Shown: positions 1-64,000 of the stretch, one piece after another
How the letters are laid out: every line of letters starts with the position of its first letter
Position numbering within the stretch: position 1 is the first letter of the stretch
NCBI RefSeq assembly: GCF_000346505.1
Contig: NZ_ANOH01000050.1
Coordinates: 1-64,000, forward strand
Direction of reading: 5' to 3'
From: Aporhodopirellula sallentina SM41
GTDB taxonomy: Bacteria > Planctomycetota > Planctomycetia > Pirellulales > Pirellulaceae
DNA: 64,000 nt
Made by a program: the position numbers and the translations under genes
The notes under the pieces: model-generated
What the model was told of the DNA's origin: nothing
The model's input: only the letters and a program-made list of their open reading frames with translations
The model's database searches: none

Positions 1-42
1 AGCCGAGAGCATCAGAAGGACCGCGAGGAGGCGTCGTTTCAT
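1..42 (-). CDS. Start of a secreted protein, cut by the window edge
   Basis: On the minus strand an ATG at 42 opens a frame reading MKRRLLAVLLMLSA up to the window edge. A basic start followed by a hydrophobic run is typical of a Sec signal peptide. The start lies only 19 bp after the cysNC stop codon, and an AG-rich stretch (aacgagag) in the gap could be a ribosome binding site, so the gene is probably the third member of the cysD-cysNC operon. Only 14 codons are visible, so no function can be given. Confidence 0.55.
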   Translation of the reverse strand, partial: MKRRLLAVLLMLSA

Positions 43-61
43 TTAATAAACTCTCGTTCTT

Positions 62-1981
62 TCATAAATCAATGATCGCGTCGGAGCACTCGCCGATCGA
101 TGACTTGGACGCATCGACCACCAAATCAGGCGAAACAGGCGTTTCGTAATCAGCAGTCACCCCAGGGAAATTCAACAGTTCACCGGCATCGGCCTTTGCG
201 TACTGCCCCTTCGTGTCGCGTTCGCGGCACACTTCCAACGGGGTCGCAACGTGCACCACAAGATAACGTGTGTCCCCAATGAGTTTGCCAACCTTCTGGC
301 GAACGTCCTCGGCAGGAGCCACCATTGCAGCCAAACAAATCAAACCGGCCTCGTTGAGCGTTTGAGCGAGGTGGCCGCCGCGACGCAGGTTCTCACTGCG
401 ATCTTCAGCGGTGAACCCGAGATCAAGACTGAGTCCCCGACGCAACTGTTCGCCATCGATGACCGCGACAGCGCGGCCGACGTCGAACAACTTACGCTCG
501 ACCGCTTTGGCGATCGAAGACTTGCCGCTGCCGGTTAGTCCCGTCAACAGGACCGTTGCCGGTTTCTGCCCGAACCGCGCCGCACGTTCGTCGGCCGAGA
601 CCGCCGAGACTTCCGCATCGCTATCGCCCGAGGCCGCTTCGATGTCGTCGTCCCAAACGCTACGTTCCTTGCCGGTCGCCCCGCGGTCGAGAATCATCCC
701 CGCGGCGACGGTCGAGTTGGTAATCCGGTCGACCACGATAAACGCACCGGTTGATCGGTTTCGTCGATACGGGTCCATGTGAATGGGGGCGGACAACTCG
801 ATCGCGACCCGACCGATTTCGTTCAACTCCAACGTCGGTGCCGGCGTTCGGTGTAACGAGTTAACGTCAACGCGGTATTTCAACGTTTGCACATTGCCGG
901 GCAAGGTTTGCGTGGTGTGTTTGATCAGATAAGTCTTGCCCGGGACCATCGCCTCTTCGCCCATCCACACCAACATCGCCTCGACATTGGTTTCGCTGCG
1001 AGGCAGGTTGCCGCTGCGAACGATCATATCACCGCGACTGGCGTCGATTTCATCTTCGAGGGTCAGCGTGATCGACAGCGGTGCGTACGCTTCTTCCAAA
1101 TCACCTTCGTAGGTAACGATCTGCTTCACCTTCGATTTCCGGCGACTCGGCAGAACCATGATCTCGTCGCCAGGACGCACGATCCCCGAAGCGATCGTTC
1201 CGCAGAAGCCCCGGAAGTTCAGGTTCGGACGGTTCACATACTGAACCGGCATCCGGAAATCCTGCAGGTTACGATCCGATCCGATGTAAACCGTTTCGAG
1301 GAAGTTCATCAGCGTCGAACCGGTGTACCACGGCGATGATTCACTGCGGTCGACAACGTTGTCACCGTTGAGTGCACTAATCGGAATGAAGTTCAAATCA
1401 GGCAGATCCAACCGCGCCGCAAAGGCACGGTAGTCGGAGCAGATTTCATTGAACCGTTCTTCGCTGAAATCAACCAAGTCCATCTTGTTGATCGCCACGA
1501 CGACGTGACGAATCCCCAACAGCGAAACGATGAACGAGTGCCGCCGTGTCTGAGTCAAAACGCCGTGTCGTGCATCGATCAAGATGATCGCCAGGTCCGC
1601 GGTGCTCGCACCGGTAGCCATGTTTCGCGTGTACTGCTCGTGCCCCGGCGTGTCCGCGATGATGAACTTGCGTTTGGCAGTGCTGAAATACCGGTACGCA
1701 ACGTCGATCGTGATCCCTTGCTCGCGTTCTTCTTTCAATCCATCCATGAATAGGGATGGGTCAAAACCGCCGGCAACCGAACCTTGCCGCACCGAGTCGT
1801 CCTGAACCTTCGCGAGTTCATCCTCATAGACGAGTTTGGAATCGTAGAGCAAACGTCCGATGAGCGTGCTCTTACCATCATCGACACTGCCGCAGGTAAT
1901 GAAACGCAAGAGCTGCTTCTGCTCATGCTGTTTCAGGTAGGCGTCAATGTCGGTAGCGATCAGGTCAGATTGATGAGACAT
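62..1981 (-). CDS. cysNC: Bifunctional sulfate adenylyltransferase GTPase subunit / adenylylsulfate kinase (CysNC, NodQ type)
   Basis: The protein activates sulfate in the cytoplasm. Its N-terminal half is the regulatory GTPase of ATP sulfurylase and drives APS synthesis by CysD. Its C-terminal half is an APS kinase domain that would make PAPS. The 639 residues show an EF-Tu-like GTPase with P-loop GSVDDGKS (31-38), DTPGH (110-114) and NKMD (165-168), beta-barrel domains to about 435, a short acidic linker (about 443-466), and a kinase domain with P-loop GLTGSGKSS (481-489) and [15 protein letters not shown] (520-534). The usual kinase motif ISPFR/ISPYR, which carries the phosphorylated serine of E. 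coli CysC, reads VAPAEDV (555-561), so that serine is missing. CysD lies 125 bp upstream on the same strand. The assignment to the family is firm; kinase activity is less certain. Confidence 0.96.
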
Positions 1982-2106
1982 GGGAAGGATCTTTTAACGA
2001 TCAGGTGTTGGCTGTGTAGGAAGAGAGACGGTGTCGCAGAGATGGTCTCGCCGCGCGAGTAACGGCGAGACGCGAACAGCGCGTGGCTGGTCCATGGCGG
2101 CGTGAA

Positions 2107-3018
2107 CTAGAAGTAGCCGCGTTCCTTTTTCTTTTGCATCCCAACACCACCTTCGTCTTGATCGATGATGCGGCCTTGTCGCTCACTCGTTCGAGTCAAC
2201 AACATTTCCTGAATCACTTCAGGCAGCGTCGTCGCTTCACTTTCGACTGCTCCCGAGAGCGGGTAGCACCCCAACGTTCGGAAGCGGACCATCTTCGTCT
2301 CCTCGACTTCGCCGGGCAGCAGAGGCATCCGGTCGTCATCCCGCATCAACAAGATACCGTCGCGACGAATCACCTTTCGCGGCGCCGACAAATACAACGG
2401 AACGATCGGGATCTGTTCCAAGTGGATGTATTGCCAAACATCGAGTTCGGTCCAGTTACTCATTGGGAAGACCCGAATCGACTCGCCTTTATTCACGCGG
2501 CCGTTGTAAACGTTCCACAGTTCGGGACGTTGGTTCTTCGGATCCCAGCGGTGCGATTTGTCACGGAAGCTAAACACGCGTTCTTTCGCGCGGCTCTTCT
2601 CTTCGTCGCGGCGGGCTCCCCCGAACGCGGCGTCGAATTGGTACTTGTCCAACGCCGCCTTCAAAGCATCGGTTTTCATCAACTCGGTGTGACGCTCGCT
2701 GTCTTCCCACGGGGGAATGTTCAGCTTCAGCCCTTCCTCATTGGTATGAACCAGAACGTCCAAACCGAGTTCACCGCGAACGTATTTTTCGCGGTGCTCA
2801 TACATGTCTTTGAATTTGTACGTCGTGTCGACATGCAGCAGTGGAAACGGCAGCTTCGCAGGAGCAAACGCCTTCAACGCCAATCGCAGCAGCACGGCGG
2901 AGTCTTTGCCGATCGAGTACAGCATGACCGGCTTGTCGAATTCGGCGACGACTTCGCGGAAGATGTGAATGCTCTCGGCCTCGAGCTGTCTCAAGTGAGT
3001 GAGGCTATAATCTGACAT
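2107..3018 (-). CDS. cysD: Sulfate adenylyltransferase subunit 2 (CysD)
   Basis: This is the catalytic subunit of heterodimeric ATP sulfurylase, which makes adenosine 5'-phosphosulfate from ATP and sulfate and works with the GTPase CysN. The 303 residues match the usual family length. They begin with the conserved region [18 protein letters not shown] and contain the PP-loop [11 protein letters not shown] (about 34-44), the characteristic CysD variant of [22 protein letters not shown] and the C-terminal [14 protein letters not shown] stretch are also family hallmarks. The gene is first in the operon, with cysNC next downstream, so the pair supplies activated sulfate for cysteine synthesis or sulfation. 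No regulator gene is adjacent. Confidence 0.97.
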
Positions 3019-3266
3019 GGGAAGCGTTCAGCCAGTGGCAGAGGAATGGGACTAAAAAGAGGAAAGGCGCACGAAACACCTTTCGGGAGCAGATGACAAG
3101 CCCGGCGGTCGACAACACGGCGTCGAAACAGTGGCATCGGCCCAAAAGCACCCGTCGCGTGGTTCGAGCAGCCGTAACATACAAGAACCGCGCAACCGAC
3201 AAACTTTCGCACAATTGGGCTGAAAGTATAGTTGTTCGAGAGAAATCCGACAGGCGGGAAACACTG

Positions 3267-4031
3267 CTAGGCGAAACGGCCTTTGCGTGACAACTGCAAT
3301 ATCACTCCCTGACCCTGCAGGTCAGACAGGTCGTCGTCATCGGCGAGCACTTCATCGCCGCGTTCGCGGGCCACCTGTTCGACTTCACCGGAGCCGGCTT
3401 CATCGGCGCCGGGAATCCCGAGCGGATAGCTCGCGAGCACCCGCAGGTCGAAGTTTTTCAGAATGCCGTGATGCCGAGCCTCCGCCCGCTCCTCGACCCA
3501 CTTCGGCCCTTTGATCAGCAGCAGCCGGTCGAAACTTTCCGAATGCGGCTCCACCCACTTGCAGAATTTCATCAGACTCCCGACCGCTCGACTCACGATC
3601 GTCGAGAACCGGAAATCCTCCAACAGGTGTTCGCCGCGAGAAGCGTAGACGGGAACGCTCAGATTAAGCTCCGTGACCAGCTCATCGAGCACTTTGGCAC
3701 GTTTTCCAACCGATTCCGCCAGAGAAACCTCGACATCGGGACGGAGAATCGCGAGCGGAATCCCGGGAACACCGTTTCCGCTGCCCAAATCCAACACCAC
3801 TTCACCGGGCTGGACCAGGTGGGCCAATTGCAAGCAATCCCGGAGGTCACGGCCGACGTATAAGTCCCACGTGGTATGCCGTGTCAGGTTCAACTGCTCG
3901 TTGAACTTCCACATCACCTCCGCGTACCGCCGCAATTCTCCCGCGAGCGGCTCATCGAGCTGCATGCCATATCGCAAAAGGGCGGATTCAAAGGTTTCTT
4001 CGAGTTCGTTGTTTTCAGTTGGTTGGGTCAT
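3267..4031 (-). CDS. rsmG: 16S rRNA (guanine-N7)-methyltransferase RsmG (GidB)
   Basis: RsmG methylates N7 of G527 in 16S rRNA using S-adenosylmethionine. The SAM-binding motif VLDLGSGNGVPGIPLAI is clear, preceded by the family signature WKFNEQLNLT and followed by FSTIVSRAVGS. I chose the ATG at 4031 (MTQPTENNELEE), giving 254 residues; the frame is open for 43 more codons upstream, but those are arginine- and cysteine-rich and do not resemble the family. The tail is longer and more acidic than usual (GDEVLADDDDLSD). The gene stands alone between cysD and the divergent tRNA operon, not next to gidA/mnmG as in many bacteria. Confidence 0.93.
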   Translation of the reverse strand: MTQPTENNELEETFESALLRYGMQLDEPLAGELRRYAEVMWKFNEQLNLTRHTTWDLYVGRDLRDCLQLAHLVQPGEVVLDLGSGNGVPGIPLAILRPDVEVSLAESVGKRAKVLDELVTELNLSVPVYASRGEHLLEDFRFSTIVSRAVGSLMKFCKWVEPHSESFDRLLLIKGPKWVEERAEARHHGILKNFDLRVLASYPLGIPGADEAGSGEVEQVARERGDEVLADDDDLSDLQGQGVILQLSRKGRFA

Positions 4032-4605
4032 TCTCGAAGTTGATAGCAAGGCATGGGTTGATCGGAAAGGTGCCCTGCGGCAAACACAAACCGGAAACGC
4101 ACCTAAAACCTGTGGGAAACAGCGGCGTGTCGCTCTCGCGGCCAGGCGTCGCACTCGCATTTATCCTGCACGAATAAACGCAAGCGTTCCGGACTGGCGA
4201 TCACTGGCAGACGATCACCGGCAGAGGATTTTTTGCAACAAGTACACAATACTGTAGCAGGCAGCACTGTAGCAGGCCGCTCGCGATAACTCACGCGAGA
4301 TCCCCACGCACCACAGCGAAAACGGGCGCGTCAACTGAGGCCCAGAGAGAGGCTGAACTGGCTCACCGCAGGAGATACAGCAGGGATATTGTGTAGCGAC
4401 GCCCCGTGGCACTTTGATCAGGTGCTGCAGATTCGAGCTCTGCAGGACCGTCAATGCGAACCGCCGCGATAAATCCAGGGTCTGTAGCAACGTTGAAGGC
4501 CACTACAACCGTTTTTTTTGTTTTTCAGTCCCTATTTTGGTTCAATTCCGTCTTGTTCCCAAACGGCGGATCGGTACACTCTGCCTTCCCTGGTCGGCAA
4601 CAGCG
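4032..4605. other. Intergenic region between rsmG and the tRNA-tuf operon
   Basis: I see no credible gene in this divergent spacer; the short open frames have no family resemblance. It holds a small tandem repeat (actgtagcaggc twice, near 4252-4279) and, at its right end, the likely promoter of the tRNA operon, listed separately. Confidence 0.6.
4553..4580 (+). promoter_or_regulatory. Probable sigma-70-type promoter of the tRNA-tuf operon
   Basis: TTGTTC (4553-4558) and TACACT (4575-4580) are separated by 16 bp, and the first tRNA begins 26 bp after the -10 box. Spacing and position suit a housekeeping promoter for a stable RNA operon. The assignment is by pattern only. Confidence 0.45.
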
Positions 4606-4678
4606 GCCAACGTAGCTCAGTTGGCAGAGCAGCTGATTTGTAATCAGCCGGTCGTGGGTTCGAATCCCTCCGTTGGCT
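4606..4678 (+). tRNA. tRNA-Thr (anticodon TGT)
   Basis: The acceptor stem pairs GCCAACG with CGTTGGC, discriminator T4678. The anticodon loop TTTGTAA (4637-4643) gives anticodon TGT at 4639-4641. The T arm contains TTCGAAT and has one T-T mismatch in its stem. CCA is not encoded. It is the first tRNA of the tuf-linked cluster and corresponds to E. coli thrU. Confidence 0.96.
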
Positions 4679-4900
4679 CTTAGGCGAAACGGGTGCACCA
4701 CCAAGACATTTGTAGGTGCCGAAAGACATCGGCGTCGACCAGCACCTGAGATGCCAGCAAAAAAACGGCGACTTGAATGGCGAAACCTCGCTCAATCGCC
4801 GAATAGCGTACAAACACATCGAAACAGAGAGAACGAGTTTTTCATGACGAACACCGTGGCATAGGAATTCCCTTCGCCACAAAGAGTTGAAAGATTTTTT

Positions 4901-4982
4901 GGGGGTTTGCCCGAGTGGTTAAAGGGGGCGGACTGTAAATCCGCTGGCTATGCCTACATTGGTTCGAATCCAATAGCCCCCA
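4901..4982 (+). tRNA. tRNA-Tyr (anticodon GTA)
   Basis: The acceptor GGGGGTT pairs with AGCCCCC (one T-G wobble). The anticodon loop CTGTAAA gives GTA at 4935-4937. A long variable arm with stem GGC-TAT-GCC makes it a class II tRNA, as expected for bacterial tRNA-Tyr. The T arm is ATTGG TTCGAAT CCAAT. CCA is not encoded. It corresponds to E. coli tyrU. Confidence 0.96.
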
Positions 4983-5066
4983 TTTCGAAAATGACCAACG
5001 ATTCACCCCGGCAGGTGGCCTTACCCCAAGGTCGTTTGCCCCAAACGAGAGTTGGCCTTTTCAATC

Positions 5067-5137
5067 GCGGGTGTAGCTCAATGGTAGAGCAGCAGCCTTC
5101 CAAGCTGAATACGAGGGTTCGATTCCCTTCACCCGCT
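5067..5137 (+). tRNA. tRNA-Gly (anticodon TCC)
   Basis: The acceptor GCGGGTG pairs with CACCCGC, discriminator T5137. The anticodon loop CTTCCAA gives TCC at 5099-5101. The T arm contains TTCGATT. CCA is not encoded. It corresponds to E. coli glyT. Confidence 0.96.
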
Positions 5138-5246
5138 TAAAACGAAAGCTACTAGTGACTTACGGTTTTTGATCGAGTCAGACGCGTCGACCACGATCGA
5201 CATTCTGACTGGCATCATCACTGCCGTTCACTAGCAGTTTTTTTTT

Positions 5247-5318
5247 GCTGCTGTAGCTCAGGGGTAGAGCGCCTCCTTGGTAAGGATGAGGTCATGGGTT
5301 CAAATCCCATCAGCAGCT
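5247..5318 (+). tRNA. tRNA-Thr (anticodon GGT)
   Basis: The acceptor GCTGCTG pairs with CAGCAGC. The anticodon loop TTGGTAA gives GGT at 5279-5281. The anticodon stem CCTCC/GGATG has one C-T mismatch. CCA is not encoded. It lies 238 bp upstream of tuf and corresponds to E. coli thrT. Confidence 0.95.
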
Positions 5319-5556
5319 CTCCGGTCGTCCGGCAGGCCAACATCTCCCACGTGGGAAGAAAGGTGTTGGTCCTTTCAGATACGGGACGTCCAAACATTTC
5401 CGTTTCGTTTCGATTTTTGTAGATCGAATGCGATCGGCACGGCCGATTCGTCAGCGGTCCACCGTGGGTGTGAACACGGTCGCAGGCGAGGAGGGCTTCC
5501 GCAGGGCGTATCTCAGCGGGGGTAGTGGTGCAGGTCGCGATTGTAGGTGAATCAGC

Positions 5557-6753
<1,197 letters not shown>

Positions 6754-6815
6754 AATTGCGTGGAACGGCTTTTAGCATTTAGCTTTCAGCCTCCATTCGC
6801 TAGAATCAGCCGAGA

Positions 6816-6851
6816 AAGCCTTGGATAGCGATTTTTTGCCATCCAGGGCTT
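6816..6851 (+). other. Stem-loop between tuf and tRNA-Trp
   Basis: An 11-bp stem (AAGCCTTGGAT with ATCCAGGGCTT, one G-U pair) closes a 14-nt loop that contains the only T-rich run. No T-tract follows the stem, so it is a poor intrinsic terminator. It may be a processing or partial termination site between tuf and the downstream tRNA-secE-nusG genes. Confidence 0.4.
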
Positions 6852-6967
6852 CGGCGATTCGTTAACATCCTTTCACCAAGGTGTTGACAAAACGTTCATC
6901 GACATCCGCACGGAACGGCTCACGGTGTATTTTCCGTAGTCACGATGTCCCGTTGCAACGATGTCAC

Positions 6968-7040
6968 AGGGGCGTAGCTCAATTGGCAGAGCACTGGTTT
7001 CCAAAACCAGCGGTTGTGAGTTCGACTCTCGCCGCCCCTG
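6968..7040 (+). tRNA. tRNA-Trp (anticodon CCA)
   Basis: The acceptor AGGGGCG pairs with CGCCCCT, discriminator G7040. The anticodon loop TTCCAAA gives CCA at 7001-7003, closed by CTGGT/ACCAG. It lies between tuf and secE, a position shared with many bacteria. CCA is not encoded. Confidence 0.96.
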
Positions 7041-7166
7041 CTTTCAGATCAAATACCAGATCGGGCCTTCATGACGGAGCCGGTCATTGCAGTTCCGTTC
7101 GCAGGAAGCCAGCGGAAAAGAGTTTTTAAAATCCTGCCGAACGATCGGCCGGGAAGGACCTAAGGG

Positions 7167-7613
7167 ATGTCAAAAGATATAACTCAATCTGGTGCAGCAG
7201 ACGCTCCCTTAGCGAGCGAACTGTTCCACGCCAACGTTTACAAGCCGAACCAAGGCCGCATCGTTCGGCAACTGACTGCCCTGGCCATCTTCGTCATCGT
7301 TGGCTTGGGCTGCTGGCGCCTGTATGGATTCCTGCCAACGCTGATGGAAAATGCGATTCTCGCTCGTTCCATCGCAGGAGTGCTGCTCGCCGCGGGACTG
7401 TGGTTCGGATTCCGCGTCGTCAACTGGCCGCGATTCGCCGATTTTCTGATCGCGGTCGAAGCCGAAATGAACAAGGTCACCTGGCCGAGCAAGGATGAAC
7501 TCAAACGGGCTGCCGTGGTTGTGATCTTTACCATCTTTTTCCTCGCCATCACGCTCTTCGCGTTTGACGTTATTTGGCAGTTCATCTTTAGCACCCTCAG
7601 AGTCACTTCGTGA
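7167..7613 (+). CDS. secE: Preprotein translocase subunit SecE
   Basis: SecE clamps SecY in the Sec translocon of the inner membrane. The hallmark amphipathic segment VEAEMNKVTWPSKDEL (about 97-112) precedes the last TM helix (about 114-138). Two further hydrophobic segments (about 35-55 and 65-83) give three predicted TM helices, as in E. coli, rather than the single helix of many bacteria. The 148 residues are preceded by a purine-rich ribosome binding region (gggaaggacctaaggg). The stop codon overlaps the GTG start of nusG, so the two are translationally coupled. Confidence 0.95.
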   Translation: MSKDITQSGAADAPLASELFHANVYKPNQGRIVRQLTALAIFVIVGLGCWRLYGFLPTLMENAILARSIAGVLLAAGLWFGFRVVNWPRFADFLIAVEAEMNKVTWPSKDELKRAAVVVIFTIFFLAITLFAFDVIWQFIFSTLRVTS

Positions 7614-8317
7614 GCGAAAACGAGATTAACGAGAACGAGACTGTCAACGAAGAAGATTCGGCCGCGATGGACGAGGTCGCCGATGACGCGACCGCTGAAA
7701 GCAACGCTCCCTCTCTGCCGCCAGCCGCTCCCGTGGACCCGAATGCACCTCCCAAACCTGAGGTGAACGATGAATCACCGATGGATTGGTACATCCTGAA
7801 GGTCGCATTCAACCGCGAAGATTCCATTGCCGAGGCCCTCCGCAAACGAATCAAAATGGAAGGCATGCAGGAGTACTTCGGCGACATCGTCGTTCCATCC
7901 GAAGACGTTGCCACCTTCACCCGTGACGGCAAACGCCGCGTTACCAAACGCAAATTGCTGCCCGGGTACATCATGGCCTACATGTCGATCAACGACGACA
8001 CCTGGTTCCTGGTTCGAGAAACGAACGGTATCAGTGACTTCACCGGCGCCGGCGGCAATCCGATGCCAATGGACCCCGAAGACGTCGATCGCTTTATCAA
8101 CCGCCCACTCGTCGACGACGAAGACGAAGCACCGATCAAAACCGCGATCCCGTTCAAAGTCGGCGATCGCGTTCGCGTCAAGGAAGGCAATTTCGAGAAT
8201 CAAGAAGGGGAAGTCGACGTGGTCGACGAAGCCAACGGTCGCGTAACGGTGATCATCAATATCTTCGGTCGCAGCGTCCCGATGGAACTCGACCATTGGC
8301 AAGTCGAACCGCTCTAA
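7610..8317 (+). CDS. nusG: Transcription termination/antitermination factor NusG
   Basis: NusG binds RNA polymerase and modulates pausing, Rho termination and coupling to translation. The 235 residues have an acidic, proline-rich N-terminal extension of about 55 residues (not in E. coli NusG), then the NGN domain (MDWYILKVAFNREDSIAEAL, LLPGYIMAYM) and a C-terminal KOW domain (FKVGDRVRVKEGNFENQEGEV). It starts with GTG inside the secE stop (GTGA overlap). Position before rplK matches the conserved secE-nusG-rplK order. Confidence 0.96.
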   Translation: MSENEINENETVNEEDSAAMDEVADDATAESNAPSLPPAAPVDPNAPPKPEVNDESPMDWYILKVAFNREDSIAEALRKRIKMEGMQEYFGDIVVPSEDVATFTRDGKRRVTKRKLLPGYIMAYMSINDDTWFLVRETNGISDFTGAGGNPMPMDPEDVDRFINRPLVDDEDEAPIKTAIPFKVGDRVRVKEGNFENQEGEVDVVDEANGRVTVIINIFGRSVPMELDHWQVEPL

Positions 8318-8451
8318 ACGGCACGACGCGCCATCCAGGCCGTCCCTCGCCCACTGATCGTTCGTTTGCCCACTCGTAATTTAACATTCCACATCACTCA
8401 CAAGTCCCGACGGAGCCTCGGCTCTTCGAGAACAGCTAAAAGCGTTTTCCC

Positions 8452-8877
8452 ATGGCAAAACAAGTTACCGGCCAAGCCAAATTCCAAGTCCCCGGTGGTC
8501 AAGCGACTCCCGCCCCTCCTGTAGGTACATCGCTCGGTAAGTTCGGTGTGAACCTGGGACAATTCGTTCAGCAGTTCAACGATCGCACCAAAGAGTACAA
8601 CGGTACCCCGATCCCCGTGATCGTGACCGTGTATAACGATCGCAGCTTCGACTTCATCACCAAGAGCCCACCGGCCGCATCGATGCTCAAGGCAGCAGCC
8701 GGGATCGCCAAAGGCAGCGGCGTGCCTAACAAAGACAAAGTCGGCAAGGTTACCCGTGCTCAGTGCGAAGAAATCGCTCAGAAGAAGATGGAAGACCTCA
8801 ACGCCCGCAGCATCGACCAAGCCGCGATGATGATCGAAGGAACCGCCCGCAGCATGGGTATCGTGGTCGAAGGCTAA
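8452..8877 (+). CDS. rplK: 50S ribosomal protein L11
   Basis: L11 binds the GTPase-associated region of 23S rRNA. Its 141 residues match the family length, with the conserved start (TGQAKFQVPGGQATPAPPVG), LGKFGVNLGQFVQQFN, and C-terminal RSMGIVVEG. Unusually, rplA does not follow. The gene is followed by an intrinsic terminator and then by a convergent, unrelated operon, so the ribosomal cluster stops here. Confidence 0.97.
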   Translation: MAKQVTGQAKFQVPGGQATPAPPVGTSLGKFGVNLGQFVQQFNDRTKEYNGTPIPVIVTVYNDRSFDFITKSPPAASMLKAAAGIAKGSGVPNKDKVGKVTRAQCEEIAQKKMEDLNARSIDQAAMMIEGTARSMGIVVEG

Positions 8878-8947
8878 TTCTTCTCGCCTTCAATCGCTCG
8901 TTGCAGGCAACAGGCGTCCCCTCACCTGCAATCCAGCCGAGTACATA

Positions 8948-8976
8948 CAGCCCCGTGTCAGAACCGGGGCTGTTTT
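8948..8976 (+). terminator. Intrinsic terminator after rplK
   Basis: An 8-bp perfect stem CAGCCCCG/CGGGGCTG (8948-8955 with 8965-8972) closes a 9-nt loop and is followed by TTTTCGTTT. It lies 71 bp after the rplK stop and ends the secE-nusG-rplK transcript. Confidence 0.85.
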
Positions 8977-9099
8977 CGTTTGCACGGGTCCCCTCCCGAA
9001 GATTCGAACTTCCGGCATTCGATACATTGCGACGTGACGGTTCGCAGTCAAATGTGTCTTGGGTCAGGTGCATTCGATCCGTCTCTGGTGCGATCGAAA

Positions 9100-10182
9100 C
9101 TACTGCGCCTTCGACCGGGTTCCGCGACTGCTGAAGATGATCGCTTGCCCGTCGAGCAACGGACGTGCGGCGGTCGCAAAACCTCGCTGATACAAGTGCT
9201 CTTTGAGCTGCCGCAGTTCGCCAAAGCTGTCGGGATAAACCCAAACCGTGATCGTCGTCGAATGCGGATCACGCCCGGCTAATTCGATGTCGAGGAAGCT
9301 GCGATCGCGGAGAACCTGCGCGACCGGCTGCCCGACCGAATCGTTGAGAGGTTCAAACGCGACCGCCCCGAGCCGCGTTGCCATGGCCATTGAGGTTCGG
9401 CCGTTTTGCGTCACGCGACCGACTTCTCGTTCGACAACATAGTTCGCGATGTAGTCTCGGATCGGGCCGACGGTGGACGCATCCTTGCCCGGTCGCTGCG
9501 TCATTCGCCTAGCATCTTCCTTGATTTGCTTCATCAGAGGTTCGACTGGCACGAGAGACAATTTCCCGGCCTTCAGACGGAAGTCGATCTCGTCTCCGAA
9601 GACCGTTTTGGCCATCGGCGTGGGAAGGTGCTCGACCGCAACCAATGGAGCTTCTTCGTTTTCCAATCGTTCTTTGGTGCCAGCCAACTCGGCAATTTCC
9701 GATTCGATTTCTCGGATCTGACGCTGATTTTTGGCGGCGAGAACCTTGGTCTCGTCTAGCTCGCTTTTTTTCTCTTCCCAGGCTGCTTCGGCGATACTCA
9801 ACAGGTCGAGCAACCGTCCGCGTGCGTCGGAAAGTCGGCTGATTTGATCGTTGTATCGTCTCAGATTCGCCTCAATCCGCATCGAGTCTCGCTGAGCCGA
9901 TGCGGCGCGCATCGCCATTTCACCGAGTTTGTCCAATTGAGCCCGCGAGGCGACTGCTTCGACCGGAGACTCCGGAGCCGGTTCGATTAACTTCTCAACA
10001 GGCTCATCGTTCTCAACGATTTGCAATTCGGACTCGACCGAATCCCGCAACATCTCGGTGATTCGTTGTGTTTGGGTTCCCAGGACGACCACGAGAATGA
10101 TCAGGATGCCCACGAGGTTAGCAACGATATCCAAGAATGCATCGTGACCGAGTTCAACCGTGCTGCGACGACGTCCGCTCAT
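9100..10182 (-). CDS. ExbD/TolR-like single-TM protein with coiled coil (third gene of the channel operon)
   Basis: I infer a proton-channel partner in the inner membrane. The 360 residues begin with a short basic N-terminus and one TM helix (about 16-36) that contains FLDIVANLVGILII. An aspartate at residue 18 sits where ExbD, TolR and MotB carry their essential membrane aspartate. A coiled coil (about 80-180, heptad-rich with many E, R, L) follows, then a globular domain (about 190-350) of no known family to me. The start overlaps the stop of the upstream gene by 4 bp. The topology should be N-in, C-out. No peptidoglycan-binding OmpA-like motif is visible, which argues against a classical MotB. 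Confidence 0.7.
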   Translation of the reverse strand: MSGRRRSTVELGHDAFLDIVANLVGILIILVVVLGTQTQRITEMLRDSVESELQIVENDEPVEKLIEPAPESPVEAVASRAQLDKLGEMAMRAASAQRDSMRIEANLRRYNDQISRLSDARGRLLDLLSIAEAAWEEKKSELDETKVLAAKNQRQIREIESEIAELAGTKERLENEEAPLVAVEHLPTPMAKTVFGDEIDFRLKAGKLSLVPVEPLMKQIKEDARRMTQRPGKDASTVGPIRDYIANYVVEREVGRVTQNGRTSMAMATRLGAVAFEPLNDSVGQPVAQVLRDRSFLDIELAGRDPHSTTITVWVYPDSFGELRQLKEHLYQRGFATAARPLLDGQAIIFSSRGTRSKAQ

Positions 10183-12395
10183 GGGGATCTCCTTACCACA
10201 TCAACACCGCTTCCCTGCATAAGAATTTGCAGTTCATGGAACCGTTGTTCCGCATGCGGACCGACGCTCACTTCGAGTTGTGGCTTCCAATAGCCGCCCT
10301 GCATGGTGGCCCCCCATCCCATGACGCGATCGCGGATCGCGGTGGCGAGTTGCAACGTTGCACCATGGACGTCCTGTTGCTCAAACGCAAACGTCTGAAC
10401 AACCTGACCTTGATCGACCAGTTCAAATCGGTCGTGGTGGCAACGCATGGAGATCGGTCGAACAAATTCGGTCCCCCCCATTCCGCGGAGCGACTCAGGC
10501 AGCGCCCAATCTTTCCCCTCTCGGCGGACCATCTTTTGGGTGACCTGAGGTGATTGCATTCCAGCCGAACCTTGTTCGGGCGACATTGGCTCGGGCAGGA
10601 ACGACGGATCCGGCTCGTTCAGCTTCATCGCCACGTCGGTCATCGGAGGAGAACCGGATGCCGACGAAGACATCGCCATTTGAGCGGATTGCCCCGACGG
10701 TGTTCCCGAAGCCATTGCCGACGCGGCGGCCGATTGAGCTGATGTTCCAGCCGCGGAGGTTCCCGCCATGGAAGCTCCCGGCGGAGATGCTCCGGCCGAA
10801 GACGACTCGCCATCGTTTCCAGTCGCCCCGGGTCTGCTTTCTCCGCTTGAATTTTCTCCGGAGGATGCCGCGAGACTGCCATCGGTTCCCGCCCCTGTGG
10901 CGTTTGCCGGGCCGTCAATTCCCGGCGGCTTTTTCCCTTGTAGGAAGTCATTGAGAGCTTCCGATTGAGTCGTCGTTCCGGCCGCGCCGTACGAACCACC
11001 CCGTGACCCGGGTGGCTCGGCAAACACGTTGCCCATTGAGTCAAACCGTTGGTCGCGGGCCAGCGAAAACCCATTGGATTGAGCTTGGCGATCAAGGTCG
11101 CGTGCCGACAGGGTTGGCAAAGGTCGGCTCGCCGATCGCGCCCGGCCTGACGTGCCCGCAGCACCAACGGGGGCCGCCGAACGTCCGCTTTGCGACTGCC
11201 CGGTGTAGGGTTGCTGGCCTCCTCCCGACTCGGACGCATACTCACTCGGCAACGGTTGGCCTGACGAGGACGCCCCCGATGCGTAGGATCCCCCCGTGTT
11301 CGGTTGCGAAGTTGCGTAGCGGGACGCGACGGAGGTTGATCCATAACCGCCCGCACCACCGCTGCCCCGACCACCAACACCGCCTGCTCCTGATGCGAAG
11401 TGGTAGTTGCGTGCGGCGGCTTCGTGGATCGCCAATTCCATGTTTTTACGCAATACATTGTCACCACCGGGAAACGCCAAATCGACTTCGCCCGGTACGA
11501 GTTCGTACCCGTATTGATCGTCCCAATCCTTCATCAACGCACTGGCGATGCGATACATGTAGATTCCGTCAGGTCGCACAATTAGCAACGGATACGGTGG
11601 CAGTTGATCTCCGTATTCCTGCATCGCATGCATGCGAGCGATGCCCAACGCGGCCCCCAACGGGTTGCTGCGAGGGTTTCGTGATTCGGTCGCGGCGAGA
11701 GCCTGCGCCTTGGTAATTCGAGCCCCCTCGGGAAGGATCTGCAGACCTTCGGCGGTGCACAGAACATAGATCGGACGACGCTGGGTTCCGTTGGGGCCAC
11801 GATGAGGCACGATGACCACGCGGGGCTTGTCACCTCGTTCACTCGATTCGAGTTCTTCGATCTCCGCTCGCAACTTCGCCGCCTCTTCTCGCATCAGGAC
11901 GAGGGTCTTCTCGTCCGTCTGAATGTCTTCGATTGGCCGTTCGCCTTCGGCCATGGCCGCATCGACCTCAGCGTTCAACTCGGCGAGCTTTTCCTTGATC
12001 TTTCGCATGTGCGACTCGAGGTGGGCGATCTCATCGCGTTTGCGTTCTAACTCGGCGGTTTGCTCGTCGCGAAAGGAGACCAACTGAGCGACACGGAACT
12101 GTTCCTGCTCGATCAATCGCTCGGCTGCCGTGGCGCTCATCTTCGTCGGCGGCACATCTTCATCGGTCTCGGCCGGCGGCGGTGATAACTTTGCCGAGGC
12201 GACCGCGACCGGCTGCTTATCCTTCGCGTTTACGGCGAGTTTTTCCTGCTTCTCTTGCTCCACCTGCGCAACCGCAGCGTCGTTGGCCTGCTGGGCAACC
12301 AACGCGAGCAACAAGATCAACGTCCCCAAGGTGCAAATCAGCACCGCGAGGAACGGGAAGAGCGACGGTGATATTCCGGCGCGGCGCCGACTCAT
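10179..12395 (-). CDS. Large ExbD-like single-TM protein with coiled coil and low-complexity region (second gene of the channel operon)
   Basis: The 738-residue protein has a basic N-terminus (MSRRRAG), a TM helix (about 12-34, FPFLAVLICTLGTLILLL), a coiled coil (about 88-186), a folded domain (about 190-335), a long Gly/Ser/Ala-rich low-complexity stretch (about 335-620) and a C-terminal domain (about 640-738). The TM helix aligns without gaps to that of the next gene, but alanine (residue 17) replaces the aspartate. The folded domain begins RPIYVLCTAEGLQILPEG and the C-terminal one RPISMRCHHDRFELVDQG, so they may be copies of one domain. Both neighbours overlap it by 4 bp. I know of no characterised homologue; the role as channel partner is inferred from topology and context. 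Confidence 0.65.
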   Translation of the reverse strand: MSRRRAGISPSLFPFLAVLICTLGTLILLLALVAQQANDAAVAQVEQEKQEKLAVNAKDKQPVAVASAKLSPPPAETDEDVPPTKMSATAAERLIEQEQFRVAQLVSFRDEQTAELERKRDEIAHLESHMRKIKEKLAELNAEVDAAMAEGERPIEDIQTDEKTLVLMREEAAKLRAEIEELESSERGDKPRVVIVPHRGPNGTQRRPIYVLCTAEGLQILPEGARITKAQALAATESRNPRSNPLGAALGIARMHAMQEYGDQLPPYPLLIVRPDGIYMYRIASALMKDWDDQYGYELVPGEVDLAFPGGDNVLRKNMELAIHEAAARNYHFASGAGGVGGRGSGGAGGYGSTSVASRYATSQPNTGGSYASGASSSGQPLPSEYASESGGGQQPYTGQSQSGRSAAPVGAAGTSGRARSASRPLPTLSARDLDRQAQSNGFSLARDQRFDSMGNVFAEPPGSRGGSYGAAGTTTQSEALNDFLQGKKPPGIDGPANATGAGTDGSLAASSGENSSGESRPGATGNDGESSSAGASPPGASMAGTSAAGTSAQSAAASAMASGTPSGQSAQMAMSSSASGSPPMTDVAMKLNEPDPSFLPEPMSPEQGSAGMQSPQVTQKMVRREGKDWALPESLRGMGGTEFVRPISMRCHHDRFELVDQGQVVQTFAFEQQDVHGATLQLATAIRDRVMGWGATMQGGYWKPQLEVSVGPHAEQRFHELQILMQGSGVDVVRRSP

Positions 12396-13909
12396 GCCGC
12401 ACGTCCTAGCGAGCCACGGTTGGCCGAAGCGTTTGCTTTCGCGGCCGGTTCAACATTCGATCGTCCGGGACGTCCCGGCGAGGCATTCGCCCGGGTGGGG
12501 CGTTCGGCGGCCTGAGGCAAACGCGTCGAGAGCATTTCAACGGCTCGTGCGAGCGTCGTCATGGCCTGCGTGACGGCGGGATCGAGAGCCGGCCCGTTTG
12601 TTTCGGTGCGATTTTGAGTCTCGATCGCCTGCAACAACGTGTTCCGCAGCGACGCGTCCTGATCGCTCTGACGCGACGCCAGTGTGGTCATCGCCTCGGT
12701 GTGAGTCAGCAACGTCCGACGATGAGTTTGCACCTCGGTCGCGGTCTCCTCCATCGCACCACGCCACAACGAAGTTTGCTCTCGCAGTGCGTTTTCGACC
12801 GCGTTGGCGGCACCGTCGAGACGTCCGATCGACGCATCGATCCGGTCGGCGTGATGGGTCAGAGCCGGCTTCATTGCGGACTGCAATAGATGACGGAACT
12901 GCTCGGCACCTTCGGTGTGCTGGCTCCGCCACGCTTCCTGTGCCTCCTCGATTGTCTCTCGCCACAATTTGGCTTGGGTCGCCAAAGACTCCGCAACCGC
13001 GGTTTCGATCCCACTGCACAGATGCGTGATCATCGCAGTTTGATTGTCGGCAGGGTTGTCCGCGGGCAATCCGAGCGACACCAGGTTCCGGACCCGCTCA
13101 TCGATATCAACGAGCAGACTCTGCATGCCGCGTTCGACCGGGAATTGCAAAAAGATCGCAACGACCGACAGCACCAATCCCAACGCGGTTGTATCGAACG
13201 CCACGTACAACCCGCTCTTGAGCCGGTCGACCGCGGCGGTCCCGTCGGTAAAGTCGAGCCCGCCGAGCGTTTGGGTAATCCCGATCACGGTACCCAAGAA
13301 GCCTAACATCGGAATTGCCCAGACGATGATGCGAATCAAACCGAGCGCGTCGTGCGCGGCGTCGGCATCACGAACGGACAACTCGCGAAGGTCTTCGGGC
13401 AATTCGGTCGTGGTGGCTCGGTGTGACTGTCGCGTGAGGACTTCGTCGAGCCGCCGTACGAGCGAACTTTGCCGCGTCGATCCCGGCAATCCGGCCAGCG
13501 CCGCACGCCACGATCGCGCGACGTATCCGGCATCGTTGTCGTTCTGCCAACGTTCCGCCGGCGAAGTGTTTTCTTTGTCCGACTGAGGAGGCGGCATCAG
13601 ATCGGCATCGCGTAGCAACCGCAGCGACCGTTGCTGCGACGCGGTATCGAGCGTCATGAACGCCAAAATGGACACCGCCACCGTGAACAGCATCGTTGCC
13701 GCGACGGCGACAGGGTGGCCCATGAAATATCGATTCAGCGGAGCCCAGTTCACCGTCATGACAAAGGCATAGAAGGCGCAACCGCCCGCCAAACCGATAA
13801 CCAGAGGCGTCAACTTGCCTAACATCGTCGCGGATTGCGGCGGCCGAATCGGGCCAGGCGATTCGTGCGTCGATTGGTCTTGCGAGACGTCTTCGGGAGT
13901 TTGAGTCAT
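12392..13909 (-). CDS. MotA/TolQ/ExbB-family proton channel protein with long C-terminal tail (first gene of the channel operon)
   Basis: The protein should form the pentameric channel core of an inner-membrane, ion-driven machine. Of 505 residues, TM helices lie at about 33-51, 65-86, 192-213 and 234-256. TM3 carries IPMLGFLGTVIGITQTLGGL and TM4 YVAFDTTALGLVLSVVA, the TolQ/ExbB signature. A cytoplasmic loop of about 100 residues separates the helix pairs. After TM4 comes a helical, Gln/Glu/Thr-rich tail of about 250 residues, much longer than in TolQ or ExbB and reminiscent of ZorA from the Zorya defence system. Two ExbD-like genes follow with 4-bp overlaps. No tonB, tolA, tolB, zorC, zorD or zorE is present, so the coupled process is unknown. 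Confidence 0.82.
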   Translation of the reverse strand: MTQTPEDVSQDQSTHESPGPIRPPQSATMLGKLTPLVIGLAGGCAFYAFVMTVNWAPLNRYFMGHPVAVAATMLFTVAVSILAFMTLDTASQQRSLRLLRDADLMPPPQSDKENTSPAERWQNDNDAGYVARSWRAALAGLPGSTRQSSLVRRLDEVLTRQSHRATTTELPEDLRELSVRDADAAHDALGLIRIIVWAIPMLGFLGTVIGITQTLGGLDFTDGTAAVDRLKSGLYVAFDTTALGLVLSVVAIFLQFPVERGMQSLLVDIDERVRNLVSLGLPADNPADNQTAMITHLCSGIETAVAESLATQAKLWRETIEEAQEAWRSQHTEGAEQFRHLLQSAMKPALTHHADRIDASIGRLDGAANAVENALREQTSLWRGAMEETATEVQTHRRTLLTHTEAMTTLASRQSDQDASLRNTLLQAIETQNRTETNGPALDPAVTQAMTTLARAVEMLSTRLPQAAERPTRANASPGRPGRSNVEPAAKANASANRGSLGRAA

Positions 13910-14180
13910 GGGACTCCTTTTCCGATCGAGATGGTGACTGCTGGGCCGAAGGTCGGCTGGTGTTGAGTCCGCGTGGAGATCCTGACGCGAACGAAAGCGA
14001 CCATATCATGAGGTGCGTACGAACAACCAGATCGACCCGCATAACCGTCAAACTTGACCAAAACGCTGCGAATTCGGGTTTGCGGTGCGATGAGTCCGCA
14101 GGGTAAAGAGGATTTCTAAACGCGATTGCCCAGATTATCACCTGAGTGAATCGATCCTTACCGATCAGGCCGACTGACTT

Positions 14181-14693
14181 ATGTTCACTAACTTTCTCCT
14201 CACATCGCTTCGCAAGTTCGCCCCCAGCCTGCTGCCTTTGTTTGTCGGGATAGTGATCGGGGGCGTCTGGGTATCGGAGAAATCGCTCTCCGTGACGGCT
14301 CAGACACCGAATTTTGGTCCCACCGGCACCGATGGATACACCGACGCGTCGACGGACGATGCGACTCCGCGAAAGTTAGGCGAAGATGGCCCCCGGTTTG
14401 GGCAGGTCGTCGGCGACCGAGTTTCGGTAATCGAGGCTCGCGATGGGCGTGACGTTGCCGGTTCGGGGGATTTGATCGGATTTTCCCACGTTGACGACTC
14501 GGGAACTCAAGTAATTACGATCGTAGATGCGGAAAAACGATGGATGGCCGTGTATCATGTGGGTTCTGAAGGCAAAATCCGGCTGGCGAGCAGCCGTGAA
14601 ATTGCCGCCGACTTCACATTAGAACTGAACGTCACCCCACCGCTGCCCGATCAAATCCGTCGGATGCAAGGACTTCCGCCGCGATCCCATTGA
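14181..14693 (+). CDS. Membrane-anchored hypothetical protein
   Basis: I do not recognise this 170-residue protein. Residues about 13-30 form one hydrophobic segment (LLPLFVGIVIGGVWV), likely a signal anchor, and the rest is polar and probably periplasmic. The segment from about 100 to 145 (VITIVDAEKRWMAVYHV, GKIRLASSREIAADF) reads like a small beta-rich fold. It is divergent from the channel operon across a 271-bp spacer and 118 bp upstream of the HTH-TM gene. Codon use and the conserved-looking C-terminus support it as a real gene. Confidence 0.6.
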   Translation: MFTNFLLTSLRKFAPSLLPLFVGIVIGGVWVSEKSLSVTAQTPNFGPTGTDGYTDASTDDATPRKLGEDGPRFGQVVGDRVSVIEARDGRDVAGSGDLIGFSHVDDSGTQVITIVDAEKRWMAVYHVGSEGKIRLASSREIAADFTLELNVTPPLPDQIRRMQGLPPRSH

Positions 14694-14811
14694 TCGCACG
14701 CTAAGAAACGTCCGAGGCATTCGCGATCGTTTCGGAAGGCAGGCACGTAGGAATCGGGGTGAGGTTCATCGCCAAACATTCTGACGCCTCTTTTCCAAAC
14801 CCCGCGTTGCC

Positions 14812-16587
14812 ATGGCCACTTATCTTTCACTCGAAGAAGCCGCAAAAAAACTCGGCATCCCCACGCAGTCTCTGATCGATTTGCGGTCACAGGGACAGGT
14901 CCGCGGTTTTCGCGATGGTTCGAGTTGGAAGTTTCCTGAAACAGAGATCGCACGGCTGGCCGATGAACTTCCCAACCTTTCGGGATTCGGATCCGGTATC
15001 CTGGGTGCAGACGGTCCCGGCTCGAAGGTCGGCAAAGTCATCGGTGGCGACGGCAGCAACGTCGATCCGAGTGACGTTAGCCTCGACGCGGATGGCAGCG
15101 GCGGCAGCAGCATTGATCTCGGAATGGAAGCCTCTGGCTCGGGCAGCGACAGCGACGTCAATTTGGTCGCCGGCGACGGTTCGGGCGGCAGCGATGTTCT
15201 CATCATCCCGGGCGGCACCGGCGGTTCGTCGATCGGCAGTGGCAGCGGCAGTAGCCTACCGCTCGATCTGGACGAACTCGATATCGCCGGCTCGGCCCTA
15301 TCCCACGATAGCGGCGAACTGAGCCTTTCCCCAGAAGATGCGGGCAAAGAGAAAGCAGCCTCGAAACCGGCCGCTTCTTCGCAAGACAGCGACGAGTTCA
15401 ACCTCGGCAGTGTGCTCGACCTCGAGGCCGATGACGATTCACCTCTGTTGGACATCTCCGAAGAGTCCGACGAACTGTCACTCAAAGACGTTGCCGAAGG
15501 TTCCGACGAGATCAGCGGTCTGGACCTGGCACCCGGCTCCGGCGATGCCCTCGCGGGAAGCGACGCAAAGATGGACCTCGACCTTGTCAGCAATGACGAG
15601 AACGCGAGCAGTCTCGAAATGATGGAAGACCTCGATCTGAAGGATAGTGCGAGCGGGATCACCGGTGGCAACAAAGTCAGCGGTGACGTCCTCAGCGAAC
15701 TCGACTTGCTCGCGGGTGATTCCGTCGGCAGCGGTCTGCTCAGCGGCGACAGCGAAAACCTTCTCGGTAGTTCGCTGTTGAGTTCCGAGGAAGGCGGATC
15801 ATCGGGAGTCGATGATGCGTTGGCCGACGATGATGACCTCGTGATTTCGGACGACGACGATGACTTGATCGTCAGCAGTGCCGGCAGCGACATTTCGATC
15901 GCGGGTGACAGCGGCATCAACCTGATGAGCCCATCGGACAGCGGTCTGTCGCTCGAGAGCGAACCGCTCGACCTCGCCGGCAGCAGCATCTCGGCTCTCG
16001 ACCTCGGCGCCGAACTGGCCGAGGGCAGTGGCTCGGGTTCGAGTGGCAGCGATTATGGCTCGGGGCTAATCCCCGACGACGGCAGCGGTGCCAACATGGA
16101 CTTCCCGTCCGACGAGGAATTCCAACTGTCGCCATCAGGAATCCAACTCGAAGGTTCCGACGAAAGCGAATCACAGGAAATCGATGTCGAGAATTCGGAT
16201 TCCTTCGGCAGCGGCGGTTTCGACGAACCCGCGTTTGTTGAAGAACCGATCGCCGAAGAGGCACCGGTTTTCGAAGAGGGTCAAGCAGATGTTTTCGGTG
16301 GCGTCGACGCGATCGAAGAAGGTGCCCAACCGGTCGAAGAACCGTTCACGCCGGACGAATCATCTTACGAGCAATCTGCCGCTGCTCCCGTCGGAGCCTC
16401 GGTCGCGTACGAGATCCCCTTCACGCTGCTTCAAACAGTTGGCTTGATGCTGATCCTGATGGTGATGAGCCTCGGCGGCATGCTGATGACCGACCTGATT
16501 CGCAACATGTGGAGCTACACCGAACCGGCCGCCCCGGTCAGTTCGCTCACGGACATGCTGATCGACGTTGCCGGGTGGGGCAAATAA
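14812..16587 (+). CDS. Membrane-bound HTH protein with long acidic Ser/Gly/Asp-rich linker
   Basis: The 591 residues have three parts. Residues 4-53 are a MerR/excisionase-type helix-turn-helix (YLSLEEAAKKLGIPTQSLIDL, then GSSWKFPETEIARL). Residues about 55-530 are strongly acidic low-complexity sequence rich in Ser, Gly, Asp and Leu, with recurring short motifs such as LDLxxGS and DDDDLV. Residues about 540-562 form a TM helix (TVGLMLILMVMSLGGMLMTDLI), followed by about 29 residues. A DNA-binding domain tethered to the membrane through an acidic tail suggests a membrane-localised regulator or a DNA-membrane tether; both are inference. The HTH could instead bind protein. FloA is encoded 0.25 kb downstream. 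Confidence 0.75.
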   Translation: MATYLSLEEAAKKLGIPTQSLIDLRSQGQVRGFRDGSSWKFPETEIARLADELPNLSGFGSGILGADGPGSKVGKVIGGDGSNVDPSDVSLDADGSGGSSIDLGMEASGSGSDSDVNLVAGDGSGGSDVLIIPGGTGGSSIGSGSGSSLPLDLDELDIAGSALSHDSGELSLSPEDAGKEKAASKPAASSQDSDEFNLGSVLDLEADDDSPLLDISEESDELSLKDVAEGSDEISGLDLAPGSGDALAGSDAKMDLDLVSNDENASSLEMMEDLDLKDSASGITGGNKVSGDVLSELDLLAGDSVGSGLLSGDSENLLGSSLLSSEEGGSSGVDDALADDDDLVISDDDDDLIVSSAGSDISIAGDSGINLMSPSDSGLSLESEPLDLAGSSISALDLGAELAEGSGSGSSGSDYGSGLIPDDGSGANMDFPSDEEFQLSPSGIQLEGSDESESQEIDVENSDSFGSGGFDEPAFVEEPIAEEAPVFEEGQADVFGGVDAIEEGAQPVEEPFTPDESSYEQSAAAPVGASVAYEIPFTLLQTVGLMLILMVMSLGGMLMTDLIRNMWSYTEPAAPVSSLTDMLIDVAGWGK

Positions 16588-16828
16588 GGCACGCGACTCG
16601 GTGTCGCGGCGTCGAACCTGACGCGTGACACAGTAACGTGAAATAGAGATTTGACGCGCGACAGGGGGAACGCCGAGACTCCCGTTCGATTCTGACACGA
16701 AACGTCAGCCGGAATTCATCGTCCGCCAAGTGCAAACGCGGTGGGCGATCGGATACGATAGGGATTCACATCGCGATACGATGACGTGCATCCCGCACCA
16801 CAAATCTCCTTCCGGCAGATCTACCTTC

Positions 16829-17926
16829 ATGTTATCCGCTCTCGACCAGTCCACCGGTATCTTCCAGCCCACCGGTATCTTCGCCGTCGTCCCCTCCCAA
16901 TCCCTCACACCTTCATCGTGGGCCATCCTGGCTGCGGGCGAAGAACCGATGGGGATGTATGGCATCGCTGTGATCGTCGGGATCCTCGTCGCGTTGGTGT
17001 TCGTCGCGGTACTGGGATTCTTCCTGATTCAGTACGGCAAACTGTGGTTCCAAGCGTTCATGTCGGAAGCCGACGTGAAGCTCGCCAACCTGATCCGGAT
17101 GCACTTCACGAAAGTCAATCCGAACGTGATCGTGCAGGCGAAAGTCATGGCCGCCCAAGCCAAACTGAACATCAGCCGCAAGGATGGGATCAGCACGCAT
17201 CGCCTGGAAGCCCACTATCTCGCCGGCGGGAACGTGATGAACGTGATCCACGCGATCATCGCCGCACACCGTGCTCAGATTCCGTTGGACTTTGATCAGG
17301 CCGCCGCGATCGACCTCGCCGGACGTGACGTGCTCGACGCCGTACAAACGAGTGTGTACCCCAAAGTGATCGATTGCCCCGATCCCAAACGCAGTGGCAA
17401 GACAACACTCAGTGCCATCACGAAAAACGGGATCGAACTGCGTGTACGAGCACGTGTGACCGTCCGTACCAACATCGAACAGTTGATTGGCGGGGCAACC
17501 GAAGACACCGTCATCGCACGCGTCGGCGAAGCCATCATCAGTTCGATCGGTTCAGCCGAAACGCATTTCCACGTGCTGGAAAACCCAGACATGATCACGC
17601 GAGTCGTCCTGTCGCGTGCCCTCGACGCGCAGACCGCGTTTGAAATCGTTTCCATCGACATCGCAGACATCGACGTTGGCGAAAACATCGGTGCACGTCT
17701 GCAGAGCGATCAAGCCGAAGCCGATACTCGCGTGGCGAGAGCCCAAGCCGAACGTCGCCGAGCGGAGGCCATCGCCCAAGAACAACAGATGAAAGCCCGA
17801 GTATCTGAAAACCGTTCGCGACTTGTCTTGGCCGAAGCCGAGGTTCCCAAAGCCATGGCGGAAGCGTTCCAAGCTGGACGCATCGGATCAACCGGATCGA
17901 CACTGCCCATGGATCAATCGACGTGA
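16829..17926 (+). CDS. floA: Flotillin-like protein FloA
   Basis: FloA is a bacterial flotillin that organises functional membrane microdomains. A hydrophobic segment ([20 protein letters not shown]) is followed by the SPFH-type domain with family hallmarks [46 protein letters not shown] and [16 protein letters not shown], then an Ala/Glu/Arg-rich coiled coil (about 265-335) ending in [11 protein letters not shown]. The start is uncertain. I take ATG 16829 (365 residues), but ATG 16949, just before the membrane segment, would give 325 residues, close to Bacillus FloA, and the frame is open to 16730. No nfeD gene is adjacent. The last bases overlap the GTG start of the next gene. Confidence 0.92.
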
Positions 17927-18810
17927 GCGACGCCCAATCGTCACACACCAATCGGTTCGAACGTCGTTCCTACCGAGTCCGATTTGAAAACTCGCAAGGC
18001 ATCGCGCTAGCCGGAATTATCGACCGGCCCGTTCGACCGGCCGACAACGCGCCGAGCCTGGAATCGACGGCGGTCCCGGTTGCCGTCTTCAGTCACTGCT
18101 TCACTTGCAGCAAAGATCTCAAAGCGATCACGCGAATCTCCCGGTTTTTGGCCGAAACAGGAATCGCCGTTCTGCGGTTCGACATGACGGGACTCGGCGG
18201 CAGCGACGGAGAATTCTCCCAAACCAACTTCTCAACAAACCTATCCGACCTGACTTCCGCGATCGAGTTCGCCAACGAATCGATCGGCCCGGTCACGGCA
18301 CTCATCGGACACAGCTTCGGCGGTGCCGCATCACTCGCCGTTGCCGCCGGAATGCCCGGCCGCGTGCAGCACACTCTCTCGGCAACACTCCGAGACCAGA
18401 TCTCCGCCGTCGTCAGCATCGCCGCACCGAGCGACACGCAACATCTCGCCGCGCTGCTGACTCGTCTCAACCCGAAACTCAGTGAGAGCGATCAAGGTGA
18501 TGTTGTCATTGGTGGTCGGACATGGACCATCACCCGTCAGATGCTAGACGACTTCCGCTCTCACCAATTACCCGACCACCTCAATCGCGTCCGAGCGCGT
18601 GTGCTCGCGTTTCACTCCCCGGTCGACCAAACGCTCGGGTACGATCACGCCCTACGAATTGCGGGCTTGATCGAAGACGAACAAGGATTGCCTGGGTGTA
18701 GCCTGATCACACTCTCCGGTGCAGATCATTTGTTAACTGACGACGTCCGCGATGCAGACTACGTCGCGGAACTAACCGCCAATTTCCTGAAACGCTACGC
18801 TTCGCAGTAA
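17923..18810 (+). CDS. Alpha/beta hydrolase coupled to floA
   Basis: The 295-residue protein has the alpha/beta-hydrolase fold. The nucleophile elbow is GHSFGG (Ser131), the acid is probably Asp in HSPVDQTLG (about 230), and the histidine lies in GADHLLTDD (about 269). The stretch [25 protein letters not shown] resembles the hydrolase half of the fused hydrolase/OsmC proteins, but no OsmC domain follows. It begins with GTG overlapping the floA stop codon (GTGA), so it is translationally coupled to floA. The substrate is unknown. Its last 16 bp overlap the end of the convergent gene on the minus strand. Confidence 0.85.
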
Positions 18811-19280
18811 CGACTCGGGAACGTCGGATAGCCGTCGTAGAAACGACGGATGTAGTGGCGTCCTCTCCAGTGCTCGAGGTGCCGCTGCCACCCCAGACGC
18901 TCCAACAACCGGTCGCTGATCCGAACGTTTGTCACGTGAGCGACGATCGCGCTGCAGTGACGCAGCCTGGCGATCTCGTTGAGAACATGACACGCACCGA
19001 TGAATGTTTTGTACCTCGTCTCCGAACCGCTGCGGATGTAATCGAGCGTGATAAAAGCCGACAGGCCTCGAGGGACGTGATAGTCCAACAAGCACTCATC
19101 TCCGCGGAGACGCCCATGGTTGGACTCCCACCAAATCTGAGCCACCGACACCGGACTCCGCACCCAATGCTGCTCGATCGCCGCGAGCTTGCCGGCCCGC
19201 ATGATAATGCGTCCACGAGTGATCGCAGAAATCGATTCGGCCTGGGAATGCAGCGAGTCAAAACGGCGGCGTACAAACAT
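18795..19280 (-). CDS. Hypothetical protein, possibly GNAT-fold acyltransferase
   Basis: I recognise this 161-residue protein only weakly. The C-terminal part (CSAIVAHVTNVRISDRLLER followed by LGWQRH) resembles the last strand-helix of GNAT acetyltransferases, where an Asn-x-x-(S/A) helix precedes a hydrophobic G-[WF] strand. No clear acetyl-CoA loop (R/Q-x-x-G-x-G/A) is visible, so the function may differ. It ends [17 protein letters not shown]. It is convergent with the upstream hydrolase, overlapping by 16 bp, and divergent from the next hydrolase. Confidence 0.55.
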   Translation of the reverse strand: MFVRRRFDSLHSQAESISAITRGRIIMRAGKLAAIEQHWVRSPVSVAQIWWESNHGRLRGDECLLDYHVPRGLSAFITLDYIRSGSETRYKTFIGACHVLNEIARLRHCSAIVAHVTNVRISDRLLERLGWQRHLEHWRGRHYIRRFYDGYPTFPSRYCEA

Positions 19281-19422
19281 AGTTAACTTTTGCGGCGGCG
19301 TGCTTTGCCAACAGACAGGTTAAAACACAGAACGTTTCGGATACATTGAATCGTTCAAACTTACCACTCACTTTCCGTCGACATGGATGCGGCGGCATTC
19401 TCAACCGAGCAAAGTAACCGCG

Positions 19423-20406
19423 ATGCCCGACGCCACGCCTGCAGAAACCGCACCATCGGTCCAAACGGCCCCGGGAGCGGCCATAAAACTATGGCAGAGC
19501 TTTCGCCGGATCGGCCTCTCCGTCGCAATCGCCTACGTGCTGATCTGTGTCGGCATGGTGATGATGGAAACGCGTCTCGTCTTCCCGGGTGCGTATCTCG
19601 CCGCGACACCTGAATTCGATGGCCCTCATTTCAGCACATCGGATCCGATCACCAACCGGATCGTGACGCTCGACTACCTCGCCGAAGACGAAATGAACCT
19701 CGAAGGCAGGCTGATCGTTCGCGACGACGCCGAGCGAGTCATCCTATTTCTGCACGGCAACGAAATTCGTGCCGCTGAAATGGACCACTGGACCTTGCGA
19801 CTTTCGGAACTCATGAATGCGACCGTGCTGACCGCCGAGTACCGCGGCTTTCAAGGGGAAGACTTCACACCGACCGAAACGACCTGCATCGCCGACGCGT
19901 ACTCCGCACTTAAAAAACTATCGACGATCACAAACACACCTCAAAAACAAGTCACCATCTACTCGCGTTCTCTCGGTGGCGGAATCGCCGGAGGACTCGT
20001 GGAGTTGCTTCAGAAAGAGGGCACACCGCCCGATTCGCTGATCCTTGATCGCACCTTTGACAGCACAGTCAGTGTCGGTGCCGATCGATTCGTATGGCTA
20101 CCGGTGCAATTGCTGATGCGAAACCGATTTGACACCGCATCGCGTCTTGCTGACTTTGAAGGTTGCGTCGTCCAGATCCACGGGACGCCTGACCGAATCG
20201 TTCCCATGAAAAACGGCAAACAGCTATTCGATTCGCTCCGGACACCACACAAATCATGGATCGAAGTTCCTGACATGTATCACAACGACAGGATCTCCGA
20301 CGCTACCTTGAAAGAGGCTTTGGCGGAACTCCAACGCCTCGAATCCGAGTTCGCTACGACGCGTACTGTTTCAACGACGGATCCCGAACCGGTTGATCCG
20401 AAATGA
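19423..20406 (+). CDS. Membrane-anchored alpha/beta hydrolase (S33/BEM46-like)
   Basis: After a short polar start, one TM helix (IGLSVAIAYVLICVGMVMM) anchors the protein, with the catalytic domain probably periplasmic. The fold is supported by the oxyanion region ILFLHGNEIRA, the elbow YSRSLGGG with the nucleophile serine, the acid in GTPDRIVP and the histidine in MYHNDRIS. I chose ATG 19423 (327 residues); the ORF could start at 19387. Relatives of this arrangement are annotated as serine aminopeptidase S33 or BEM46-like, with unknown substrates. The 3' end overlaps the convergent ABC permease gene by 53 bp. Confidence 0.82.
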   Translation: MPDATPAETAPSVQTAPGAAIKLWQSFRRIGLSVAIAYVLICVGMVMMETRLVFPGAYLAATPEFDGPHFSTSDPITNRIVTLDYLAEDEMNLEGRLIVRDDAERVILFLHGNEIRAAEMDHWTLRLSELMNATVLTAEYRGFQGEDFTPTETTCIADAYSALKKLSTITNTPQKQVTIYSRSLGGGIAGGLVELLQKEGTPPDSLILDRTFDSTVSVGADRFVWLPVQLLMRNRFDTASRLADFEGCVVQIHGTPDRIVPMKNGKQLFDSLRTPHKSWIEVPDMYHNDRISDATLKEALAELQRLESEFATTRTVSTTDPEPVDPK

Positions 20407-22723
20407 GTCGGTCGGCGAGGACGTCGTTGTTCTCCATCGCATCGAGATCGGCTGTGATCCGATACAACGCGATCAGACAGGCGACCGAAACAAACAACGC
20501 ACATCCGGTCCAAATCGGATGGTACTGCGGAGCCTGACTGACGGCATCGACCGTAATCAAATTCTGCAGCCCTGGAATCTTCAGGTCCGCGATCCGATTG
20601 AGTGACACCGACAACGCATTGTTGCCAAAGTGAATCAGGATCCCAGGCAGCACGCTGCCGGTGCGAAGCGCGACCCAACCGAGCAGCACACCCATGAAGG
20701 TTGCCGAGATCGATTGTTGCAAAACGCCGTGTGAAATTCCGAACATGAACGCGGTCACGAGAATCGCACGCACTGGGCTATTGTTTCGCACCAACCCGCC
20801 AAAGATGAATCCGCGGAACGCGAGTTCTTCACAGATCGCAGGCACAACCGCCATCAGCAAGATCACCGATAACCACGGTGCCGACGCAATGTGCTCGCCG
20901 AACGGTCGCATCGCCTCGAGAGCCTGAGGACTCAGCGGGTACATTTCACCGATGAAACCTGCGAGTTGCATGTAGATGGGGTGCAACATAAACGCGAGCA
21001 CGCAAACCAATGACCACACTCGCCAGTTAACGGCGTTGAGACGCAAACTCGTTTTCAACGACGTCGTCATCATCGTCGCCATCAAGAGCGTCGGTGCCAG
21101 GATCAAACCGAACTGCGGCAGGAATACCAATTTCGCGATACCACCGAACGTGTCCGGCATTTCCGTGACGGCGAGTTTTCCGAAAAACAACGCAACCAAG
21201 ATCACGGCACCACAACCGAACGCAATCGTCGGCGTAGCGGCCCGTTGTCGATCACGCCACAGGTGACGCATCCACGCACCGAGTTCCCACTGGTCGCCAT
21301 CGCCAAAGAGTACGGACTCGGATTCAAATTGGCGTTTCGCCCAACGAGTCGCCATGTACAAGCAAATCGAAGTCACGACGGCAACCATTGGTAAAAACGC
21401 GATTGCTTCGAAATGCTGACCCTCGACCAAACTACGTACCAACAGGAACATACCCGTGACCGGAATCAAGCTCGTTCCCAGGTTCAATGTTGTCCCGGGC
21501 AGCATCGGCAACAACACCAACGGCAGAGTCACCATCATCAACGGCATCAAGTAATACTGCCCCTCTTTGCTGCTGCGAGCCATCGCGGCCACGGCGAGTG
21601 CCAGGGCACTAAACAGGGCCGACAGCGGCACCAACGCGACCAACAACCACAACATTGGAATCAGCGGCGGAGCGCCCATTGATGTCCCACCAGGGCCAAC
21701 GCCGATCTGATTGAACACGAACGAACTGGTCACCAACATCGACGCTGCGTTCAAGATCGCCGTCATCATGCTGAACGTCATGACGGCTCCTAACTTGCCC
21801 CACACGATTTCTTCTCGCAGTGCGGGGCTGCACAGCAACGTCTCCAACGTACCGCGTTCTTTCTCACCGGCGACCAAATCGATCGCAGGATAAAATGCCC
21901 CTGTCATCGCCCAAACGAGCATGATGAAGGGCAGCAGTTTCGACCAAAACGCGGCTTCTCGCGTGCGTTCGGGTGCGATGTCACAATCTTCAATTTTGAA
22001 CGGGTCGAGCACCGACAATTCGACGCCCGCATCGGCGAGTCGGCTACGCACCCAAGTCCCACGCCAACGATTCAAGATCGAAACGGTGCGATCTTTCGCG
22101 ACCATCGACTGATCCGACGCGACGTTGTAGTAAACACCAACCGACGCAGCCTGAGCCTCGAGTTCCTCCACCGAGAGGTCACCGGCGTTCACACCCAGTG
22201 GTTGATTCACACAGACAACACAGTCGAACACCTGATCTCGCACCCATTGCTGAGCTCGTTCGGCGAGGTCACCGGAACGCGCCAGTTCCGAGGCACGGTA
22301 TGCAAAAACATCAATCGTCGACTCGGAATCCCAGAGAGTCTCGGGAAACCGGTATGGCGTCGTCTCACTGACACCGAGTGGGTGTACCCGCGATCCATCC
22401 AAATCGGGATCCTCTTCATCGGTCACGACCAATAGAGGAGAAACCAATCCGTCGGCGCCCGGCACCTGTGCATCTTCGGTCACGTGCTCGACACCGATCA
22501 CACATACCGAAATAGTATGTTGACGGGTGAACTGCGCGATCTGCAGCAACAACATCCCAACCAACGGATACAACAACATCGGCAACACGGCGATCGTGAA
22601 CAATGTCCGTCGGTCGCGAAGTTGGTCTCGCATTTCGCGAGCGTAGATCAGGGTAATGGCTCCCAAACGTGGGCGCCCGGCCCGCATCGCCGCTCGTCGT
22701 TTTTGTTTGGACGAAAGACTCAT
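20354..22723 (-). CDS. ABC-2 permease (NatB-like) fused to CPBP/CAAX-type intramembrane protease
   Basis: The 789-residue protein joins two membrane domains. Residues about 20-460 form an ABC-2 export permease of the NatB type, with a large extracytoplasmic loop (about 70-255) and the conserved [18 protein letters not shown] cytoplasmic segment (280-297). Residues about 500-780 are a CPBP (CAAX/Abi) protease with all active-site motifs: EExxxR at E632-E633-R637, FGISH with H665, and HFGNN with H698 and N701/N702. The start overlaps the stop of the ATPase gene by 4 bp, so together they make one exporter. The substrate is unknown. The fused protease may process the transported peptide or act on partner membrane proteins; this is inference. 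Confidence 0.9.
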
Positions 22724-23508
22724 TGTACTACCCCCATCTCCAACGCGTAATCTTCAGTTGTTTGCACCGCATTTTCATGCGAACTGAGCAGGGAGAAAAA
22801 GAGTTCTTCGAAATCGGTTTCTTGATGCCGCTGGGTCAATTCGTCGAGTGTCCCTGAGTCGAGAATTCTTCCCTGGTGCATGATGGCGATTCGGTCGCAG
22901 AGTCTTTCGACTTCGCTCATGATGTGAGTGGAAAAGATCAGGCATTTGCCCGCCTCTCTCAGTTCGCGAATCACACCCAACAGGTTGCGTGCGACGAGAA
23001 CATCCAAACCGAGCGTCGCTTCGTCAAAAATCAACACGGGCGGGTCATGCACCAACGCGCGGGCGATCGAAACTTTCTGACGCATGCCCGTCGACATTTT
23101 TCCGCCGGGGACGTCACGGAACTCGTTCATTCGCAACTGTTCGAACAATTTTTCGAGCCGCGATTCGAGTATCGTCTTGCTCATGCCGTGCAACCGCCCG
23201 AAATATTCCACCATCTCCCACGCCGTCATACGGTCGTAGATCGCGGTGTTATTGCTCACAAAACCGATTCTTCGGCGAACCTCGGCTGGTTCGTGAGCGA
23301 CGTCGTAACCGTCAATTGTCGCGATCCCCGACGTGGGCCGGAGCACCGTTGAGAGGATTCGCAGCACAGTGGTCTTTCCCGCACCGTTAGGCCCTAACAA
23401 GCCAAAAATCTCTCCCGGTTGAACCGTAAAACTGACTCGATCGACGGCTCGGAACCTTCCTCGACGAAGGTCCTCATATGTTTTCGAAAGGTGCTGAACT
23501 TGAATCAT
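22720..23508 (-). CDS. ABC transporter ATP-binding protein (NatA-like)
   Basis: This is the cytoplasmic ATPase of the exporter. The 262 residues show Walker [11 protein letters not shown]-loop region RIGFVSNN, a signature motif that reads [18 protein letters not shown] (S-T-G-M instead of LSGGQ), Walker [13 protein letters not shown] and the H-loop [11 protein letters not shown]. In the usual DEPT/DEPA position this protein has DEAT. Such divergence is common in the DrrA/NatA group. The gene is the first of a two-gene operon and overlaps the permease/protease gene by 4 bp. Confidence 0.93.
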
Positions 23509-23769
23509 AGAAGCCGGCTGTGATCACGAATCGGCGGACAGATACGGTGGCGAACGGAGTACGCCCTGAGCAACCGTAAGCCGAAATCAGTGACAGTAAA
23601 TATTTTGTTGCTCGGACCTGCGCCCTGTTCCGATATGAATTGGGGCGGGAATCCGGTTGTAACAGTTGCGCCGAATGAACACCTCCCGATCGAATGCCAG
23701 ACGGCGTCAAAGGGTGCTATACTCGCAGCCCCGCCGGTCGATTTCACGTCCTACCAACCAGCCTTACTG

Positions 23770-25335
23770 ATGTCAGACACACCCTCCTCCAACGATGGTT
23801 CTAGCCCAACCACCGAATCGCCACAAACGCCTTCCAACGCGGCGACCGCCCCCCTTACTTCGTTGCAACCAAAGACCATCGTGGTTTTGCTTTCGGCGAT
23901 GATGTTCCTGCAGTTCTTTGCGTGGGGATCCTGGTTTGCGACCCTCTCGGCGGCGATGGACACACACCTTCTCGGCGCTTTCATCGGAGGAGCCTACGAG
24001 TCCGCTCCGATCGCAGCGATCTTTGCTCCGTTGTTTCTCGGCCTCGTTGCGGACCGATTCTTCTCATCGGAGAAGGTGATGGGGACGCTGATGCTGATCG
24101 GCGGAGCAATCATGCTTTTGATTCCTGGTACCGCGGACACCGCGTACCTGTTTGCGGTCGAATCCGCAAATGAGATGAAAGCGAATGGAACCTACGACGC
24201 CGCCGCGTTCCTGGCGTACCAATCCGAGGAGAACACAGCGGGCAAAACACTTGTATGGATGATCCTCGCCTACCTGTTGTGCTACATGCCAACACTCGGC
24301 CTCGGCAACACGATCGCCTTCACGCACATTCCCAGCCAAGATCAATTCCCGAAGATCCGCGTTTGGGGAACGATCGGTTGGATCGTTGCTGGTTTGACGC
24401 TCGGAATCTTGGGATGGTCGGCGTCGTACAACATTTTCTGGCTCGGCGCGGCGAGCTCGCTGGGCCTGGGCGTGTTGTGTTTCTTCTTGCCCAACACACC
24501 ACCGCCACTTCGTGGTCAACCGATGGACGTTCGATCGTTGTTGATGGTTGATGCGTTAAAACTGCTGGCCAATTGGAACTTCTTTGTCTTTGCGATCTGC
24601 TCCACATTGATTTGCATTCCACTGGCTTACTACTACGGAATGACGGCAACGTATCTCAATCAAACCGGGTTCGCCGAACCGGGGGCCACGATGACGATCG
24701 GACAAATGTCCGAAATTGTCTTCATGTTGTTGATCCCTTTTTTCTTCCGCCGACTCGGCGTGAAGATCATGATCTTGGTCGGAATGGCGTGTTGGTTCGT
24801 TCGCTACCTTCTGTTCGCATTTGGTGCTGCCGAACAAACGACCTGGATGCTGCTCCTCGCGGTGGCTTTGCACGGAATCTGTTATGACTTCTTCTTCGTG
24901 ACGGGGTTCATGTACACCGACGCGAAGGCCCCCAAAGCCATCCGCGGTCAAGCTCAGGCGTTGCTCGTCTTCCTGACCCAAGGGGTAGGAATGTTTTTTG
25001 GCTATCGCATCATGGCGGGCGGCAACTTGTTCGGATTCATTCCGCTGAATCTGACCTTCGGCACCTACGGCAACCAAGTCACCTCAGCACCGCAGTACGT
25101 CGAAGCATTGTCGGAAGCCCGAGGGGAGACGACCTCGTCATCTTTCCTGCAGACGTTCACGAAGATGTTCTCTCGCGAACTCCCTGAATCGCTCGACACA
25201 GCCATCCTGGCGGAAACGATGGCTCAGTGGAAAGATTTTTGGCTCTCTCCGGCAATCATGGCGGCCGCGATCTTCTTGCTATTCGCGGTTACGTTCTGGG
25301 ATCGATCGGGAACTGAGTCCGATAACGTGAACTAA
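23770..25335 (+). CDS. MFS transporter, nucleoside:H+ symporter-like (NupG family)
   Basis: The protein is an inner-membrane transporter with about 12 hydrophobic segments. Early residues (MMFLQFFAWGSWFATLSAAMD) and the stretch TLGLGNTIAFTHIPSQDQFPKIRVWGTIGWI are typical of the NupG/XapB nucleoside permease group in the major facilitator superfamily, and the PVC bacteria carry many such copies. The frame is open from 23590, but I chose ATG 23770 (MSDTPSSNDG, 521 residues) because the upstream part lacks family features. An insert between the last helices (about 425-480) is hydrophilic. The substrate cannot be deduced from sequence alone. Confidence 0.85.
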   Translation: MSDTPSSNDGSSPTTESPQTPSNAATAPLTSLQPKTIVVLLSAMMFLQFFAWGSWFATLSAAMDTHLLGAFIGGAYESAPIAAIFAPLFLGLVADRFFSSEKVMGTLMLIGGAIMLLIPGTADTAYLFAVESANEMKANGTYDAAAFLAYQSEENTAGKTLVWMILAYLLCYMPTLGLGNTIAFTHIPSQDQFPKIRVWGTIGWIVAGLTLGILGWSASYNIFWLGAASSLGLGVLCFFLPNTPPPLRGQPMDVRSLLMVDALKLLANWNFFVFAICSTLICIPLAYYYGMTATYLNQTGFAEPGATMTIGQMSEIVFMLLIPFFFRRLGVKIMILVGMACWFVRYLLFAFGAAEQTTWMLLLAVALHGICYDFFFVTGFMYTDAKAPKAIRGQAQALLVFLTQGVGMFFGYRIMAGGNLFGFIPLNLTFGTYGNQVTSAPQYVEALSEARGETTSSSFLQTFTKMFSRELPESLDTAILAETMAQWKDFWLSPAIMAAAIFLLFAVTFWDRSGTESDNVN

Positions 25336-25400
25336 CTCACCGCCGGGCGAGCGGGTACACTAAACGTCATCCACTCCGCCCTCCTACCTCCTGCACCACC

Positions 25401-28400
25401 TTGTCATTGCCACTGCGTATTGGGTTTGAGGCCCCCGAATATCTGCTCTGCCTCGTCGTGCTGCCTCTGATTTGGTATTGGGGGTGGCAACACCTAGGCG
25501 TTCTCGGGCCAGTACGCCGGTGGGTCGCGTTGACTGCGAGAACACTCGTTTGGGCAGGGATTGTCGCGGCACTCGCCGGGATTCAGTTGGTATGGACCAA
25601 CGACCGGATCACGGTGATGTACGTGCTCGACCAGAGCGAGAGCATTCCGGTCGCGAAACGCACCGCCATGTTGGACTATGTCATCGCGGCGGTCTCACAG
25701 CACCGAAACGATTCCCGTGGTGACCGCGCCGGTCTCATCGTTTTCGGACGCGATGCGTCAATCGAAATCCCGCCGTATGACGATGATGTCCCACCGATGC
25801 GGCGACTCGAGAGCCTCCTGGAACGCACCGACGCGACCAACCTCGAAGCGGCACTGAATCTCGCCCAAGCCTCGATGCCGGAGGACACCTCCCGACGCAT
25901 CGTCATCATCACCGACGGTAATGAGAACATCGGCCAAGCTCGCGCGATGGCGAGCCGAGTCACCGATGCAGGGATCGGAATCGACGTCGTGCCAGTTGTC
26001 ACCGAGGCCAGCGATGAGATTCTCGTCGAGAAGATCGACCTACCCTCGAACATCCGAAAAGGGCAACCGTTCGAAGCCAGAATCGTTATCGACCGACAAG
26101 GCGAGAGTCTCACCGAAGGCGCTTCGGATGCTCCAGACGACGATGACTCGAGCGGAACGGTCCGCGGTCGCCTGAGAGTCAAGCAGCAAGTCGCGGGGGA
26201 AGAGTCGCTGCTGCTCGAACAAACAATCGAGCTGGCTCCCGGCAAAAACGTTTTCCCGATGCGTCACACCATCGACCAACCGGCAGCCTACACGTACCAA
26301 GCCGAGTTCATTCCCGAATCCGAAGACGACGACGTCCTCACGCAGAACAACTCCGCGACCGGATACACCTACGTCCGTGGCAAAGGGCGGATACTGCTGA
26401 TTCACTCGCCCGGCAAACTCGACGACTTTGATTTACTGATCTCGGCTTTGCGTGATGCGAACATCGAGGTCGCCCCCATGTCGACCGATCGACTATTTGG
26501 TTCGATCGCCGAACTGCAACCATACGACGCGGTGATTCTCGGCGGCGTCCCTCGTGTCGATAGCGATAGCACCAACAAGATCACATCGTTCAGTGACGAT
26601 CAAATCGAGATGCTGGTCCGCAACACACAACAACTCGGTGCGGGCCTGTTGATGATCGGCGGTCCCGACGCACTCGGTGCCGGCGGATGGACCGGTACCG
26701 AAATCGAGAAAGCGATGCCGGTGGATTTTAAGATCCGCAACGCGAAAGTAAACGCAGTCGGCGCACTCGCTCTGATCATGCACGCCAGCGAAATGGCCCA
26801 AGGAAACTACTGGCAAAAGAAGATCGCCGAGGCCGCCATCAGACAACTCGGCGGGTCGGACCTCGCCGGCGTGTTGCACTGGTCCCCGAGCGGCGATCGA
26901 TGGTTGTGGGGTGGCTCAAAAGGCCTACTCGAAGTCGGCCCGAACCGAAAAGCCATGCTGGCGTCTCTCGGTCGCATGACGCCCGGAGACATGCCGGAAT
27001 TTGATCCCGCAATGCGGATGGCCGTTGCCGGTTTGGCACGAACGAGCGCGGCGATGAAACACTGCATCATCATTAGCGATGGCGACCCGAGCCCTCCTTC
27101 GGGCACCGTTATCAAAGCATTCAAAGACAACAACATCACCGTCAGCACCGTGGCGGTCGAGTCACACGGCACCACCGGCAGCACGCAACTGCGAAGAATC
27201 GCACAATCAACCGGAGGGAAATACTACGAGGTGAAATCAGGACGTGCGCTGCCGGCGATCTTTCAGCGTGAGGCTCGGCGCGTTTCGCGTCCGTTGGTTT
27301 TCGAACCTAATGGGGGAGCGATCCCCGAAATTGTCTTCCCCCACGTCGCCCTCGACGGCATCGACACGGCAATCCCACCGATCAGCGGATTCGTCATGAC
27401 ACAGACGAAATCCAGCCCGCTGGCGCAGGTCGTACTGCGTTCCCCCAAACCCGACACTCCGGAAAACGCAACCGTTTTGGCAACGTGGAATTACGGTCTC
27501 GGACGCTCCGCAGTATTGACGACGGACGCCGGAAATCGATGGGCCTCTCAGTGGGCACAGTGGCCGGGCTACGAGAAACTGCATTCCCAACTCGTCCGTT
27601 GGTTGATGCGGCCTACCGGCGACACCGGCCAATTCTCGCTCGCGACCAATGTGAAAGACGACCGCGTCGACGTCATCGTGACCGCCCTGACCGACGACGA
27701 TCAGTTCCTCAATTTTCTCGAAGTCGCCGGATCGGTGCTCGACCCGTCACTCGAACCGCTCCCGTTGCGAATGGAGCAGGTCGCACCGGGTCGCTATTCA
27801 GGCAGCTTCCCGATCGACCGAGCAGGAACCTACTTCGTCAACGTGTTGCCCGGATCGGGCAACGCACCACTGAGCACCGGGGTGACGGTTCCGTACAGCG
27901 ATGAGTTCCGCTACCGGCAATCCAACCAAGCTCTGATGGCACAGCTCGCGTCACTCCGACCACAAGACGGCCAACCCGGCGAGGTCACCTCACCGCTCGG
28001 CGAAGAAATCACCGACGAACTGCTCGCCAGCGATGCGTTCCGGGGCGGCTTGCCGCTGGCTCGTCGCATCCGAGACGCATGGCCATGGTTTGTCCTCATT
28101 GCCGCCGGACTTTTCTTCACCGACGTTCTCGTGCGGCGAGTCGCAATCCACTTCGGCTTCTTGAAAACCTGGTGGGATCAATGGACCGGCACAGGACAGC
28201 CTGAACTCGCGACCGTCGCCCGTCTCGATCAACTGAAAAAGCAGAAAGATGCGATCAGTGCCGCGGGTGCGAACCGCCGATCATCTACCCGTTTCGAACC
28301 GACGGATGTCCCGTCGGATTCAACGAGCAAGATCACGGATCCTCGCGACGAGATACCGACGAAGACTTCGCAAACGAATACCGGCACGAAACCAGGCGCA

Positions 28401-28475
28401 CCGGAGCAGAACACCGATGCGTCGAACTACACCGAACGGCTACTCGAAGCCAAACGACGGGCTCGAAAGAAATAG
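25401..28475 (+). CDS. Large membrane protein with von Willebrand A and GATase1-like domains
   Basis: Two N-terminal TM helices (about 14-30 and 44-62) precede a vWA domain with a full MIDAS: DQSES (77-81), the threonine in RTDATNLEAAL (about 150) and ITDGNENIG (about 175). A class-I glutamine amidotransferase-like region follows (about 330-480, ILLIHSPGKLDDFDLL, LMIGGPDALGAGGW), and a last TM helix (about 898-915) precedes a polar cytoplasmic tail. With 1,024 residues it matches the PVC proteins often annotated as glutamine amidotransferase or BatA-like. I see no catalytic Cys-His-Glu triad. The start is TTG with no strong ribosome binding site; an upstream start is excluded by stops. Function unknown, possibly surface or periplasmic protein assembly. 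Confidence 0.85.
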   Translation: MSLPLRIGFEAPEYLLCLVVLPLIWYWGWQHLGVLGPVRRWVALTARTLVWAGIVAALAGIQLVWTNDRITVMYVLDQSESIPVAKRTAMLDYVIAAVSQHRNDSRGDRAGLIVFGRDASIEIPPYDDDVPPMRRLESLLERTDATNLEAALNLAQASMPEDTSRRIVIITDGNENIGQARAMASRVTDAGIGIDVVPVVTEASDEILVEKIDLPSNIRKGQPFEARIVIDRQGESLTEGASDAPDDDDSSGTVRGRLRVKQQVAGEESLLLEQTIELAPGKNVFPMRHTIDQPAAYTYQAEFIPESEDDDVLTQNNSATGYTYVRGKGRILLIHSPGKLDDFDLLISALRDANIEVAPMSTDRLFGSIAELQPYDAVILGGVPRVDSDSTNKITSFSDDQIEMLVRNTQQLGAGLLMIGGPDALGAGGWTGTEIEKAMPVDFKIRNAKVNAVGALALIMHASEMAQGNYWQKKIAEAAIRQLGGSDLAGVLHWSPSGDRWLWGGSKGLLEVGPNRKAMLASLGRMTPGDMPEFDPAMRMAVAGLARTSAAMKHCIIISDGDPSPPSGTVIKAFKDNNITVSTVAVESHGTTGSTQLRRIAQSTGGKYYEVKSGRALPAIFQREARRVSRPLVFEPNGGAIPEIVFPHVALDGIDTAIPPISGFVMTQTKSSPLAQVVLRSPKPDTPENATVLATWNYGLGRSAVLTTDAGNRWASQWAQWPGYEKLHSQLVRWLMRPTGDTGQFSLATNVKDDRVDVIVTALTDDDQFLNFLEVAGSVLDPSLEPLPLRMEQVAPGRYSGSFPIDRAGTYFVNVLPGSGNAPLSTGVTVPYSDEFRYRQSNQALMAQLASLRPQDGQPGEVTSPLGEEITDELLASDAFRGGLPLARRIRDAWPWFVLIAAGLFFTDVLVRRVAIHFGFLKTWWDQWTGTGQPELATVARLDQLKKQKDAISAAGANRRSSTRFEPTDVPSDSTSKITDPRDEIPTKTSQTNTGTKPGAPEQNTDASNYTERLLEAKRRARKK

Positions 28476-28506
28476 CCGTCTTTCGCAACGAACCTCCGAC
28501 TCGGAC

Positions 28507-29223
28507 TCAGTCGTCTGAGTCATCCGCCGTGACGTCGCCTGCATCTCCCGCGTCCGCGGCATCTGCTGAATCGGCAGGAGGATCGTAGCCCTCTTCACCT
28601 TCAAACATCTCGTCGGCGCCGGGCATTTTCGGGTCCAACGGCGCCCGCTTGCGAAGTTTTCGTTGCAAGGAACGACGGTGGATTCCCAACCGGCGTGCCG
28701 CTTCGGAGATGTTGTTGTTGCAATCCGCGAGCACGCGATGAATGTGCTCCCACTCGTTTCGAGCGAGCGAGGGTGCGGGGAAAGCCAATCCGCCTTCGGG
28801 CACGAGAGGCTCTTCGCCACGAACAAACGCCGAGAGAATATCGTCCGCGTCAGCTGGCTTGCTCAAAAAGTTCACCGCGCCGGCGCGAACCGCATCGATC
28901 GAGGCCGGAATGCTGCCGAATCCCGACAACATAATGATTCGGCAATCGGGTTTGATCTGCAGCAGTTTCCGCAACAAGTCCAACCCGCTGCGCCCCGGCA
29001 TCCGCAGGTCCAACACCGCCAAGTCAGTCGGCGCGTGCGTGAAGACGCTCACAGCCTCGTCGAAATTCCCTGCCGTTCGAACTTCTAAACCGCGGCTCCG
29101 CATCGCCATGGCCAATCTTTCTCGTAACACCTCAGTGTCGTCGACGAGAAGAATCGATTTTGCCCCCACTGTTTCAGCGGTACATGCTTCGGAGGGGTCT
29201 GGATATTCAGATGAAAAGCTCAC
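28507..29223 (-). CDS. regA: Response regulator of the RegA/PrrA/ActR family with acidic tail
   Basis: The regulator pairs with the redox kinase encoded just upstream. Of 238 residues, 22-145 form a receiver domain with phosphoacceptor Asp72 in LDLRMPGRSG. A Fis-type helix-turn-helix follows (about 170-200, NNISEAARRLGIHRRSLQRK and LRKRAP), the near-invariant RegA motif. After it comes an acidic tail of about 40 residues (many D, A, E) that ordinary RegA proteins lack. In Proteobacteria RegA controls photosynthesis, nitrogen and hydrogen metabolism; the planctomycete targets are unknown. The gap to the kinase gene is 112 bp. Confidence 0.92.
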   Translation of the reverse strand: MSFSSEYPDPSEACTAETVGAKSILLVDDTEVLRERLAMAMRSRGLEVRTAGNFDEAVSVFTHAPTDLAVLDLRMPGRSGLDLLRKLLQIKPDCRIIMLSGFGSIPASIDAVRAGAVNFLSKPADADDILSAFVRGEEPLVPEGGLAFPAPSLARNEWEHIHRVLADCNNNISEAARRLGIHRRSLQRKLRKRAPLDPKMPGADEMFEGEEGYDPPADSADAADAGDAGDVTADDSDD

Positions 29224-29335
29224 AAGTCACGCCGCATGAAAAAGAAAGGAGAAGCAAACGCATGTGTTTAAAGCATCGTCATCACGGAACACTTTTTCAA
29301 CACCCCCAAACCGAGAACGGTCCAATCCGCCGAGA

Positions 29336-30751
29336 TTATCGCGACTGAGGCCGTACCGCCTTGGTTAGCGGCAACACCACCGTCGCGGTCGTTCCCTCAT
29401 CAGGCACGCTGTCAAACGTCAGTCGACCACCAAGTCGAGTGATCACATTTCGCGTAAGGAACAAACCTAACCCGATCCCACGGCCCGGTTCCTTGGTTGT
29501 AAAAAACGGATCACCCGCCCGATCAACAACGTCGCTCGACATCCCATGCCCGCGATCGACCACCCGCAAGGTGACTTTGTCATCGTTACGCTGAGCCTGC
29601 ACCGTCACCGAATCCTCGGCGCTGCTCGCATCCAACGCATTGTGAATCAAATTCCGAATCGCTTGGGCGACCGCTTCCTCCGGCAACCACATCGGCTGGC
29701 GCTCCCACGCCGGTGTTTCGGAATCGTCGCCAGCGGACTCAAACGCTCGATCTGCACCTTCCTCGGCAAACTCCTCATCAATCGTCCACGGTTCGTCCGG
29801 GTCGAGGATTTCGACCCGGTGAGGATCCCGGATGCCATCGAGAGTCGTGTCGATCAGATCACCGAGAGTCGTACGATTCCACTGATCCGCGACCGCATCG
29901 CCCGCAGCCGATCGCATGCGAGCCAAAATTTGGCGGCACATGTGCAACTGGCCGTCGATCAACCGCAGGTCTTCATCGATCGACACGGGTTTCTCGACCG
30001 AATCCAAATGCCTCGTTAGCTCTCGGCAGGCAATGTCGATGGTCGACAGCGGTGTCGCCAATTCATGAGCCGCCCCCGCCGCGAGCGTCGTCAGACCTTC
30101 CAAACGCATCGCATCGGCTCGCTCGGATTGACTGCGTCGGAGGTCTTCCTCGCGGTCGCGCAACTGCCGAGAGGTCCGCGCGACAAAGTACGTGATTACC
30201 GTTCCACAGGCCACAAACGCGATTAATGAAGCGATATCGCGCATCCCGAGAACACCGAGATGCACCGGAGACGGATCGATCGTCTGCACACTCAATCCAC
30301 TCACCGGCCACGACACCAACAGTAAAACTGCGTAGCCGAGCACGGCGAGCCCCGTCAGCGCCCACGCCGCCAACGGCTGCAACATCACCCCACCCACAGC
30401 CAAGTTCACAAAGTAGAAAAAGCAAAAGGGGTTATCGGCGCCTCCACTGAAGTACAGCATCGCCGTCAACGTGACCAAATCCAACGCCATAAGAGCGAAC
30501 GCAACACGCAGCGGAATGACACTGTTTGCGTCCGCAACAACGCCGTGCTCATATCGAGAGAGCCACCATCCGTAAACAAAATTGGTGCACGCGGTCAAAG
30601 CGACAAACACGAGCAAAGGCACCAACGGCAACGATGTCGACGTGACCGGATTGGCCAACACGATCGCAACGAGCTGACCGATGCTCGCAATCGACCTCAG
30701 TCGCAACAACCAAGTCGACGAGCCCAAAGGTGCGTGCGAGATTAACACCAT
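29336..30751 (-). CDS. regB: Redox-sensing histidine kinase of the RegB/PrrB/ActS family
   Basis: The 471 residues have six hydrophobic segments in the first 190 residues, an H-box GAAHELATPLSTI with His229, an N-box RNLIHNALDASS and the G boxes VDRGHGMSS and GRGIGLGLFLTRN. Between two TM helices lies GGADNPF (103-109), the GGxxNPF heptapeptide by which RegB senses the quinone pool. This supports redox sensing rather than a generic kinase role. It lies 1 bp after the UVR-motif gene and 112 bp before regA, so the three are likely one operon. Residues 320-345 form an acidic insert (EEFAEEGADRAFESAGDDSE) in the ATPase domain. Confidence 0.9.
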   Translation of the reverse strand: MVLISHAPLGSSTWLLRLRSIASIGQLVAIVLANPVTSTSLPLVPLLVFVALTACTNFVYGWWLSRYEHGVVADANSVIPLRVAFALMALDLVTLTAMLYFSGGADNPFCFFYFVNLAVGGVMLQPLAAWALTGLAVLGYAVLLLVSWPVSGLSVQTIDPSPVHLGVLGMRDIASLIAFVACGTVITYFVARTSRQLRDREEDLRRSQSERADAMRLEGLTTLAAGAAHELATPLSTIDIACRELTRHLDSVEKPVSIDEDLRLIDGQLHMCRQILARMRSAAGDAVADQWNRTTLGDLIDTTLDGIRDPHRVEILDPDEPWTIDEEFAEEGADRAFESAGDDSETPAWERQPMWLPEEAVAQAIRNLIHNALDASSAEDSVTVQAQRNDDKVTLRVVDRGHGMSSDVVDRAGDPFFTTKEPGRGIGLGLFLTRNVITRLGGRLTFDSVPDEGTTATVVLPLTKAVRPQSR

Positions 30752-30752
30752 C

Positions 30753-31487
30753 TCAGTGGGTTTCTCGCCTTGTCAGTTCATCGCGAAGCTGTGCGGCCAA
30801 CTCATAGTGTTCATGCTCGACGGCATGTTCGAGTCGCTCTCGGAGCGTTTGGCCAACGGAATATTCCGTTCGCAACGACTCACGCAACTCCACCAAACGC
30901 ACGATCAACTCATCTTCGTCAAAGTGTTCTTCCGCGTCGTGCTTAACGAAGAAAGCCCGCAACGTTTCCAACCCGCGATTGATCGCCTGGATCGCTTCCT
31001 CGGCCGTGTTCTCTTCGAGCTCCCCCAACGCTTCGGCTTGCGTGCGGTGAAACAGAACAAAAGGACGATATTGTTCGTGAGTGGATGACCACTCCGGATC
31101 ATCGGACAGATCCTCACACAGATCCATCAATCGCAACGTGTGGTCGGCATCCATCACCGCGCGGTGATAAAACTGCAACCGCAACCAACAAATCCGCCGG
31201 TGGTAAAACTGCATGAACTCCCGGTCAATCTCGTTGCAGTCTTGTTCGGTGAGCTCGTATTCCGGCTCGTTCAAACGACACAGATTCAGATGCTCGAGAT
31301 AGCTATCCGAACCATTGATCAGCTCACCGTCGGGACGTCCGGTCGTCTCAAGTTGCAAAATCCCCATATCGACCCGCATCTGCAAGACGTCTCGATCGTC
31401 TTTGCCTTTGATCATGCGAACATTGAGTGTAGAAGGGTCAAATGCCCATCGCTTCAACAGATCGTCCAGGTGCCGGGGGCGTTTCAT
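30753..31487 (-). CDS. UvrB/UvrC-motif (UVR) protein upstream of regB
   Basis: This 244-residue protein ends with a UVR motif (LRERLEHAVEHEHYELAAQL, then RDEL), the helical hairpin found in UvrB, UvrC and also in McsA and Clp regulators. The rest begins MKRPRHLDDLLKRW and has a mixed alpha-beta part (DVLQMRVDMGILQLETTGRPDG) plus a helical region. I know similar conserved planctomycete proteins without a function. The stop codon precedes the regB start by 1 bp, so co-transcription and translational coupling are likely. There is no nuclease, zinc finger or ATPase motif. Confidence 0.75.
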   Translation of the reverse strand: MKRPRHLDDLLKRWAFDPSTLNVRMIKGKDDRDVLQMRVDMGILQLETTGRPDGELINGSDSYLEHLNLCRLNEPEYELTEQDCNEIDREFMQFYHRRICWLRLQFYHRAVMDADHTLRLMDLCEDLSDDPEWSSTHEQYRPFVLFHRTQAEALGELEENTAEEAIQAINRGLETLRAFFVKHDAEEHFDEDELIVRLVELRESLRTEYSVGQTLRERLEHAVEHEHYELAAQLRDELTRRETH

Positions 31488-31682
31488 GAATGAATTATCT
31501 ACGATTGCGTACTGAATTCAAAGAAGGAGAGCAGAGTCAATGGTCGTCACCCCCCAAAAGCCATCACCTTTCAACGACACTCTCGGACCGCTCCGACCCA
31601 ACGCTCTAGTATATCACCCGATTGCCTGAGGTGAACCTTCAATCGTCACTCTCAACGATGCCTCCACCGATCGCACGCACTG

Positions 31683-32111
31683 TCAATCGTCCCGCCCGGG
31701 CGTTCCTCGCATTCGCTTCTTTTGCGATTGCCGCCGTTTTCCCTCAAGCCGACGTTTTTTGCTGCCCAGCGTCGGACGGGTCTGCCTGCGTTTTTTCGGA
31801 GGTAACCTGCACTCGAGCAGCATCGCCACCAACCGTGCTCGAGCATCCGCCAAGTTGCGAATTTGATCACGAGTTTTCTCGCTATGCAGGACCAACTCGC
31901 CTTCGCGGTTGATACGGGTCGAGAAACGCGACTCAAAACGACGACGCCAATCGTCGTCAAAACCCGGCTGTGTTTTCGGCACCCAACGCAGCGTCACTTT
32001 GGAGTTCACCTTGTTGACGTTTTGCCCACCCGGCCCACTACTGCGCGTCGCCGACCAAGAAAGCTCTGCTTCCGGAATGGTAAATCGCTTCGTTACGCTC
32101 AAATCTGACAT
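31683..32111 (-). CDS. arfB: Peptidyl-tRNA hydrolase ArfB (alternative ribosome rescue)
   Basis: ArfB enters stalled ribosomes and hydrolyses peptidyl-tRNA. The class-I release-factor-like domain carries the GGQ motif in TRSSGPGGQNVNKVNSKVTL, and the C-terminus is a basic, Arg/Lys-rich tail (KKRRQTRPTLGSKKRRLEGK) that binds the mRNA entry channel. I chose ATG 32111 (MSDLSVTKRF, 142 residues), close to the usual 140; the frame is open 23 codons further upstream. No codon-recognition domain is present, which rules out RF1/RF2. Confidence 0.94.
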   Translation of the reverse strand: MSDLSVTKRFTIPEAELSWSATRSSGPGGQNVNKVNSKVTLRWVPKTQPGFDDDWRRRFESRFSTRINREGELVLHSEKTRDQIRNLADARARLVAMLLECRLPPKKRRQTRPTLGSKKRRLEGKRRQSQKKRMRGTPGRDD

Positions 32112-32422
32112 GCTGTCGCCCGTGATTTTTTTCTTTTCCGACGAACCCGTAGAGAGCCAATCTAGCCCGAACAGGTTCATCTTTCCGGAGGAATAGGCTC
32201 ATCGTGATGGAAAAACACCCGCCCCCGAGACCTCAATCCCGATGCCCCGCTTCCGAGCACAATCCGCCGGCACGCCCGCATCAAACGCGGCCCCGACCTA
32301 CCCGCACTGCAGTTCCCTCATCGACCCGAAAGACACCGGATCGCGCCAGGCACCATACCCCGCAGACAATTTCCGGCGCACGCACTGGTTACGTACGACC
32401 GACCTCACGCATCGCCACACAC
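32112..32422. other. Intergenic region between mgtE and arfB
   Basis: A 311-bp spacer between two minus-strand genes. I see no conserved coding frame, tRNA or strong terminator hairpin in it. It probably holds the arfB promoter. Confidence 0.5.
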
Positions 32423-33772
32423 TCACCCCAAGACCAATCGGGCAACGTTGATATAGATCACAATCCCCAAGATATCGACGATCCCGGCAACGAACGGATT
32501 GCTCATCAACGCCGGATCCAGCCCCAATCTTTTGAACATGATCGGCAGCGTCACGCCACAGAGACAACCGCAAAAAACGACCGCTAACAGCGTGGCCGGG
32601 ATGACCGTTGCCGCCAAGATCGACGGGGCGACAAAAATTGCCACCGCAAAACCGATCAGCGAGAGAAACCCGCCGAGCAACAGCGACACGCAAACCTCTC
32701 GCGAGAGTACTTTCGGCAAGTCAGTCAACTTCACCTCCCCGCCCGTCATGGCCGTAATGACCAACGTGGCGGATTGACTGCCTGAGTTGCCACCGGAACT
32801 GATGATCAACGGGATAAACCAAACCAGCCAACCATGCACCGCGAGCTCGTCTTCGTAGTGACGCAGCGCGAACGCGGTCAGCAACGCCGCAAAGAACAGG
32901 ATCGTCAACCACAACCCGCGTTTGTAAGACAGCACCATCAACCCGATCTGCAGGAAGTCGCCTTCCAATGGCGCGACCGCTGCGATCCGCTGTGCGTCCT
33001 CAGTCAACTCCTCACGCACGACATCAATCACATCATCGTGCGTGATGATGCCGAGCAACTGACGCCCCGAATCGATCACCGGGATCGCCAACAGGTTGAA
33101 ACGTTCGACCTTCTCCGCAACCGACTCTTGATCCTCGCCCGCCAACGCAACAACCACGTCGGTCTCCATCATTTCGCCGAGCGTGCGGCTTTTGTTTTTG
33201 ATCGACGAAACCAACTGCCGCGTCGAAACGATCCCGCGGAGCAGGTTGTTATCGTCGACCACGTAGAGGTAATAAATCGTTTCGAGATCACTCGCCTGGC
33301 GGCCGAGTTCATCGAGTGCTTCCACCGCCGTGAGCCGTTCGCCCAACTTGGCAACCTCGGTCGTCATCAGAGCGCCCGCGGTGCCCTCCGCATACGATCG
33401 CAGTCGCTCGATGTTGCGACGCTCGCTCGCCGGCAACAATTTCAGAATCTCATCGACCGCTTCGCTAGGCAGGCCTTGAATCAGGTCGACGCGGTCATCC
33501 TCGGGAATCTCCTCAATCAACACCGCAGTTTCGGCCGCCGGTTCCGACGCGAGCATCGACAACTGCCGAGCCTCATCGAAGTAACTGAAAATCTCGGCCC
33601 GCCGATCCGGCTCGGCGAACTGCAGCACACGCCACATCTCATCGTCATCGAGCCCTTCCATGAACTCGGCCGTTCGGCCCGGGTTCAACGCCACGCAGAA
33701 CTCGCGCAGTTCGGACTCTTGTTCGAACGCGAGCATCTCGCGAAGTTCAGGCAGAAATAGAGTGTTGACCAA
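32423..33772 (-). CDS. mgtE: Magnesium transporter MgtE
   Basis: MgtE is a Mg2+-gated Mg2+ channel of the inner membrane. The 449 residues show the N-terminal superhelical domain (EMLAFEQESELREFCVALNP, LPSEAVDEILKLLP), a pair of CBS domains (about 130-250, with MTTEVAKLGERLTAVEALDE and MMETDVVVALAGEDQESVAE) and five TM helices in the last 170 residues (FIPLIISSGGNSGSQSATLV, GCLCGVTLPIMFKRLGLDPA). Conserved pore residues around PIMFKRLGLDPAL are present. It follows agmatine deiminase by 32 bp on the same strand and may share its transcript. Confidence 0.95.
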   Translation of the reverse strand: MVNTLFLPELREMLAFEQESELREFCVALNPGRTAEFMEGLDDDEMWRVLQFAEPDRRAEIFSYFDEARQLSMLASEPAAETAVLIEEIPEDDRVDLIQGLPSEAVDEILKLLPASERRNIERLRSYAEGTAGALMTTEVAKLGERLTAVEALDELGRQASDLETIYYLYVVDDNNLLRGIVSTRQLVSSIKNKSRTLGEMMETDVVVALAGEDQESVAEKVERFNLLAIPVIDSGRQLLGIITHDDVIDVVREELTEDAQRIAAVAPLEGDFLQIGLMVLSYKRGLWLTILFFAALLTAFALRHYEDELAVHGWLVWFIPLIISSGGNSGSQSATLVITAMTGGEVKLTDLPKVLSREVCVSLLLGGFLSLIGFAVAIFVAPSILAATVIPATLLAVVFCGCLCGVTLPIMFKRLGLDPALMSNPFVAGIVDILGIVIYINVARLVLG

Positions 33773-33804
33773 ACCGGAGGCCCCGTCGTGCAGGTGAATG
33801 GAGT

Positions 33805-34923
33805 CTAGAAAACGGTGCCGAGAAGATCGCTACTCGGCCGCCTGGGGCGCGGGCTGATGACAACTGGCGCAGTGCAGCGCCCCAACCCCCACGCAATCTT
33901 TTCACACGCGACGCCCTGCACCTCCACCTCCGGACAAAGCTCACGCAATATACCGATCGCTCGGTCATCGCTTTTCGAATCAGCAAACGTCGGCACCAAA
34001 AGACGATTCGGCCCGAGACGCAAAAAGTTGCAATAACTCTGTGGAACATTCTGCCCATCGATCGTTCGCGGTGACGGAACCGGCAACCGGTGCACCGCCA
34101 CCTCTGGGCTCGTCTGGCTCGCCCACAGATCGATTTGGCGATAGTTCGCTTCGAGCTCATCGGCGAAGGGAACATCCGGGCTGTCCGCCACGGCAACGAC
34201 GACATTCTCGCGGTCGATGAAACGAGCAATTTGGTCGATATGACCGTCGGTGTCATCACCCGGAATCATGCCGCCGTCGACCCACGCGATCTCTTCAATG
34301 CCGAGATATTGATACATCCGCTCGGCAAACGTCTGGGCCGTTAACCCGGGATTCCGATTCGGGTCGAGCACGCAGGCGGTGTGCACGAGCAGTCGCCCCG
34401 CACCATCCGTCTCCAGCGCCCCACCCTCGAGCGTCAACTCCGCCTTCAAACACCGCAATCCCGCGTGTCTGGCGATTTGGGCCCCCGCGTCGCGATCCAG
34501 GTCGTGCGGGTGATATTTCCCGCCCCACGCGTTGAACCGCCAATTCACCGCGAGCAAGGAATCCCGCTCATGAACAAAAGTGGGTCCGTAATCGCGAATC
34601 CAACAGTCATTGGTGGGAATATCGACGATCTCGATCTCGCGAGCCGTCGTGGCGGAAACACCGGTGGCGGAATGCAGCAGTCGCTGGCACTGATCGGCGA
34701 GCCCACCACTGGCGAGAATTCGCACCGGAGTCGATTCGGCGATTGCGAGCGCAAACCGCGTGAACGCTTCGGGAACCCCATCGAAATGCCCGGGCCAGGT
34801 TTCCAGATTATGGGGCCATGCCAGCCAAACCGCATCGCACGGTTCCCACTGAGCAGGAAACCGCCGCGGCGGGCAAGATTGTTCGTCCCCGCCCGTCGAA
34901 GGATGGGTAACGCCCAGACTCAC
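33805..34923 (-). CDS. aguA: Agmatine deiminase (peptidylarginine deiminase family)
   Basis: The enzyme converts agmatine to N-carbamoylputrescine and ammonia, an entry to putrescine synthesis. Of 372 residues, recognisable motifs are PAQWEPCDAVWLAWPHN, PTNDCWIRDYGPTF, LEGGALETDG, GMIPGDDTDGHID and the C-terminal GLGRCTAPVV, which places a cysteine where the nucleophile GGGxHC lies in the family. Here the residues around that Cys differ from the canonical HCITQQ, so the precise substrate is uncertain. No N-carbamoylputrescine amidase gene is adjacent. It overlaps the upstream 96-residue gene by 4 bp. Confidence 0.85.
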   Translation of the reverse strand: MSLGVTHPSTGGDEQSCPPRRFPAQWEPCDAVWLAWPHNLETWPGHFDGVPEAFTRFALAIAESTPVRILASGGLADQCQRLLHSATGVSATTAREIEIVDIPTNDCWIRDYGPTFVHERDSLLAVNWRFNAWGGKYHPHDLDRDAGAQIARHAGLRCLKAELTLEGGALETDGAGRLLVHTACVLDPNRNPGLTAQTFAERMYQYLGIEEIAWVDGGMIPGDDTDGHIDQIARFIDRENVVVAVADSPDVPFADELEANYRQIDLWASQTSPEVAVHRLPVPSPRTIDGQNVPQSYCNFLRLGPNRLLVPTFADSKSDDRAIGILRELCPEVEVQGVACEKIAWGLGRCTAPVVISPRPRRPSSDLLGTVF

Positions 34924-35210
34924 TCCGGCTTGATCTCTTCTTTAACTTTCTGAACAAAGTGAGGTGATTTCCCTCCCTTGCTCAGTTCCTCAGCGCGTTT
35001 GACCGCCTCGGACTGTTTATCGAAATCGAAAACAGCAACCCGTTTGAGGTTCTGGCTGAAGACGCCCCAGTACAGCCGCAACCGGACATCTGCGGCGGCC
35101 TTCTTGGTTTTGCGTTTGGAGGCTTTCTTGCGTTTAGCCTCGGCTGCCAGCTTTTCAGCAGCATCTGCTTCGGCTGCTTTTGCCTGCCGATTGACGACCT
35201 TCCGAGCCAT
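34920..35210 (-). CDS. Small Lys/Ala-rich protein coupled to agmatine deiminase
   Basis: The 96-residue protein is basic. Its first half is Lys/Ala-rich helix (KAAEADAAEKLAAEAKRKKA), and its second half has an alpha-beta segment (VRLRLYWGVFSQNLKRVAVF, then DFDKQSEAVKRAEELSKGGK). The stop overlaps the start of the deiminase gene by 4 bp, so translation is coupled. I know no function. The basic helix may bind nucleic acid, but that is only a composition-based guess. Confidence 0.7.
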   Translation of the reverse strand: MARKVVNRQAKAAEADAAEKLAAEAKRKKASKRKTKKAAADVRLRLYWGVFSQNLKRVAVFDFDKQSEAVKRAEELSKGGKSPHFVQKVKEEIKPE

Positions 35211-35717
35211 AAATCTCAGCTGTGGGGGTTAGTGGGGTTGGATCAGCGAAAATCGACCCATTGCGGGACGAGACAGTCCCCTTAGCCTCCCGGTCCTTCG
35301 TTACAACCACGAACACCGGCGTCAGCCAAAAGGATTCAGTCACGCCGTTTGGGCGAAACAGATCACGAAGGTTATCCTCTGCGACGCGTTTTGTCATGGG
35401 GACGCGACGCAGAAAACTGGGGAGAAATAATCGTCACGATGGGACTCGATCTCAGCGATCCGCCCATCAGTGTGGGACAGAATTTCACTCCATGGGCAAA
35501 AATGACCCAGAGGATCGCTATTCGGAACCGCTCGATTCAGCTACGCTGTAGTTTACCCTCCCGCGGTCGCCAAACTGTTGATCCCTGATTGAATCATGAT
35601 CAACCCCAGAGGAACATTGATGTTCTCTGACCGCTAGAGACCACCGACCGTAAGCCGGTTCCGACCATGCGCGCGGGAATATTGACGAGCGGATTCTCTA
35701 ATCAAACGAGTTTGAAC
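35211..35717. other. Divergent intergenic region before the hpf-pts operon
   Basis: This 507-bp region has no recognisable gene. It holds an inverted repeat GTTGATC/GATCAAC (around 35575-35602, 14-nt loop) and a 14-bp palindrome, listed separately. The promoter of the hpf-ptsN-ptsH-ptsI genes must lie here; I find no clear sigma-54 (TGGCAC-N5-TTGC) or sigma-70 pair. Confidence 0.5.
35612..35625. promoter_or_regulatory. Palindromic 14-bp site upstream of hpf
   Basis: GAACAT-TG-ATGTTC is a perfect 6-bp dyad with a 2-bp centre, 93 bp before the hpf start codon. The form suits a dimeric repressor or activator site, but the factor is unknown and chance occurrence is possible. Confidence 0.3.
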
Positions 35718-36062
35718 ATGCAGGTGAATGTTTCAGCCCGCCACGGCACTCTCCAGCCCGGAGATCAGGAACTGATTGAGGAAAAGGCAATCAAGCTTCG
35801 GCGATTGTATGACCGGATCAATGCGATCGAGGTCACCATTGACCTCAAAGAACTGGACAAACCAGTCGTCGAAATCAAAGTCTCCGCCGAGCACGCTGAA
35901 GATTCCATCGCTCGAGCCGAAGCCAGCAACGTCCTCGCGGCGCTGGATAACGCGATTCCCAAGGTTGAGCAGCAATTACGCAAGCTCAAAGCGAGAAAGA
36001 CCGGCAACCGCACCGCGGCACATAAACACGTCGAAACAGCAGACACCGGCGAAGAAGAGTAA
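35718..36062 (+). CDS. hpf: Ribosome hibernation promoting factor (HPF/RaiA family, short form)
   Basis: HPF binds the 30S subunit and causes 70S dimerisation or inactivation in slow growth. The 114 residues match the short form, with the start MQVNVSARHGTLQPGDQELI, KAIKLRRLYDRINAIEVTID and the typical VEIKVSAEHAEDSIARAEAS. I chose ATG 35718 because the family starts there; the frame is open 17 codons upstream. The next gene is ptsN, 82 bp away. In Proteobacteria the order rpoN-hpf-ptsN-rapZ-npr is conserved; here hpf-ptsN is retained but rpoN is absent. Confidence 0.9.
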   Translation: MQVNVSARHGTLQPGDQELIEEKAIKLRRLYDRINAIEVTIDLKELDKPVVEIKVSAEHAEDSIARAEASNVLAALDNAIPKVEQQLRKLKARKTGNRTAAHKHVETADTGEEE

Positions 36063-36144
36063 AACAGAACTTCTGTCTTCGTCGGCCCTTGCCAAGAAAA
36101 TTGCCAAACACACCCATCCCAAATCCCAAGACAATCACTTTGCT

Positions 36145-36624
36145 ATGAAGTTCTCTGACTTTGTCAAGAAAGACGCCATCCGCGCCAACCTGCAGTCCAC
36201 CTCGAAAGAAGCCGTCATCGACGAGCTCGTTCAATCGCTGCTCGACGCCGGAGAAATCGCGGCTGACCAACGCGACGACATCATCGCCGCCATCATGAAG
36301 CGGGAAGAACTCGGCAGCACCGGCATCGGCCGCGGTGTCGCCGTCCCTCACACCAAACACCCGAGCGTCCCTGAACTCGTCGGAACCGTCGGTGTCAGTG
36401 AAGCAGGCGTCGACTTCGACTCGCTCGACGGCGAACGCGTCCAACTGTTCTTCCTGCTCATCAGCCCCCCGGAACGCCCCGGCGATCACCTCCGAGCACT
36501 CGAAAACATCTCCCGCCAACTCCGCGACGAATCGTTCTGCCGCTTCCTCAAACAGAGCAAAACGGCAGACGACATCCAACAACTGCTTCAAGAAGCCGAC
36601 GACAACCAATTTGCCGCCGGCTAG
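36145..36624 (+). CDS. ptsN: PTS IIA protein (PtsN, EIIA-Ntr type)
   Basis: PtsN accepts phosphate from HPr on a histidine and acts as a regulator. The 159 residues carry GIGRGVAVPHTKHPSVPEL with the active His69, and SPPERPGDHLRALENISRQL, typical of the EIIA-fructose/Ntr fold. No EIIB or EIIC is encoded nearby, which argues for a regulatory rather than sugar-transport role. The start MKFSDFVKKDAIRANLQSTS matches the family; the same frame is open further upstream only as a shadow of hpf. Confidence 0.92.
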   Translation: MKFSDFVKKDAIRANLQSTSKEAVIDELVQSLLDAGEIAADQRDDIIAAIMKREELGSTGIGRGVAVPHTKHPSVPELVGTVGVSEAGVDFDSLDGERVQLFFLLISPPERPGDHLRALENISRQLRDESFCRFLKQSKTADDIQQLLQEADDNQFAAG

Positions 36625-36804
36625 GCTCATCCGCCGTCTCGTGCCGCAGTCGGACCCCAGCGACTGCGGATTCCCCACGACCACCGAGAAGGCGAGCCAA
36701 CCGACACCGCCTTCATCCGAACCGAAGATCGATATCGCCACTGGGATTCCCTTCCGGCGAGATATCGTTCAAAATCCCGCCATCACCCGGCCCCTGGTGA
36801 ACAC

Positions 36805-37116
36805 ATGAACCAGAACCCGCAAGACACCCCGATACCACTCCAAAAACAGGTCGTCATCATCAACCCCCAAGGGTTGCATGCCCGTCCGGCCGATATGTTG
36901 GTCCGGTGCGCGGACGGTTTCGACTCGACAATCACCATCCAAAAAGGTTCCGAAACAGTTGACTGCCGCAGCATTTTGTCTTTGTTGACGCTGGGCGCAA
37001 CCGAGGGAACCGAACTGACCTTAACCGCCCAAGGACACGACGCCGAAGCAGCCCTCGCGGCGATCGGAGAACTGTTCGAATTGGGGTTCCACGAATTAGG
37101 CCAGCCGTCTCAATAA
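36805..37116 (+). CDS. ptsH: Phosphocarrier protein HPr
   Basis: HPr passes phosphate from enzyme I to PtsN. The active-site motif is NPQGLHARPADMLV with His25, and the regulatory serine equivalent lies in CRSILSLLTLGA (Ser57), although no HPr kinase gene is in the window. The 103 residues include an N-terminal extension of about 12 residues compared with E. coli HPr. It lies 180 bp after ptsN and 529 bp before ptsI. Confidence 0.95.
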   Translation: MNQNPQDTPIPLQKQVVIINPQGLHARPADMLVRCADGFDSTITIQKGSETVDCRSILSLLTLGATEGTELTLTAQGHDAEAALAAIGELFELGFHELGQPSQ

Positions 37117-37645
37117 CCAAAGAACGCGTCGCAATAAAACGCAAACCTCGTTGTTTCGATTCCCGCAGCGCTGCTCAATCGACCGCTCGCAGAACCCCGA
37201 TCAACGCACTACGCGATCCCGCGAACGCTCCCTGACAACCTATACTTTTTACAAGAGATCACACGATGCAGTTTGCCTCCAATTGTCACAGGACGTCCAG
37301 CCAGATCTAACTCGCAACTTTCGCAACGTTTAGCCAACGACAGCAAACAAACAACGACGTCGTTCGGATCACCGATGCCACTCGCCCTCCCCAAACGCAC
37401 GCCCAAACCTGCGTGCCAACCCGGGTTGCCCGAAGGGATCGATCGAGCCTCACTCGGCCCGAAACAGGTGGTCCAACCAAACGTGAACGCGTTTCGTTGC
37501 CAAACACGCGTTGCTTGACGAAGCGAAGTCGGGTTTCCCGAGCAGGCAATTTTCCTGAGCAGCCATTACCACGTCCCCATCGTTGGGCCTCCATCGATGG
37601 TGTGATGCGAAGGCGAGTAATTGGATTCAAACGGCATCGATCGCG
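37117..37645. other. Intergenic region between ptsH and ptsI
   Basis: An unusually long gap for ptsH-ptsI, which are normally adjacent. The open frames in it lack family resemblance. A TATACT hexamer at 37241-37246 could be a -10 box, but no good -35 box lies at 16-18 bp. A short CGGGtttCCCG hairpin lies near 37530. Nothing else recognised. Confidence 0.5.
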
Positions 37646-39391
37646 ATGCTGGAACTACAAGGCATTCCTGTTTCACCGGGCGTGGCTATCGCGTCAGCCC
37701 TAGTGCTCGACGCGGACGGCTACCGAATCCCACGGTGCATCGTCCCGGCGTCCGACGTCGACGACGAATTCGCGCGGCTGCGCACCGCCGTCACCACCGT
37801 CTCCCAACAGCTCGAACAGAGCCGCTTGGAAACGACCGCCACGGCGGGTCGGCAAACCGGCGACATCTTCGCCGCCCAACTCCAGATGCTGCACGACCCG
37901 CGTCTGCACAGCGAGCTAGAAAAACGGATCGGCGAAGACCGCCAGTCCGCCGCGTTCGCCGTCAGCGGCGTACTGCACAACTACGCCGCCGCACTACAAA
38001 AACTCGAGAATCCGTTCCTGGCCGATCGCGCCCAGGATGTCCTGGATATCGAACGGCAACTGCTCACCCAACTCGGCGCGGTGACGCGGCAACCACTGCA
38101 TGACCTCAACGAACCGGTCATCGTCCTCTCCCGGATGCTCACACCGAGCGAGACCGCAGGGCTCAACAGAGAATTCGTCAAAGGTTTCTGCACCGAAGTC
38201 GGTGGGCCCGGTGGACACACCGCGATCGTCGCCAAGGGCCTCGAAATCCCAGCCGTTGTCGGAATCGGCGAATTCCTGCCCGTCATTGCAGGCGCCGATT
38301 GCGTCATCGTCGACGGCGACCGCGGACGATTGATCATCGACCCAACCGACGAGGTGCTGGAAAACTATCGCAAACGGGCTGAGTACCGCCGGACTCTGGC
38401 GCAGCGATTGGCACAACAGAGCCAACTGCCGGCCACGACAACCGACGGAACCCGCATTTCACTTAACGCGAATATCGAGTTTCCACACGAAACGGCGTCG
38501 TGCCTGCAACGTGGGGCCGACGGCATCGGTCTGTACCGAACCGAATTCCTCTACCTATCGTCGGACGAGGAACCGAGCGAAGAAGATCACTACGAAGCCT
38601 ACGCGGAAGTCATCAAGCAGATGAACGGCCGCCCCGTGGTCATCCGAACGCTCGATCTCGGCGCCGATAAGATGGGGCATGGCAAACGCAGCCAACAGGA
38701 AAACAATCCGTTTCTTGGGCTTCGCAGCATCCGCCTCTCCCTTCGCAACCTTGATCTCTTCCGCCCGCAGCTCCGCGCCGTCCTGCGGGCCGCCGCGCTC
38801 GGTGACGTCCGCGTGATGTTCCCACTGATCACCACGATCGCCGAACTGCGCCAGGCGAGAATGCTGCTCAACCTCGTCGCCGAAGACCTGAAAGAAGCTG
38901 GTGTCCCTTATCGCAGCGACCTCCCGATCGGAATGATGGTCGAAGTCCCCGCCGCCGTGATCATGCTCGATCACTTCGCGTGCGAAGTCGACTTCTTCAG
39001 CATCGGCACGAACGACTTGGCCCAGTACACACTCGCCGTCGACCGTTCGAACGAATCGGTTGCGGACCTGTACCAATCCAGCGACCCGGCTGTCCTGCGA
39101 CTGATCCAGGCGAGCATCGACGTCGCCGCCCAAACGCAAACACCGATCAGTGTCTGCGGCGAGATGAGCAGCAACCCCGCCCGCGCGCTGCTCCTTCTCG
39201 GCATGGGCGTCCGCAGCCTCAGTGTTCCGCCGTCCGCTTTGCCACGCGTCAAAAAAGTCATCCGGAACGTATCGATCGAAGAATGCGAAGCGATCGCGGA
39301 ACGAGTCTGCAAACTCGAATCCGCGCGCGACGTCGATCTTTACTTGCTCGATCGACTCTCCGACCTCGCTCCGGAGTTGGTGATGCAATGA
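37646..39391 (+). CDS. ptsI: PTS enzyme I (phosphoenolpyruvate-protein phosphotransferase)
   Basis: Enzyme I autophosphorylates with PEP and phosphorylates HPr. The 581 residues include the phosphohistidine motif GGPGGHTAIVAKGLEIPAVV (His191), PEP-binding sequences MVEVPAAVIMLD, SIGTNDLAQYTLAVDRSN and CGEMSSNPA, and the N-terminal HPr-binding helical domain. ATG 37646 (MLELQGIPVSPGVA) fits the family start. The stop overlaps the ATG of the next gene (ATGA), so the two are coupled. There is no GAF domain, so this is EI rather than the EI-Ntr (PtsP) form. Confidence 0.96.
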   Translation: MLELQGIPVSPGVAIASALVLDADGYRIPRCIVPASDVDDEFARLRTAVTTVSQQLEQSRLETTATAGRQTGDIFAAQLQMLHDPRLHSELEKRIGEDRQSAAFAVSGVLHNYAAALQKLENPFLADRAQDVLDIERQLLTQLGAVTRQPLHDLNEPVIVLSRMLTPSETAGLNREFVKGFCTEVGGPGGHTAIVAKGLEIPAVVGIGEFLPVIAGADCVIVDGDRGRLIIDPTDEVLENYRKRAEYRRTLAQRLAQQSQLPATTTDGTRISLNANIEFPHETASCLQRGADGIGLYRTEFLYLSSDEEPSEEDHYEAYAEVIKQMNGRPVVIRTLDLGADKMGHGKRSQQENNPFLGLRSIRLSLRNLDLFRPQLRAVLRAAALGDVRVMFPLITTIAELRQARMLLNLVAEDLKEAGVPYRSDLPIGMMVEVPAAVIMLDHFACEVDFFSIGTNDLAQYTLAVDRSNESVADLYQSSDPAVLRLIQASIDVAAQTQTPISVCGEMSSNPARALLLLGMGVRSLSVPPSALPRVKKVIRNVSIEECEAIAERVCKLESARDVDLYLLDRLSDLAPELVMQ

Positions 39392-40110
39392 GCCGCACGA
39401 AACGCCACCCCCGCTCCAACAGCAAACCGTCTCCCAACCTGCAACCCGCTGGCACGCCCCGCCATCGATATCGCGTCCGCTTTGCAAAAACCGGGCTGCT
39501 TCGTTGGATCAGTCACCGAGACCTTGCCAACCTTTGGGAACGGATCGGGCGACGTGCGGAACTGCCTTTTAGCATGACGGAAGGTTTCAACCCGAAACCG
39601 AGAATGCAGTTCCCTTCCGCACTCTCGCTCGGTGTCGAGAGTCTCGACGAGGTGCTCGATCTCGAACTACGCGAGGACTGGCCTGCGGAAAAGCTTCTCG
39701 AACGACTGCAGACCGATGACCAACCCGGCCTGACCATCAACTCGGTCAAAAAAGTCGATCTCGCCGAAGGCAAATCGCAACTCGCGGCGATGAACTACGC
39801 GGTGTCTCTTCCCGATGACTTCAGCGATGAAGACGCTACGCGGACCGCAGCCGCTATCGACGAAATCAAACATCAACGAACCGTGTCGATCGACCGAAAA
39901 GGCAAAACCGTGACCGCACACGTGCAGTCCCAATTGCCCATCCTCGATCTACAAGCCGACAAACTCGTCGCTCGCATCGTCATCGGTGACGGAGCGTCAT
40001 TAAAAATCCAAGACATTCTCGACCTACTCGGTGCGAGCAATTGGCCTGACAGGGGTGCGACGATCGTTCGTACCGGCATGAACCTGAAAGGCGAAACAGA
40101 ACATTCGTAA
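39388..40110 (+). CDS. TIGR03936/DUF2344 radical-SAM-linked protein
   Basis: The 240-residue protein starts with a basic region, then YRVRFAKTGLLRWISHRDLA and RRAELPFSMTEGFNPKPRMQ, the family signature of DUF2344 proteins. In many bacteria this protein is fused or adjacent to a radical SAM protein of the TIGR03960 type and lies next to rng; the function is unknown, with suggested roles in RNA or ribosome modification. Here the radical SAM gene is not adjacent. It overlaps ptsI by 4 bp and lies 79 bp before the RNase E/G gene. Confidence 0.88.
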   Translation: MSRTKRHPRSNSKPSPNLQPAGTPRHRYRVRFAKTGLLRWISHRDLANLWERIGRRAELPFSMTEGFNPKPRMQFPSALSLGVESLDEVLDLELREDWPAEKLLERLQTDDQPGLTINSVKKVDLAEGKSQLAAMNYAVSLPDDFSDEDATRTAAAIDEIKHQRTVSIDRKGKTVTAHVQSQLPILDLQADKLVARIVIGDGASLKIQDILDLLGASNWPDRGATIVRTGMNLKGETEHS

Positions 40111-40189
40111 CATCGGCGTCCATGCGACCACCCTTGGAGGGATGGTGGCATCCAGCTGATCTCAACACCCTAACGAGGGGACAATCTCT

Positions 40190-41794
40190 ATGAAACGTGA
40201 AATGCTGATCAATGTGCTTCAACCAGAAGAAAGCCGCATCGCGGTGGTCGAAGACAAAGTCCTCGAGGAACTTTATGTAGAACGAAAAAGCGTTGAGGCA
40301 TTCGCCGGAAACATCTATCGCGGCAAGATCGTCAATCTCGAACCGAGCATCCAAGCCGCGTTCGTTGATTTCGGCGTCGGCCGCAACGGCTTCCTGCACA
40401 TCAGTGATGTCGAGCCTCAGTACTTCCGCCAAGGCGGCTACGACCCGGAAGAAATAATGCGGGAGTCGGACGAGATGGCAGCCGCCTCCGCAGCCCGCAA
40501 TCGCGAGAGCGGACGCGGCAACGCGCGAGTCTTCAAAGGCGGCCGACCACGCATCAAACCACCCATTCAAGAAATCTTCAAACGTGGCGACGAAGTCCTC
40601 GTCCAAGTCATCAAGGAAGGCATCGGCACCAAAGGCCCAACACTCTCAACATACATCTCCATCCCGGGCCGCTACCTCGTCCTCATGCCGGCGCTCTCCC
40701 GCGTTGGCGTCAGCCGAAAAATTGAAGACGAAGACGACCGCAAACGTCTCAAAAAAGCCCTGCACGCATGCAACCCACCCAAGGGCCTCGGCTTCATCGT
40801 CCGCACCGCCGGAGCCGGACGCAGCGAAGACGAACTGCACCGCGACATGGATTACCTCCTGCGTCTGTGGAAAGCCATCGCCAAACGAATCGAAAACACA
40901 ACCGAACCGGGTGAGATCTACGAAGAGAGCGATCTCATCATTCGCACGATCCGTGACATCTACAGCGATGACATTGACCAGATCCTGATCGACGAAGAAG
41001 CCTCCTACAACAAAGCACGTGACTTCCTAAAGAGCGTCATGCCGCGAGTCGTCGACCGACTGAAACTCTACGACGGACCGGTCCCGCTGTTCCATAAGTA
41101 CAACCTCGAAGAAGAGATCGTCAAAATCAATCAACGCCAAGTCCAACTCAAGGACGGCGGATCGATTGTGATCGACCCGACAGAAGCCCTCGTCGCGATC
41201 GACGTTAACAGCGGAAACTTCCGTGGCAACGCATCGGCAGACGAAAACGCGTTCCGCCTGAACGTCTCGGCCGCAAAGGAAATTGCCCGGCAACTTCGAC
41301 TGCGCGACCTCGGTGGAGTCATCGTCAACGACTTTATCGACATGCGGAAAGAAAGCTACCGCCGCAAAGTCGAGCGTGTCCTCCGTGACGCGATGGCCAA
41401 AGATCGCGCTCGTACCAAAATCCTCCGTACCAGCCCGTTCGGTCTGATCGAAATGACGCGGCAGCGAATCCGACCGAGCCTCAAACGCAGCATCTATCAA
41501 GACTGCCCATGCTGCAAAGGTCGCGGTCTGGTGAAAACTCCCGAGAGCATGTCCATCGAAGTCGTTCGGATGCTCGCACTCGCGGTCAAGAACAAACACA
41601 TCGTACGTGTCACCGTTCGCGTCAACGACGCCGTCGCTGCGTTCCTGAATAACAAGAAACGCCGCGCCGTCACCGAAATGGAAGACGCCGGCAAGATGAC
41701 CGTGCAAATCCTCGGCAGCGAAGGCTTGTTCCCCGAACACCTCGAAGTTGACTGCCGCGACAACCACGGCGAACGAGTCGAAATCGACTCCTAA
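40190..41794 (+). CDS. rng: Ribonuclease E/G family endoribonuclease
   Basis: The enzyme cleaves single-stranded RNA with preference for 5'-monophosphate ends. The 534 residues show the S1 domain (NIYRGKIVNLEPSIQAAFVD, NGFLHISDV), the catalytic aspartates in ALVAIDVNSG (Asp338) and GGVIVNDFIDM (Asp381), and the zinc-link CPCCKGRG. An insert of about 50 residues interrupts the S1 domain (about 75-125). It has no long C-terminal scaffold, so it resembles RNase G more than E. coli RNase E. A start-proximal GAGGGGA ribosome binding site precedes the ATG. Confidence 0.95.
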   Translation: MKREMLINVLQPEESRIAVVEDKVLEELYVERKSVEAFAGNIYRGKIVNLEPSIQAAFVDFGVGRNGFLHISDVEPQYFRQGGYDPEEIMRESDEMAAASAARNRESGRGNARVFKGGRPRIKPPIQEIFKRGDEVLVQVIKEGIGTKGPTLSTYISIPGRYLVLMPALSRVGVSRKIEDEDDRKRLKKALHACNPPKGLGFIVRTAGAGRSEDELHRDMDYLLRLWKAIAKRIENTTEPGEIYEESDLIIRTIRDIYSDDIDQILIDEEASYNKARDFLKSVMPRVVDRLKLYDGPVPLFHKYNLEEEIVKINQRQVQLKDGGSIVIDPTEALVAIDVNSGNFRGNASADENAFRLNVSAAKEIARQLRLRDLGGVIVNDFIDMRKESYRRKVERVLRDAMAKDRARTKILRTSPFGLIEMTRQRIRPSLKRSIYQDCPCCKGRGLVKTPESMSIEVVRMLALAVKNKHIVRVTVRVNDAVAAFLNNKKRRAVTEMEDAGKMTVQILGSEGLFPEHLEVDCRDNHGERVEIDS

Positions 41795-41813
41795 TCTGGC
41801 TGAGACATCTTCT

Positions 41814-41847
41814 ATTGTGGATGGGTGCTTCGACGCCCATCCACAAT
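41814..41847 (+). terminator. Stem-loop after rng, possible terminator
   Basis: A perfect 12-bp stem ATTGTGGATGGG/CCCATCCACAAT (41814-41825 with 41836-41847) closes a 10-nt loop 19 bp after the rng stop. No T-tract follows, so it may be a Rho-stabilising or RNA-end-protecting hairpin rather than a classical intrinsic terminator. Confidence 0.5.
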
Positions 41848-41908
41848 TAGGTGTATGCTAAAGCAAGCCCCAATCGTACCGGAGCACCTTCACACCGGAG
41901 CACCTTCG

Positions 41909-42949
41909 ATGAAGAGCCTTCTTTGCATCGGATTGATTTTCTTCTTGACCGTGCTTGCTGAATCGGCACCCGCGTGCACCGTGATACGGATTCATCATTC
42001 CGGCCACCTCATCGTGGCCCGGAATCATGATTGGAACACCGGAGGCGGGTTGCTCATCGTCAATCCGCGCGGCATCGAAAAGACCGCCATCACCCCAATC
42101 GCGCCGGCGCAGTGGACCTCACGCTACGGCAGCGTCTCATTCGCTCAATTCGGACGCGAAATTCCATTCGCAGGGATGAACGAAAAAGGACTCACGGTCG
42201 ACCTACTGCAACTCAACGACGCGTCTTTCCCGACGAATGCCAACGGAAAGCCATCGGTCAACGTCGTGCAGTGGGTTCAGTATCAACTCGACAACTCGGC
42301 CACCGTTGACGAAGTAATCCAAAGCCTTGATGAAGTCACCCCGATGCCGTTCATCGCGAGGCTCGAGAAGGTCCACTACTTCATAACCGACGCGAGCGGT
42401 GACGTAGCGATCATCGAATACATCAACGGCAAACCCATCGTTCAGCACGACTCCACGAACGCGTGTGCGCTAGCAAACTCCACCTGGACGGCATCGTCCC
42501 GTGCACGTCAACACGGCCGGCCCAATAACAACAGCGAGCGGCGTTTCCTCCAAGCCTGCTCGTTCGCCAATGAGCCACTATCAGACACGCCAATTGAGGA
42601 CGCCATGCAGGCTCTCGATGACGTCGCCCAGGCACACACGCAGTGGAACCTCGTCTACGAACCGCAAAACCTACGAATCACTTTCCAGACTCGTCGCACA
42701 CCGAAACGTCGCTGGATCGACTTTGAGGACCTGACATTCACCGCGGGCTCGGATGTCGTCTGCATCGACATCAACGCACCGGTGGAAGGGAACGTTTTTC
42801 CGCACCTTCTTTCGTTCGAGCGGGAAGCGAACAAGATGATTGTGGACGACGCATTCGACGCGATCATCCCGCCCGGCATGATTCGCTCAACAATCAAAGA
42901 GATGGTCCTCAACTACGGCGACGCTCTGGAACCGACACTCGTTCAATAA
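41909..42949 (+). CDS. Secreted choloylglycine hydrolase-like Ntn hydrolase (linear amide hydrolase)
   Basis: After a signal peptide (MKSLLCIGLIFFLTVLAESA) the mature chain begins ACTVIRIHHSGHLIVARNHD, with the catalytic N-terminal cysteine expected at the cleavage site, followed by RNHDW and GMNEKGLTVDLLQLND, which fit the Ntn-hydrolase fold of bile-salt and penicillin V acylases. The 346 residues match the family. I chose ATG 41909 because it starts the signal peptide; the frame is open to 41825. The substrate is probably a linear amide (not necessarily bile acid). A 14-bp direct repeat (accggagcaccttc) lies just before the start. Confidence 0.85.
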   Translation: MKSLLCIGLIFFLTVLAESAPACTVIRIHHSGHLIVARNHDWNTGGGLLIVNPRGIEKTAITPIAPAQWTSRYGSVSFAQFGREIPFAGMNEKGLTVDLLQLNDASFPTNANGKPSVNVVQWVQYQLDNSATVDEVIQSLDEVTPMPFIARLEKVHYFITDASGDVAIIEYINGKPIVQHDSTNACALANSTWTASSRARQHGRPNNNSERRFLQACSFANEPLSDTPIEDAMQALDDVAQAHTQWNLVYEPQNLRITFQTRRTPKRRWIDFEDLTFTAGSDVVCIDINAPVEGNVFPHLLSFEREANKMIVDDAFDAIIPPGMIRSTIKEMVLNYGDALEPTLVQ

Positions 42950-43066
42950 CGAAGCCGCTCCTTCAAAGCATGAACCTACGGTGCATCTCGGTCTTGGCAT
43001 CTTGATTCCCCGTCGCCGAGTCAGACAGGCCCCTCAACGAGATCGCGAACGTTCCGATAGAATGCC

Positions 43067-43894
43067 GTGATGTTTGAACTTCGCTGCACCGTCCGAAATT
43101 GCCAGAATACCCTCGTCCCATCAGACGCAGGGTTAACCTGCGACGCTCGTCACCATTTCGACCGAGCGAAGCAGGGGCATTGGAACCTGACCCAACCTCA
43201 AGATCGCAAATCGAAGACTCCTGGCGACTGTGACGATGCCGTTATGGCCCGACACCGTTGGCTAGCTCGCGGCCACGCGGAGGGACTCGTCGCAGAACTC
43301 TCGCCGTGGATTGAAAAAAAGGGGGCAGACAAGACCTTTCGCACTCTCGATTTGGGCTGCGGCGAAGGATACTTTGGCCCGGCACTCTTCTCCGATGAAC
43401 CGGATGGCTACTGCGGAATCGACCTTTCGAAAACCGCCATCAAACTCGCAGCACGTCGTTGGCCGGCGGCGACCTGGGTGCTGGCAAATGCCGATCGGGA
43501 ACTGCCGGTTGCCGACGCGAGCGTGGATCGTATCGTTTCACTGTTCGGACGACGCCCGATCACAGAAATCCAAAGGTGCCTGTCACCCGAGGGCATTTGC
43601 GTCATCGCCGTACCGGGAGAAGAGGATCTCATTGAACTTCGTGAACATGTTCAACAGGCCGGACATCGCCGCCGCCGCGGGGACATGATCATTGAGGAAA
43701 TGGAAGGTACTGGCCTCCGATGCGTCGAACAACGCACCTGGAAACACCAAGTGACGCTCGATTCCGACGCGATTCACGACGCCCTCGCGATGACCTACCG
43801 GGCTGTCCGCCACTCGCAGCAAGCGAGACTCAGCTCGATCGACACGATGGACGTGACGCTCGCCGCCGACCTCCTGCTCTTCCGGCACGGCTAG
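43067..43894 (+). CDS. RlmA-like 23S rRNA (guanine-N1) methyltransferase
   Basis: The N-terminus resembles the zinc-binding domain of RlmA: LRCTVRNC, then LTCDARHHFDRAKQGHWNLT and TPGDCDDAVMARHRWLARGH. The first cysteine pair is Cys-x4-Cys rather than the usual Cys-x2-Cys. The SAM domain follows with LDLGCGEGYFG and GIDLSKTAIKLAARRWP. The length (275) and the GD.....AR..FL-type motif match RlmA, which methylates G745 of 23S rRNA (or G748 in TlrB). A second ATG codon at 43070 is an equally good start. The precise target guanosine is inference. Confidence 0.85.
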   Translation: MMFELRCTVRNCQNTLVPSDAGLTCDARHHFDRAKQGHWNLTQPQDRKSKTPGDCDDAVMARHRWLARGHAEGLVAELSPWIEKKGADKTFRTLDLGCGEGYFGPALFSDEPDGYCGIDLSKTAIKLAARRWPAATWVLANADRELPVADASVDRIVSLFGRRPITEIQRCLSPEGICVIAVPGEEDLIELREHVQQAGHRRRRGDMIIEEMEGTGLRCVEQRTWKHQVTLDSDAIHDALAMTYRAVRHSQQARLSSIDTMDVTLAADLLLFRHG

Positions 43895-43965
43895 AACATC
43901 GTTGAGGTTCAACGGGTCCGATCCCCGCAGCGGCCTGCCGGCTTACTAGCCCGCTGCGATCACAA

Positions 43966-43988
43966 GGGATCACACACAACCACTCGCT
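43966..43988 (+). repeat. Dispersed repeat block A, copy 1
   Basis: The 23 bp from GGGATCACAC to CCACTCGCT are identical to 61723-61745. In copy 2 this block is followed after 6 bp by TCGGGCTAATA; here the same 11-mer (44145-44155) is separated from it by the inserted MITE-like element. Confidence 0.8.
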
Positions 43989-43991
43989 TGC

Positions 43992-44137
43992 CGGTTTGTT
44001 GATTTAATCAAGAGTCAACCTGTTTTCGTTTAACCGGTAGCCGTAGGCGATGCTTGACGGAACACAACCTACCCTTCGGGCACGGGTTAAACGAAAATTG
44101 AACGGTATTGCCGTTAAACGAATAAATCAACAAACCG
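43992..44137. mobile_element. MITE-like element, copy 1 (146 bp)
   Basis: Perfect 15-bp terminal inverted repeats CGGTTTGTTGATTTA (43992-44006) and TAAATCAACAAACCG (44123-44137) bound a non-coding 146-bp unit. TTGC occurs directly on each side (43988-43991 and 44138-44141), a 4-bp target duplication. The interior has an imperfect hairpin based on CGTTTAACCGG and CCGTTAAACG. Its left third (44000-44044) is nearly identical to 61541-61594. No transposase is encoded, so it would be mobilised in trans. Confidence 0.8.
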
Positions 44138-44864
44138 TTGCACCTCGGGCTAATAACCTATTGTCAGCCCCAGGATCTCCATTGAACCAACAAACCGATC
44201 GCCGGAATGCGGCCCCCAAAGCCTGACGATATCGGCTGGATCATTCTTAGAAACGCTCTTGATCGAACCTCGCTCGACCTTCTCATCACCTGGCTTTGCT
44301 GCCGTGATAACGCCACCATTCGAAACCAGACGATGCCGCCGTTACGTCTTTCCGAATCCCTGCAACACGATCCCCGGTGGAGTGAAACGCACACCTCCAC
44401 AGGGCGGGCACGCTGGATTCAATGTGATTTTATTGGGGCCGGATCGCAGAAAATTCACAATAAAAACGGCTCGAACAAGTGCGAGATCGCTGCCGCAATC
44501 CATTCGCTTCGCGGCTCATCTCAACACTAAGAACGAATTCAAATTTTGAGTGATTCCAGGTAGTTCAGATTCGAACCCGATGAGTCATTTCTAAGCGTGG
44601 CGATCCTCAAGAAGGTCGCCACACCGTCCGATTGAGCAAATACGAGACTCCAGCAAAGTCGCAAGCGAACAGCGGGAGTAACGTGCTCACCTCCCCCACG
44701 ATGGTGTTTGTCGCCAAGGCCGTGCAGAACCCGCGTAAGCGATCCACAGGATCCACCGCATCTCTGCATCCAAACGCTGAGGCAATTGTTTCCGATAACG
44801 CATCCGCATGCACGACTCGAGTAGTCGTTCATTGGTATTCGATCCGCATACAGAACAAACGACG

Positions 44865-45065
44865 ATGAACATCGCAAAATTCGAAGACCTCCTCGGCCTT
44901 TACTTGGACGAAGGTCTTTCGAACGAATCCATGGAAGAATTCGAGCAAATGCTGCTGCAGTCCGCCGAAGCGCGGAGGACGTTCTCAGAACAAATGAACC
45001 TACACGCAATGCTGCGCGAGTTCTTTCGCCCAACCTCGGTCGTTCAGAACCGGTTCACCGCCTAA
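44865..45065 (+). CDS. Short FecR-type anti-sigma N-terminal segment (orphan or remnant)
   Basis: The 66-residue product (MNIAKFEDLLGLYLDEGLSN, ESMEEFEQMLLQSAEARRTF, then NLHAMLREFF) matches the N-terminal helical segment of planctomycete FecR-family anti-sigma factors (L-x-x-Y-L-D-G-x-L, EFE-x-x-L, AR-x-x-F, LH-x-x-L-R). A normal FecR would continue with a TM helix and a FecR domain; here the frame stops after about 66 residues. No ECF sigma factor is adjacent. It may be a truncated pseudogene or a stand-alone sigma-binding peptide. It converges with the rpoC terminator. Confidence 0.6.
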   Translation: MNIAKFEDLLGLYLDEGLSNESMEEFEQMLLQSAEARRTFSEQMNLHAMLREFFRPTSVVQNRFTA

Positions 45066-45122
45066 TTCATTTCGGCGAGGCGGACACGCACGCAAACGCG
45101 CCGCGCTCTGCAATTAATATTG

Positions 45123-45161
45123 AAAAAAACAAAGCCAGTGAAATCTCTTCCACTGGCTTTG
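45123..45161 (-). terminator. Intrinsic terminator after rpoC
   Basis: On the minus strand an 11-bp perfect stem CAAAGCCAGTG/CACTGGCTTTG with a 10-nt loop is followed by seven T's (the A-run at 45123-45129). It lies 29 bp after the rpoC stop. As the stem is symmetric, it may also end the short plus-strand FecR-like gene. Confidence 0.9.
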
Positions 45162-45189
45162 CTGAATTGAGCTGATTCTCTCGGGCGGA

Positions 45190-48100
45190 CTATTCGCCGC
45201 TCGATGCCGATGCTTCTGCGGTCTCGCCGTCTCCACCGAGAAGTGGGAACGATTCTTCGAGAGCGGTAACCGGTGCCGCTGCGAGCTCTTCGAGGGCCTC
45301 GCGACGGTAGTTGACTTCCGACTCTTGGAAGATCCGGAAACCGGTTCCTGCAGGAATCAAGTGACCGAGAATCACGTTTTCCTTCAGACCGACGAGCTTG
45401 TCGACCTTGCCTGCGAGTGCGGCTTCGGTCAGCACCTTCGTGGTTTCTTGGAACGACGCAGCACTGATGAAACTGTTCGACTGAACCGCCGCCTTGGTGA
45501 TCCCGAGCAACTGAGTACTCGCCGTCGCACTCTTGCAACGTTTGCCCTTAGCAGGTGTTCCGCCCATCGCTTCGACTTCCGCGTTAGTCTGCTCGAACGC
45601 ATCCTTCGGCACGATCGTTCCCTCGGCGTAATCGGTGTCGCCAGGGTTCGCAATCTTCAGGCAGCCACGCAGTTCTTGGTTGGCTTTGCGGAAGTGGAAC
45701 CGGTCCATCACGCTGCCGGGGAGCAGGTTCGTGTCACCAGCGGACTCGACCTTCACCTTACGCAACATCCGAGCGATGATGATCTCGCCGTGCTTGTCGT
45801 TGATTTCAACACGCTGGCTTCGATACACCTGTTGGATTTCGTGCAGCAGGTACTGCTGAACGGCTTCTTCCCCGGTGACACGCAGGATGTCGTGAGGCAC
45901 GAGTGCACCGTCGACGAGAGCCTGTCCCGCTTTGACGATGTCGCCGGTGTGAACCAGGAAGTGCTTCCCGTGAGGCACGAGGTGCTCGCGTTCAATGCCC
46001 GATTCGCTGCGGACGATAATCGTTCGCTTACCACGCTTCCGCTCGCTGAGGATTTCAACTTCCCCATCGACTTCGGCGATAACCGCAGGATCCTTCGGCT
46101 TCCGAGCTTCGAAAATCTCGGTAACCCGTGGCAGACCACCGGTGATGTCCGAAACCCCACCGGTCTCACGAGGCATTTCAGCCAACACGGTACCTGGCAA
46201 GACTTCGTCGCCTTCGCGAACCGAAATCGTAGCCCGCTCGGGCAGGTACTGTGCGTGAAGTGGACGCCCTTCGGAGTCTTCGATTACGAGCTGCGGGTGC
46301 AAGTCACCCTTGTGGTCGATGATCGTGATACGCGTGTTACCGGAGGCTTCGCGTTCTTGACGCATCGTTTCGCCTTCGACGACGTCTTCAAAGCGGATCT
46401 TACCGGTAACTTCCGAGAGAATCGGAATCGAGTACGGGTTCCATTCGCAGAGGACTTGGCCGGCGGTGACCTTGTCACCTTCTTTGACCATCAGTGTCGC
46501 ACCGGTCGGGATGTCGTAGGACTCGACCTCACGTCCGCGTTCGTCAACCAACATAACCTGGCCGTTTCGCGTCAACACGACGTCACGTCCTTCGGTGTTC
46601 GTAACGGCCTTCATGCGGGTGTAGCGAACTTCACCATCGCGAGCGGACTTGATGTCCGACTCTTCGACCTGCTTGCTCACACTACCACCGATGTGGAACG
46701 TCCGCATCGTAAGCTGCGTTCCAGGCTCACCGATCGATTGAGCAGCGATGATCCCGACGGCCATCCCTTCTTCCACCAGCGATCCGGTCGCCATGTCCAT
46801 TCCGTAGCAGCAACGGCAAACACCGAGCGGCGCGTCGCAGGCCATCGGCGTGCGGACTTGGATTTTCTCCAGTCCCATTTGTTCGATCTTCCGAGCGATT
46901 TCCGGCGTGATCATTTGACCCGCTTCGACGATCACTTCGTCGGTAACCGGGTTCACGATCGCCTTCAAACTGACCCGACCGTTGATCGAATCGGCGAGGG
47001 AAACCTCGACCTTTTCGCCACGATAGACGACACCCTTGGTGATCCCCTGCGTGGTACCGCAGTCGTGCATGGTGACCACAACGTTCTGAGCCACGTCGGC
47101 GAGCTTACGAGTGAGGTAACCACTGTCGGCTGTCTTCAACGCCGTATCCGCCAAACCTTTCCGTGCACCGTGAGTCGACGAGAAGTACTCGAGCACCGAC
47201 AGGCCTTCGCGGAAGTTTGCCTTAATCGGAGTTTCGATAATCTCCCCGGTTGGCTTCGCCATCAGTCCACGCATACCGGCGAGCTGACGAATTTGTTCAA
47301 TACCACCCCGTGCACCAGAGTGCGACATCAAGAACACCGGGTTGATGTACCAGCCGCCTTCGCGGATATCGTTCTCCATTGCGCTCATCATGTCAGCCGT
47401 GATCGCCTCACGGGCATGAGTCCACGCGTCGAGAACCTGGTTGTAACGTTCCTTGCCCGTCATCAGACCGCGGTCATAAGCCTTCTTGTGCTTCATGACC
47501 GTCTTCTCGGCGTCTTTGATGAACTTCTGCTTGGTGTCCGGCGTGACCAAGTCATCCGTCGCGAACGACAGACCACTGCAGGTCGACTCACGGAAGCCCA
47601 TTTGCATCATATCGTCGAGCAGGTGAATCGTTGGTTTCCGCCCGAGACGTTGATAGCAGTCGCTAATCGTCTTGGCCAAGTCACCACTGCGCATCGCGCG
47701 GTTGTAGTAGTCCATTCCGTCGGGCAACATTTCGTTGAACCGAACACGTCCGGGCGTGGTGTTGATGACTTCACCGTAAACGCCGGTGTCGTCATCTGTT
47801 TTGAGCTTCTGGAACTTCGGCAACCGCATCTTGATCTTGGTGTGCAGTTCGACGATCCCTTGAGCGAGAGCGTAGTCGACCTCTTCGTAACCGCTGAAGA
47901 CCATGCCTTCGCCCTTACGATCCGGCAGCTCCACCGTCATGTAGTAGCAACCCATGACGATGTCCTGCGAAGGACTCATAATCGGTTTACCGTTGGACGG
48001 TGCAAACACGTTGTTGGTACTGAGCATCAACGTGTGAGCTTCGACTTGAGCTTCGATCGAAAGCGGCAAGTGCACCGCCATCTGGTCTCCATCGAAGTCA

Positions 48101-49473
48101 GCGTTGAAGCCTTTGCAGACGAGTGGGTGCAGGTGAATCGCGTTGCCTTCCACGAGGGTTGGCTCAAACGCCTGGATACCCATCCGGTGCAACGTCGGAG
48201 CACGGTTGAGCATCACGGGGTGATTCGTGATCACTTGTTCGAGAATATCCCAAACTTCCTCGTCCTTCCGCTCGAGCATCTTCTTCGCCGATTTGATGGT
48301 GTCGGCGTGGCCGAGTTCTTTCAGCCGGCGAATGATGAACGGTTGATACAGTTCGAGCGCGATCTTCTTCGGCAAACCGCATTGGTGCAGTTTCAGACGA
48401 GGCCCGACCACGATGACCGAACGTGCGGAGTAATCAACACGTTTGCCGAGCAGGTTCTCACGGAAACGACCTTGTTTCCCTTTGATCATGTCGGTCAGCG
48501 ACTTCAGCGGACGGTTCGACGAACCGAGCACAGGTCGCTTGCAACGGTTGTTATCAAACAGCGCGTCGACCGACTGCTGCAACATCCGCTTCTCGTTGCG
48601 AATGATGACTTCCGGCGCGTTCAAATCGACGAGCTTACGCAGACGGTTGTTGCGGTTGATGATCCGGCGATACAGGTCATTCAAATCGCTCGTCGCGAAG
48701 TTACCGCTGTCGAGCAAAACGAGTGGACGCAAATCCGGCGGAATCACAGGGATCACGTCGAGAACCATCCACTCAGGACGGTTGTCGCTGTCACGGATCG
48801 ACTCAACGATCTTCAACCGGTTGATCAGGTCCTTCTTCTTTTGCTTGCTGCCGGTTTCTTCCAGGTCGACACGCAACTGCTCCGACAACGGAACGAGATC
48901 GAGTTTGTTGAGCAGTTTACGAACCGCTTCGGCACCCATGTCGGCTTCGAACGAACCGGGACCGTATTGCTGGCGTGCGGCGCGATACTCTTCTTCGGTC
49001 AACAACTGCAGCGACTCGAGTTCAGTCTCGCCGGGATCGATGACCACGTAGTCTTGGAAGTAGATCACCTTCTCGAGCGAACTGGTTTTCATCGCGAGCA
49101 GGTTGCCCAAACGCGATGGCATCGCCTTGAAGAACCAGATGTGAACGACGGGAGCGGCCAACTCGATGTGGCCCATGCGTTTGCGACGGACGCGCGAGTG
49201 GGTGACCTTCACGCCGCAACGGTCGCAGATCATCCCTTTGTATTTCATCCCACGGTATTTACCGCAGGCGCATTCCCAGTCCTTTTCAGGTCCAAAGATA
49301 CGTTCGCAGAACAGGCCGTCTTTCTCGGGACGGTAGGTACGGTAGTTGATCGTCTCGGGTTTCTTGACCTCACCGAACGACCAACTCTTGATGTCTTGGG
49401 GACGCGCCAAGGAGATGCGTACCGAAGCGTAATCGTTGATGCGATCGTAGTTGCTGGTTTCGCCAACTGACAT
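45190..49473 (-). CDS. rpoC: DNA-directed RNA polymerase beta' subunit
   Basis: RpoC forms the catalytic core with RpoB. The 1,427 residues carry the N-terminal zinc ribbon ([20 protein letters not shown]), the Mg-binding active site [14 protein letters not shown], the second zinc site [15 protein letters not shown], and the C-terminal [20 protein letters not shown]. The gene lies 228 bp after rpoB on the same strand and ends at an intrinsic terminator. A fully open antisense frame spans almost the whole gene; see the rejected list. Confidence 0.98.
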
Positions 49474-49701
49474 GGAAGAAGCCTTTAGCTATTAGCTCTT
49501 TGCTCATTACCCGGGCCTGAGAAACTCGGCGGGGGAGTCGAGCATTTTGAAGTGGAAGGTTTCAAGCGATTTTGTCGCGATACAGTCAGGCATTCGCCCA
49601 ACGTCATTTATTCCGGTGACGGAAACTTTTTCTGGCGGTGCGGCAATGGCGAGATCACTCAATGGACTCGCCCGATGCCGCACTCGAGAGAAAACTCCCG
49701 T

Positions 49702-53421
<3,720 letters not shown>

Positions 53422-54066
53422 CGAGAGGAAAGCTCCTTCGCGGGGAAGAACAAATTCACACGCCCCGGAGCCGAGATCTGCCACCATTTCGGTGCGGCCA
53501 GATCCGTCCAACGCCGGAAACGAGTGAGATGACTAAACTTATTTAGGTTGGACTACCGAAACCGGCGATATCCTCGTGCCCAATCACAACAGACGTGCCG
53601 AGATCTGCACTCACAGCAAGCCGTTTCAAACGAGCCAAACGAAAATGTCCAGACCGAGCGGACATCTCTTTCATAGGGCAATCTTGAAACGAAAAATCTC
53701 TCGGGACCAAAATTGAGGCTATGTGGAGGGCACAATTCCACAAAAAGCTCAGATCCAGAGAGTGGGCGGCAGACAGTTGGGACGCGTTGCGGGATACCGG
53801 GGGGCGATAGTCGAAGGTGAAATGTAACCCTAAAACTTGAATTCGCAAAGGGCAACGCGAGGATTTTGGTCCCGTTTGTGCACCGTTTGTGCAGTCCACC
53901 TGCTGACTTTGACGAACTAGGGCAGACAGCGTGACGGCAAACCGTCAAACTGCCACTGTTTTCATCAATCGTCGCTTGTGTCGCCCAAGATTGACGCATT
54001 CCGCCGCCAGGCCGACTTTCGCCGAGAGTTTGCGCCTCCCTTTCCCGCTCATCGAATAAAAACGCC
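53422..54066. other. Divergent intergenic region between rpoB and malQ
   Basis: This 645-bp region contains no rplL, rplJ or other recognisable gene; the short open frames on both strands are not conserved-looking. It must hold the rpoBC and malQ promoters. I see no confident promoter pair. Confidence 0.55.
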
Positions 54067-55683
54067 ATGAAATTCCCTCGTTCGTCCGGCGTACTTCTGC
54101 ACATCACCAGTCTCCCGGGCGACGACGGTATCGGAGACCTGGGCGATTCGGCGTACCGGTTCGCTGATTTCTTGGCCGAGGCCGGCCAATCGATCTGGCA
54201 AATCCTGCCGCTCTCCCCCCCGGCGGACGGCAACTCGCCCTACAGTGCCTATTCGGCTTTCGCGGGCAACCCGCTGATGATCAGCGTTGACGGGCTGGTC
54301 AAAGACGGTCTCCTGAACCCGTCCGACATCGAACAGGCGAGAGAACAGAGCCGCAACGCAGACTCGGCTGAATTCCAAACACCGCAGGACATCACCGGCG
54401 AAGGCGACGGAGGTGGCGTCGCGGCTGCCGTTTCCGCCCCGGCCACCCAGCAAACCGCCACGTCACCCGACCACGTCGACTTCGCAACCGTCGCGGTTTT
54501 CAAGGAAGCAGCCCTCAGCCGAGCGTTCGAACGGTTCCAAAACACCGCTTCCCACCCGCTGCGTGCACCGCTGCTCGCCTTCTGCAAGAAACACGCGGCA
54601 TGGCTGGAAGACTTCTCACGCTTCGAAGCCATCATGCGACATCTCGACGAATCGGATTGGTCGAAATGGCCTCTCGAATTGGTCACGCGGCAGCCCAAAG
54701 CGCTCGCGGATTGGGATGAAAAGCTGTGCGAAGCGATCCACTACTCAAACTTCAAGCAGTTCCTGTTCGACCGCCAGTGGCAGGCACTCAAGAAGCACGC
54801 AAACGACGCTGGCGTACGAATTTGCGGCGACATGCCGATTTTTGTCGCCCACGAAAGCGCCGACGTGTGGGCCAACCAATCGCTCTTCGCGGTTGACGAA
54901 AATGGCAAACCGACGCTCGTCGCCGGTGTCCCGCCTGACTACTTCAGCAAAACCGGCCAACTCTGGGGCAACCCGCAATACAACTGGGACGCGTTGGAGA
55001 AAACCCACTACCGGTGGTGGACCCAGCGGTTTGGATCCGCGATGCGCCAGTTCGATCTCCTCCGCGTCGATCACTTCCGGGGTTTCGAAGCCTACTGGGA
55101 GGTCGCCGCAACGGCCAAAACCGCCGTCGGAGGCCGATGGCAACCGGGACCGGGCACCAAACCATTCGACGCCGCCCGGGAAGAACTCGGGGAACTGCCC
55201 TTCATCGCCGAAGACTTGGGACTGATTACCGAAGAAGTCCACCAACTCCGCGAGGCACTCGGTTTCCCGGGAATGCGCGTCCTGCAATTCGGGTTTGATA
55301 ACCCTGACGACAACTTCCACCGCCCCGATACTTATCCAATCGACTCGGTGGGATACACCGGGACGCATGACAACGACACGCTCGTTGGATGGCTGAAGCA
55401 ACGCAAACCGAACGAACCGGACCCTCTAAAGACTTGGATCGCCGAACACGATCACGTCGCCGGCGAACCGGTGCACTGGCAGTTGATCGATGCGGTTTTG
55501 CAGTCCGCGAGCGATACCGCGATCATTCCAATGCAAGACCTCCTCGGCCTCGACAACGCAGCACGAATGAACGTCCCCGGCAAACCAAAAGGGAACTGGA
55601 CGTGGCGGATGCGAGAATCCGCAATCACGCGGGACCTGACCAAAAAACTCCGCTCGATGACCGAGCGTTCACAGCGCGCTTGA
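54067..55683 (+). CDS. malQ: 4-alpha-glucanotransferase (amylomaltase)
   Basis: The GH77 enzyme transfers maltooligosaccharides in glycogen or maltose metabolism. The 538 residues include the start RSSGVLLHITSLPGDDGIGD, SPYSAYSAFAGNPLMIS, the nucleophile region LLRVDHFRGFEAYW, the acid/base FIAEDLGLI and the stabiliser GYTGTHDND. Residues about 95-135 form a Gly/Ala/Thr/Asp-rich insert that the family lacks and that may be a flexible loop. The gene stands alone, with no glycogen or maltose genes near. Confidence 0.95.
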   Translation: MKFPRSSGVLLHITSLPGDDGIGDLGDSAYRFADFLAEAGQSIWQILPLSPPADGNSPYSAYSAFAGNPLMISVDGLVKDGLLNPSDIEQAREQSRNADSAEFQTPQDITGEGDGGGVAAAVSAPATQQTATSPDHVDFATVAVFKEAALSRAFERFQNTASHPLRAPLLAFCKKHAAWLEDFSRFEAIMRHLDESDWSKWPLELVTRQPKALADWDEKLCEAIHYSNFKQFLFDRQWQALKKHANDAGVRICGDMPIFVAHESADVWANQSLFAVDENGKPTLVAGVPPDYFSKTGQLWGNPQYNWDALEKTHYRWWTQRFGSAMRQFDLLRVDHFRGFEAYWEVAATAKTAVGGRWQPGPGTKPFDAAREELGELPFIAEDLGLITEEVHQLREALGFPGMRVLQFGFDNPDDNFHRPDTYPIDSVGYTGTHDNDTLVGWLKQRKPNEPDPLKTWIAEHDHVAGEPVHWQLIDAVLQSASDTAIIPMQDLLGLDNAARMNVPGKPKGNWTWRMRESAITRDLTKKLRSMTERSQRA

Positions 55684-55734
55684 ACCGAAGACGGCGTCTG
55701 CTTCGGATAAACCAGCACCAAACGAAACGAGCCC

Positions 55735-55770
55735 TGAAAACGAAAACAGCCCGGAACGAATCCCGGGCTG
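55735..55770 (-). terminator. Intrinsic terminator for the YHS-domain gene
   Basis: On the minus strand an 8-bp perfect stem (CAGCCCGG/CCGGGCTG, 55747-55754 with 55763-55770) is followed by TTTTCGTTTTC. It lies 46 bp after the stop of the minus-strand gene and between two convergent genes. Confidence 0.75.
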
Positions 55771-55816
55771 ATCGCGTGAACAGTTAATCTCGCACGAAGC
55801 GTGAAACGAAGGTGAA

Positions 55817-56281
55817 CTAGCCCTCTTTCTCGACCTTCTTGAAACCCTTAGCGAACGCTTTCTCGCCAAAGACCATCTTCGCGGCATCTTTGCCCTCGGC
55901 GGACTCAACCCGAGCCTTGCACTTGCCACAGCAGAATCCGACCTTGGCTCCGTCGACTTTCATCACGGTCGATTCGTCAACGGAACCGCCACTGAACGGG
56001 CACCCCGTTTGAGTGTACTGCCCGGTCTGCACCAACTGCCGATTGGCGGCGATAGCGAATTTTTCGGGCGTTTTGGCGAACTTCCCTGCACACCCGCCAC
56101 AGCAGAAATAGACGCTTCCGTCCTTGTATTCAGCCGTTTTGCCGGCCTGGGCGTCGCGATCAGCCACCACACATTTGACGCCTTCCAAATCCACCTCTTT
56201 GTTGAGATGAGCATTCGCGGCGAATACCGACGCGGAGGTGATCAACAACACGGCCAGTCCAGCCACCATTCGGTTTTTCAT
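55817..56281 (-). CDS. Secreted protein with two YHS/TRASH-like metal-binding domains
   Basis: A signal peptide (MKNRMVAGLAVLLITSASVF) leads to two Cys-rich modules. The first has KCVVADRDA, then GSVYFCCGGCAGKFAKTPEK; the second TGCPFSGGSVDE, then KVGFCCGKCKARVES. The pattern Cys...FCCxxC...F resembles YHS and TRASH domains, which bind copper or other soft metals. I chose ATG 56281, at the signal peptide, giving 154 residues. A periplasmic or exported metal-sequestration role is inference. No metal transporter is adjacent. Confidence 0.85.
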   Translation of the reverse strand: MKNRMVAGLAVLLITSASVFAANAHLNKEVDLEGVKCVVADRDAQAGKTAEYKDGSVYFCCGGCAGKFAKTPEKFAIAANRQLVQTGQYTQTGCPFSGGSVDESTVMKVDGAKVGFCCGKCKARVESAEGKDAAKMVFGEKAFAKGFKKVEKEG

Positions 56282-56642
56282 CTTTTCTCTCGTGTTTAAG
56301 TGGAACTCGGAACACAAACGGTCCTCACCGCTTGCCTGACCGGAAAGGTCGGGCGGTACCTCATTAGGGTAAGGACTCGGTCAGTGGCAAGTCAAATTTC
56401 ACAATCTGGCTGGTCGCCGAAAGCAACACTCTGCTAGTTTCACGGCAGCATCACTCCATCGCGAATCTCACTGACATGCGGCTTGTGTCAGTTACACGGG
56501 TCGGGCGGGCAGGCATCCCGCTCGCTGGCGCAACGATTCGCAGCAGTCGATGTCTTAACAAAGCACACGCACCTCCCTGGAAAGTGCGTCGGTCCATCGG
56601 ACCGGATCAACAGCAAACGGACTTCGCTGAACGGATAAGAAT
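56282..56642. other. Divergent intergenic region between the YHS and DUF1571 genes
   Basis: This 361-bp region holds no recognisable gene. A CCTGACC/GGTCGGG inverted repeat with one mismatch lies near 56335-56355. Nothing else stands out. Confidence 0.5.
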
Positions 56643-57560
56643 ATGAAAACGCCACGTCGCCAGTTTTTAGGATTGACCACGGGATTACTCACCGGTGGCT
56701 TCATGTCTACCGCGATGAACACTCGGGTCGCTGCACAATCACCGGGCAACCCTCAATGGGCCAACCCAGTCCACCGCGTCGCAAACGCGATGTCGGTCCC
56801 CAAAGCCGAAGTCCCGCGGGAAGTCCCCGGCAAAGCGGCGCTCAAACGCGGCCTCGAGATGGCCCGCCAATCGCTCGAAATCTCGCGCAGTCAAGTTCGC
56901 GATTACACAGCGATCTTGGTCAAACGCGAACAGATCGACGGTACGATCGGTGAGCATGAATACATGGCGATCAAAGTCCGCAACCGAAAGGTCTCCGGCG
57001 GACAGATCGTCCAGCCGTTCAGCGTCTACATCAACTTCCTCAAACCGTCGTCGGTTAAAGGACGTGAAGTCATTTACGTTGAAAACCGAAACGACGGAAA
57101 ACTCACGGCACACGAGGGAGGCTTCAAAGGCCGGTTCCTGCCCACCGTGAGCCTGCCCGTCGACGGCATGCTCGCGATGCGAGGACAACGATACCCGCTG
57201 ACCGAGATCGGTGTCGAAAAGATGATCGTCAAACTCATCGAGCGCGGCGAGAAAGCACTCCGCTACGAAGACGTGACGTGCGAGTTCCGCCGAGGCGCGA
57301 AACTTAAAGACCGTGTCTGCACCGTGCTCGAAGTCACCCAACCGACCCAACGTCCCGACGCCGAGTTCTACCAAGCTCAGGTCTTCATGGACGACCAACT
57401 CAACATGCCGATTCGCTACATCGCCTACAACTGGCCAACACGCGAAGGGCAACCCGGCCAGGTCATCGAGGAATACAACTACCTCAACCTGAAGGTGAAC
57501 GTTGGACTGACCGACGACGACTTCGACCCGAATAACAAGGCTTACAACTTCTACTCGTAA
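56643..57560 (+). CDS. DUF1571 family protein with a Tat-type signal
   Basis: The N-terminus MKTPRRQFLGLTTGLLTGGF has a twin-arginine motif (RRQFLG), so export by Tat is likely. The remainder (about 60-305) is the DUF1571 domain, common in Planctomycetes, with SQVRDYTAILVKREQIDGTI, PFSVYINFLKPSSVKGREVI, and near the end FYQAQVFMDDQLNMPIRYIA YNW. This domain is related to the LolA/LolB lipoprotein-carrier fold, so a lipoprotein or outer-membrane role is plausible but unproven. The gene stands alone. Confidence 0.85.
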   Translation: MKTPRRQFLGLTTGLLTGGFMSTAMNTRVAAQSPGNPQWANPVHRVANAMSVPKAEVPREVPGKAALKRGLEMARQSLEISRSQVRDYTAILVKREQIDGTIGEHEYMAIKVRNRKVSGGQIVQPFSVYINFLKPSSVKGREVIYVENRNDGKLTAHEGGFKGRFLPTVSLPVDGMLAMRGQRYPLTEIGVEKMIVKLIERGEKALRYEDVTCEFRRGAKLKDRVCTVLEVTQPTQRPDAEFYQAQVFMDDQLNMPIRYIAYNWPTREGQPGQVIEEYNYLNLKVNVGLTDDDFDPNNKAYNFYS

Positions 57561-57952
57561 GCCTTCGCGAGTACGGCAAGTTGACGTCGTCGCCACAGGG
57601 CGGCGACGTGGCAAACGCACGGGGCTTTCCCGAGCCCCCAACCTGGCCTTCACGCTCAGGCCTTCACGCTTGGGCGATCAAGCTCAGAAGCGTGCGCCGC
57701 GCCCGGGCCAACTGCCCCCAGCACAGTCCAGGCTCGCAATATCACGGCAATGCCGCTTTAACACGCACGTGGCTTGAATACACAAGTGCTGCCGACTTAC
57801 ATAGCGACCGTTTGATCACCAAACTGTTCACCGCAGATCCGATCACGAGTTCGCATTCTTACGTGCCGCCGGCTTTTGCCACGTGGCCACCGGCGATGGG
57901 TTACAATAAGACAGTGTGTCCTTGCTAACCCGCGTCCCGCCCGGCGTTAGCA
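57561..57952. other. Intergenic region before the kinase gene
   Basis: A 392-bp gap. It holds a CGTCGCC/GGCGACG hairpin (7-nt loop) close to the DUF1571 stop and a duplicated ggccttcacgct (about 57645-57670), but no recognisable gene or promoter. Confidence 0.5.
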
Positions 57953-60900
57953 ATGCCAATGTGCCGACTCTGCAAAATGCAGTCGAAGGCGCGGACCCTG
58001 ATTGGCAATCTCAACACGCGGAGGATTCCAACCAGCCCGTTCATCGCCCACGTAGAGTCATCTACAGAGTTCACTATTTTGTTGCACCGCTATCTATCAG
58101 ATTGGCTGCACGCCGCAACAAACCACCGGTCCAGGCGTGACGAAGCGATAACCGAATCGACCGTCGACGACCACTCTTATGTGGAAACACAAGGCGGCAT
58201 CCAAACGCAGCACACCAGCGTTGACACGGGTGGTCTCACTAATGCGGCCACAGGACCACTGGCGTTTGAGATTGACGGTGGTTTTCTCAGCGACGAATTC
58301 CAAAGCGAATCGATCCGCACACTCGGCCGGTTTGACATCATTCGTTTGATCGGCGCCGGCGGTATGGGAAGGGTTTACCTCGCCGAGGACTCGCTGCTAA
58401 AACGCAAAGTCGCGATCAAAATCCCGCATCAAAATCTGCTGCTCAACCGACGTGCTCTGCAGCGTTTTCATCACGAAGCAACCTCCGCCGCACAACTACG
58501 TCACTCCAACTTGATCGGCGTTTACGATTCTGGGGTCGCCTCGGGAACACCGTTCATCGCCGCCGAATACGTGGAAGGCCCGAGTTTGTCGCAGTGGCTG
58601 AAACTGCAGACCAGCGATATCGATCTCACCGAAGCGGCGGCAATGATCGAATCACTCGCCGATGGAATGCACTCGGCACACGAACAAGGCATCCTGCACC
58701 GCGACCTCAAACCGGGCAACATCTTGCTGCAGTTGCGCAATCCAAACGCAACCGCAATGCCCTTGGACTCACTCGCCGACTACATCGGTCGGATCACCGA
58801 CTTCGGCTTGGCACGGGTGCGAGAACAAACAGGAGACCTCACCGAAACGGGCTGCCCGGTTGGCTCCGCCGGTTACGCGTCTCCGGAGCAGTCAGCGGCA
58901 CTTCATGAACGAGTGAGCTACCCGAGCGACGTCTTTTCTCTCGGCGTTATCCTGTATGAACTGCTCACACGTCGACGCCCGTTTCAGCGGAAGACGATCG
59001 GCGCAACACACCTCGCACTTGAAACCGTAACTCCTCGACGTCCTCGCTCCATCCGTCGAGAAGTCCCCGTCGACCTTGATGCGATCTGCATGAAGTGTCT
59101 CGAAAAGGATATCGATAAACGCTACGCCACCGCCGCGCATCTCCGCGACGACATCCGGCGATTCCTCAACGGACAGCCGACGCTGGCTCGACCGGTCCCG
59201 ATGTGGGAAGAGTTCTATCGTTGGAGCCGACGTTCGCCCTCCACAGCAGCGTTGGTATTTGTTTGCATCGCATTACTTGTTGCCGGCGTCTGGGGCCTCT
59301 CGCTTTTCTCTTCGCATTTGCTGCGTCATGAAGCGCAACTTACCGAAGCCCTCGAGCGATCCAATCGGCAACGCGCCCGCGCCGACCGACTATTGCTGGT
59401 CTCCCAGCAAGCCGAAGAGGAAGCACAGCGACAGGAGGCACTAGCGAGACAAACTATTTACGAAACCGATATACAGCAGGCATATCGGATCTATCAACAA
59501 AACCGACTCCCCAACGCGCGTGCGATTCTCGACAAGTATCCGATCAGTGGTTACCCCATCGACCATCGAGACTTCAGTTGGAAGTGGCTCAACGCTCTAC
59601 TGAATGCGAGGTATCGAATCCTCGGACAGCACGACGGCACCGGCACCGAAGTCGCGGTCTCGAAATCTGACAAAGATATCTGGAGCACGTCGAGCGACGG
59701 CGTGCTCAAACGATTCAGTTTTTCACTCCAGCGTGAGACCGAACGGCTCGATCTCGACTCGGGCGCACTCGATGGGCTCGCGATCACTGAAGACGGCTCC
59801 CGAATCGCCGTTGGAGTCAGCAACAGCAAACACGGACTCAACGGGGTCGTAATCGTCTCACCAGATGACCTGACGGTATCACACCCCATCGAAGGCGTGC
59901 CGACGACAGTCGAGTCGCTCGCGTGGTCCCATGATGACCGGTGGCTGGCCATCGCATCTCGGTATGGTGACACTTACATCTGGGAAAGCGACAAAGGAAT
60001 CGCACGCACTATCTACAACGGTACTCGCAACATTCAAGTCGACTTTGTAGGGGACACCCATCAAATCCTAGTCGCCAAGGAAGAATCGACTTCGCTTCAA
60101 AATGTTGCGACAGGCACACCAACCGTATCGATCACACCGGGCAACACTCGGACTCTGTTCAGCCTGACAGCCGACGGCAAGTCGCTGGCTATGCACCATC
60201 GGGGAAAGACATCAATTTTACTTGGCACCTTAACGAACGAGTGGAATCCAATCGGACGACTCAGTGGGATTGACTACACCACGGAATCGATGGCGTGCAA
60301 TGCGCAGATGACACGCTTGGCTGCCGGTAACGGAGGTGGCCTGGTTAAAACGTGGGTCACGCCGACGGGCTATGCATCACTGCCGGATCGGGCCCAAGAA
60401 ACGCCACCGATGAACAGTCCGTCTCACGCCGACTATCTTCACAACGGCCCGTGCATGTCGTTGGCCTATCTCGATGACGAGTGGCTGGTGAGCACAGGCG
60501 AAGACGGGAAAATTGTTGCTTACAACGCGACTGCTAATATCTTTCGCCCGATCACTTCGCTTGACTTGACAATTGCAGACTTCGATTGCCTGCAAAGCGG
60601 AAAGCAGGCGATTCTGCTCGACACGAATAGTCAACTCATCCTGCTAGAACGCGATGACGCGGACCTTACCCAGTGGACACCCACCACTATCGCTGCGGAC
60701 GCCACCGAACCATACACAACACCGTCGAAGCGATGGCGAACACTCAACACCGACAAACACCATGAGGATGAAGAGTGGGTCGGTATCAGCCTCGACCAAT
60801 CGCGGGCGATCGCATGTGTCGATTCCGGACGCGTCGCGATCGCAGACCTATCCTCCAAGAAAATCATCAAGCAGCTTTCCGTTGGCTTTACGCCATCCGA

Positions 60901-61522
60901 AGACGAGTGGATCACTTCAGTAGCACTTTCACCGGACGGTCGATTGGCTGCCGCTACATGCACCAACCGACGCTTGCATGTTTGGTCGGTAGACGATGGA
61001 AAGAAAGTATTTGAACGGGAGTTCACCGACAGCGCGGAAGTTGTCTCATTTTCGAACGACGGGCGATGGCTACTCGTAGGCGGGTACTACGAACAACTAG
61101 AAGTCTTTTCTACTCAGGACTTTCACTTGAAATGGTCGGTCGATGCAGGTGACGGCACTTGCTGCGGAGTGTTCTTAAATGACAACACGACACTGATCAC
61201 CGGCCACATCGACTCCTCGATCCGAGTTTGGGACATCGAATCGCAATCTCAAACTGCGGTCTTACAAGGGCACAACAAAGCCGTGTTCAAACTCTCGATC
61301 AGCCGAGATGAAAAGTTCCTCGTCAGCATTGACAGGGATAGCAACTCGCGACTTTGGAGCCTTCGAAAATTCCACCCCATCGGCGACATCACTGCCAAAT
61401 CTCCCAACGAGCGAATCCTTCGCGCACGGTTCTCCGATGACGAGAACCAAGTACTTGTCATGCTCAACGACGAAAAAAATCGACAGACCGTCCACGCCGT
61501 TCGGTTTGACGCATTGCCATGA
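57953..61522 (+). CDS. Membrane Ser/Thr protein kinase with WD40-like repeats
   Basis: The 1,189-residue protein has a Hanks-type kinase (about 127-420): glycine loop IGAGGMGRVYL (133-143), VAIK with Lys156, HRDLKPGN (249-256), DFG (283-285) and the SPEQ activation segment end (310-313). One TM helix follows (about 430-450, AALVFVCIALLVAGVWGLSL), then a short coiled coil (about 460-505) and a C-terminal beta-propeller of WD40-like repeats (for example SVALSPDGRLAAATCTNRRL, FSNDGRWLLVGG). Such proteins are characteristic of planctomycetes and likely transduce outside signals through the membrane. The start MPMCRLCKMQ is the first ATG after an in-frame stop but lacks a strong ribosome binding site, so the true start may be downstream. 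Confidence 0.9.
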   Translation: MPMCRLCKMQSKARTLIGNLNTRRIPTSPFIAHVESSTEFTILLHRYLSDWLHAATNHRSRRDEAITESTVDDHSYVETQGGIQTQHTSVDTGGLTNAATGPLAFEIDGGFLSDEFQSESIRTLGRFDIIRLIGAGGMGRVYLAEDSLLKRKVAIKIPHQNLLLNRRALQRFHHEATSAAQLRHSNLIGVYDSGVASGTPFIAAEYVEGPSLSQWLKLQTSDIDLTEAAAMIESLADGMHSAHEQGILHRDLKPGNILLQLRNPNATAMPLDSLADYIGRITDFGLARVREQTGDLTETGCPVGSAGYASPEQSAALHERVSYPSDVFSLGVILYELLTRRRPFQRKTIGATHLALETVTPRRPRSIRREVPVDLDAICMKCLEKDIDKRYATAAHLRDDIRRFLNGQPTLARPVPMWEEFYRWSRRSPSTAALVFVCIALLVAGVWGLSLFSSHLLRHEAQLTEALERSNRQRARADRLLLVSQQAEEEAQRQEALARQTIYETDIQQAYRIYQQNRLPNARAILDKYPISGYPIDHRDFSWKWLNALLNARYRILGQHDGTGTEVAVSKSDKDIWSTSSDGVLKRFSFSLQRETERLDLDSGALDGLAITEDGSRIAVGVSNSKHGLNGVVIVSPDDLTVSHPIEGVPTTVESLAWSHDDRWLAIASRYGDTYIWESDKGIARTIYNGTRNIQVDFVGDTHQILVAKEESTSLQNVATGTPTVSITPGNTRTLFSLTADGKSLAMHHRGKTSILLGTLTNEWNPIGRLSGIDYTTESMACNAQMTRLAAGNGGGLVKTWVTPTGYASLPDRAQETPPMNSPSHADYLHNGPCMSLAYLDDEWLVSTGEDGKIVAYNATANIFRPITSLDLTIADFDCLQSGKQAILLDTNSQLILLERDDADLTQWTPTTIAADATEPYTTPSKRWRTLNTDKHHEDEEWVGISLDQSRAIACVDSGRVAIADLSSKKIIKQLSVGFTPSEDEWITSVALSPDGRLAAATCTNRRLHVWSVDDGKKVFEREFTDSAEVVSFSNDGRWLLVGGYYEQLEVFSTQDFHLKWSVDAGDGTCCGVFLNDNTTLITGHIDSSIRVWDIESQSQTAVLQGHNKAVFKLSISRDEKFLVSIDRDSNSRLWSLRKFHPIGDITAKSPNERILRARFSDDENQVLVMLNDEKNRQTVHAVRFDALP

Positions 61523-61535
61523 TGCCGCGGCAACA

Positions 61536-61653
61536 CGGGCTGTCGATTTAATCAAGAGCCAACCTATTTTCGTTTAACCGGCAGCCGTAGGCGACGTGCA
61601 GTGGCAAGTAGGTCGCCTACGGCTGCCCGTTAAACGAATATATCAACAGCCCG
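61536..61653. mobile_element. MITE-like element, copy 2 (118 bp)
   Basis: The ends CGGGCTGTCGATTTA (61536-61550) and TATATCAACAGCCCG (61639-61653) form 15-bp inverted repeats with two mismatches. The interior is one long hairpin: a 25-bp arm at 61571-61595 pairs with 61612-61636 at 24 of 25 positions around a 16-nt loop. GCAA flanks the right end, and GCAA followed by two extra bases flanks the left. The left third matches copy 1 closely. Confidence 0.75.
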
Positions 61654-61722
61654 GCAAGCGAGTGCAGCAACCGCATCCCTTGCTTGCGCTGCGGGGTAGT
61701 AAATCAACTGCTCGGCCAGCGA

Positions 61723-61745
61723 GGGATCACACACAACCACTCGCT
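61723..61745 (+). repeat. Dispersed repeat block A, copy 2
   Basis: These 23 bp (GGGATCACAC to CCACTCGCT) are identical to 43966-43988. They are followed after 6 bp by TCGGGCTAATA (61752-61762), which also occurs in copy 1. The block is intact here, with no inserted element. Confidence 0.8.
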
Positions 61746-61841
61746 CGCGCATCGGGCTAATATCGTTTCGTTGGCTTCGGAGCTCTCATCAAATCAACAA
61801 ACCCGCGAGCACAGCCAAACCGAATCGGGCTGCTCACCAAG

Positions 61842-63320
61842 TTACTCAGCCGAGCCACGCATCCGGTTGAGCGTGTAGTAGCCGACTCGGTGCAGCAGAC
61901 GATTGCCCTCGCTGTTCTTCACGCCGTCAGCGTGCAATTCATGCACATGTCCCAGTTGCAAACCGTCCACCGACAGTCGCACTCGCATCGTGTCATCGGA
62001 CACTGAGACACCAGTGATCGTTGGCTCAGTCGCGTCGACTTCGGGGCTGCCGTATTCGGAACGATACTGGTACGTGTACGTCGACATCTTGTATGAATCC
62101 ACAGCGGCAGCCGACTGACGATCGACCGGTTTGGTGAACTCCAACTCGAATCCGTCGTCGGTCAAACGCATCTCTTTGATTTCGAACGGCACCTTGCCGG
62201 TCCAATCGAGACGCTCCACCGCGAATGGGTGTCGCCCAACCGATCCCCAACCGCGGTTGGTTCCACCAACAAACAACGCGCCGCTGGCATCCATCTCAAC
62301 ACCCACGTTCCCCGATCCGAATCCACTGCGAAACGGGAAACAGGCTCCCTGCCAAACGCCGTCGACTTCTTCCAAGTACACCCGCATGATTCGGCTTTGC
62401 GTTTGATCGCCGACAAAGAGCTGTCCCGGGAACGGGCCGAATTTTCCTTCCGTGGTGTCGCAGGCGATCCCCGACGCGCTTTTCCCGAGCTTGTCGTAAG
62501 GGAACATGATCACCGGTGGAATCAACTCGGGGATCTTTTTCACTTCCACATGCATCCGGCTGCCACTCTCCGGCTCGGTCGGTCGTGGCCCCATGGACGG
62601 CGCGGAGTCATACCACTGGAATCCACCAGGGTGTCCCACAAATTTCCCTTGCCGGAGCAACTTCAGCCCACACGTTCCGTTCCACGGACCTTGGTTGTCG
62701 GTGTAGAAAATGTTGCCGTGCAGATCGGTACCGATCCCGCCGGGCGATCGCACACCGCTGGTCATGGGCAAGGTTTCTCCGTCGGAAGTGACCTTCATCG
62801 CCCACCCACGAAACGGCACCTTGCTCGTGAACGATCCGGTCAGACACAGTGTCAAAACCATGTCACCGTTTGCATCAAACTTCGACCCGAACGCGTATTC
62901 GTGATAGTCACCTGAAATTCCCCAACCGTCGGCATGGGTTTCAAACACATCCGCCAATCCATCACCGTCGGTGTCTTTCATACGGGTCACTTCCGGACGT
63001 TGAACGGCGTACAGCCACCCGTCACGCTCCGCCAAACTGAGCGGCTCGTGCAAGCCTCGGGCGTAAACGCTGACCTGGGCCGCGGACACTTTCTCGGCGA
63101 GCGGGTCGGAAACCATGAAGATATCCCCACGGCGTGAACACACCGCCAACTTTCCATCGGGCATCCGTTGGAAGCCACAGGCCTCGATCACTTCACCTTC
63201 AGGAAGCTCAAACGTCGTGATGCGGTAGTAGTCGTTTTCGGTCGGCTCGGCGGAGATGGCCGGCGCCGCCCACGAGCAGGCAGCAACCAGAAGCAACAAG
63301 TGTGTTTGGAGTCGAAACAT
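61842..63320 (-). CDS. Secreted six-bladed beta-propeller protein (PVC-type, sugar-dehydrogenase-like)
   Basis: A signal peptide ([20 protein letters not shown]) leads to about 320 residues of propeller resembling PQQ-dependent sugar (sorbosone) dehydrogenases and the PVC-type membrane-bound dehydrogenases ([60 protein letters not shown]). The C-terminal 120 residues ([20 protein letters not shown] onward) look like a separate beta domain. The chain lacks a CxxCH haem motif. The upstream partial gene on the same strand, 123 bp away, is probably in the same operon. Substrate and cofactor are unknown. Confidence 0.8.
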
Positions 63321-63443
63321 GGCTTAAAAAACAAAAGACGAAACGTAGAAAGAAAGCGCGCGACAACAGCCACGAGCACCGACACTCTTCACAGATACCA
63401 GCGAACCACTCACCCGCGATTCACTGGCACCGGCAAAGAAACG

Positions 63444-64000
63444 CTACCAACGAATAACCTGTGTCACCTTTGTGGCCGTGCCGGCGGGAATGACCGCCCG
63501 CAGCGATTGCGAACCGTCAACGTCGATCAATTGAACGTCGACACCATCGACCGATACGACGAGGCGACCGTCGATCCGGTAGCCTTCGTCGACAGGTTCA
63601 ATTTTGCCTTGGGCGATTCGCCAAACCAAAACACCATCGGAAGGTGCCTCGGGGTTTTCGATGACAAACTCGCGCCGCAGTCCGTTCTCATCAGGCACCG
63701 GGTAATCCTCAACGGCGATTTCTCCGATCGAGTACCGGAACTTCGGATTGCCTTCCTTGTCGAGCCGATACCCACGCATTTGATAGCCACGATCACGCCC
63801 TGATTCTTTTGGCCATGATTCTGCCGCACCCGACAAGACCGCCAACGGCGATCCCGCATCCACGCTCACAACGGCATCTCCGAGCGGCTGTTGGCTGCCT
63901 TGGCCGCGTCCCCGCCAGTGCTTCGACGCGTCAACGAACCCGTTCTTCCAAACCCTCGCGAGCGACATCTGCTCGGCATCCCAAATCACGTTCACCTCTT
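63444..64000 (-). CDS. C-terminal part of a secreted PVC-type protein, cut by the window edge
   Basis: The visible part (about 185 residues) reads without a stop to the window edge. A GTG at 63995 (MNVIWDAEQMSLARVWKNGF) is probably an internal valine, because the frame is open upstream and the sequence starts mid-domain. The segment WDAEQMSLARVWKNGFVDAS followed by HWRGRG resembles the region found in planctomycete c-type cytochrome or DUF6797 proteins, which often accompany propeller dehydrogenases. The downstream propeller gene supports this context. The haem domain, if present, lies outside the window. Confidence 0.6.
   Translation of the reverse strand, partial: EVNVIWDAEQMSLARVWKNGFVDASKHWRGRGQGSQQPLGDAVVSVDAGSPLAVLSGAAESWPKESGRDRGYQMRGYRLDKEGNPKFRYSIGEIAVEDYPVPDENGLRREFVIENPEAPSDGVLVWRIAQGKIEPVDEGYRIDGRLVVSVDGVDVQLIDVDGSQSLRAVIPAGTATKVTQVIRW

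Follow-up and report, generated by a model that had tools for sequence, protein, structure and literature searches.

A planctomycete operon for a putative TolQR-type motor with two unlike axle proteins, of which usually one carries the proton-carrier acid

The window analysed here, a stretch of 64,000 nucleotides from Aporhodopirellula sallentina SM41 (contig NZ_ANOH01000050.1, positions 1 to 64,000), contains a compact operon of three genes, which we term A, B and C (Table 1). As had been read from the nucleotide sequence in the original prediction, the open reading frames between positions 9100 and 13909 overlap by 4 bp at both the A/B and the B/C junction. All three lie on the minus strand. 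The trio is flanked on one side by rplK, nusG, secE and tuf and on the other by two divergent genes, FloA and hydrolases, and the flanking genes bear out the claim that no TonB, TolA, Pal, OmpA, nuclease or helicase gene adjoins it. The downstream rplK-nusG-secE-tuf block is common only to the closest relatives. Within the window, tuf, tRNA-Trp, secE, nusG and rplK are grouped at 5557-8877, the usual next gene rplA is absent after rplK, and the trio is convergent with rplK at the place where rplA would stand.

Table 1. Features of the A-B-C operon and of two genes upstream of A (window coordinates)
Feature	Position	Strand	Basis or remark
Gene A, MotA/TolQ/ExbB-family wheel subunit, 505 aa	12392-13909	minus	PF01618 match and hydropathy
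TM3/TM4 pore segment of A (residues 186-262); GFLGTVIG and FDTT are conserved	13124-13354	minus	Conserved columns; comparison with E. coli ExbB
A codon D239, Asp of FDTT (Asn in variant wheel A')	13193-13195	minus	Conserved columns
A residues 263-505, predicted cytoplasmic tail	12395-13123	minus	Hydropathy and weak coiled-coil-type matches
Gene B, putative acid-less axle subunit, 738 aa	10179-12395	minus	
B residues 12-36, TM helix LFPFLAVLICTLGTLILLL	12288-12362	minus	
B codon A17, position of the ExbD/TolR proton-carrier Asp	12345-12347	minus	Profile alignment with C
B residues 88-186, predicted helical shaft (coiled coil)	11838-12134	minus	AlphaFold2 model
Domain D1 of B (residues 190-334), strands and helices in a TolR-like order	11394-11828	minus	AlphaFold2 model
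B residues 336-618, 283-residue Ser/Gly/Ala/Pro-rich flexible linker	10542-11390	minus	Composition; pLDDT mostly <50
Domain D2 of B (residues 619-738), strands and helices in a TolR-like order	10182-10541	minus	AlphaFold2 model
Gene C, putative acid-bearing axle subunit, 360 aa	9100-10182	minus	
C residues 13-42, TM helix with DxFLD...NLVG	10057-10146	minus	
C codons D14 to D18, with D18 as predicted proton carrier	10129-10143	minus	
C residues 80-175, single long helix (predicted coiled-coil shaft)	9658-9945	minus	AlphaFold2 model
C residues 197-350, periplasmic domain, TolR-like order	9133-9594	minus	AlphaFold2 model, pLDDT mostly >90
orf170, one N-terminal TM helix and a domain with no Pfam match	14181-14693	plus	Conserved next to the HTH gene, upstream of A, in 39/97 loci
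HTH gene: N-terminal HTH_17, acidic linker, C-terminal TM helix	14812-16587	plus	PF12728, 29.6 bits

Among the 97 loci with enough flank for neighbour counts, the HTH_17 gene recurs upstream of A in 48, always in divergent orientation. Like orf170 it is hence a recurrent neighbour, yet neither gene is class-wide. Its product would be a membrane-bound DNA-binding protein, the long acidic linker being rich in Ser, Gly and Asp, whereas orf170, whose conserved domain reads GFSHxDxxGTQxITxVxxxxxWMAVYHV, may belong to the A-B-C machine.

Protein A is a member of the MotA/TolQ/ExbB family, as had been proposed: a profile search with PF01618 (MotA_ExbB) gave 51.3 bits (E 1.3e-13) against a cut-off of 22.9. 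Hydropathy predicts four TM helices; the tail behind them comprises about 243 residues, near the 250 or so originally estimated. The two motifs with Thr in the proton path of ExbB, GFLGTV and TT, are retained in A. ZorA profiles are among the best family matches of A (PADLOC 36.6 bits; NCBIfam 26.6 bits), and the closest solved chain is 8VVI (E 0.008), a type II ZorA (PMC11890865). One could thus imagine a Zorya-like sensor or defence device in which the long tail of A signals to the cytoplasm, and a defence-like machine had indeed been suggested at the outset. From our point of view, however, this is very improbable, as the NCBIfam score compares with a cut-off of 700, the Pfam ExbB match is stronger, genes for ZorC, ZorD and ZorE were not found nearby, and the trio is near-universal in its family, unlike a defence island. 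A defence system was accordingly rejected and the earlier suggestion dropped, the three genes being core, mostly single copy and without an effector partner.

B and C had been described as ExbD-like proteins with long coiled coils. Each has one N-terminal TM helix by hydropathy that resembles the carrier helix of ExbD, and the AlphaFold2 models contain the expected long helices; the ExbD profile, however, recognises neither protein. No match to PF02472 (ExbD) was obtained for B or C at E 1, a whole-genome search with the same profile returned 10 matching places that include neither of them, and no Pfam, NCBIfam or PADLOC family lies above its cut-off for either. Alignment of B and C to an ExbD profile with hhalign yielded a probability below 1, but this comparison carries little weight, as the ExbD set was small and included at least one sequence in the wrong frame. 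No curated profile tested claims the trio beyond the wheel family. The idea of an ion-driven MotA/ExbB-class machine with two single-TM partners is supported.

The periplasmic parts point in the direction of TolR. In the models, domains D1 and D2 of B, seen at about 208-334 and at 642-735, respectively, both follow the strand/helix order of E. coli TolR (PMC4646322), as does C (mean pLDDT 83) with additions at the start, and D1 and D2 are homologous to each other (hhalign probability 88.8, E 2.5e-6). Foldseek searches with the whole chains of B and C returned no PDB match that reached E 0.001, TolR (5by4) ranking eighth for B at E 0.13. We infer from the models that the periplasmic domains of both proteins may have a TolR-like fold.

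The most unusual feature of the trio, overlooked in the original prediction, is that the proton-carrier acid is present in C yet not in B. The segment VTPFIDVMLVL of E. coli ExbD corresponds to DAFLDIVANLVG in C and to LFPFLAVLICTLG in B; the Asp of the FLD motif of C matches that of PFIDVM by eye, and the TM profiles of B and C align along the whole helix, with D18 of C on A17 of B (probability 92, E 5.8e-7). D18 is found in 153 of 153 distinct homologues of C and D14 in 151 of them. At the corresponding site of B, 132 of 149 genes have a non-acidic residue (Ala 127, Thr 3, Ser 1, Gly 1) and 17 an acid (Asp 16, Glu 1). Sister trios show the same pattern, with no acid in B and an Asp in C, and related two-partner types carry an acid in both partners. 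One of the latter resides in the same genome (L165, 2019-7620), a second MotA-like system with a protein of 1116 aa that has a MotA_ExbB domain near its end and partners of 551 and 198 aa with FLD in the TM helix of both.

Conservation of the trio as a unit across planctomycetes, which the original prediction had named as a check, is borne out. The complete trio occurs in the same gene order in 105 fetched planctomycete loci (a set in which a few genomes are counted twice), and the 4-bp overlap between A and B is kept in 86 of them, so that the co-occurrence in fixed order exceeds chance. Of the 60 family genomes, 58 have C, among them all 47 of good quality, and across the class Planctomycetia C is present in 250 of 298, its nearest named relatives being those of Aporhodopirellula (Rhodopirellula) rubra (89%) and Aporhodopirellula aestuarii (87%). 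The absences are concentrated in one family (code f91), where B and C were lost jointly; among 20 class genomes without C, 18 have no B either, and one of the remaining two has B at a contig edge. Since B and C are lost together, the genes of the trio are inherited together. Outside the class, C finds weak matches only, and those that were fetched are sister systems. The trio probably represents the core of a proton-driven envelope motor in nearly all budding planctomycetes.

The 17 acid-bearing B genes lead to a second wheel. This variant, A', carries GTVxHFG (with a His) in place of the canonical GTVxG and FNTT (with an Asn) in place of FDTT. The first acid-bearing B genes to be found (L157, L224, L225 and L228) are scattered on the C tree; in each case canonical A is missing or replaced, and an A' gene lies near the trio or elsewhere in the genome. 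Overall, none of the 126 B genes that adjoin canonical A has an acid, whereas B has one in 17 of 19 A' holders, a contrast of raw counts that ignores kinship. An independent-pairs test, which takes kinship into account and comprises six pairs only, found loss of canonical A concordant with the B acid in 5.9 of 6 pairs on average and never opposite (median p 0.031). The C tree, with 86 rows, requires 8 changes of the B acid, and at least 6 of these fall on supported branches.

Two predictions of the B residue were fixed in advance and came true in 2 of 3 and 12 of 13 cases, respectively. In the first, G441 with canonical A has Ala as predicted and G547 with A' has Glu, an acid though Asp had been forecast, whereas G504 has Ser despite its A'. 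For the second, an A' profile singled out 18 genomes with at least 350 bits (canonical A scores no higher than 250), and 13 of these A' genomes had previously been unchecked; 12 have Asp, the exception being G713, an A' holder with Ala in B in which canonical A also adjoins B. A strict rule by which A' entails an acid in B is thus broken by G504 and G713. Nor is it a general rule that the Asp of FDTT in A excludes an acid in B: sister types disobey it, and L271 combines FNTT with Ala in B.

The operon still contains a degenerate A in the g408 group of family f79 and in L157; this A is devoid of both Thr motifs and could possibly act as a second, inactive wheel subunit. The loci L311-L314 and L157 (1976-3427) combine such an operon A with an A' elsewhere in the genome. 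On a tree of B, built from its two domains by a quick method, the acid is again scattered, with 6 changes needed and 2 forced by supported branches, and L157 falls inside a strongly supported acid-less group. From this position it follows that B would have been switched in place and not imported, and judged by these sequences a change of the acid in place is the most likely course. Whether one motor has repeatedly been switched between a one-carrier and a two-carrier axle, each time with an exchange of the wheel, we regard as an even bet.

Based on these data, we propose that A, B and C form an inner-membrane proton-driven motor of the 5:2 type known from TolQR, ExbBD and MotAB. Five A subunits would make up the wheel, and one helix each of B and C the axle inside it (5:1:1). 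Protons would pass via Asp18 of C, with D14 perhaps also taking part, and B, with Ala17, would carry none in most species; upon exchange of A for A', B would regain the acid and the axle would have two carriers. Rotation or rocking of the axle would be passed on through the coiled-coil shaft to the TolR-like periplasmic domains, and the second domain of B, on its flexible linker of about 280 residues, could reach the cell wall or the outer membrane. The long shaft and the tethered second domain suggest that the motor acts there. We give this model, a TolQR-type motor with a B-C heterodimer as axle and one proton-binding subunit (or two in the A' lineages), a probability of about 0.6. As to its cellular role, upkeep of the envelope during budding is our best guess, and a weak one.

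As the key residue of B changes along with the wheel, the simplest reading would place the helix of B in the pore of A beside that of C. The main rival to the axle model is that B is a force transducer of the TonB or TolA kind outside an A5C2 motor, its helix having no acid because it never enters the pore. This is a less probable alternative, albeit one to be taken seriously, as B is built like TonB and TolA, with a single TM helix, an extended flexible linker and a globular domain at its end. In addition, TonB_C and TolB_N have no match in the whole genome despite the ten ExbD matches, from which it follows that the force transducers of this organism lie outside the profile families tested. 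On the other hand, the helices of B and C align over their full length, and the B helix is devoid of His, a residue that TonB and TolA use in their SHLS motif (PMC12204202). The key site of the B helix, moreover, changes to Asp or Glu together with the exchange of the wheel gene, as expected of a pore helix. It is also conceivable that one wheel serves two motors, a proton-driven A5C2 and an unpowered or regulatory A5B2. AglRQ and AglRS are thought to be able to form separately, the pairing of AglQ with AglS being unknown (PMC9389320); however, the presence of one B per C, the tightly overlapping operon, the joint loss and the matching shafts favour a B-C pair and leave this arrangement improbable.

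MotAB, ExbBD and TolQR are currently modelled with a symmetric axle that has two equivalent proton carriers. If the switch occurs as outlined above, motors of the 5:2 type need no symmetric axle, and the number of protons per turn can evolve. A one-carrier machine conserved across a class, with two-carrier sister lineages, would allow a direct test of what the second carrier contributes. The trio would also add a core envelope motor to what is known of these bacteria, which bud without FtsZ.

Compared with known systems, the trio shares with ZorAB of Zorya a MotA-like wheel with a long cytoplasmic tail; the Zorya partner and effector genes are, however, absent at the trio, and ZorB has the proton-carrier Asp, for which a D24N variant was tested (PMC11890865). 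With TolQR of the Tol-Pal system and ExbBD of the Ton system it has in common the wheel family, an axle helix of the PFxDV type and the TolR-like periplasmic order. It differs from both in its four-TM, long-tailed wheel, its two axle genes, whose products stay below PF02472 detection, the coiled-coil shafts, and the lack of adjoining TolA, TolB, Pal or TonB genes, and a canonical Tol-Pal or Ton system was rejected on the absence of these partners and of TolB_N and TonB_C from the genome. Sister trios in Planctomycetota (L167-L172, L177) likewise combine an A-type wheel with two small coiled-coil partners, but their B, of about 272 aa, is too short for a linker and a second domain. These trios also occur outside the class, with wheels of 450-660 aa, LFPFLS in B and LDSLLD in a C of about 372 aa. 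The two-acid types (L174-L176, L165) again have an A-type wheel and two coiled-coil partners, both of which carry the acid.

The closest parallels bear on the claim that the partner set is unlike that of any known ion-driven family, for which we found no support. In the PVC group, planctomycetes included, TolQ-like genes have been described that are accompanied by pairs of unlike TolR-like genes (PMC12204202), and these TolQ-like/vWA systems share with the trio a TolQ-like wheel and an unlike partner pair. The vWA pairs described, however, have one Asp per monomer, and the trio operon has no vWA or TPR gene; a vWA transducer cluster was rejected, as a profile search found no vWA match in A, B, C or the genes next to the operon. 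AglRQS of Myxococcus, too, consists of one MotA/TolQ-like protein and two different single-TM proteins of the TolR/MotB type (PMC9389320). Both AglQ and AglS have the conserved Asp (PMC9389320), whereas B of the trio is without it in most species and has two domains and a long linker, and gliding genes were not recognised near the trio. One wheel with two unlike partners is hence already known. The text of a Planctopirus essential-gene paper (PMC10632474) makes no reference to Tol, MotA or proton-channel genes, and a limited search of open papers returned no account of the trio operon, of an acid-less axle subunit or of a wheel-linked switch. Within the scope of that search, what is new here is the acid-less axle subunit and the acid switch that accompanies the exchange of the wheel.
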